Positions 1-33,207 of a DNA stretch of 33,207 nucleotides are shown one piece after another. The notes under the pieces were generated by a model. The model did not search any database. It was given only the letters and a program-made list of their open reading frames with translations, and was not told the DNA's origin. Made by a program: the position numbers and the translations under genes. Every line of letters begins with the position of its first letter. Position 1 is the first letter of the stretch. Source of the stretch: an uncultured Bacteroidota bacterium (GTDB lineage: Bacteria; Bacteroidota; Bacteroidia; Bacteroidales; P3). Location of the stretch: contig CACYZN010000025.1 in NCBI GenBank assembly GCA_902778925.1, forward strand, positions 1-33,207. The letters are read 5' to 3'.

Positions 1-1
1 C

Positions 2-418
2 CCCGACCACGGCACCATCGTCGACTGCCCGCTGCCGCAGGCCGTAGTGGGTAACGTGGTAGGGGCAAGCGACATGGTCTTCCACGTGCGTGCCCGGTGC
101 AAGGACATCCGCTGGCGGCAGTGGTCGCCTTGGAGCGAGGCGCAGCCGGTGGCGCTGAACGCAGTAGAGGCCCCCGACGGCGGCCCCGACGCCCTAACGG
201 TAAGCCCCAACCCCACGACCGGCGCGCTCCATGTCGACAGCCGCGAACCTGTGACCGCCGTCGAGCTCTATTCCCTGGGCGGCGAGCTGCTCCTTGCGCA
301 GCCGGCACACCACAGCACTGCCCTGGACCTCGACATATCGTCCCTTCCCCAGGCACTGTACCTCCTTTTGGTGCACACCGACAAGGGGACACACTCCCGT
401 GTCGTCGCCAAGCAGTGA
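2..418 (+). CDS. C-terminal part of a T9SS-sorted secreted protein (5' end outside window)
   Basis: The reading frame is open from the first complete codon at position 2, so the gene begins upstream; a GTG at 47 is an internal Val, not a credible start. About 138 residues are visible. The first part (VRARCKDIRWRQWSPWSEA) looks like the last strands of a fibronectin-III-like or similar beta-sandwich domain. From about position 200 the sequence LTVSPNPTTGALHVDS, followed by VELYSLGGELL and a final LYLLLVHTDKGTHSRVVAKQ, matches the type A C-terminal sorting domain read by the type IX secretion system. That domain directs proteins across the outer membrane and is then cleaved. The cargo's function is unknown because its main domains lie outside the window. 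The next gene starts 85 bp downstream on the same strand. Confidence 0.85.
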   Translation, partial: PDHGTIVDCPLPQAVVGNVVGASDMVFHVRARCKDIRWRQWSPWSEAQPVALNAVEAPDGGPDALTVSPNPTTGALHVDSREPVTAVELYSLGGELLLAQPAHHSTALDLDISSLPQALYLLLVHTDKGTHSRVVAKQ

Positions 419-502
419 AAAAAAGAACAAGGTGGCTGCAAGTTTGTGCGCTTTTGGGGTACTTATAGGTGGTTATTTATCAATAAAGGAGAGAAGAAAA
501 GT

Positions 503-3154
503 ATGGAGAAAAGGCACGTTGCCAGGGCGTTGGCCCTGGCGTTGATGGTTTTGTTGTCGGCCTCGATGGCCTATGCGCAACCCGGCGGTCCCGGCGGTGG
601 ACCCGGTGGCGGTTTCCCTGGCGGTGGCAGGCCTTCGGGTCGCAGGCCTCCGATGGGTCAGCGCGACTGGAACCAGATGCAGGGCAGCCAGCAGGCCCAG
701 CAGGTGAAGCAGAAGAAGAAAGTGAAGGAGGGCGACACCTTCAAGGTGGTGGGCGAGCTGCGCGACTCGACCACGGGCGAGTTCCTGTCGTTCGTCAACG
801 TGGCCGTGCTCGACAGTGCCGACAGCAGCTTTGTGAAAGGCGCCGCCACCAACCTCGACGGCCTGTTTGAAATCAGCGATGTGCCGGCCGGCAGCTATCT
901 GCTCCGCATCTCGGCCATCGGCTACCAGCGCCGCTTTGTGCCGTTCACCGTAAGCAACAATACCGCCCTCGGCACCTTGCGCGTCAAGGCTGGAGCCACC
1001 ACCCTCGACGCCGTCGAGATCACGGCCGAGAAGCCCCTCTACGCCATGGATGGCGAGAAGATGATATACAACGTCAGCGAAGACCCCAGCATACAGACCG
1101 GCACCACCGAGGACGCCCTGCAGAACGCCCCAGGCGTCGAGGTCGACGTGGAGGGCAACGTGACGCTGCGCGGCGTGAGCTCGGTCGAGATATGGATCAA
1201 CGACAAGCCGTCGAAGCTCACCGAGGAGAACCTGAAGACCTACCTGCAGACTCTGCCGGCCAACGCCTTGGCCCGCATCGAGACCATCACCAACCCCTCG
1301 GCCAAGTATGCCACCGACGCCGAGGCGGTCATCAACATCATCACCTCGGCCCACATCAAGAGCAACCAGTTCGTCAGCTTTGGCGTCAACGGCTCGAACC
1401 AGCCCTTCGCCTCGCCATGGGTGAGCTACATGTGGGCCAAGGAGAAGTGGAGTATCAACCTCTTCGCCAGCGGCCGTTTCTCGCGCCGCGAGAACACCAA
1501 CAACAGCGAGGCCTGGCGCCGCCGCGACGGTGCGGTGCGCGGCACCTACGACACCACCATGTACCAGAAGACCGACGACACCAGCCTCAACTCGTCGCGC
1601 AGCGGCAATATCTTCGTAAACGTGAACTACGAGATAGACTCGATGAGCGAGCTCTCGTTCGACGCCGGCGGCATGCTCAACGGCAACACCAGCTACTCCA
1701 ACCGCATACTGGGGCAGACCTTCTACCAGTCGCCCGTCGACAGCATATTGGACTATTCCATCGCCGACACCAACCACTCGCTGGGAGGCTTCGGCCACGC
1801 GGGTGCCGACTACACCAAGAAGTTCGACCTCGAGGGACACAACCTGCGCCTCGGCGTCAACGCGCGCTTTTCGCACAACGGCAGCCGCGAGTGGTACGAC
1901 CGCGAGTACACCACCTACACCGACCTCGACGAGCACCGCTACCTGCTCAGCAGCAGCACCTCGGGCTCGGTCGACTTCGACGGGCGCTACAACCGGCCCT
2001 ACTCCAAGGACGGCGAGATGAGCTACGGCCTGCGCCTCGAGTACGAGACCTCCGACGCCAGCTTCGACCGCTGGAACGACCGCGAGCAGACTGCCGTCGA
2101 CTCGCTGCGCACCTACCGCTTCCTCAACAGCACGGCTTCGGCCACGGCCGATGTCAACTGGACCCACCGCTGGGGCGGCTTCACCCTCAGCAGCGGCTTC
2201 GGCGCCACCATCGACAACGAGAGCATCGACTACCAGACCACCATGGACTTTGCCGACAAGCAGAGTCTCCCGAGCTATGCGCTGCGCCCGTCGATACACC
2301 TCAGCTACCGCACCGAGGACATGCACAACCTGAAGCTCAACTACTCGATGCGCATGACCAATCCTTCGCTCTCCCAGGAAAGCCGCTTCCGCCGCTACGG
2401 CGAGGACAGCTACTCTACCGGCAACACCGCCGGCCTCAAGGATGCCTTTACCCACAGCATGGAGGCCGGCTGGCAGAAGTTCTTCGAGCGCTTCGGCAAC
2501 GTGGGCGTCGAGGTCTATGGCCGCCTCTCGACCAACGAGATAAGCTCACTCACCGACGCCAAGTTCGACGAATACCTCGACCGTATCGTCAACTACTCTG
2601 TCCCCTACAACATGGGCACCTCGTGGCGCTACGGCGCAAGCCTCAATATGACCTACCGCCCTTCGGGATTCTTCAACGTGCGCCTCTACGCCAACGTCTA
2701 TGACTACGGCTATCGTATGACCTACGACCGTACCGACGACTTGGGAATGGTGACCACCAAGACCGACGAGCGCGAAAAGGTGTCGTGGAGTGTCCGCGTC
2801 AACGCCTGGACCAAGATATTCGACCAGTATCAAGTGCACCTCTCGGCCAACTACAACTCGCCCACGCTGAGCCTCATGAGCGAGCGCAAGGCACGCTACA
2901 GCCTCAACATGGGCGTGCGCAGCGATTTCTTCAAGCGCAAGCTGTCGGTGTTCGTCAACGTGCAGGACATCTTCAACTGGGGCGGCCGCTACGGCTCGGG
3001 TTCAGAGAACACCAACCCCTACTACATCACCAATACGGTCAACAAGATGCTCAACAGTCGCTACATCAGCGCCGGCATCACCCTCCGCTTTGGTAAGATG
3101 GAACTCGAGAAAAACGCCAAAGAAGGCTCTGGCGAGGAGGGCGACAGCCTTTGA
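503..3154 (+). CDS. Outer-membrane beta-barrel protein with carboxypeptidase-regulatory-like N-domain (TonB-receptor-like)
   Basis: I place the start at ATG 503, behind AAAGGAGAG (485-493) and directly before a good signal peptide (residues 1-25, cleavage after AYA). The frame is open back to 446, but that extension would bury the signal peptide. The product is 883 aa. Residues 27-48 are Gly/Pro-rich (GGPGGGPGGGFPGGG). Residues 80-160 form a carboxypeptidase-regulatory-like beta sandwich (VVGELRDSTTGEFLSFVNVAV). Residues 170-275 resemble a TonB-dependent receptor plug (ALQNAPGVEVDVEGNVTLRG, then INDKP and NPSAKYATDAEAVINI). The remainder has the alternating aromatic pattern of a large barrel and ends in ISAGITLRFGKMELEKNAKEG. 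The architecture fits the OMP_b-brl family of Bacteroidota. The substrate is unknown and no SusD-type partner is adjacent. The short acidic tail after the last barrel strand is slightly unusual. Confidence 0.88.
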   Translation: MEKRHVARALALALMVLLSASMAYAQPGGPGGGPGGGFPGGGRPSGRRPPMGQRDWNQMQGSQQAQQVKQKKKVKEGDTFKVVGELRDSTTGEFLSFVNVAVLDSADSSFVKGAATNLDGLFEISDVPAGSYLLRISAIGYQRRFVPFTVSNNTALGTLRVKAGATTLDAVEITAEKPLYAMDGEKMIYNVSEDPSIQTGTTEDALQNAPGVEVDVEGNVTLRGVSSVEIWINDKPSKLTEENLKTYLQTLPANALARIETITNPSAKYATDAEAVINIITSAHIKSNQFVSFGVNGSNQPFASPWVSYMWAKEKWSINLFASGRFSRRENTNNSEAWRRRDGAVRGTYDTTMYQKTDDTSLNSSRSGNIFVNVNYEIDSMSELSFDAGGMLNGNTSYSNRILGQTFYQSPVDSILDYSIADTNHSLGGFGHAGADYTKKFDLEGHNLRLGVNARFSHNGSREWYDREYTTYTDLDEHRYLLSSSTSGSVDFDGRYNRPYSKDGEMSYGLRLEYETSDASFDRWNDREQTAVDSLRTYRFLNSTASATADVNWTHRWGGFTLSSGFGATIDNESIDYQTTMDFADKQSLPSYALRPSIHLSYRTEDMHNLKLNYSMRMTNPSLSQESRFRRYGEDSYSTGNTAGLKDAFTHSMEAGWQKFFERFGNVGVEVYGRLSTNEISSLTDAKFDEYLDRIVNYSVPYNMGTSWRYGASLNMTYRPSGFFNVRLYANVYDYGYRMTYDRTDDLGMVTTKTDEREKVSWSVRVNAWTKIFDQYQVHLSANYNSPTLSLMSERKARYSLNMGVRSDFFKRKLSVFVNVQDIFNWGGRYGSGSENTNPYYITNTVNKMLNSRYISAGITLRFGKMELEKNAKEGSGEEGDSL

Positions 3155-3164
3155 AGGTAAAAAA

Positions 3165-3228
3165 ATGAAAGGTGAAAGGTGAAAATTTTCGGTTTACAAA
3201 TTATTGATAATCACCTTTCACCTTTCAT
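3165..3228. repeat. Palindromic repeat with 7-bp-period arms (18-bp perfect inverted repeat)
   Basis: Arms 3165-3182 and 3211-3228 are perfect reverse complements over 18 bp, separated by 28 nt. Each arm is built of repeats of AAAGGTG (CACCTTT on the other side), and the right side continues with a further imperfect unit to about 3236. It lies 10 bp after the stop codon of the outer membrane protein gene, so its RNA could fold as a 3' hairpin, but it lacks a U-tract typical of an intrinsic terminator. It resembles dispersed intergenic repeat DNA rather than a dedicated regulatory site. Confidence 0.8.
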
Positions 3229-3253
3229 CTTTCACCATTTATCTAAAAAAAGT

Positions 3254-3284
3254 TTTGCCGGTTTGCAAAAAGTTCGTACTTTTG
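3254..3284 (+). promoter_or_regulatory. Bacteroidota-type promoter for tRNA-Gln
   Basis: TTTG at 3254-3257 and TACTTTTG at 3277-3284 are separated by 19 nt. This matches the Bacteroidota primary-sigma consensus TTTG-N19..21-TAnnTTTG. The tRNA begins 30 nt downstream. Confidence 0.85.
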
Positions 3285-3313
3285 CACCCGCTTTCGAAGG
3301 AAAGAATACCGAT

Positions 3314-3387
3314 TGTCCTATGGTGTAACGGTAGCACATCTGACTCTGGATCAGCTTGTCTTGGTTCGAATCCAGGTAGGACAACCA
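3314..3387 (+). tRNA. tRNA-Gln (anticodon CTG)
   Basis: A full cloverleaf can be drawn. The acceptor stem is TGTCCTA (3314-3320) with TAGGACA (3377-3383). The D-arm contains GGTGTAACGGTAGCAC. The anticodon stem TCTGA/TCAGC has loop CTCTGGA, giving anticodon CTG. The T-arm CTTGG-TTCGAAT-CCAGG has one G-T wobble pair near its base. The discriminator is A at 3384 and CCA is genomically encoded at 3385-3387. The gene has its own promoter upstream and terminator downstream. Confidence 0.96.
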
Positions 3388-3424
3388 GAAACAGCCCTGA
3401 TTGCTCGGGGCTGTTTCCTTTTTT
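3388..3424 (+). terminator. Intrinsic terminator of tRNA-Gln
   Basis: A 10-bp stem (GAAACAGCCC at 3388-3397 pairs with GGGCTGTTTC at 3408-3417) is followed by CTTTTTT. It starts at the base after the tRNA CCA end. Confidence 0.9.
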
Positions 3425-3479
3425 AAGTTTATGTTTATCTTTGTTTCAAGGGTCCCCGCCTAATGGCGGTGACTTGATG

Positions 3480-3674
3480 CTACCAGCCGCTGCCGAAGGC
3501 TCCGCCGTCGTCGTGCCAGTTCTCCTGGGCTTGCGTGTTGTAGTCGGGGTCGTAGTCCTGCTCGAAGAACATGAGGTCCTGGAACAGACGGAAGCCGCTC
3601 GAGGCATAGCCCTGCTCGGCCTTGAAGGTGACCGCCGTCAGCGTCGGAGCTATATATACTTTCTTGGTATTCAT
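3480..3674 (-). CDS. Small acidic protein of unknown function (64 aa)
   Basis: This is the third gene of the adhesin-lipoprotein operon; its ATG lies 5 nt after the stop codon of the lipoprotein gene. The N-terminal half is basic to neutral (MNTKKVYIAPTLTAVTFKAE). The C-terminal half is strongly acidic and aromatic (FFEQDYDPDYNTQAQENW) and ends HDDGGAFGSGW. There is no signal peptide, lipobox or transmembrane segment, so it is probably cytosolic. I recall similar small K-YxxP-start, acidic-tail proteins near fimbrillin-like genes in other Bacteroidales, but I know of no assigned function. A precursor peptide or a chaperone-like partner are possibilities only. Confidence is fairly high that it is a gene because of operon spacing and codon use, and low for any function. 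Confidence 0.65.
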   Translation of the reverse strand: MNTKKVYIAPTLTAVTFKAEQGYASSGFRLFQDLMFFEQDYDPDYNTQAQENWHDDGGAFGSGW

Positions 3675-3679
3675 GGCTT

Positions 3680-4549
3680 CTAGAATTCTATTTCAGGTAT
3701 TGCATACATTGTGTTGTACTGCACCGCGAGGGTGGCGTCGAGGGTCTTGGTGCGGCTGAAGAGCTGTTTGCCGTCGGTACCGTAGCCTGTCACCTCGAGG
3801 GTCTTCACCGAGCTGACTGTTATGGGCACGCAGAAGCTTATGCTGCCGCCGTCGGCTATGGCCTTGCCGGGGGTGCCGTCGGTGCTGAAGGTGAAGTGCA
3901 TCTCGCTGGCGTTGACTACGCTTACGTCGCCGTTGGTCTCACCCACCATGCCGCCGGGCACCGCGGGACCCTGCACGGCCCATGTGGCGGTGATGCCGTG
4001 GCGCGGCGCGATGGGTGCGGCCATCGAGCCGTCGCCATAGGTCACTATGCGTAGCGACCCCAGCGTGTAGCTGCAGGCCGAGGCGGTGTCGCTGAGGGTC
4101 AGTTTCAGGCCTCCGGTCAGGTGGTCGAACTTTAGCGACTCGCTGCCGGTGGCGGCTTCGGCGGCCATCGGGAAGATGATGCGGTGGCCGCCGGCAACGA
4201 AGTCGACGTTGAGGTTGTTGATGGTCACAGTGCTGGCGCTGTAGGTTACGCTGTTGCCGTCGGCGTCGATGCTGGCGGGGTAGACGGCCGTCAGGGCGCC
4301 GTCGATGGGAGCGTCGAGGTCGAGGTAGAAGTGACCGTCGTGCTGGGTGATGGTGCGGGCGGTGCCGTTGAGGTTTATCTGCTCGCCCGTAACCCACTGG
4401 GCGTCATTGACGGCGGTGGGGTCGACGAGCACCTTGGCGCCGCCGGTCATCGGTTCGCTGAGCAGGCGTATGCTCAGGGTGTCCTTGGTGCAGGCGGTGG
4501 CCACCGCGGCCATCAGCGCTGCTGCTGCTATTATCTTGTGTGTCTTCAT
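3680..4549 (-). CDS. Fimbrillin-like lipoprotein
   Basis: The protein has 289 aa. Its N-terminus is a lipoprotein signal peptide with lipobox ATAC and the lipid-modified Cys at residue 20, followed by TKD. The mature part is beta-rich with fimbrillin-family features: WVTGEQINLNG near residue 52, then short Ala/Thr/Ser-rich strands, a TAVYPAS segment near 86, and LKFDHLTGGLKLTLSD near 138. The last feature resembles the FxHxLA/TKLxVT stretch of fimbrillin and Mfa-like proteins. The C-terminal strand is YNTMYAIPEIEF. It lies 28 nt downstream of the giant adhesin gene and just before the 64-aa gene. By analogy it is surface-exposed and may be an accessory or assembly partner of the adhesin. An unrelated beta-sandwich lipoprotein is the main alternative. 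Confidence 0.72.
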   Translation of the reverse strand: MKTHKIIAAAALMAAVATACTKDTLSIRLLSEPMTGGAKVLVDPTAVNDAQWVTGEQINLNGTARTITQHDGHFYLDLDAPIDGALTAVYPASIDADGNSVTYSASTVTINNLNVDFVAGGHRIIFPMAAEAATGSESLKFDHLTGGLKLTLSDTASACSYTLGSLRIVTYGDGSMAAPIAPRHGITATWAVQGPAVPGGMVGETNGDVSVVNASEMHFTFSTDGTPGKAIADGGSISFCVPITVSSVKTLEVTGYGTDGKQLFSRTKTLDATLAVQYNTMYAIPEIEF

Positions 4550-4551
4550 TT

Positions 4552-4591
4552 CGTTATATCGTTATACCGTTATTTCGTTATTTCGTTATCA
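4552..4591. repeat. Five tandem 8-bp repeats spanning the adhesin stop codon and the intergenic gap
   Basis: On the + strand the units read CGTTATAT, CGTTATAC, CGTTATTT, CGTTATTT and CGTTATCA. On the coding (-) strand the array supplies the final adhesin codons ATA ACG AAA and the TAA stop. It then forms nearly the whole AT-rich leader up to 2 bp before the ATG of the lipoprotein gene. Confidence 0.85.
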
Positions 4592-7500
4592 CTATCTTTT
4601 GGCTCTGGCCGGCGAGGCGGAGGAGGTAGACGCCCGCGGAGGGGAATACTGAATTCTGAATTGCGAATTTCGAATTGCGAATTTCAACATTGAACAGGCG
4701 GCGGCCCATGACGTCGTAGACTTCGAGGGTGCCCTCCCCTTCCACTATCAGACGGTCGCCGTCGAGGTGGGCGAAGGCTTGATTGTGTGATTGCGATATT
4801 ATGCCATTACCAGAGTCACCGCAGTCGCCTGAGAGGCAAAGTCCCATGGGCAACGGCGGCAGAGGGCCTTTGGCCTGGGCCGGGGCGGTGGTGCTGCGGG
4901 TGGCGTAGTAGAAGGTGAGGGTGGCCGGGGCGGTGGTGTGGACCAGCACAGCCTGGCCCATGGCGAGGCTGTCGGTGGCGACAGGGGCGTCATGGGCTTC
5001 CCAGCGGCCGTCGGGAAGCAGGCTGTAGTAGGGGCAGTCGAGGTGGACCGGGAAGGGATAGGGGTTGCCCACGAGATTCCAACCCGCCAGGTCGTTGGGA
5101 GCGCCGGCGGTGAGGGCGATGCTGTAGCTCGCCTCACTGTTGGGCATGCCGTCGTAGATGAGCGCCTCGTCGGTGGCGGTGCGATAGATGTAGCCGCGGG
5201 CGGGGCTGAAGGTGAAAGAGTGGGTCTTGTAGTTCTGCCAGGTGGCCGTAGGCTCGTCGTAGCGGAAGAGGTCGTAGGGGGCTGTGGTAAAGACGCTGCC
5301 GACGGTCCAGTAGGTCTCACCCTCGTCGTGCACCGGTGTCGCGATGGCCTGCCATCCGTCCCCAATGGAGATGGCTACGGGGTTCACGGCCAAGGTGCCG
5401 CTCTGGTAGGTGATGTTGGTGAAATAACCTGTCACATCGTGGCCGTCGGCGTCGAAGATATGGAACGAGGTCACCGCATTCTCTGTCTTCTCGCCTTCAC
5501 CCGGGATGATGTTGGTCACAGTGCCGTCGGCGGTGGCGGTCCAGGTGAGGGCGTCGGGGACGCCTGTCACGATGAAGTCGTCGTGCGCCATCAGGGTAAA
5601 GGGGGTGCCGTCGTAGAACCTGCTGCCGCTGCCGGCCGTCACCGTGATGGCGGTGTCGTTGGACGTCACCGTCAGCGTCCCGGGGTAGTACTCAATCCAA
5701 TAGTTGGAGGTCTTGTCGATGGTGGTGTCGTTCGGGGCGGTGATTCTTGCATTTTCGATGTAGTTTGTGCATGAACCCACATTGGTCTGGCTGCCGCTGA
5801 AGGACAAGCGTGAAATAACGTCATCATGGACGAGGGCAGGTTCGTCATCGGCCGTCGTACAGGTGTAGTTGTTCGAGGTCAGCGGGGTGCCGTCGTACTT
5901 CTTGGTGGCGTCGGTGGCGGTGATGTCGATAGGTCTCTGTTCCACCGTGATGTTGAAGGTGCTTTCATCGATGCTGCAGCCCCATCCTTGGTGGCTGGTG
6001 GCCGTAACGAGAAACGTGGCGTTAGTGACGGCGAATTCAGGATCGCCATACACTCTGTCATATTCATTATTATTTTGGTCTTTTTTATGTTCTACAGAGC
6101 ATCCGAGCGAGTCCAATTCGATGCCGGACAAACCCGTTATGGAAAGGTCGGAGTACTGATGATATATCCACACATCCCTGATGGCATCGCCGTAGATGAT
6201 GTTTTGATCATTGTCGTAGATGATGTTTTGATTGAGAATGGTGATTTGAGTGATTTTCGGCAAAGGACGAACGTGGATGGCGATTGAATCACAGGTGGTG
6301 TTGCCACAGGAGTCGGTCACGGTCCAGAGTTGTTTGTAGTGTCGCACCCCATTGTCAGAATCGCCCTGAGTTATTCTATACCCCCGAGGATGATAAAAAT
6401 TAAAGCGGGAAGTATCCATCGAGCTTTGGACACTGAAATGCTCCTGCAGACTTGTGCAGTTGGAGTGCAGATTCGTAACCGTTATTTCGGCTGCGACACG
6501 GGTGACGGTGTTTTCGTAGTTGCCGTCGGGGTCGACGCACAGGGTGGTGTCATGAGGTATGTCGAAGGTGGGCCCTGTCGTGTCTTTGACGAGCTGCGCC
6601 TGATAGACAGTCGCCGGGTTGCCGTAGGTATCGGCCACCTCGTAGGCGATGACCAGCGTGTCGGTGCATTGTTCGCCGAGCTTCACCGTTTTCGACGAAC
6701 CCACCAGGCTGACATCCTCGCCCGTGCAGGCGTCGCTGATGCCGAAGAGGGTTTTCAGCTGCGCAATGTTGTGGATGACCAGGATGCTGTCGCTGAGGTT
6801 CGTGGCCAATGCACTCCACAGCGTGTCGTGGGCAGCGACCGGGGGTGTCATGTCGCCACCGCTCACATAGATGACCCTGCTTGCCTGGTCGCAATAGTTA
6901 GGGTTGGAAATAGAGATGGTATAGGTGCGTGCCCACTTCCAGCCGTTGTTGTCAGCCGATATTGTCAAATCATTTGTCGTCACCGCGAAGTCTGTGGATT
7001 GCAGCGTGTCGTTGTTTGCCAGTATCAAATTCTTGATGCTGTCAGCGGAAGGCAGCGCGTCGGTATTGGATGGGGAATAGCATTCGTCCCGGTCTGTGAT
7101 GTTGTCGGGCAAATTGTCCGTTCTAATCAAAAGATCACGGCATTTGATAGTAAGATCGCCTTTGTTGACAGAGACCTTATAGTTGGGGTTTGGCGTTGTA
7201 CAGCTGGCTGTCAGAATGTCGGGGTAGTTGCCCACATTCTCCGAGTTGTCGTTCCTGAAGTAGTGGATTGTTCCGAGGCTGTCGCCGTCGACAAGTCCAG
7301 TGACTGTACCGGAGAAAACGGGGTCGGTGTCTCCGTAGGTTTTGCTGGTGTCATTGACGATGATGGTGGCGGGGCGCGGGGTGATGGAGAGAGTGCCGAA
7401 AATCGTATCGACATCGTAGTGGCAGCTGTGGTCGATGCCGTTGGAGATGCTGTAGGTGAATTTTGCCCCGTTCTCAAGGGTGTCAACATTGATGAGGGTT

Positions 7501-10500
7501 CCATTTCCGAAAGTGACGCGCAGGGTGTCGCCGTTGGCGAGGATGGCGAAGCTGTCGGCGGGAAGGGTATCGGGTTCGAAGCCCTGCTCGGTCACCACAT
7601 AGCGGTTGCCCGTGAGCGCTGTGCCGTCGTAGGTTTTGCTTGCGTCACAACTCTTGATGGTCAATTCTACCGTGTTAGATGAGAACAATGTTATCATAGC
7701 TGTTTGTTCACAGGTCGGGAAAAGCGAATCGGTCACGGTCACTGAATAGTAGCCGGCTGTTATGTCCGTGAGGGTAGGTGTGTTGCCGATGGTGTCTCCC
7801 GTGAGGGAATTTGTCCACAGGTAACGGAACCCGTTGCCGGGACCCCCACTCACCGATGCATGCACTGCGCCGTCAGGGATCGTCTCGCAAGTGCTATTGA
7901 TAAGTGTCGAGGTGGTGATTGTGACAGGAGTGATGGTGAGGTCCAAGGCCTGTTTATTATCGCAATTATCACCATAGGTGTAGAATCCCGTTTCGTAATA
8001 ATTCTGATTGTTCCACTTGTAGCTGTTGCCGCAGGCGTGCACGGTCTGCACCGTGGCCTCCCGTGCGGCTACCACAATCGGCACCAGGCGTTCGAAGCCA
8101 TAGCCGGGGTGGCTCACTTTCAACGTGTCCACACCGCATCCGAGCAGCGTAATGCTGTCTTTGTCGGCCAGATGCAGAATGTCCACGGCTGCCGACGCTG
8201 TCCCGTAGCGCGACCACTCAACTTGGCTGTCAGTAGCATTCCCCGTGACGCCGCAGAAAGGTTGCACGACTTTGTCCACCGGCATATTGCCCGGGAGCAA
8301 CAACGGCTTCACCGAAACGTGGAAATAGGTGCTGTCTCTTTTAGTCGTCTTGAGAGAGGGATATTCGTTGTCGTGGTATGACCAGCAGTCGGTGCCGAAG
8401 ATGCTCATGAGGCCGGTACCCGTCATCCTGGACGTGTTGTAGCCGGAGGCATTGTTGTCCTGCACCGTGCTCATCTGGAAGTCGTAATAGTTGTTATTGC
8501 TATTCACGAACATGGAGTAATCTCCACAGATGGCTCCCTTGTTGTCGTGGGTGGCGGACACATGGCCCGCGTTGTAACAGTGGAGGATGCCGCCGCCGTC
8601 AATCAGGCCACACAGGCCGCCCACGAAATCTCCGCCGGCGACGATACCGCTGTTGTAGCAATGTTTCACCTCGGCCGAGATGTGGCCAGCCAGGCCGCCC
8701 ACATAGCTGCTGTCGTCCGTGGCCTTGACCATGCCGTAGTTGTAGCAGCGGCTCACGTTGCCGCCGTAGAGGGAAGTGGTTAGTGTTGAGTGGTCGGCGA
8801 AGTCGCCCACAATGCCGCCCACGTATTGCTCGCCAACGATGTTGTTGCCGTTGAAGCAGTCCTGGATTTCCGAATAGCGGGCCATGCCGACCAGACCGCC
8901 TACATATTTCTCACCTTCCACCTTCTCGCGATAGGAATAGCAGTTCGAGATGGTGCCATGGCAGTAGCCTGCAATAACGCCTACATAGTTGCGGCCGATG
9001 ACACTGCATTGAGTGAAATTGACGTTCTTGACGGTACCTTGCATATAGCCGAAGAATCCCTGGTAGTCATTTGATTCGTTGTAGATACCGAAATTGATGG
9101 TATGGTCTTGACCGTCGAAGGTGCCGCGGAAAGGATGTTCGGGTGTACCGATGGGAGTCCATCCATTACCCAAGTTGAGGTCCCAATCCAGCACGATGAG
9201 TATGCCTTCGTAGCTGTTGCTGCCATTGTTGACATTGTCGCGGATTTGTGTGAGATCATCCACATTCTGTATTCTTATTATTGTATCGTATGGCAGAATG
9301 CTCACGCTGGAGCAGCCTTCAAGCATCGTGGTGTCTTCGGCATAGCCGCAGACACCGCCGCCCATGGCGGACCAACGCACGTTGCCGCTATTATTGCTGC
9401 CGCTGCACTGCCCGCTGCCCGCTCTTTGGTATCCCACCAGGCCGCCCACCTGGGCGATGCCTCTCACCAGGCCGCTGTTGGTGCAGCCCTCGAGCTGGGC
9501 GTCCGACCCCAGGAGGCCGACGATGCCGCCCACCTGGTTGATGCCGCCCACGGCGGCGCTGGCGGTGCAGTTCTCGACGGTGGTGTTCGCGGCGATGCCT
9601 GCCACACCGCCCACAAAGTCGCCGGTGATGTCGATGGTGGTGCTGGTGCACTGGCAGTTCGACACCACGGCACCGCCGAACGTGCCGCCGACGACACCGC
9701 CGACGTATTGGCCGCTGTCCGCCAGCGAGCTGCCCGTGACCTGGCAGTTCTGGAGGGTGCCTCCGAGGTTGTAGCCGCACACCACACCCCGGTAGTCGCC
9801 CCTGCCGGACAGCGTGGCGTTGGAGACAGTGAGGTTCTCCACCCTGCCGCCGGCGAGATAGCCGAACAGGCCTTGGCAGTCGTCGCCGGCGAGAGACATG
9901 TTGGTGATGGTGTAGTTGTCGCCGTCGAGACTACCCTGGAAAGGACGCGATTGGCTGTAGTCGCCGATGGGGGGTATCGAATAGCCGTCGAGGTCGATGT
10001 TGGCGCCGAGTTTGAAGAAGGTGCCGCAGAAGGGGTTGCCGCTGTTCACCTGGGAGGCCAGCAGTTCGAGGCCTTCGGGTGTGGTGATGAGATAGGGATG
10101 TTCCTGAGTGCCGTCGGCACCGGCGGCAATGCCCCAGTGGTCTAATATGATGATGACGTCCTGGTCGGGCATGGTGAGGGTGTAGGGGTTGGCCGTGCCG
10201 CTGAGGGTGCCGGCCGTGGCCATGAGGTTGCCGCTGTAGGAGATGGTGAGGCCGACGGTGGCGCCCTGCGGTGCATAGAGCGTGTCGCCGTAGAGGATGG
10301 CGCTGCCGTAGAGCTGCAGGCCGCCGTAGGGGTAGGCCACGGTGGCGTCGCCGCTCGGGGCGAGGGTGACGCCGGTGCCGGCGACGACGGCGTAGAGGTC
10401 GTACTGCGCGTTGCCGCCGACGGTGCAGTGGCGGTGGTGGCAGTCGGTGACGGTGCCGATGTTGAAGCCGACCACGGGGCCTGAGTCGTCGTTGGCGGTG

Positions 10501-12944
10501 ACGACGGCACCGATGGCGAGGCAGCGGCTGACGGTGGCATTGTAGTTCCGTCCCACCACGCCACCATAGTTGCTGCCGGTGCCGCTGACGGTGGCGGCGG
10601 AGGTGCAGCCCACGACGGTGGCGGCGGCAGTATAGCCCACGATGCCGCCGTGATGATCGGGGGATGATCCACTAGTGCGACTATAGATGGCGACGGTAGC
10701 GGTGGCGTGGCAGTTCTTGACGGTGCCGAGATCATTCTCGCCCACGATGCCGCCCACCTCTTGGAAACCCGTGATGCGGCTGTCGCTGAGGGTGACGTTC
10801 TTCACCGTGCCGCCAACGATGTAGCCGAAGAGGCCTTTGTAGCTGTTGCTCGCATTGATGCGGATGCCGCTGACGGTGTGGCCGCAGCCGTCGAAGGTGC
10901 CGCGGAAGGGGCGGTTGTAGCTGTTATAGTTGCCGATAGAGGTGTAGTTGTGTTCGTTGCTTTCGGCATCGTTCCACTGTGAGGTGCAGCTGTAGGCGAT
11001 ATCGGCGCCGAGCTTGAAGAAGGTGCCGCTGAAGTCGTTGTCGCCGTTGACCAGGGTGGCCAGCAGGTCGAGACCTTCGGTGGTGGTGATGACGTAGGCG
11101 CGCTCGGCGGTGGTGCCGTCGTGGTCGGCGTCGACGCCCCAGAGGTTATTCCAGGTGGCGGTGTAGGAGCGGTCGCCGGTGGAGCCCCGGGCGATAGTGG
11201 CGGTCTGGGTGGCGGCGTCGAGGCCGGTGCCCGTCCAGCCAAGGAAGAAGCAGCCCGTGGGCTCGCTGGGATTGGTGAGGGTGAAGGTGGGGGTCTCGAC
11301 GGTGTAGGTGGCGGGATTGGAGGCGCTGACGCCATCGATGCCGTAGTCGTAGGTGATGTTATAGGTGATTATCTCCCAGTTGGCGGTGTAGGAGCGGTGT
11401 CCAGTGGAGCCTTGGGCGATGGTGACGGTCTGGGTGGCGGCGGCGAGGCCGGTGCCCGTCCATCCGGCGAAGGTGTAGCCCTCGCGGGTGGGGGTGTTGA
11501 GGGTGAATTCGGGGGTCTCGACGGTGTATGTGTCGGGGTTGGGGGTGGCCACGCTGCCGCCGTCGAGGTCGTAGGAAATATTATAGGTGATGGGGGTCCA
11601 GTTGGCGGTATAGGAACGGTCGCCGGTGGAGCCCTGGGCGATGGTGAGTTCGGAGGTCGGAGTGCTGAGTTCGGAGTTGACACCGCCCGTCCAGCCGGTG
11701 AAGGCGTAATTGGCACGGGTGGGGTTGACGAGGGTGAAGGTGGCCGTCTCGATGGTGTACGTGTCGGGGTTGGCGGTGGCCACGCTGCCGCCGGCGAGGT
11801 CGTAGGTGAGGTTATAGGTGATGGTGGTCCAGTGGGCGGTGTAGCTGAGGGGGGCGTGCGTATGGTTGGCGACGGTGACGGTGGACTGCGGCGTGTTGCC
11901 GTTGCTACCCGTCCAGCCCGTGAAGGTGTAGCCCTCACGGGTGGGGTTGGTGAGGGTGAAGGTGGCCGTCTCCCAGGTGTAGGTGGCGGGGTTGGAGGCC
12001 GTGCCGCCGTCGAGGTTGTAGCTGATGGACCAGGCATAGCTGCTCTCGAGGGAGTAGAGGGTATTGTTTCCGGACCAGGTAAAGTTGTTGCCGGCGAGGT
12101 CCTTGACGGTGATGTTGTTGTTGACGTTGATGTTGAGGCCGGTGACGGTGAGGCTGCTGCTGGCATTTTCAGGGATGGTGCCGCTGAAGGTGAGCACGTT
12201 GCTGCCGCTGCCGCCAAGGTAGTTGAGGATGCCCCAGCTGGTGCTCAGCGTGAGCGCGCCGTTGACGGTGACAATCTCGTTGAAAGCCACGGTGACATAG
12301 ACGGTGTTGCCCTTGGCGTGCCGGCCGGGGTTGACGGTGACAGCCGACACGGAGGGATTATGGGTGTCGACGGCCTGGATGTGCGCTTTGATATTCCGGG
12401 CGACCCACTGGTCGCTGCCCGTCGTACCGGAAGCATTGAGGCGCAGCACCAAGGTGCTGAAACTGTTGGGGATAATGAGGCGACCGTCGGTGGCGCGGCA
12501 GCCAGAGTTGAACTTCTGCTTCGTGAGGGGGTATTTGTTGCCATATCCCCAGGGGTCGGTGGTACTGGCGTTGTAGCCGACGGAGGTGACGGGGAAAGTG
12601 TAGCTCCTGAAGGTAGTGTCAGTGGAACTAGTATGCATCTCGAAGCCAGCCATATATAGGGAGAGGTTTATATTGCCGGGGTCGCCATTACTGCAGTCAT
12701 TGCGGTTGTCGCAGGTGTTGGTGTTGTTGACCAGAAGCTGCAGGTATTCAAAGGCATCGTCAACTTCTTTGGCTTCGAAGCTGAGGGTCATACGCAGCTG
12801 GGCACCAAGGAAAGCCAGATAACTCTTCGTGCCATTGGTGCAGTAGTAGGTGCTGGAGACGCTCTTGTAGCCGTTGGCGTCGTAGCCGTCATCATTGGCG
12901 GCGAACTGGCTGTTCGAAATGGTGACATCCTTGATGTCGAACAT
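4578..12944 (-). CDS. Body of giant T9SS-sorted multi-repeat adhesin (cut from its N-terminus by an in-frame TAA)
   Basis: This frame (2788 aa from the first ATG at 12944) continues the frame of the 152-aa ORF upstream; only the TAA at 12999-13001 separates them. Domains, numbered from 12944: residues 200-300, a beta-sandwich (TVNPGRHAKGNTVYVTVAFN); 303-610, four InlB-type repeats (YNLDGG...NPTREGYTFTGW...YTANW); 615-1530, three blocks of GLUG-like repeats (VGGIVGEN, GGVVGRN, VGGLVG); about 1670-1755, an SprB-like segment (VSGGPGNGFRYLW...GYYSVTVTDS); then MBG-like repeats (KTYDGTALTG, KKYDGTPLTS) and Cys-containing HYR-like parts. The end is a T9SS sorting domain (LEVYDVMGRRLF...AGVYLLRLAGQSQKIVITK). 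The likely role is surface adhesion. The ATG at 12944 has a GC-rich leader and no signal peptide, so independent translation would give a non-exported protein. It may be a pseudogene, a read-through product, or a sequencing error. Confidence 0.8.
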   Translation of the reverse strand: MFDIKDVTISNSQFAANDDGYDANGYKSVSSTYYCTNGTKSYLAFLGAQLRMTLSFEAKEVDDAFEYLQLLVNNTNTCDNRNDCSNGDPGNINLSLYMAGFEMHTSSTDTTFRSYTFPVTSVGYNASTTDPWGYGNKYPLTKQKFNSGCRATDGRLIIPNSFSTLVLRLNASGTTGSDQWVARNIKAHIQAVDTHNPSVSAVTVNPGRHAKGNTVYVTVAFNEIVTVNGALTLSTSWGILNYLGGSGSNVLTFSGTIPENASSSLTVTGLNINVNNNITVKDLAGNNFTWSGNNTLYSLESSYAWSISYNLDGGTASNPATYTWETATFTLTNPTREGYTFTGWTGSNGNTPQSTVTVANHTHAPLSYTAHWTTITYNLTYDLAGGSVATANPDTYTIETATFTLVNPTRANYAFTGWTGGVNSELSTPTSELTIAQGSTGDRSYTANWTPITYNISYDLDGGSVATPNPDTYTVETPEFTLNTPTREGYTFAGWTGTGLAAATQTVTIAQGSTGHRSYTANWEIITYNITYDYGIDGVSASNPATYTVETPTFTLTNPSEPTGCFFLGWTGTGLDAATQTATIARGSTGDRSYTATWNNLWGVDADHDGTTAERAYVITTTEGLDLLATLVNGDNDFSGTFFKLGADIAYSCTSQWNDAESNEHNYTSIGNYNSYNRPFRGTFDGCGHTVSGIRINASNSYKGLFGYIVGGTVKNVTLSDSRITGFQEVGGIVGENDLGTVKNCHATATVAIYSRTSGSSPDHHGGIVGYTAAATVVGCTSAATVSGTGSNYGGVVGRNYNATVSRCLAIGAVVTANDDSGPVVGFNIGTVTDCHHRHCTVGGNAQYDLYAVVAGTGVTLAPSGDATVAYPYGGLQLYGSAILYGDTLYAPQGATVGLTISYSGNLMATAGTLSGTANPYTLTMPDQDVIIILDHWGIAAGADGTQEHPYLITTPEGLELLASQVNSGNPFCGTFFKLGANIDLDGYSIPPIGDYSQSRPFQGSLDGDNYTITNMSLAGDDCQGLFGYLAGGRVENLTVSNATLSGRGDYRGVVCGYNLGGTLQNCQVTGSSLADSGQYVGGVVGGTFGGAVVSNCQCTSTTIDITGDFVGGVAGIAANTTVENCTASAAVGGINQVGGIVGLLGSDAQLEGCTNSGLVRGIAQVGGLVGYQRAGSGQCSGSNNSGNVRWSAMGGGVCGYAEDTTMLEGCSSVSILPYDTIIRIQNVDDLTQIRDNVNNGSNSYEGILIVLDWDLNLGNGWTPIGTPEHPFRGTFDGQDHTINFGIYNESNDYQGFFGYMQGTVKNVNFTQCSVIGRNYVGVIAGYCHGTISNCYSYREKVEGEKYVGGLVGMARYSEIQDCFNGNNIVGEQYVGGIVGDFADHSTLTTSLYGGNVSRCYNYGMVKATDDSSYVGGLAGHISAEVKHCYNSGIVAGGDFVGGLCGLIDGGGILHCYNAGHVSATHDNKGAICGDYSMFVNSNNNYYDFQMSTVQDNNASGYNTSRMTGTGLMSIFGTDCWSYHDNEYPSLKTTKRDSTYFHVSVKPLLLPGNMPVDKVVQPFCGVTGNATDSQVEWSRYGTASAAVDILHLADKDSITLLGCGVDTLKVSHPGYGFERLVPIVVAAREATVQTVHACGNSYKWNNQNYYETGFYTYGDNCDNKQALDLTITPVTITTSTLINSTCETIPDGAVHASVSGGPGNGFRYLWTNSLTGDTIGNTPTLTDITAGYYSVTVTDSLFPTCEQTAMITLFSSNTVELTIKSCDASKTYDGTALTGNRYVVTEQGFEPDTLPADSFAILANGDTLRVTFGNGTLINVDTLENGAKFTYSISNGIDHSCHYDVDTIFGTLSITPRPATIIVNDTSKTYGDTDPVFSGTVTGLVDGDSLGTIHYFRNDNSENVGNYPDILTASCTTPNPNYKVSVNKGDLTIKCRDLLIRTDNLPDNITDRDECYSPSNTDALPSADSIKNLILANNDTLQSTDFAVTTNDLTISADNNGWKWARTYTISISNPNYCDQASRVIYVSGGDMTPPVAAHDTLWSALATNLSDSILVIHNIAQLKTLFGISDACTGEDVSLVGSSKTVKLGEQCTDTLVIAYEVADTYGNPATVYQAQLVKDTTGPTFDIPHDTTLCVDPDGNYENTVTRVAAEITVTNLHSNCTSLQEHFSVQSSMDTSRFNFYHPRGYRITQGDSDNGVRHYKQLWTVTDSCGNTTCDSIAIHVRPLPKITQITILNQNIIYDNDQNIIYGDAIRDVWIYHQYSDLSITGLSGIELDSLGCSVEHKKDQNNNEYDRVYGDPEFAVTNATFLVTATSHQGWGCSIDESTFNITVEQRPIDITATDATKKYDGTPLTSNNYTCTTADDEPALVHDDVISRLSFSGSQTNVGSCTNYIENARITAPNDTTIDKTSNYWIEYYPGTLTVTSNDTAITVTAGSGSRFYDGTPFTLMAHDDFIVTGVPDALTWTATADGTVTNIIPGEGEKTENAVTSFHIFDADGHDVTGYFTNITYQSGTLAVNPVAISIGDGWQAIATPVHDEGETYWTVGSVFTTAPYDLFRYDEPTATWQNYKTHSFTFSPARGYIYRTATDEALIYDGMPNSEASYSIALTAGAPNDLAGWNLVGNPYPFPVHLDCPYYSLLPDGRWEAHDAPVATDSLAMGQAVLVHTTAPATLTFYYATRSTTAPAQAKGPLPPLPMGLCLSGDCGDSGNGIISQSHNQAFAHLDGDRLIVEGEGTLEVYDVMGRRLFNVEIRNSKFAIQNSVFPSAGVYLLRLAGQSQKIVITK
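4648..4688. repeat. In-frame repeat DNA inside the adhesin sorting domain
   Basis: Two 14-bp units (TTGCGAATTTCGAA at 4661-4674 and a near copy at 4675-4688), plus flanking GAATTCTGAA, form an AT-rich near-palindromic patch in GC-rich coding DNA. It encodes VEIRNSKFAIQNS in the loop between two strands of the T9SS C-terminal domain. The peptide EIRNSKF recurs in the response regulator at 28107-28721. Confidence 0.7.
11646..11681. repeat. In-frame repeat DNA inside the second InlB-type repeat
   Basis: The + strand carries GAGTTCGGAGGTCGGAGT followed by GCTGAGTTCGGAGTTGAC, with recurring AGTTCGGAG. On the coding strand it encodes VNSELSTPTSELT. The equivalent positions of the two neighbouring repeats read TGLAAATQTVT and TGLDAATQTAT, so this repeat unit has been replaced or altered here. 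Confidence 0.5.
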
Positions 12945-12998
12945 ACCGCTGTCGGGGACGGAGCTGCCGGTGGTGAAGCTGCGGTCGCAGTGCGCCAG

Positions 12999-13001
12999 TT
13001 A
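12999..13001 (-). other. In-frame TAA interrupting the giant adhesin frame
   Basis: On the coding strand the codons read GAC CTG GGC GGC TTC TAA CTG GCG CAC TGC GAC CGC, i.e. DLGGF-stop-LAHCDR. The frame is open for 152 codons before and about 2806 after. Changing one base (TAA to TAC, Tyr, or TCA, Ser) would restore a single protein of about 2959 residues with a signal peptide at one end and a T9SS sorting domain at the other. TAA ends other genes here (for example secA and the adhesin itself), so the code is not reassigned. Confidence 0.9.
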
Positions 13002-13457
13002 GAAGCCGCCCAGGTCGGTGACCTCGAAGCGGTAGGAGCGCTGGAGGGCGGTTTGGTAGCCGTAGGCGTTGTTGCCAGGGTTGAGCTCGGTGACGGTGAC
13101 GGTCTTGGAGGGCTCGCCGACGTCGAAGGTAAGGGTGCCGGTGGCGGCTTGGTAGTGCCTCCCGGCGACGGCGCTGATGTTCACGGTGCGGTAGAGCACG
13201 GTCTCGGCGACAGCGGTGTTGCTGCGGCTGACGGTGAAGGTGCGGCCACTAAGGTTTTCGACCGTCCAGCCGCTTTGTGCCCAGGCGCCGGAGGGTGCCA
13301 GCAGGAGGAGCTGCAGGAGCAGGAGCAGGTGGCGCGAGGCAAAGAGATCCTCGTCGGGATGGTTGCGGCGGTAGCGCCAGGCACGGACAATCATCCCGGC
13401 GAGGATAGTCAGAACCACGGCGCCGAGGACTGTCAAAGCAATCAGTTTAAGTGTCAT
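12999..13457 (-). CDS. N-terminal fragment of the giant adhesin: signal region plus Calx-beta-like domain
   Basis: The ORF has 152 aa from ATG 13457. It contains a first hydrophobic segment (residues 4-22, LKLIALTVLGAVVLTILAG), a charged stretch (RAWRYRRNHPDEDLFASRH), and a second hydrophobic segment that is a convincing signal-peptide core ending in APSGAWA before Q. The mature part (SGWTVENLSGRTFTVSRS ... LTFDVGEPSKTVTVTEL) resembles a Calx-beta-type domain. It then continues FEVTDLGGF into the TAA, after which the same frame resumes. Having two hydrophobic segments is unusual for a Sec substrate; the first part might derive from a fused or extended start. As it stands it would encode a small exported fragment with no sorting domain. 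It is best read as the amputated 5' end of the gene at 4578-12944. Confidence 0.78.
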   Translation of the reverse strand: MTLKLIALTVLGAVVLTILAGMIVRAWRYRRNHPDEDLFASRHLLLLLQLLLLAPSGAWAQSGWTVENLSGRTFTVSRSNTAVAETVLYRTVNISAVAGRHYQAATGTLTFDVGEPSKTVTVTELNPGNNAYGYQTALQRSYRFEVTDLGGF

Positions 13458-13502
13458 TGTATGAGTATTTTATTATTATTTCGTCTTTTGAAAAAACGGT
13501 GG

Positions 13503-13510
13503 CAAAATTA
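13503..13510 (-). promoter_or_regulatory. Probable -7 element of the adhesin operon
   Basis: CAAAATTA on the + strand reads TAATTTTG on the coding strand, matching TAnnTTTG. It lies 46 nt before ATG 13457, and the leader is AT-rich. I see no clear TTTG -33 element at the expected spacing, so the call is tentative. Confidence 0.5.
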
Positions 13511-13655
13511 GTGATTTTTTTTCATATTCCTCTTTCCTCTGGCGAAAAATTCCACTAGAGGAAAAAGAAAATTGAAATAACCACATCCCAGCCAATGAAT
13601 TGGCTGGCTACCGTTGTCCGATGCCTGCCGGCATCATCGAAACAGCGCTTGCCTA

Positions 13656-14744
13656 TTAGCGATAGGAGGATGGAGTGCCTTTGCCCTGGGACTTGAAAGC
13701 TTTGACCATGGAGGCCTGGGAGGAGAAACCGCACTGGTCGGAGATGTCGGCGAGGAGGTGGTCGGGATGCTGGTGGATGAGACTGATGGCGTAACGCACA
13801 CGATGCTGGGAGATCATGTCGTAGAACGACTGATAGCCGCTGTGATGGATGGCTTCGGCAAGGTATTTGCTGTTGGTGCCCAGCCGCGAGATGAAGAGGT
13901 CGCTGGTGATGTGCGGCTCGGTGAAGAGGTGCTCGTCGGTGAGGAGTGCTTCGAGACGCTGGGCAAGGTCGTCGAAACGGGTGTCGTTCTCCACCCTGCG
14001 TTCTGCACTCTCCACTTTCTGCTCCACGTTCTTTTCCTGCACCTTGCGCCAGGGGTTGAGGGTGATGACACAGAACCAGACGCTGGCAAAGATGAAGAGT
14101 ATGTCGCGCCCGAACTTGACCCACGGGTCGTCGGCATAGAAGTTGATGGCCAGGAGGATAAGGATGAGTGTAGGCACCCAGCGTATGATGTTGGCAAAAC
14201 GGACGGGGAAGTCGTCGCTGTCGGCATAGCGCTCCTCGTTGACCTGCTGCACGGCGCGACGTATGCGCAGGGCCATGTGGACGGACTGGAGGAAGTAGAG
14301 CAGGAAGAGGAGGCTCACCACCCCCACCATCCATATGCGCCACCCCTGGGGCATGGAGATGATGTTGACGGCCTGCAGGAAGAGCGGCAGCAGGACCACT
14401 GCGGCGGGCAGGAAGAGCCATGCGTCGCGGTGGCGGCGTTGTTGGGTCGGGAAGAAGTAACCTTCGCACATGATGAGCATCTGGATGGAGAAGAAGAGTA
14501 GCGAGAAGGCGTTGACGTAGAGGAGTGCATCGCGGTCGCCAATCTGGAGCAGGTAGGGCAGTTCGAAGAGCTGTAGGAGGTAGATGACGCCCACGGAGCG
14601 CTGGGCAGGGAAGAGCTCGCGGAAATGGTCGTGGTAGGCCTTGGGTTTATAGAACCATTTGAGCAGCCACCCATAGAGGTGGGTTACGATAAATGCCAAA
14701 TTGGTGGCGAACAGTATCAGGTATGTGGCGTCGGGCGTTGTCAT
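13656..14744 (-). CDS. Membrane-anchored AraC-family transcriptional regulator
   Basis: The protein has 362 aa. Residues 5-220 contain about six or seven hydrophobic helices (for example LILFATNLAFIVTHLYGWLL, LFLPAAVVLLPLFLQAV, WMVGVVSLLFLLYFL, WVPTLILILLAINFY). A charged linker (KVQEKNVEQKVESAERRVEN) leads to a C-terminal AraC-type double helix-turn-helix from about residue 262. That domain has ITSDLFISRLGTNSKYLAEAIH as the first HTH and LLADISDQCGFSSQASMVKAFK as the second, ending GKGTPSSYR. This layout matches the Bacteroidota helix-turn-helix proteins whose N-terminal half spans the inner membrane. The ligand is unknown. It is divergent from the small membrane protein and xyl genes, so it is a candidate regulator of them, but no binding site is visible. 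The linker contains repeat-like DNA, listed separately. Confidence 0.85.
   Translation of the reverse strand: MTTPDATYLILFATNLAFIVTHLYGWLLKWFYKPKAYHDHFRELFPAQRSVGVIYLLQLFELPYLLQIGDRDALLYVNAFSLLFFSIQMLIMCEGYFFPTQQRRHRDAWLFLPAAVVLLPLFLQAVNIISMPQGWRIWMVGVVSLLFLLYFLQSVHMALRIRRAVQQVNEERYADSDDFPVRFANIIRWVPTLILILLAINFYADDPWVKFGRDILFIFASVWFCVITLNPWRKVQEKNVEQKVESAERRVENDTRFDDLAQRLEALLTDEHLFTEPHITSDLFISRLGTNSKYLAEAIHHSGYQSFYDMISQHRVRYAISLIHQHPDHLLADISDQCGFSSQASMVKAFKSQGKGTPSSYR
13988..14034. repeat. Repeat-like DNA in the AraC linker
   Basis: The coding strand reads recurring GTGGAG-type units (GTGGAGCAGAAAGTGGAG, then AGTGCAGAACGCAGGGTGGAG), encoding VEQKVESAERRVEN. It sits between the membrane domain and the DNA-binding domain, a tolerant position. 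A natural charged coiled linker is the simpler alternative. Confidence 0.4.
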
Positions 14745-14864
14745 TGCAGTCTTTTGGCTGATGGCGGCATGGGCGTTGTGAGAAGCGTGGGGGTCTCGTT
14801 ATTGGCTGTAGTCGCGTGGTTTACGCGCGTGGTGTTCATCGTATCTCGTGTTGCAAAGAAAGTG

Positions 14865-14872
14865 CAAAGATA
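14865..14872 (-). promoter_or_regulatory. Probable -7 element of the AraC-type regulator gene
   Basis: CAAAGATA on the + strand is TATCTTTG on the coding strand, a match to TAnnTTTG, 120 bp before ATG 14744. A clear -33 TTTG is not visible. Confidence 0.5.
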
Positions 14873-14904
14873 CAAAAATATACTTATATGTTATTTTTAA
14901 TGTG

Positions 14905-14912
14905 TATATTTG
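14905..14912 (+). promoter_or_regulatory. Probable -7 element of the small membrane protein / xyl cluster
   Basis: TATATTTG matches TAnnTTTG and lies 25 nt before ATG 14937. The -33 position is AT-rich but lacks an exact TTTG. It is divergent from, and only 32 bp away from, the AraC-gene -7 element, so the two promoters may interfere or share control. Confidence 0.55.
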
Positions 14913-14936
14913 CACCTGCTTTTAGAATGCTCTGAT

Positions 14937-15128
14937 ATGAAACATGTCATTATCGTGTTGGTCGTTGCAGCGGTGGTGCTGGCGGCAATGATGGCAGCCC
15001 TTGGGCTGAAAATGCTGTTGCACAAGGAACGCGAGTTCCGCCGTCCCTGCGCCAACGCCGACCCCGCCACCGGCCGCTGTGCGCATTGCACGTGCGACCT
15101 GAAAGATAAAAAGAAGAAGAAAGACTGA
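14937..15128 (+). CDS. Small single-pass membrane protein with Cys-rich tail (63 aa)
   Basis: I choose ATG 14937 (MKHVIIVLVV) because the -7 promoter box overlaps the earlier in-frame ATG at 14910. Residues 3-27 form one transmembrane helix. The tail is basic (LLHKEREFRRP) with three cysteines in CANADPATGRCAHCTC (four counting the last), and ends LKDKKKKKD. Short membrane proteins with a G-IR/LK-LL-KxxEF motif and a few C-terminal cysteines are common in Bacteroidales and carry no function that I know. The paired cysteines could bind a metal or a cofactor. The xylose symporter ATG is 20 bp downstream, so the two are probably co-transcribed, although the link with xylose may be incidental. 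Confidence 0.72.
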   Translation: MKHVIIVLVVAAVVLAAMMAALGLKMLLHKEREFRRPCANADPATGRCAHCTCDLKDKKKKKD

Positions 15129-15148
15129 ACTAAAAAGTAGAAACAAGT

Positions 15149-16621
15149 ATGGACAACAGACATAATGGTAGCAAGGGTTACCTATACAGTATAGTGCTGG
15201 CTGCGGTGCTGGGTGGTCTGCTATTCGGCTACGACACGGCCGTCATCAGCGGCGCCGAGAAGGGGCTGCAGGCTTTCTTCCTCGGCGCTGCCGACTTCCA
15301 GTATACCGACATGATGCACGGTTTGACGTGCAGTAGCGCCTTGATAGGCTGTGTGGTGGGAGCACTGCTGAGCGGCATTGTGGCCACTCGCCTCGGCCGC
15401 AAGCGTTCCCTTGTGTTGGCAGGCGTGCTCTTCTTTGTATCGGCCTTGGGGTCGATGAACCCCGAGATGCTTTTCTTCCACCGCGGCGAGCCTACACTTG
15501 GACTGCTGTGGATGTTCAACCTCTACCGTGTCGTTGGCGGCATGGGTGTGGGCCTGGCCAGCGCCATCTGCCCGATGTATATCGGCGAGGTCGCCCCGGC
15601 CAACCGGCGTGGCCAACTGGTCAGCTGGAACCAGTTCGCCATCATCTTTGGCCAGCTGGTGGTCTACTTTGTGAACTTCATGATACTGGGCGAGCACACG
15701 AACCCCGTGATTGAGCAGATTGGGCAGGGGGTGAACCGTGTGGCTGCCGGCAGCGATACGTGGACCATCGATACCGGCTGGCGCTACATGTTCGGTTCCG
15801 AGGCCGTGCCGGCGGCGCTGTTTACCATACTGATATGCCTCGTGCCGGAATCGCCACGCTGGCTGGCCATGAACGGCCGCGACACAAAGGCCCTCGCCGT
15901 GCTGTCGAAAATCAACGGCGACGACAAGGCGGGCGAGATACTGACCGACATCAAGTCGACATCCAGCGAGCGCCGTGAGCGCCTATTCGCCTATGGCTGG
16001 CTGGTGGTCTTCGTGGGGGTGATGCTCAGTGTCTTCCAGCAGGTGGTGGGCATCAACGCTGTGCTATACTATGCTCCACGCATCTTCGGCGACATGGGCA
16101 TGACCGACCCCATGGCCAACACGGTGATGATGGGCGTGGTGAATATAGTGTTCACCCTGGTCGCCATCTTCACCGTCGAACGCTGGGGCCGCAAACCGCT
16201 GCTCATAGCCGGCTCGCTGGGCATGGCCTTGGGTGCCTTCGGAGTGGCCTTGACCTTCGGAGCCGAAGGGCTGCAACTGCTTACCATGGTCAGCATTATG
16301 CTCTACTCGGCCTCGTTCATGTTCTCGTGGGGACCCATCTGCTGGGTGCTGATCTCCGAGATATTCCCCAACACCATACGCGGTGCCGCCGTGGCCATCG
16401 CGGTGGCGGCCCAGTGGGTGTTCAACTTCATAGTCAGTTCCACCTTCGTGCCCATGTTCAACATGCACCTCGCCGCCGGCGACAACTTTGGCCACTGGTT
16501 CACCTACGGACTGTACGGCACCATGTGCATCGTGGCGGCGCTGTTCGTGTGGCGTCTGGTCCCCGAGACCAAGGGGCGGACCCTGGAGGACATGAGCCGC
16601 CTGTGGCACAAGAAGCAGTAA
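15149..16621 (+). CDS. xylE: D-xylose:proton symporter (MFS sugar porter)
   Basis: The protein has 490 aa, the size of E. coli XylE, with 12 predicted membrane helices. Sugar-porter signatures are visible: GGLLFGYDTAVISGA in helix 1, RLGRKR after helix 2 (residues 81-86), a conserved GVGLASAICPMYIGEVAP in helix 4, PESPRWLAMNGR before the central loop, QQVVGINAVLYYAPRIF in helix 7, and PETKGRTLEDM at the C-terminus. The gene is followed after 20 bp by xylulokinase and then xylose isomerase, which makes D-xylose the likely substrate. It would import xylose across the inner membrane with protons. Other sugar porters (galactose or arabinose type) share these motifs, so specificity rests mostly on the operon. 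Confidence 0.9.
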   Translation: MDNRHNGSKGYLYSIVLAAVLGGLLFGYDTAVISGAEKGLQAFFLGAADFQYTDMMHGLTCSSALIGCVVGALLSGIVATRLGRKRSLVLAGVLFFVSALGSMNPEMLFFHRGEPTLGLLWMFNLYRVVGGMGVGLASAICPMYIGEVAPANRRGQLVSWNQFAIIFGQLVVYFVNFMILGEHTNPVIEQIGQGVNRVAAGSDTWTIDTGWRYMFGSEAVPAALFTILICLVPESPRWLAMNGRDTKALAVLSKINGDDKAGEILTDIKSTSSERRERLFAYGWLVVFVGVMLSVFQQVVGINAVLYYAPRIFGDMGMTDPMANTVMMGVVNIVFTLVAIFTVERWGRKPLLIAGSLGMALGAFGVALTFGAEGLQLLTMVSIMLYSASFMFSWGPICWVLISEIFPNTIRGAAVAIAVAAQWVFNFIVSSTFVPMFNMHLAAGDNFGHWFTYGLYGTMCIVAALFVWRLVPETKGRTLEDMSRLWHKKQ

Positions 16622-16641
16622 GTGAATAAAACCTTTCTTTT

Positions 16642-18051
16642 ATGAGTTTTCTTTTGGGTATCGACCTTGGCAGCAGCAGTGTGAAAGTGGCTCTGGTAGA
16701 GTCGGCGAGTGGGCGCTGCGTGGCCAGCGCGTCGGCGCCAGGTAGCGAGGCCCCCATCAAGGCCTTGCAGCCCGGTTGGGCCGAACAGAGCCCCGACGAC
16801 TGGTGGCAGTACCTGAAGCAGGCTGTCGCCAAGATTAAGACCGACTGTGGCCACAATCTGTTGGCCGATGTGGAAGCCATAGGCATCAGCTACCAGATGC
16901 ACGGTCTGGTGTGTCTCGACAAGGACCTGCGGGTGTTGCGCGACGCCATCATCTGGTGCGACTCGCGCGGTGTGCCCTACGGCGAGCATGCCCCCATACC
17001 CGGCAACTTCACCGCCGCCAAGCTGGCTTGGGTCAAAGAGCACGAGCCCGCGATATTCGGAAGAATAAAGTACATCATGCTCCCCGGCGACTGGATAGCC
17101 CTGCGCCTGGGCGCCGCCCCCGCCACCACGGCCTGCGGCCTGAGCGAGATGATGCTGTGGGACTTCGACGCCCGCTCGCTCTCGTCGGCCATGATGTCCT
17201 ACTTCGGCTTTCCGTGCGACATCGTTCCTCCCCTGGTGCCCACTTTCGGCGAGCAGGGGCGTGTGGGACGCGAGGCCGCTGCCGAGCTGGGACTGCGCGA
17301 GGGTGTCGCCGTCAGCTACCGCGCCGGCGACCAGCCCAACAACGCCCTCTCGCTGGGCGTGCTCAACCCCGGCGAGGTGGCCGCCACCGCTGGAACCTCG
17401 GGGGTAGTGTACGGCGTGGTGGACGGAGAGAAGCAGGTCGAGAACAGCGGCCGGATAAACAGGTTCCTGCACGTCAATCACCACCTGGGTCTGATGCACT
17501 GTGTGAACGGATGTGGCATACTGAGCGCCTGGTTGCGCCGCAATGTGTCGCCCGACCTCACCTACGACGAGATGAACCGCGAGGCCGCCACCGTCGCCCC
17601 TGGCAGCGAGGGCGTCACGGTGATACCCTTCGGCAACGGGGCCGAGCGCGTGCTGGCCAATCGCAATGTCGGTGCCTCGATCCACGGGCTGGACTTCAAC
17701 AACCACCGTCGGGCCCACCTGCTGCGCGCCGCGCAGGAGGGCGTGGCTTTCTCGCTGATGTACGGCATGGAGCTGATGGACCGGCCCAGCCTGATACGTG
17801 CCGGCCGCGCCAACATGTTCCTCTCGCCCTTGTTCCGCCATACGCTTGCCTCGGTAAGCGGTTCGCCCATCGAGCTCTACGACACCGACGGAGCCGTGGG
17901 CGCAGCACGTGGCGCCGGCCTGGGCGCCGGCATCTACCGCGACGCCGCCGAAGCCTTCGCCGGCCTGCACTGCCTGCAACGCATCGAGCCCGAGCGCGAC
18001 AGCCGCCTCGACGAGGCCTACCGCCGTTGGAAAGAGGTCTTGGGCATGTAG
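16642..18051 (+). CDS. xylB: Xylulokinase (FGGY family)
   Basis: The protein has 469 aa. It phosphorylates D-xylulose to xylulose 5-phosphate with ATP. The N-terminal FGGY lobe starts with the phosphate-binding loop GIDLGSSSVKVALVE (Asp8). YQMHGLVCLD (Met86-His87) matches the xylulose-contacting MHG motif. AGDQPNNALSLG carries the expected catalytic base, Asp230. The second ATPase-type lobe starts at VAATAGTSGVVYGV, with GCGILSAWL further on and GAARGAGLGAGIY near the C-terminus. Length and motif order are normal for XylB, although slightly shorter than the E. coli enzyme. The ATG follows xylE by 20 bp behind AT-rich sequence, and xylA follows after 61 bp, consistent with an operon. Confidence 0.93.
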   Translation: MSFLLGIDLGSSSVKVALVESASGRCVASASAPGSEAPIKALQPGWAEQSPDDWWQYLKQAVAKIKTDCGHNLLADVEAIGISYQMHGLVCLDKDLRVLRDAIIWCDSRGVPYGEHAPIPGNFTAAKLAWVKEHEPAIFGRIKYIMLPGDWIALRLGAAPATTACGLSEMMLWDFDARSLSSAMMSYFGFPCDIVPPLVPTFGEQGRVGREAAAELGLREGVAVSYRAGDQPNNALSLGVLNPGEVAATAGTSGVVYGVVDGEKQVENSGRINRFLHVNHHLGLMHCVNGCGILSAWLRRNVSPDLTYDEMNREAATVAPGSEGVTVIPFGNGAERVLANRNVGASIHGLDFNNHRRAHLLRAAQEGVAFSLMYGMELMDRPSLIRAGRANMFLSPLFRHTLASVSGSPIELYDTDGAVGAARGAGLGAGIYRDAAEAFAGLHCLQRIEPERDSRLDEAYRRWKEVLGM

Positions 18052-18112
18052 TCCACCGCGAACCGACAACCCACTGTCTTTTTTCGATACAGAAACCTTT
18101 AAAACCCTAGAT

Positions 18113-19432
18113 ATGACTAAAGAATATTTCCCGCAGACCGGACGTATCCCCTACGAGGGACCGGTGAGCAAGAATGTGATGGCCTTCCATTGGTACGAGC
18201 CCGAGCGCCTCGTCATGGGCCGCAAGATGAAGGAGTGGCTGCGCTTCGCCATGGCGTGGTGGCACACGCTGGGCCAGGCCAGCGCCGACCCCTTCGGCGG
18301 GCAGACCCGCACCTACGAGTGGGACCGCGCCGACGACCCGATGCAGCGTGCCCGCGACAAGATGGACGCCGGCTTCGAGCTGATGGACAAGCTGGGCATA
18401 GACTACTTCTGTTTCCACGACGTCGACCTCGTCGAAGAAGGCCCGACGGTGGAGGAATACGAGCGCCGCATGGCCGCCATCACCGACTATGCCCTCGCCA
18501 AGATGAAGGAATACCCCCGCATACACTGCCTCTGGGGCACCGCCAACGTCTTCGGCCACAAGCGCTACATGAACGGCGCCGCCACCAACCCCGACTTCGA
18601 CGTGGTGGCACGCGCTGCGGTGCAAATCAAAAACGCCATCGACGCCACCATCAAACTGGGCGGCGAGAACTACGTCTTCTGGGGCGGCCGCGAGGGCTAC
18701 ATGAGCCTGCTCAACACCGACCAGCGCCGCGAGAAAGAGCACCTGGCCATGATGCTCGCCAAGGCCCGCGACTACGGCCGCGCCCACGGCTTCAAGGGTA
18801 CCTTCCTTATCGAGCCCAAACCCATGGAACCCATGAAGCACCAGTACGACGTCGACACCGAGACGGTGATAGGCTTCCTCCGTGCCCACGGCCTTGACAA
18901 GGACTTCAAGGTCAACATCGAGGTGAACCACGCCACCCTGGCCGGCCACACCTTCGAGCACGAGCTGGCCTGTGCCGTCGACGCCGGCATGCTGGGCAGC
19001 ATCGACGCCAACCGCGGCGACATGCAGAACGGCTGGGACACCGACCAGTTCCCCATCGACAACTACGAACTGACGCAGGCCTGGATGGAGATAATCCGTG
19101 GCGGCGGCTTCGGCACCGGCGGCACCAACTTCGACGCCAAACTGCGCCGCAACTCGACCGACCCCGACGACATCTTCATTGCCCACATCAGCGGCATGGA
19201 CGCCATGGCCCGCGCACTGCTCTCGGCCGCCGACCTGCTGGAAAACAGCGAGCTGCCACAGATGAAGCGTCAGCGCTATGCTTCGTTCGACAGCGGCCTC
19301 GGTCGCGACTTCGAGCGGGGTCGCCTCAGCTTCGAGCAAATCTACCAGCACGGCAAGCAGGTGGGCGAACCCGCCACCACCAGCGGCAAGCAGGAGAAGT
19401 ACGAGACCCTCGTGGCCCTATACGCCCGATAG
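18113..19432 (+). CDS. xylA: Xylose isomerase
   Basis: I place the start at ATG 18113 (MTKEYFPQTGRIPYEG), in AT-rich leader DNA, giving 439 aa, the usual class II XylA length. The frame is open to 17909 only because it overlaps xylB. The enzyme interconverts D-xylose and D-xylulose. All expected active-site residues can be found: His102 and Asp105 in CFHDVDL; Glu234 and Lys236 in LIEPKPMEP; Glu270 and His273 in IEVNHATLAGH; Asp298, Asp309 and Asp311 in SIDANRGDMQNGWDTD; and Asp341 in GTGGTNFDAK. They lie two positions later than in the E. coli protein. The metal sites are therefore complete and the enzyme should be active. It is the last gene of the xyl cluster. Confidence 0.97.
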   Translation: MTKEYFPQTGRIPYEGPVSKNVMAFHWYEPERLVMGRKMKEWLRFAMAWWHTLGQASADPFGGQTRTYEWDRADDPMQRARDKMDAGFELMDKLGIDYFCFHDVDLVEEGPTVEEYERRMAAITDYALAKMKEYPRIHCLWGTANVFGHKRYMNGAATNPDFDVVARAAVQIKNAIDATIKLGGENYVFWGGREGYMSLLNTDQRREKEHLAMMLAKARDYGRAHGFKGTFLIEPKPMEPMKHQYDVDTETVIGFLRAHGLDKDFKVNIEVNHATLAGHTFEHELACAVDAGMLGSIDANRGDMQNGWDTDQFPIDNYELTQAWMEIIRGGGFGTGGTNFDAKLRRNSTDPDDIFIAHISGMDAMARALLSAADLLENSELPQMKRQRYASFDSGLGRDFERGRLSFEQIYQHGKQVGEPATTSGKQEKYETLVALYAR

Positions 19433-19495
19433 CGGCCCGGAAAGGGTGCCTCGGCAACTGCCTCGCAATCAGCTCCCCTGGCCATCCTATCCGGT

Positions 19496-19600
19496 TCCCC
19501 TCCGGTAGTTCTTATGTACTTCTTATGTATTTCTTATGTATTTCTTATGTTTTAAACATAAATACAACATAAGAAATACATAAGAAGTAGAACGACCGGA
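19496..19600. repeat. Palindromic repeat of 11-bp units, copy 1
   Basis: The left side has four tandem 11-bp units (TTCTTATGTAC, TTCTTATGTAT twice, TTCTTATGTTT). Arms 19517-19539 and 19567-19589 are perfect 23-bp reverse complements. The outer ends TCCGGTAGTTCT (19501-19512) and AGAACGACCGGA (19589-19600) pair at 11 of 12 positions. Positions 19496-19589 match copy 2 (27933-28026) with a single mismatch at 19507. It lies between xylA and secA. Confidence 0.95.
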
Positions 19601-19657
19601 CCGGAAGGGGAGGGGAGCAGGCGGGGAGGCGGTGAAAATAATGCCAATTGGCAAATC

Positions 19658-19692
19658 TTTGCCGTCGCATGTCGAAATTTTTTGTATCTTTG
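19658..19692 (+). promoter_or_regulatory. Probable secA promoter
   Basis: TATCTTTG at 19685-19692 matches the Bacteroidota -7 element. TTTG at 19658-19661 lies 23 nt upstream, slightly longer than the usual 19-21. ATG 19769 follows 76 bp after the -7 box through AT-rich leader DNA. Confidence 0.65.
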
Positions 19693-19768
19693 CCGTTTGT
19701 TGTGTGGCACGCTTTTTGCTATAATGGTTTGTTGCACAACCACTAAATTGTATATTAAATACGTATAT

Positions 19769-23083
<3,315 letters not shown>

Positions 23084-23100
23084 ATACCACTACCAACAAG

Positions 23101-23139
23101 AAGGGCGCACCTCCCCCGCAGGGAGGTGCGCCTTTCTTT
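23101..23139 (+). terminator. Intrinsic terminator after secA
   Basis: A 12-bp stem GGCGCACCTCCC (23104-23115) pairs with GGGAGGTGCGCC (23121-23132) across a 5-nt loop, followed by TTTCTTTA. It lies 17 bp after the secA stop codon. Confidence 0.9.
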
Positions 23140-23150
23140 ATTGAAGGGAC

Positions 23151-23188
23151 GGCAAAATAGAAGCGCCCGTGGCAGATGCCACGGGCGC
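23151..23188 (-). terminator. Intrinsic terminator of the PepSY-like gene
   Basis: The perfect 12-bp stem at 23163-23174 and 23177-23188 has only two unpaired bases, so the loop must open slightly. On the minus strand it is followed by TTCTATTTT. It lies 22 bp beyond the stop codon of the gene at 23211. Confidence 0.8.
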
Positions 23189-23210
23189 TGTAGGGTCGGG
23201 GGCGTGCGGA

Positions 23211-23678
23211 TTATTCGCCTATGTATTTGCCGTCGACCTCCCAGTTTACAATCTTGGCATCTTTCTCTTTCTTCCACCACAGGAAGCCGCTCTTGCGGGC
23301 TATGCGGGCCTGGTAGGTCATCTTGCCGCGCACTTTGCAGACCCATACGTCGCTGATGCTGTAGCCCTTGAAGAGGTGGCTCACCGTGTCGCGCACGGCA
23401 GCGGGGTAGTACTGCTTGTCGATATAGTAGTGTGTCTCGGTGCCTTTGTTGCTGAACACCATGCCTTGGCGGCTCTTTTCGGCGTCGAGGTAGGTCACCT
23501 TGAAGGTCTGTTCGTCGATCTGCCACCATTCCACGTTGGTGGCGTCCTTGACCTGGCGCTGGAAGTCTTTTACATAGTTTACCTTGACATCTTTCTCGGG
23601 CACAGACTTCATGTTCTGTGCAAAGGAAGCCCCGTGCAGGAGTGCCAGGACTGCCGTAAGTAGGATTATCTTCTTCAT
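23211..23678 (-). CDS. PepSY-like (BLIP-like) periplasmic protein
   Basis: I choose ATG 23678 (MKKIILLTAVLALLHGASFA, a clean signal peptide with cleavage before QN) over the upstream in-frame start at 23732, which would add 18 residues in front and lies upstream of the -7 box. The product is 155 aa. The mature protein has the alternating strand pattern of the PepSY-like domain: VKVNYVKDFQRQVKDATNVEWWQIDE near residues 30-57, FKVTYLDAEKSRQGMVFSNKG, and a second half FKGYSISDVWVCKVRGKMTYQA. Such proteins are abundant in Bacteroidota, are exported to the periplasm and are of unknown biochemical role. It lies downstream of the TrmH-type gene but has its own -7 element and terminator, so it is probably a separate unit. 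Confidence 0.82.
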   Translation of the reverse strand: MKKIILLTAVLALLHGASFAQNMKSVPEKDVKVNYVKDFQRQVKDATNVEWWQIDEQTFKVTYLDAEKSRQGMVFSNKGTETHYYIDKQYYPAAVRDTVSHLFKGYSISDVWVCKVRGKMTYQARIARKSGFLWWKKEKDAKIVNWEVDGKYIGE

Positions 23679-23721
23679 ATTGTATGTTTTATTGTATACT
23701 TTCGCTGTCGGTTTCAGCCTG

Positions 23722-23729
23722 CAAATATA
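23722..23729 (-). promoter_or_regulatory. Probable -7 element of the PepSY-like gene
   Basis: CAAATATA on the + strand reads TATATTTG on the coding strand, matching TAnnTTTG, 43 nt before ATG 23678. It sits between the stop codon of the TrmH-type gene (23737) and this gene; the -33 region would lie within the upstream coding end and shows no clear TTTG. Confidence 0.6.
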
Positions 23730-23736
23730 CAAAATA

Positions 23737-24456
23737 TTATTGATTGGGCATATTCTGCATCAGATTTTCCATTACTTTTTCGCCGTCGCGGACGACCTGC
23801 ATGGTCCAGTGCAGCTTGAGGTCGAGCAGTGCGTTGTCGTCGAGTTGCCAGTTCAGGCCGTCGGCATGGCGCATGCGCTCGGTGAGGCTGAAGAGGCTCA
23901 GCGCGGCGCAGACCGAGATGTTGAAGCTCTCGGTGAAGCCGTACATGGGTATCTTGACGTAGGCGTCGGCGCCGTCGATGGCTTCCTGCGAGAGGCCTGT
24001 CAGCTCGGTGCCGAAGACCAGGGCGGTGGGCTGGCTGATGTCGAGGTCACCAATCATCTGGTCGTTCTCGTGGGGCAGGGTGGCTACGATGCGGTAGCCG
24101 CGGCGGCTCAGTTCGGCATAGGCGGCGGCGGTGTCGGCATAGCGGTAGTAGTCGACCCACTTGGAACTGCCTACGGCCACGTCGCCGGCTGGGTTGAAGG
24201 GGTTGTGCTTCTCGACGACATGCACGTCCTGCACGCCGAAGCAATCGCACGAGCGTAGCACCGCCGAGGCGTTGTGGCTTTGGTATATGTCTTCGAGCAC
24301 CACGCAGAGGTGGCGTGTGCGCAGTGGCGCCAGACGGTCGAAGAGGGAGCGTTTGTTTTCGCTGAAGAGTTCGGCCATACGCTCGTATAGCAAGGTCTTC
24401 TGTTTCAGGGTGAGAGCACCGAAGGGCGATGGCTGGTTGGGGTGTCGTTCCGGCAT
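23737..24456 (-). CDS. TrmH-type (SPOUT) tRNA/rRNA 2'-O-methyltransferase
   Basis: The protein has 239 aa, typical for TrmH. It methylates a ribose 2'-hydroxyl with S-adenosylmethionine; TrmH itself acts on G18 of tRNA. The three SPOUT motifs are present. Motif 1 is EDIYQSHNASAVLRSCDCFG (Asn62, Arg68). Motif 2 is ALVFGTELTGLS (Glu151). Motif 3 is IPMYGFTESFNISVCAALSLF (Asn179), which forms the trefoil knot. The N-terminal helices and the C-terminal basic segment fit tRNA Gm18 methyltransferase better than the 23S enzymes RlmB or TsnR, which have other N-terminal domains. Substrate assignment remains an inference. It is divergent from the glycosyltransferase-like gene, with overlapping promoters. 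Confidence 0.85.
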   Translation of the reverse strand: MPERHPNQPSPFGALTLKQKTLLYERMAELFSENKRSLFDRLAPLRTRHLCVVLEDIYQSHNASAVLRSCDCFGVQDVHVVEKHNPFNPAGDVAVGSSKWVDYYRYADTAAAYAELSRRGYRIVATLPHENDQMIGDLDISQPTALVFGTELTGLSQEAIDGADAYVKIPMYGFTESFNISVCAALSLFSLTERMRHADGLNWQLDDNALLDLKLHWTMQVVRDGEKVMENLMQNMPNQ

Positions 24457-24481
24457 GTTGATGTGGGTTGCTTGAAATTTT

Positions 24482-24514
24482 TTTGCAAAAGTACAGAGAA
24501 TATTCGTATATTTG
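24482..24514 (+). promoter_or_regulatory. Promoter of the glycosyltransferase-like gene
   Basis: TTTG at 24482-24485 and TATATTTG at 24507-24514 are spaced by 21 nt, a full match to the Bacteroidota promoter. The ATG at 24556 lies 41 nt downstream. Confidence 0.85.
24486..24493 (-). promoter_or_regulatory. Probable -7 element of the TrmH-type gene, overlapping the divergent promoter
   Basis: CAAAAGTA on the + strand reads TACTTTTG on the coding strand. It lies 29 nt before ATG 24456 and inside the spacer of the opposite promoter, so RNA polymerase probably cannot occupy both at once. Confidence 0.65.
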
Positions 24515-24555
24515 CACTCCGATAGAATAAACTTATTAACAACTCAAAGTAAACT

Positions 24556-25137
24556 ATGTTAGTAGGATACGAAGCTAATAACGCCCTCCGCAATCCGCAA
24601 GTGATGGGCGATTTCTGCCGCAATCTGGTGTCGCGTATGGCCAGCCGCTACAATAAGCAGTACCGTGCGCTGCTCTTCTCGACCCGCATCAATCCAGACT
24701 ATAAGACCTATTTCCGCAGTTTTGCCAATGTGAGCACCTATGTGCCCGTGGGGATTGCCAAGGTGATGCCCTCGGCATGGATGCGCTACCGCCTGGACCC
24801 CTGCCTGAAGACCGAGAAGGTGCAGATATTCCATGGTTTGAACGAAGAGTTGCCCTACCATATCAGCCGCGACATAAAGACCATAATCACCGTATATAGC
24901 ATCGCCGAGCACCACAGCAATTCGTTGCTCGACTCCTTTATGTGGCGTGTGCGCATGCGCTATTCCTACAGCTCGGCCGACGTCATCGTGGCCGTCAGCG
25001 ACGAGGTGCGCCGCCAGCTGGTGGGTATTGGTGTGCCGGAGTGCAAGATAGAGGTGATTGGTGCCGACAACCCCTTCGAGGTCACCGACGAGGTGGAGGA
25101 CCGCTACTTTGACCTGTATAGCCGCCTGCTGAAGTAG
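24556..25137 (+). CDS. Half-length glycosyltransferase (GT4-like N-terminal domain only)
   Basis: The protein has 193 aa. It begins MLVGYEANNALRNPQVMGDF, a form of the GYEAKRAFxNxTGLGNY start of Bacteroidales GT4 glycosyltransferases. IFHGLNEELPY near residue 91 and TVYSIAEHHSN (usually TIHDLIFL...) follow, with SSADVIVAVSDEVRRQLVGIG-VP and KIEVIGADNPFE ending the first Rossmann domain. The protein then stops after about 20 further residues. The second Rossmann domain, which binds the sugar nucleotide and holds the EX7E motif, is absent, and a strong hairpin and a tRNA follow at once. It is therefore either a truncated relic or a stand-alone acceptor-domain protein. The intact promoter and full open frame argue for continued expression. 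Catalytic activity alone is unlikely. Confidence 0.75.
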   Translation: MLVGYEANNALRNPQVMGDFCRNLVSRMASRYNKQYRALLFSTRINPDYKTYFRSFANVSTYVPVGIAKVMPSAWMRYRLDPCLKTEKVQIFHGLNEELPYHISRDIKTIITVYSIAEHHSNSLLDSFMWRVRMRYSYSSADVIVAVSDEVRRQLVGIGVPECKIEVIGADNPFEVTDEVEDRYFDLYSRLLK

Positions 25138-25155
25138 CCCCTGGCAGGATAATAG

Positions 25156-25201
25156 CAAAGAAGCAAGGCGCGGAACTGCTGTTCCGCGCCTTGCTTCTTT
25201 G
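25156..25201. terminator. Very long hairpin, probable bidirectional terminator
   Basis: A 21-bp perfect stem (25156-25176 with 25181-25201) and a TGCT loop separate the glycosyltransferase-like gene (+) from tRNA-Ser (-). The ends are AAAGAAG/CTTCTTT, giving a U-rich end of the stem in either direction. Confidence 0.75.
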
Positions 25202-25209
25202 TGTGTCTC

Positions 25210-25299
25210 TGGCGGAGAGACAGGGATTCGAACCCTGGGACCAGCAAGCTGGTCAACGGTTTTCGAGACCGCCCCGATCGACCACTCCGGCATCTCTCC
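25210..25299 (-). tRNA. tRNA-Ser (anticodon CGA)
   Basis: The coding strand starts GGAGAGA (25293-25299) and pairs with TCTCTCC (25214-25220); the discriminator is G (25213) and CCA is encoded at 25210-25212. The anticodon stem GCGGT/ACCGT encloses CTCGAAA, anticodon CGA, which reads TCG. The long variable arm (TGACCAGCTTGCTGGTC) identifies the serine class. The T-arm is CAGGG-TTCGAAT-CCCTG. Confidence 0.96.
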
Positions 25300-25349
25300 A
25301 TTTGTGAGCGGGTTGCTCCACGAGGTCGCTCGCCGTTCAAAAACGGGTG

Positions 25350-25380
25350 CAAAAGTACTACTTTTTTGTAATCTGGCAAA
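25350..25380 (-). promoter_or_regulatory. Promoter of tRNA-Ser
   Basis: On the coding strand TTTG (25377-25380) is followed after 19 nt by TACTTTTG (25350-25357), a full match to the Bacteroidota promoter, 50 nt upstream of the tRNA 5' end. Confidence 0.85.
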
Positions 25381-25420
25381 ATAAATTTTGTCGCGCAGCG
25401 GAGGCTGCACTAATTGCGGT

Positions 25421-26269
25421 TTAACAATCAGGCTGTTGCGCTTCGTTTTTTTTAGGTTGGCATTCCTGGCTTTGGGGGTTGCTTCCTATCTCGAGGCGCA
25501 TGTTGTCGGCGGCCATTACCACGTTTTCGAACTCGGCCGATGCCTGTTCGATCAGCACTTCGGGCTCGCGGTAGCGGGCGCTGATATGTGTGAGGAGCAG
25601 CTGGCGAGCGCCGGCCAGGGCGGCCAGCCTGCCGGCTTGGCCGGCGGTGAGGTGCTGGCGGTCGCGTGCCAGATCGGCCAGCTCGTTGGCGAAGGTGCAT
25701 TCGAGGCAGAGCAGGTCGGCTCCGGATATGTAGGGCAGCAGGTCGTCGGTGTAGGCGGTGTCGCAGCAGTAGACGTAGGTGCGCTCGCGACCGGCGGCGC
25801 GGTTGGCTTCGGTGATACGGAAGCCGTAGGTGGGCACCGAGTGCACGATGGGGAAGGCGTCGACGGTGCAGCGGCGGTTCTCAAGTATGCGTTGCATGCC
25901 TTGGTCGAAGTCGAGCTCGTGCCATTCGATGTCGAAGCCTATGTGGTTGCCGGTGAGCTCGAAGGTGGTCTCTATCACCTGGCGGGCGCCGCGGGGTGCC
26001 ACGATGGTGACGGGGTCGGTGCGGCCGCAGAGGTGCATGGTGCTGAGCAGTCCGGGCAGGCCGAAGAAGTGGTCGCCGTGCAGGTGCGAGATGATGATGG
26101 TGCCGAGGGTCTGCAGCCGCAAGTGGTTGTAGCGTATGCGGTCCTGGGTTCCTTCGGCGCAGTCGATGAGGAGCTTGAAGCCTCCGATGTTGAGTGCTTG
26201 CGCGCTGCAGCGGCGCGCCCCGATGGGCAGGGCGGCTCCCGAGCCGAGTATGGTGAGCGTCATGTTCAT
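25421..26269 (-). CDS. rnz: Ribonuclease Z
   Basis: The protein has 282 aa. It is a zinc-dependent metallo-beta-lactamase-fold endonuclease that trims tRNA 3' ends. The main metal motif is SHLHGDHFFGLPGLL with His62, His64, Asp66 and His67. Upstream, LIDCAEGTQDRIR matches the RNase Z-specific DCGEGTQ motif with Ala in place of Gly. Downstream, FPIVHSVPTYGFR gives the next His, YCCDTAYTDDL the bridging Asp, and LLLTHISARY the last His; the Glu of LECTF is also normal. It starts 6 nt after the symporter stop codon, so the two are cotranscribed. The final 25 residues (PQSQECQPKKNEAQQPDC) are a low-complexity tail. Both tRNAs in this window encode CCA, so processing here would be mainly of other trailers. 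Confidence 0.92.
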   Translation of the reverse strand: MNMTLTILGSGAALPIGARRCSAQALNIGGFKLLIDCAEGTQDRIRYNHLRLQTLGTIIISHLHGDHFFGLPGLLSTMHLCGRTDPVTIVAPRGARQVIETTFELTGNHIGFDIEWHELDFDQGMQRILENRRCTVDAFPIVHSVPTYGFRITEANRAAGRERTYVYCCDTAYTDDLLPYISGADLLCLECTFANELADLARDRQHLTAGQAGRLAALAGARQLLLTHISARYREPEVLIEQASAEFENVVMAADNMRLEIGSNPQSQECQPKKNEAQQPDC

Positions 26270-26275
26270 GGTTCT

Positions 26276-27787
26276 TCAGTTGGCGGTGGGCGGGGTCTTT
26301 TGCTTCATCGACAGAGAGCTGAGCCAGAGCAGCAGGAAGGTGACAAGGCCGTTGACGAGTAGTATCTCGAAGCCGAAGTGGTAGCCGAACCACTGGGGCG
26401 AGTAGAGCTTCAGTATGTAGCACGCTATGGGCGAGGCGATGGCTATGAATGGCACCCAGCTGTCGCGTGCGCGCAGGCGGGTGAAGAGGCCGAAGGCGTA
26501 GAGGCCGAGCAGGGGACCGTAGGTGAAGCCTGCCACGTCGAACAGGGTGTCGATGAGCGACTGCTGGTGGAAGGGGCGGAAGGCGATGATGACCAGCAGG
26601 TAGAGCAGTGCGAAGCCGATGTGCACCAGCCGTCTGATCCTTAGTTCCGAGTGCTGGCTTTTAGTCGAGGTGGTGTCGCCTTCCGAGGGGCGTTTGCCGA
26701 AGTGGAGGAAGTCGTAGCAGAAGGTGGTGGTGAGGGCGGTGAGGGTGCCGTCGGCACTGCTGTAGCCGGCGGCCACCATGCCCAGCACGAAGCACACGGC
26801 CGTGAAGCCGCTGAGGCTGAAGGCCACCGAGGGGAATATCTTGTCGGGCACCACGGCGCCGGCTTCGTTGACCGGCAGTGCGAAGCCTGTCTGCTCGGCG
26901 TAGACCAGCAGGGCCGAGCCGAGGCTGAGGAAGAGCAGGTTGACCACCACGAAGAGCACCGAGCTGGTCATGACGTTCTTCTGTGCATCGCGCAGCGACT
27001 TGCAGGTGAGGTTCTTCTGCATCATGTCCTGGTCCAGGCCGGTCATGGTGATGGTGATGAACATGCCGCTGAGCAGCTGCTTCCAGTAGTACTTGGGAGC
27101 CGTGGGGTCGGTCTCCCAGATGTGGGTGTGGCCGCTGTCGGCCGAGAGCTGCAGCACCTGGCCGAGGTCCAGGTCGAGGCGGTTGAGTATGGCCACCACG
27201 GTGGCGGCGGCGGCGAGCAGCAGGAAGGTGGTCTGCAGCATGTCGGTCCACACCACCGTCTTGATGCCGCCACGGAAGGTGTAGAGCAGTATGATGGCGA
27301 TGAAGACCACCGCCGGTACCCAGAAGGACACCCCCCAGGCACGGAAGACAAACTCGTAGAGCACGAAGACCACCAGGTACATGCGCAGCGCCGACCCCAG
27401 CAGTCGGCTTATGATGAAGAACAGGGCTCCGGTGCGTTCGCTGCGGAGGCCGAAGCGCTGGTCGAGGTAGGAGTATATCGAGGTGAGGTTGAGCCGGTAG
27501 TAGAGCGGCAACAGCACCAGCGCTATGACGGCATAGCCCAGCACGTAGCCCAGCACCAGCGGCATGTAGGTCCAGCCGCCGCTGTACACGCCGCCCGGCA
27601 CCGACATGAAGGTCACGCCGCTCAGCGAGGCCCCTATCATGCCGTAGGCCACCACGGGCCACGGCGACCGCCGTCCGGCGCGGAAAAAGGCCTCGTTGCC
27701 GCGCGCCCCGCGGCGTCCGGTGAGCCACATCACCGCAAACAGCAGCGCGGTGTAGGCTACAAAACATGCCAGTATTGTCAGTTCCAT
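26276..27787 (-). CDS. Sodium:solute symporter (SSS family)
   Basis: The protein has 503 aa and about 13 hydrophobic helices. SSS-family features include the N-terminal helix ELTILACFVAYTALLFAVMW, then GRRSPWPVVAYGMIGASLSGVTFMSVPG near residue 45 (the cation-binding helix), YSYLDQRFGLRSERTGALFF, a long TFRGGIKTVVWTDMLQ segment near 170, and GLDQDMMQKNLTC near 255. The substrate (a sugar, amino acid, sialic acid or other) cannot be told from the sequence. The ATG at 27787 follows an AT-poor leader with a -7 element about 50 nt upstream. RNase Z follows immediately. A repeat-like stretch encodes SQHSELRIRRL in a cytosolic or periplasmic loop. Confidence 0.88.
   Translation of the reverse strand: MELTILACFVAYTALLFAVMWLTGRRGARGNEAFFRAGRRSPWPVVAYGMIGASLSGVTFMSVPGGVYSGGWTYMPLVLGYVLGYAVIALVLLPLYYRLNLTSIYSYLDQRFGLRSERTGALFFIISRLLGSALRMYLVVFVLYEFVFRAWGVSFWVPAVVFIAIILLYTFRGGIKTVVWTDMLQTTFLLLAAAATVVAILNRLDLDLGQVLQLSADSGHTHIWETDPTAPKYYWKQLLSGMFITITMTGLDQDMMQKNLTCKSLRDAQKNVMTSSVLFVVVNLLFLSLGSALLVYAEQTGFALPVNEAGAVVPDKIFPSVAFSLSGFTAVCFVLGMVAAGYSSADGTLTALTTTFCYDFLHFGKRPSEGDTTSTKSQHSELRIRRLVHIGFALLYLLVIIAFRPFHQQSLIDTLFDVAGFTYGPLLGLYAFGLFTRLRARDSWVPFIAIASPIACYILKLYSPQWFGYHFGFEILLVNGLVTFLLLWLSSLSMKQKTPPTAN
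26640..26665. repeat. Short repeat-like insertion in the symporter loop
   Basis: The coding strand carries CTAAAAGCCAGCACTCGGAA then CTAAGG, encoding TKSQHSELRIRR. The CACTCGGAACT part resembles the adhesin repeat at 11646-11681 (CACTCCGACCTCCGAACTC). The match is short, so this is tentative. Confidence 0.35.
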
Positions 27788-27838
27788 CGTCTAGTAATGT
27801 GCTCGTTAGGTGTGCCCGATGCAGGACAATCCACGTTG

Positions 27839-27846
27839 CAAAGATA
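27839..27846 (-). promoter_or_regulatory. Probable -7 element of the symporter-rnz operon
   Basis: CAAAGATA on the + strand reads TATCTTTG on the coding strand, 51 nt before ATG 27787. The -33 TTTG is not clear. Confidence 0.55.
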
Positions 27847-27932
27847 CGAAATAAATCCAATCCCGCGCCTGCTGGCGGCTTTTTTTGTAGCCCACGGGTT
27901 GTAAAAGCCTATCGCTAAGCCTCCTCTCCCCA

Positions 27933-28031
27933 TCCCCTCCGGTCGTTCTTATGTACTTCTTATGTATTTCTTATGTATTTCTTATGTTTTAAACATAAAT
28001 ACAACATAAGAAATACATAAGAAGTACATAA
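27933..28031. repeat. Palindromic repeat of 11-bp units, copy 2
   Basis: This copy matches 19496-19589 over 94 bp with one difference (27944, C instead of A). Its perfect inverted arms are 28 bp long (27949-27976 with 28004-28031), 5 bp longer than in copy 1, because the right arm keeps an extra CATAA step. The centre TTATGTTTTAAACATAA is itself palindromic. It lies between the symporter promoter and the response regulator gene. No transposase is near. Confidence 0.95.
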
Positions 28032-28106
28032 AAGACGTGGGGAGGGCTGGCATTTTTGGTGGCGGGGCTATACAATATTATAGGGCATGGCTGCGTTATC
28101 ATAACG

Positions 28107-28721
28107 ATGGACAACGAACAACGTAAACGGATACTGGTGGTCGACGACGAGGAGGACCTGCGCGAGATACTGCGCTTCAACCTCGAGGCCGAGGGCTTCG
28201 ACGTCGAGACGGCTGCCTCTGCAGAGGAAGCACTCTCGAAATTCGAAATCCGGAATTCGAAATTCGAAATTATTCTGCTCGACGTGATGATGGATCGGAT
28301 GTCGGGCTTCGAGATGGCCCAGCGGCTGCGCGATGCCGGCGACCGCACGCCCATCGTCTTTCTCACCGCCCGCGACACCCACGACGACGAGCTGCAGGGC
28401 TTCGACGTCGGCGCCGACGACTATATCACCAAGCCCTTCTCGTTCGACACCGTGCTGGCACGGGTGCGCGCCGTGCTGCGGCGCACCGGTACGGCCAATA
28501 CGACCGGCCTGACCAAGAGGGAACACCTGATACTCGACCTCTTCCGGCAGCAGCCCGGCCGCTTCTTCTCGCGCGAGGAGATACTGGCGGCGGTGTGGCC
28601 CGACGACACGCTGGTCGGCGTGCGCTCGGTCGATGTGCATATCGCGCGCCTGCGCAAGAAGCTCGGCGCCGACGGCAACCGTATTGTGAACAAAACAGGA
28701 TTTGGTTATGGACTGGTCTGA
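28107..28721 (+). CDS. OmpR/PhoB-family response regulator
   Basis: I choose ATG 28107 (MDNEQRKRILVVDDEEDL); the earlier in-frame codons back to 28056 are unsupported. The product is 204 aa, slightly short for the family. The receiver domain (1-120) has the acidic pair Asp13/Asp14, phospho-acceptor Asp59 in IILLDVMMD, Thr87 and Lys109 in DDYITKPF. The C-terminal winged helix (about 130-204) has LTKREHLILDLFRQQPGRFFSREEIL, VRSVDVHIARLRKKLG and GFGYGLV, with a shortened first beta hairpin. Residues 45-55 (KFEIRNSKFEI), just before the phospho-Asp strand, come from repeat DNA. The kinase gene overlaps its 3' end by 14 nt, so the pair is translationally coupled. The signal and target genes are unknown. 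Confidence 0.93.
   Translation: MDNEQRKRILVVDDEEDLREILRFNLEAEGFDVETAASAEEALSKFEIRNSKFEIILLDVMMDRMSGFEMAQRLRDAGDRTPIVFLTARDTHDDELQGFDVGADDYITKPFSFDTVLARVRAVLRRTGTANTTGLTKREHLILDLFRQQPGRFFSREEILAAVWPDDTLVGVRSVDVHIARLRKKLGADGNRIVNKTGFGYGLV
28237..28271. repeat. In-frame palindromic repeat DNA inside the receiver domain
   Basis: GAAATTCGAAATC then CGGAATTCGAAATTCGAAATT, with period-9 AATTCGAAA units and embedded GAATTC and TTCGAA palindromes, forms an AT-rich patch in GC-rich coding DNA. It encodes KFEIRNSKFEI at residues 45-55, exactly the alpha2-beta3 junction of the receiver. EIRNSKF also occurs in the adhesin sorting domain at 4648-4688. Confidence 0.75.
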
Positions 28722-29562
28722 TGTAGTATTGCTCATACTTGCGGCAACAATTTTTGTGCTCTATGTCCGCCTGATGCTGAAGAACCAGCGTCTGCGGCAG
28801 ATGGCCGACGAGGCCAACCGGCTGCGCCTCGAGGCGTCGGAGGCCGAGCACCGCAACCGCCAGCTCAAGCAGGAGATGACCTCCAACATAGCCCACGAAC
28901 TGAAGACCCCCGTCAGCTCCATTCGTGGCTACCTCGAGATACTGCTCGGCGACAAGCCCGTCGACGACGATCGCCGCCGCCACTACCTGCAGCGCAGCTA
29001 CAGCCAGACGCTGCGCCTGAGCGACTTGATACAGGACGTCTCCATCATCAACAAGCTCGAGGAGAGCGCCGACCTCTTCCCCCGCACCGAGGTGGATGCC
29101 GCCGAGGTGGCCAGGGAGGCTATCGAAGACCTTGGCGACAAGGCCGAGGCTGCCGGCATCACCATCGCCAACAACTTGCCTGCCATGCCGCTGCAGGGCA
29201 ACCGCGAGCTGCTCTACTGCATCTTCCGCAACCTGGCCGAGAACAGCATCGCCTACGCCGGCCAGGGCATCGACATCGTCCTCGAGACCTACAAGGAGAG
29301 CCCCGACCACTACTTCATACACTACTACGACACCGGCAAGGGCGTGGCCGACGAGTATCTGTCGCGCCTCTTCGACCGCTTCGTGCGCATCGACGAGGGC
29401 CGCTCGCGCCAGAACGGCGGCACTGGCCTCGGCCTCAGCATCGTCAAACATGCCGTCCTCTTCCACGGCGGCGAGATATACGCCAAGAACCGAGGAGGTG
29501 TCGGCTCAGCCGACAACCGCCTCTCCGGCCTAGAATACTTCTTCTCACTGAAAAAACAATAA
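28708..29562 (+). CDS. Sensor histidine kinase
   Basis: ATG 28708 overlaps the response regulator stop (28719-28721); a TTG two codons earlier is less likely. The product is 284 aa. One membrane helix (residues 5-23, DVVLLILAATIFVLYVRLM) is followed by a coiled segment rich in Glu/Arg. There is no periplasmic sensor domain, so the signal is probably sensed in the membrane or cytosol or through a partner. The dimerisation domain has NIAHELKTPVSSIRGYLEIL with the phospho-acceptor His63. The ATPase domain has the N box NLAENSIAYA, G1 YDTGKGV, an F box LFDRFVRIDEGRSR and G2 GGTGLGLSIVKHAV. All catalytic parts appear intact. The gene is coupled to the upstream regulator, and the thioesterase follows 3 bp later. 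Confidence 0.94.
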   Translation: MDWSDVVLLILAATIFVLYVRLMLKNQRLRQMADEANRLRLEASEAEHRNRQLKQEMTSNIAHELKTPVSSIRGYLEILLGDKPVDDDRRRHYLQRSYSQTLRLSDLIQDVSIINKLEESADLFPRTEVDAAEVAREAIEDLGDKAEAAGITIANNLPAMPLQGNRELLYCIFRNLAENSIAYAGQGIDIVLETYKESPDHYFIHYYDTGKGVADEYLSRLFDRFVRIDEGRSRQNGGTGLGLSIVKHAVLFHGGEIYAKNRGGVGSADNRLSGLEYFFSLKKQ

Positions 29563-29565
29563 ACC

Positions 29566-29952
29566 ATGCACACAACACCGATACAAATACGCTTCAACGA
29601 CGTGGACCAGATGGGACACGTCAACAACGCCGTCATCATGGAGTACCTCGACCTGGGTAAAGATGCCTTCTTCTCCTCGCACGGGGTGCCGCCCACCAAG
29701 GGCGACTTCACCGTCATGGTGGTGCACTACGACGTCGACTTCCGGGCGCAGATACACTATCACGACAGCATCGCTGTCACCACCGAGGTGGAGAAACTCG
29801 GCAACAAGAGCCTCACCATAATGCAGCGCGTCATCAACACCGAAACCGATACGGTCTGCGTGGAGTGCCGCACCGTTATGGCCGGCTACCGCCGCAGCAC
29901 CAGCAGCTCCGAGGTCATCCCCCCCGAGGTCCGCGAGTGGCTGACGCGATGA
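29566..29952 (+). CDS. Acyl-CoA thioesterase (4HBT/YbgC-like hotdog fold)
   Basis: The protein has 128 aa, a typical single hotdog domain. The N-terminal motif QIRFNDVDQMGHVNNAV includes the expected catalytic Asp14 and the conserved GHVNN. HYDVDFRAQIHYHDSIAV near residue 54 and KSLTIMQRVIN fit the central strands. Such enzymes hydrolyse acyl-CoA or 4-hydroxybenzoyl-CoA thioesters in the cytosol; the substrate is not predictable here. Starting 3 bp after the kinase stop codon, it is the last gene of the RR-HK operon, though a functional link with signalling is not implied. The gene ends just before the promoter of the structured RNA. Confidence 0.88.
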   Translation: MHTTPIQIRFNDVDQMGHVNNAVIMEYLDLGKDAFFSSHGVPPTKGDFTVMVVHYDVDFRAQIHYHDSIAVTTEVEKLGNKSLTIMQRVINTETDTVCVECRTVMAGYRRSTSSSEVIPPEVREWLTR

Positions 29953-29958
29953 AAAAGA

Positions 29959-29990
29959 TTTGGTCAGTTTAATTAATAGTTGTATCTTTG
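29959..29990 (+). promoter_or_regulatory. Strong Bacteroidota promoter for the ncRNA
   Basis: TTTG at 29959-29962 and TATCTTTG at 29983-29990 are 20 nt apart, an ideal match. No ORF of reasonable length starts behind it for 340 bp, so the product is an RNA. Confidence 0.88.
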
Positions 29991-29996
29991 CAGCGA

Positions 29997-30282
29997 GAAA
30001 AACGAATAGAAATATGTAGAAAACAGAAAGCATTTTAATACATTGAGCTGACGCTCTTGTTTCCCTTAATGTAAAGTCTGGTAAACTCGCATTTGGAATG
30101 GAAATAAGAAAGCGAAGGTTCGCGCATCGGCGTGATTCTTTCCCACTTATTTATTCCAAAGGTATTACCAGACACCGACATTAAGAAGTAAGTGGCAAAA
30201 TATGAAAGGAATTACGCCTTTCTTCATCCCTCTTACTCAAACATCGGCTTCCAGCTCATTGGCAGGAAGCCGATATTTGTTT
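29997..30282 (+). ncRNA. Structured ncRNA, candidate 6S / Bacteroidales-1-like RNA
   Basis: A transcript of about 285 nt is bounded by the promoter at 29959-29990 and the terminator at 30243-30282. It can be folded into a small hairpin GAGC-TGAC-GCTC (30045-30056) and a long interrupted rod. The rod pairs CTTAATGT (30065-30072) with ACATTAAG (30178-30185), TCTGGTAA (30077-30084) with TTACCAGA (30165-30172), TTTGGAAT (30092-30099) with ATTCCAAA (30153-30160), and AAATAAG (30102-30108) with CTTATTT (30146-30152). A third stem-loop follows at 30187-30237 (AGTAAG/CTTACT and GAAAGG/CCTTTC). A rod of about 120 nt with internal loops is what 6S RNA, which binds RNA polymerase holoenzyme, looks like. 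The promoter-to-terminator layout also recalls the Bacteroidales-1 motif. Family identity is inferred, not computed; the existence of an RNA gene is better supported. Confidence 0.7.
30243..30282 (+). terminator. Intrinsic terminator of the ncRNA
   Basis: ATCGGCTTCC (30243-30252) pairs with GGAAGCCGAT (30265-30274), a 10-bp stem with a 12-nt loop, followed by ATTTGTTT. Confidence 0.88.
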
Positions 30283-30333
30283 AATCATTATAAAACCTGA
30301 GGGGCCAACAGGATAACACTGGCGATAAAAGGT

Positions 30334-31098
30334 ATGAAGAAAATGTATCTTCTTACAATCGTAGCACTTCTTTCGCTTCAGTCATGCACTGTAATGAAAG
30401 ATGTTACAACCACAACAAGGCAAGCCACCTATTCAGTGTCTTTAGATAAGGTTGAATTGCCATCCAACTCAAAAGAACGCTTCTCCGAAACAATCCAGAA
30501 AGAGAACTCCGACGAAGGTGTAACCAAATACGTTTTCGAGGATGAAAATATTAGAATCTTCTGGCTTGTATTGAACAAGCAATTCTCATTCACCATATAC
30601 AACAAAACAAACCATGCTTTGAAAATAAACTGGGACGATGTTGTTTATGTCAACACTGACAAGAGCATCTCAAAGATGATTCATTCCGGTATAAAGTATA
30701 GTAAGATGAATGAGGGCCAGGTGCCAACGACACTGCCACGGGGAGCGAAACTTGAAGACATTCTTGTTCCGGTTGACAATATACACCTTGTTTCAAATGA
30801 ATGGACAACACTACCGTTATTCCCCAATTGGTTCTCCACGGATGCTGCAATGGAAAAGGCCAAGACGTTGGAAGGGGAAAGTGTGAGTATTCTTCTGCCG
30901 ATAAAAATAGAAGATGTGCAGAATGATTATACTTTCAGTTTTAAAATAAACAAGGTAGAAGTGGACTCAAAAACGGAGACACATCAGGAACATGATTATG
31001 ATGAGGAGCTCTCAAGAACAATGAGTGCAACCTTGTGGGGCACACTTGGAGGAATAGCACTAGTTGTCCTTATTGCGATTGCATCAGTGCAACACTAA
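30334..31098 (+). CDS. AT-rich lipoprotein of unknown function with C-terminal membrane helix
   Basis: The product has 254 aa from ATG 30334; ATG 30343 (MYLL) is a possible alternative. The N-terminus is a lipoprotein signal (MKKMYLLTIVALLSLQSC, lipid Cys18). The soluble part has no family that I recognise; it includes FEDENIRIFWLVLNKQFSFT and KTNHALKINWDDVVYVN, which suggest a beta-sandwich. Near the end TLWGTLGGIALVVLIAIASV (about 231-251) is a hydrophobic helix, which would give a lipid anchor at one end and a membrane helix at the other. Codon choice and base composition are clearly AT-richer than in every neighbour, suggesting recent acquisition. Its TAA (31096-31098) shares bases with the uvrA stop on the other strand. 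No good promoter is visible between the ncRNA terminator and its start. Confidence 0.8.
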   Translation: MKKMYLLTIVALLSLQSCTVMKDVTTTTRQATYSVSLDKVELPSNSKERFSETIQKENSDEGVTKYVFEDENIRIFWLVLNKQFSFTIYNKTNHALKINWDDVVYVNTDKSISKMIHSGIKYSKMNEGQVPTTLPRGAKLEDILVPVDNIHLVSNEWTTLPLFPNWFSTDAAMEKAKTLEGESVSILLPIKIEDVQNDYTFSFKINKVEVDSKTETHQEHDYDEELSRTMSATLWGTLGGIALVVLIAIASVQH

Positions 31099-33207
31099 AA
31101 CAGTTTCATCACCTCCAACTCTGCCTTGAGGTACTGTCCCGTGAAGTTGTCCTTCTGCTGGGCTAACGCTTCGGGCGTGCCGCAGAAGGTGATGCGACCG
31201 CCGGCGCGGCCGCCGTCGGGACCGAGGTCGATGACCCAGTCGGCCACCTTGATGACGTCCATGTTGTGCTCGATGACGAGGACGCTGTTGCCCTTGTCGA
31301 CGAGCTTCTGCAGCACGCCGAGCAGGATGCGGATGTCCTCGAAGTGGAGGCCCGTGGTGGGCTCGTCCAATATATATAATGTCTTGCCGGTATCGGTGCG
31401 CGAGAGCTCGGTGGCCAGCTTCACGCGTTGCGCCTCGCCGCCGCTGAGGGTGGTGCTCTGCTGTCCGAGGGTGATGTAGCCGAGGCCCACGTCCTGCAGG
31501 GCCAGCAGCTTGCGCCGCAGCTTGGGGTAGGCGTCGAAGAACTCCACGGCCTCGTTGACCGTCATGTCGAGCACGTCGGCGATGGACTTGCCCTTGTAGC
31601 GTATCTCCAGCGTCTCGCGGTTGTAGCGCTTGCCGCCGCAGACCTCGCACTGCACGTACACGTCGGGCAGGAAGTTCATCTCTATAGTCCGCAGGCCGGC
31701 ACCCTTGCAGTGCTCGCAGCGGCCACCGCTGACGTTGAAACTGAAGCGTCCTGGCTTATATCCGCGGATTCGCGCCGACGGCAGCTCGGCGAAGAGCCGC
31801 CGTATGTCGTCGAAGAAGCCCGCGTAGGTGGCGGGGTTCGAGCGCGGCGTGCGGCCGATGGGGCTTTGGTCAATCTGGATGACTTTGTCAATATGCTCGA
31901 TGCCCTCAATGCTCTGGTAGGGCAACGGGGCGCGAAGCGAATGGTAGAAATGCTGGCTGAGGATGGGCTGCAGGGTGTCGTTGATGAGGGTCGACTTGCC
32001 GCTGCCGGAGACTCCGGTGACGCAGACGAACATGCCCAGCGGCAGGTCGAGGTCGATGCCCTTGAGGTTGTTGCCGGTAGCGCCTTTCAGTAGTATATGG
32101 TCGCGGCCTTCGATGATTCTCCTTTGCGGTAGCTCGATATCGCGCTTTCTTTCTAGATAGTCTAGAGTTAAACTAGATTCTTTAGTTTTTCTGGATTCTT
32201 TAAGATTTCCTGCGAAGAGTATCTTGCCGCCGTGGACGCCGGCGCCGGGGCCTATGTCGACCAGGTAGTCGGCGGCGAGCATCATGTCGCGGTCGTGCTC
32301 GACAACGATGATGCTGTTTCCGAGGTCGCGCAGCTGTTTGAGGCTCTCTATGAGGCGTTGGTTGTCGCGCTGGTGAAGGCCGATGCTGGGCTCGTCGAGG
32401 ATGTAGAGCACGTTGGTGAGCTGCGAGCCAATCTGTGTGGCCAGGCGTATGCGCTGCGCCTCGCCGCCGGAGAGGCTCTTGGCGCTGCGGTTCATCGAGA
32501 GGTAGCCCACGCCAACGTTGTTGAGGAACGATAGGCGTTTGAGTATTTCGTTGAGCACCTCGTGCGCCACCTTTCGGTCGCGCTCGTCGAGCTGCGGCTC
32601 CAGAGCTTCAAGCCATTCTTGCAACTCCTGTAGATCCATGTCGGCCAGCTGGCCGATGTTCTTGTCGAGGATGCGGAAGGCAAGGCTCTCGGCTTTCAGG
32701 CGGTGCCCATGACATTCGGGGCAGGGTACGGTATTCATGAAGCTCGCTGCCCACTTCTGCAGGCTGGCGGGACTCTCGTCGCCGGCCAGCTCGGTGATGT
32801 AGTTTACGATTCCCTGGAACTCGCTGAGGTAGCCCGGATCTTCGGGGTCCTCGATACCGGCGAAGTGGTTGCTGCCGTAAAGGATGGCGTTCACGGCCTC
32901 CTCGCTGAGGTTCTCAAAAGGGTCGTCGAGCGTGAAGTCGTAGTGCTTGCCCATGAGCTCCAGCTTGCGGTAGACGTAGTTGGAGGGCGAGTACTTGCCC
33001 AACACCTCGATGGCACCGTCGCGGATGCTCTTCTTTGGGTTGGGAATGAGCTTCTGCATGTCTATCTGTGCCACTTCGCCGAGGCCGTTGCAGTGGGGGC
33101 AGGCGCCGTAGGGCGAGTTGAACGAGAATGTGTTGGGCTCCGGCTCGGGGTAGGAGAGGCCGCTGTCGGGATCCATCAGCATGCGGCTGAAGTAGCGGAT
33201 GCTGCCG
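31095..33207 (-). CDS. uvrA: Excinuclease ABC subunit A, C-terminal part (5' end outside window)
   Basis: The frame is open to the right edge, so the gene begins beyond 33207; about 704 residues are visible. UvrA recognises DNA lesions and loads UvrB in nucleotide excision repair. The visible part starts with the UvrB-binding and first zinc region (CPHCNGLGE, later [15 protein letters not shown]). It continues with the first ABC signature [19 protein letters not shown] and its Walker [13 protein letters not shown]. The second ATPase follows: Walker [11 protein letters not shown], the second zinc module [10 protein letters not shown]...[10 protein letters not shown], signature [15 protein letters not shown] and Walker [13 protein letters not shown]. 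All motifs look intact. Between the two ATPase halves, the coding DNA turns AT-rich over about 65 bp (32144-32210). The stop codon TAG overlaps that of the convergent lipoprotein gene. Confidence 0.96.
32144..32210. repeat. AT-rich repeat-like patch inside uvrA
   Basis: The coding strand carries AAAGAATCCAG and AAAGAATCTAG, then TCTAGACTATCTAGAAAG, with several CTAG/TCTAGA palindromic cores. It encodes [20 protein letters not shown] at the variable linker between the two ATPase halves. Its composition differs sharply from the GC-rich flanks. Confidence 0.55.

Follow-up and report, generated by a model that had tools for sequence, protein, structure and literature searches.

The window considered here, the whole stretch of DNA that was analysed, spans 33,207 nucleotides of contig CACYZN010000025.1 in the draft genome of an uncultured member of the Bacteroidales (assembly GCA_902778925.1). 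At 28107..28721, on the plus strand, lies a gene for an OmpR-type response regulator of 204 amino acids, comprising a receiver domain (Pfam PF00072, E 4.3e-29) and a winged-helix DNA-binding domain (PF00486, E 5.1e-19). Residues D14, D59, and K109 are invariant across 53 aligned sequences (the query plus 52 of 80 fetched regulators); the receiver, winged helix, and phospho-acceptor aspartate of an OmpR-type regulator are all present. The partner histidine kinase (PF00512 and PF02518) is encoded next, at 28702..29562, also on the plus strand, and contains no array in this genome.

Within the receiver-coding part of the regulator gene, the 36 nt at 28236..28271 on the plus strand consist of a tandemly repeated heptamer, (TCGAAAT)5.1 (Tandem Repeats Finder, period 7, 5.1 copies). 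The array encodes, in frame, residues 44–55 (SKFEIRNSKFEI) upstream of ILLDVMMD, and its G+C content is 12/36 by direct count, compared with 57.4% in a 423-kb sample of the same genome. A first-pass annotation, made from the letters of the window, had recognised repeat DNA of low G+C in frame in the receiver and an intact phospho-Asp strand beyond it, both of which hold. It had placed the segment at 28237–28271 and residues 45–55 and had read the DNA as palindromic with a period of 9. Self-identity is 25/29 at lag 7 and only 3/27 at lag 9, and period 9 is hence rejected. Only 6-bp cores such as TTCGAA are palindromic; a repeat search (arms of at least 12, seed 9) found no inverted repeat within the array, and a long palindrome is likewise rejected. 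A 7-bp unit in at least three tandem copies is the form taken by bacterial heptanucleotide repeats, and the regulator array has it.

In an AlphaFold2 model of the regulator (mean pLDDT 88.5), helix alpha2 covers residues 39–49 and strand beta3 residues 55–59. On this predicted secondary structure, the array would spell the end of alpha2, the alpha2–beta3 loop, and the first residue of beta3.

Dispersal of the heptamer units

The pattern AAATTCGAAAT, with at most one mismatch, has six matches in the window against 0.26 expected. Across the 2.2-Mb draft genome, TCGAAATTCGAAAT at the same tolerance has 51 matches, 27 of them forward and 24 reverse, compared with none for the reversed control pattern; a unique sequence is thereby rejected. 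The matches form 21 clusters, 13 intergenic and eight inside open reading frames (ORFs) as called by a mechanical rule. Two of these eight fall in Pfam-supported genes, namely this regulator and an epimerase; the other six comprise three that share a single, probably spurious 91-aa ORF and one each within a 2788-aa ORF, within a 311-aa ORF, and at an ORF start. Between genes, the copies mostly adjoin further heptamer-like sequence of CACCT type. Composite intergenic blocks, in which a TCGAAAT array has both an 11-bp array and heptamer arrays of CACCT or CTCTCC type as neighbours, were noted at L077 692–887 and 5371–5613, L079 18870–19049, and L080 8306–8582 of this genome.

Arrays of other units are also numerous. 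The 423-kb sample contains 34 period-7, 47 period-11, and 24 period-6 arrays, and at most five for each other period from 8 to 24; one first-order Markov shuffle of the same 423 kb gave no arrays for periods 7 and 11 and two for period 6. By both measures (51 matches against 0, 34 arrays against 0), dispersed copies are thus above chance, as in bacterial heptanucleotide repeats generally. In the window, a degenerate second array of the TCGAAAT family (GAATTGC/GAATTTC, period 7, Tandem Repeats Finder) lies at 4644..4683 on the minus strand, near the C-terminal end of the 2788-aa ORF, and encodes EIRNSKFAIQNS. Two period-7 arrays of an AAAGGTG-class unit were called by the same program, with no strand assigned, at 3166–3184 and 3211–3234; the site of the latter is filled by an AATTCTC array in another species (G002).

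Several repeats of other periods lie nearby. An 8-bp tandem array (TCGTTATA, 4.9 copies) at 4551–4589 spans the end of the 2788-aa ORF, and a 222-bp repeat of 3.8 copies at 11150–11998, within the same ORF, probably represents a repeated domain. Arrays of an 11-bp unit (TTCTTATGTAT) occur at 19505–19550 and at 27946–28031; at the latter place they form an inverted pair, which lies upstream of the regulator in the gap between divergent genes. Among the 47 period-11 arrays of the 423-kb sample, 41 are intergenic by a simple ORF rule, several have inverted neighbours, and most belong to two unit families (AAATACATAAG, 24 arrays; AACGATAGTAC, 16 arrays).

The TCGAAAT unit is near-private to this genome among the 41 same-genus genomes sampled: an 18-nt pattern of the family, with at most one mismatch, has 29 matches here, none in 35 of the 40 others, and 6, 6, 2, 1, and 1 in the remaining five. 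Privacy is not general, however. AATTCTC is found in 24/41 same-genus genomes (12 matches in G036), and TTTCCAC in 10 of 14 genomes searched (96 matches in G127); CTCATCA has 102 matches in G002 and is absent from 35/41. These unit searches covered 41 of 120 same-genus genomes or 14 chosen ones, and the count outside the genus is of AATTCTC only: of 119 genomes from across the order, 11 have it, and this genome is one of the 11 as it is one of the 24. The reversed control of the AATTCTC pattern is itself abundant in two genomes of the order (G219 and G220, with 25 and 34 matches), and other genera thus have heptamer families of their own. The genus is rich in heptamer arrays but not alone in this.

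Synthesis of tandem-repeat DNA by a bacterial reverse transcriptase is described in PMC12632851, and an RNA-templated, telomerase-like enzyme of this kind, as in DRT10, could make heptamers that are later captured in the chromosome. Some units are indeed near-private to one genome, and RVT_1 was found in five of the 14 genomes searched, including array-rich G127 and G036. The same search gave no RVT_1 match in five other array-rich genomes (G000, the present one, and G002, G027, G028, and G068; assemblies 93%–98% complete), and many different units coexist in a single genome. Such an enzyme is a very improbable source, and we reject it on its absence from those five genomes, its presence in the two others notwithstanding.

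The regulator slot in orthologues

Regulator matches with E <= 1e-60 occur in 40 of the 120 same-genus genomes, this one included, and these orthologues are 61%–85% identical to the regulator; in named genomes, regulators reach at most 51% identity in the best segment, among the matches listed. None of the 39 other orthologues from the genus, 29 of them array-free, has the peptide spelled by the array, nor, farther afield, does any of the 27 rows inspected of the 53-row alignment, the query apart; a peptide conserved among homologues is thus rejected. The proposal of the first-pass annotation that a protein segment had been created from dispersed repeat DNA is supported by this absence and by the 21 dispersed clusters: neither outcome that would have refuted it, a peptide common to most homologues or DNA unique in the genome, was obtained. 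It proved too modest, since it is the site, more than the repeat sequence, that matters.

The homologous place, here termed the slot, was read in all 40 orthologues. Nine contain compact period-7 arrays, each of 36 nt and with lag-7 identity of 20–28 of 29; one has a longer array (G001, AATTCAA-type, lag-7 identity 28/44), one is doubtful (G107, 19/38), and 29 have none. Eight of the compact slots show six unit spellings: TTCGAAA in this genome, AATTCTC in G036, CTCATCA in G002, GTTTCAA in G022 and G068 (identical), TTTCCAC in G108 and G127, and a CCTCTCA-type unit in G118. The ninth, in G137, has decayed towards ordinary sequence and is identical to the G108 slot at 26/36 positions, a value reached in 0 of 20000 shuffles. 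The 29 array-free orthologues have ordinary loops of variable length with lag-7 identity of at most 15/32.

No stop codon occurs in the slot or reading frame of any of the 40 orthologues. A repeat with a 7-bp unit in a gene shifts the frame upon any single-unit change, and slippage in copy number could accordingly switch the regulator off and on, as reported elsewhere for phase variation with heptamer or heptanucleotide repeats (PMC8262952, PMC13001214). All 40 orthologues nevertheless read through, with no off-frame allele among them at one genome per species; the array is imperfect, and imperfect arrays slip less; and other genes that host arrays look like housekeeping genes (Mfd, PriA, and CoaBC domains). 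Phase variation of the regulator is thus unsupported, and we consider a contingency locus quite improbable.

Ten chosen pairs were compared, and in the seven that carry different units the slot (39 columns) is 44%–62% identical and the coding flanks 75%–95%. The close pair G022 and G108 (flanks 87%–94%) has slots only 56% identical, whereas the more distant G022 and G068 (flanks 84%–89%) have slots 97% identical. Maximum-likelihood trees of 35 of the 40 orthologues (L227–L231 left out), in which many deeper branches are poorly supported, group G022, G108, and G127 with support of 100. The array-free G015 joins G002 in the nucleotide tree (support 83) and both G036 and G002 in the protein tree (67), and the array-free G092 falls, less firmly, among array-bearers too. 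With array-free sequences nested among array-bearing ones, either losses or repeated gains are needed.

How common a slot unit is elsewhere in its own genome differs from case to case. The unit is abundant in G000 (29 matches), G002 (102), and G127 (96), and moderately common in G036 (12), a less clear case; GTTTCAA in G022 and G068, and TTTCCAC in G108, occur, as exact patterns, only at this gene. Some slots are thus well accounted for by dispersal, and others by inheritance or by local drift.

One account of these slots needs nothing to arrive from elsewhere: an ancestral array would have evolved in concert, point changes being spread through it by slippage. The nine strongest arrays are all 36 nt in length, and, compared unshifted, AATTCGA of this genome and AATTCTC of G036 are only two bases apart. 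TTC or ATC stands at slot bases 7–9 in seven of nine slots, several array-free orthologues carry TTCGAC or TTCGAA at the entry to beta3, and one allele is common to G137, G108, and G127; all of this is as in-place descent would have it. It leaves unexplained, however, why slot units of G000, G002, and G127 stand at many unrelated sites of the same genomes, and it sits badly with the divergent slots of the close pair G022 and G108. A register common to the slots is suggested by the alignments but is partial, with shift 0 being best in 15 of 28 slot pairs when shifts of −3 to +3 are tried. Concerted evolution in place is, on balance, unlikely.

What the compact slots share is a pattern of hydrophobic residues. 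Seven of the nine have Phe at slot residue 3, the exceptions being G002 with Ile and G137 with Tyr. At residue 10, eight have Phe and G002 has Ile, and at residue 12 each of the nine has either Ile or Leu. In array-free orthologues, residue 3 is usually Leu or Ile, and a Phe or Tyr often stands two residues before the residue that leads into ILLD. Judging from these homologue patterns, residues 46 and 53 of the regulator may be buried. A 7-bp unit regains its codon phase every 21 nt, or seven codons, and one unit therefore serves both positions if they are seven residues apart. We infer that this seven-residue geometry, together with the frame requirement, fixes the length of 36 nt; the equal length of the slots may reflect selection on the fold, and the array segment may be a tolerated structural filler without a regulatory role.

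Array sites in other genes

The regulator is not an isolated case. In 13 contig samples around it (one per genome), 83 period-7 arrays yielded 35 sites with an orthologous place elsewhere. Period-7 arrays occur in at least two species at 21 of the 35, counting weaker arrays (at least 2.4 copies) in the second species and the CoaBC linker twice; at 17 of the 21 the units differ at two or more of seven bases, some of these pairs by only two, so that local drift can account for part of the turnover. Among orthologous segments, 127 of 284 contain a period-7 array, compared with 2, 1, 3, 5, 3, and 0 for periods 5, 6, 8, 9, 10, and 11. The 284 pairs, which came from the 61 of 83 arrays that gave a projection, are not independent, and regulator and kinase supply 136 of them; with these two genes left out, the count is 54 of 148 against 0–5 for other periods. 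Random-site controls gave period-7 arrays in 11/201, 9/253, and 0/212 segments and are thus not all zero. Chance co-location of arrays is rejected by the period and random-site controls.

It could still be asked whether the regulator segment itself is ordinary conserved or chance sequence, given that receivers in the 53-sequence alignment differ at the alpha2–beta3 place in sequence and, to some extent, in length. Period 7 at 20–28 of 29 in nine species, the dispersed copies, and both controls refute this explanation, the least probable of those considered.

The partner kinase, N-terminal segments, and the CoaBC linker show the same behaviour. In the kinase, arrays of AATTCTC (G036), ACCCACT (G118), and an AATTCAA-type unit (G001) stand at one place; none was called in the ten other samples, and by eye G137 has a degenerate one. 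In some N-termini that resemble signal peptides by eye, species differ in the heptamer that spells the hydrophobic core. A Pfam check of ten array-bearing proteins returned Mfd, PriA, UvrA, CoaBC, M16 peptidase, epimerase, and ABC ATPase domains, and the CoaBC array falls between the two domains of that protein. Dispersed arrays are thus found in frame in unrelated proteins. All units taken together, 131 period-7 arrays in 1.28 Mb of samples comprise 67 in ORFs, 24 at ORF edges, and 40 intergenic; the simple ORF rule covers 91% of bases and over-calls, and the genic counts are hence upper estimates. For an array inside a gene, it is nearly obligatory that the unit be free of stops in each of the three coding frames, and this is so for 61 of the 67 ORF-internal arrays.

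Taken together, these observations make it probable that permissive sites in genes are occupied again and again by dispersed heptamer arrays, with one array displacing another. Under this model, tandem arrays of 7-bp units would be dispersed through the genomes of the genus, with the abundant units differing by lineage, and would become installed time and again where extra or altered residues are tolerated, as in loops, linkers, and apparent signal-peptide cores. At such sites, the array of one lineage would supplant that of another. In the regulator, selection would retain those arrays that are in frame, stop-free in the frames read, and 12 codons long, and that offer a large hydrophobic residue at two positions seven residues apart.

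Spread between sites would occur by copying. Slippage would expand an array in place but moves no unit between places, and ectopic recombination or template switching is thus invoked alongside it; of the resulting arrays, selection would keep those compatible with frame and fold. When filled and empty states were aligned at eight sites, no consistent target-site duplication was seen by eye, and no signature deciding the mechanism of spread was seen. More tentatively, an active genome-wide process may copy the current heptamer of a species into period-7 sites, those of housekeeping genes included, respelling protein segments with length, frame, and hydrophobic positions kept. If so, period-7 repeats would supply the whole genus with a mobile font in which loops, linkers, and signal peptides of proteins are written.

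Known repeat families

The arrays belong to the broad class of bacterial heptanucleotide repeats, and share with the cyanobacterial STRR, the LSSR, and the GGGNATC and TAACTGA repeats the dispersal of 7-bp arrays and a lineage-specific distribution. The STRR were reportedly described by Vioque in 1997. The LSSR of Mrazek (2007) and the TAACTGA repeats are treated in PMC4679880, which also dates to 2007 the observation that period 7 is favoured among bacterial repeats and gives polymerase slippage as the explanation put forward. The same source and PMC4692102 mention heptanucleotide repeats in a few Bacteroidetes and place the published ones mainly between genes, with GGGNATC repeats under-represented in coding regions (PMC4692102). 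Of the present arrays, 13 of 21 TCGAAAT-family clusters are intergenic, and 40 of 131 arrays for all units under the over-calling ORF rule. Orthologous coding sites filled by different units are not described in the parts of this literature available to us.

Other systems are comparable in principle. Rickettsia palindromic elements, to which the first-pass annotation had likened the segment, are single, hairpin-forming palindromic elements of roughly 100 bp or more. They too are dispersed repeat DNA turned into an in-frame piece of unrelated proteins, and to that extent the comparison stands. It fails in the particulars, the heptamer array having short tandem units, no long palindrome, and, at one site, a sequence that depends on the species, with different units reusing the place. 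The amino-acid tandem repeats of Borgs likewise evolve fast, occur in both genic and intergenic positions, and are enriched in proteins with signal peptides; according to PMC9879509, they mostly make disordered regions, with units divisible by three in one group of ORFs. The heptamer array, by contrast, has a 7-bp unit and a seven-residue period and is modelled within a helix and a strand. PARCEL, a tandem protein motif of 25 residues, is likewise encoded by repeat DNA, for which shuffling has been proposed both inside a genome and from one genome to another (PMC2996958), whereas heptamer arrays keep their period, not their sequence, across species.

Among the open-licence papers searched, we found no report of a single coding site that different heptamers reuse from species to species at constant length and frame. 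The regulator loop, spelled by six repeat units in eight species and with array-free relatives for comparison, offers a natural experiment on how segments of protein are built out of repeat DNA. It makes testable the origin of such segments from repeats, the requirements of a loop (length, frame, and hydrophobic positions), and the reason why period 7 is favoured.

A separate observation concerns a short gene with an N-terminal array, found in G036 (L084 3499–4119) and G127 (L243 16793–17413). Its flanks are 99% identical between the two genomes, and the regulator flanks of the same pair are 92% identical, suggesting, from sequence identity, that the short gene may have been exchanged recently between G036 and G127.
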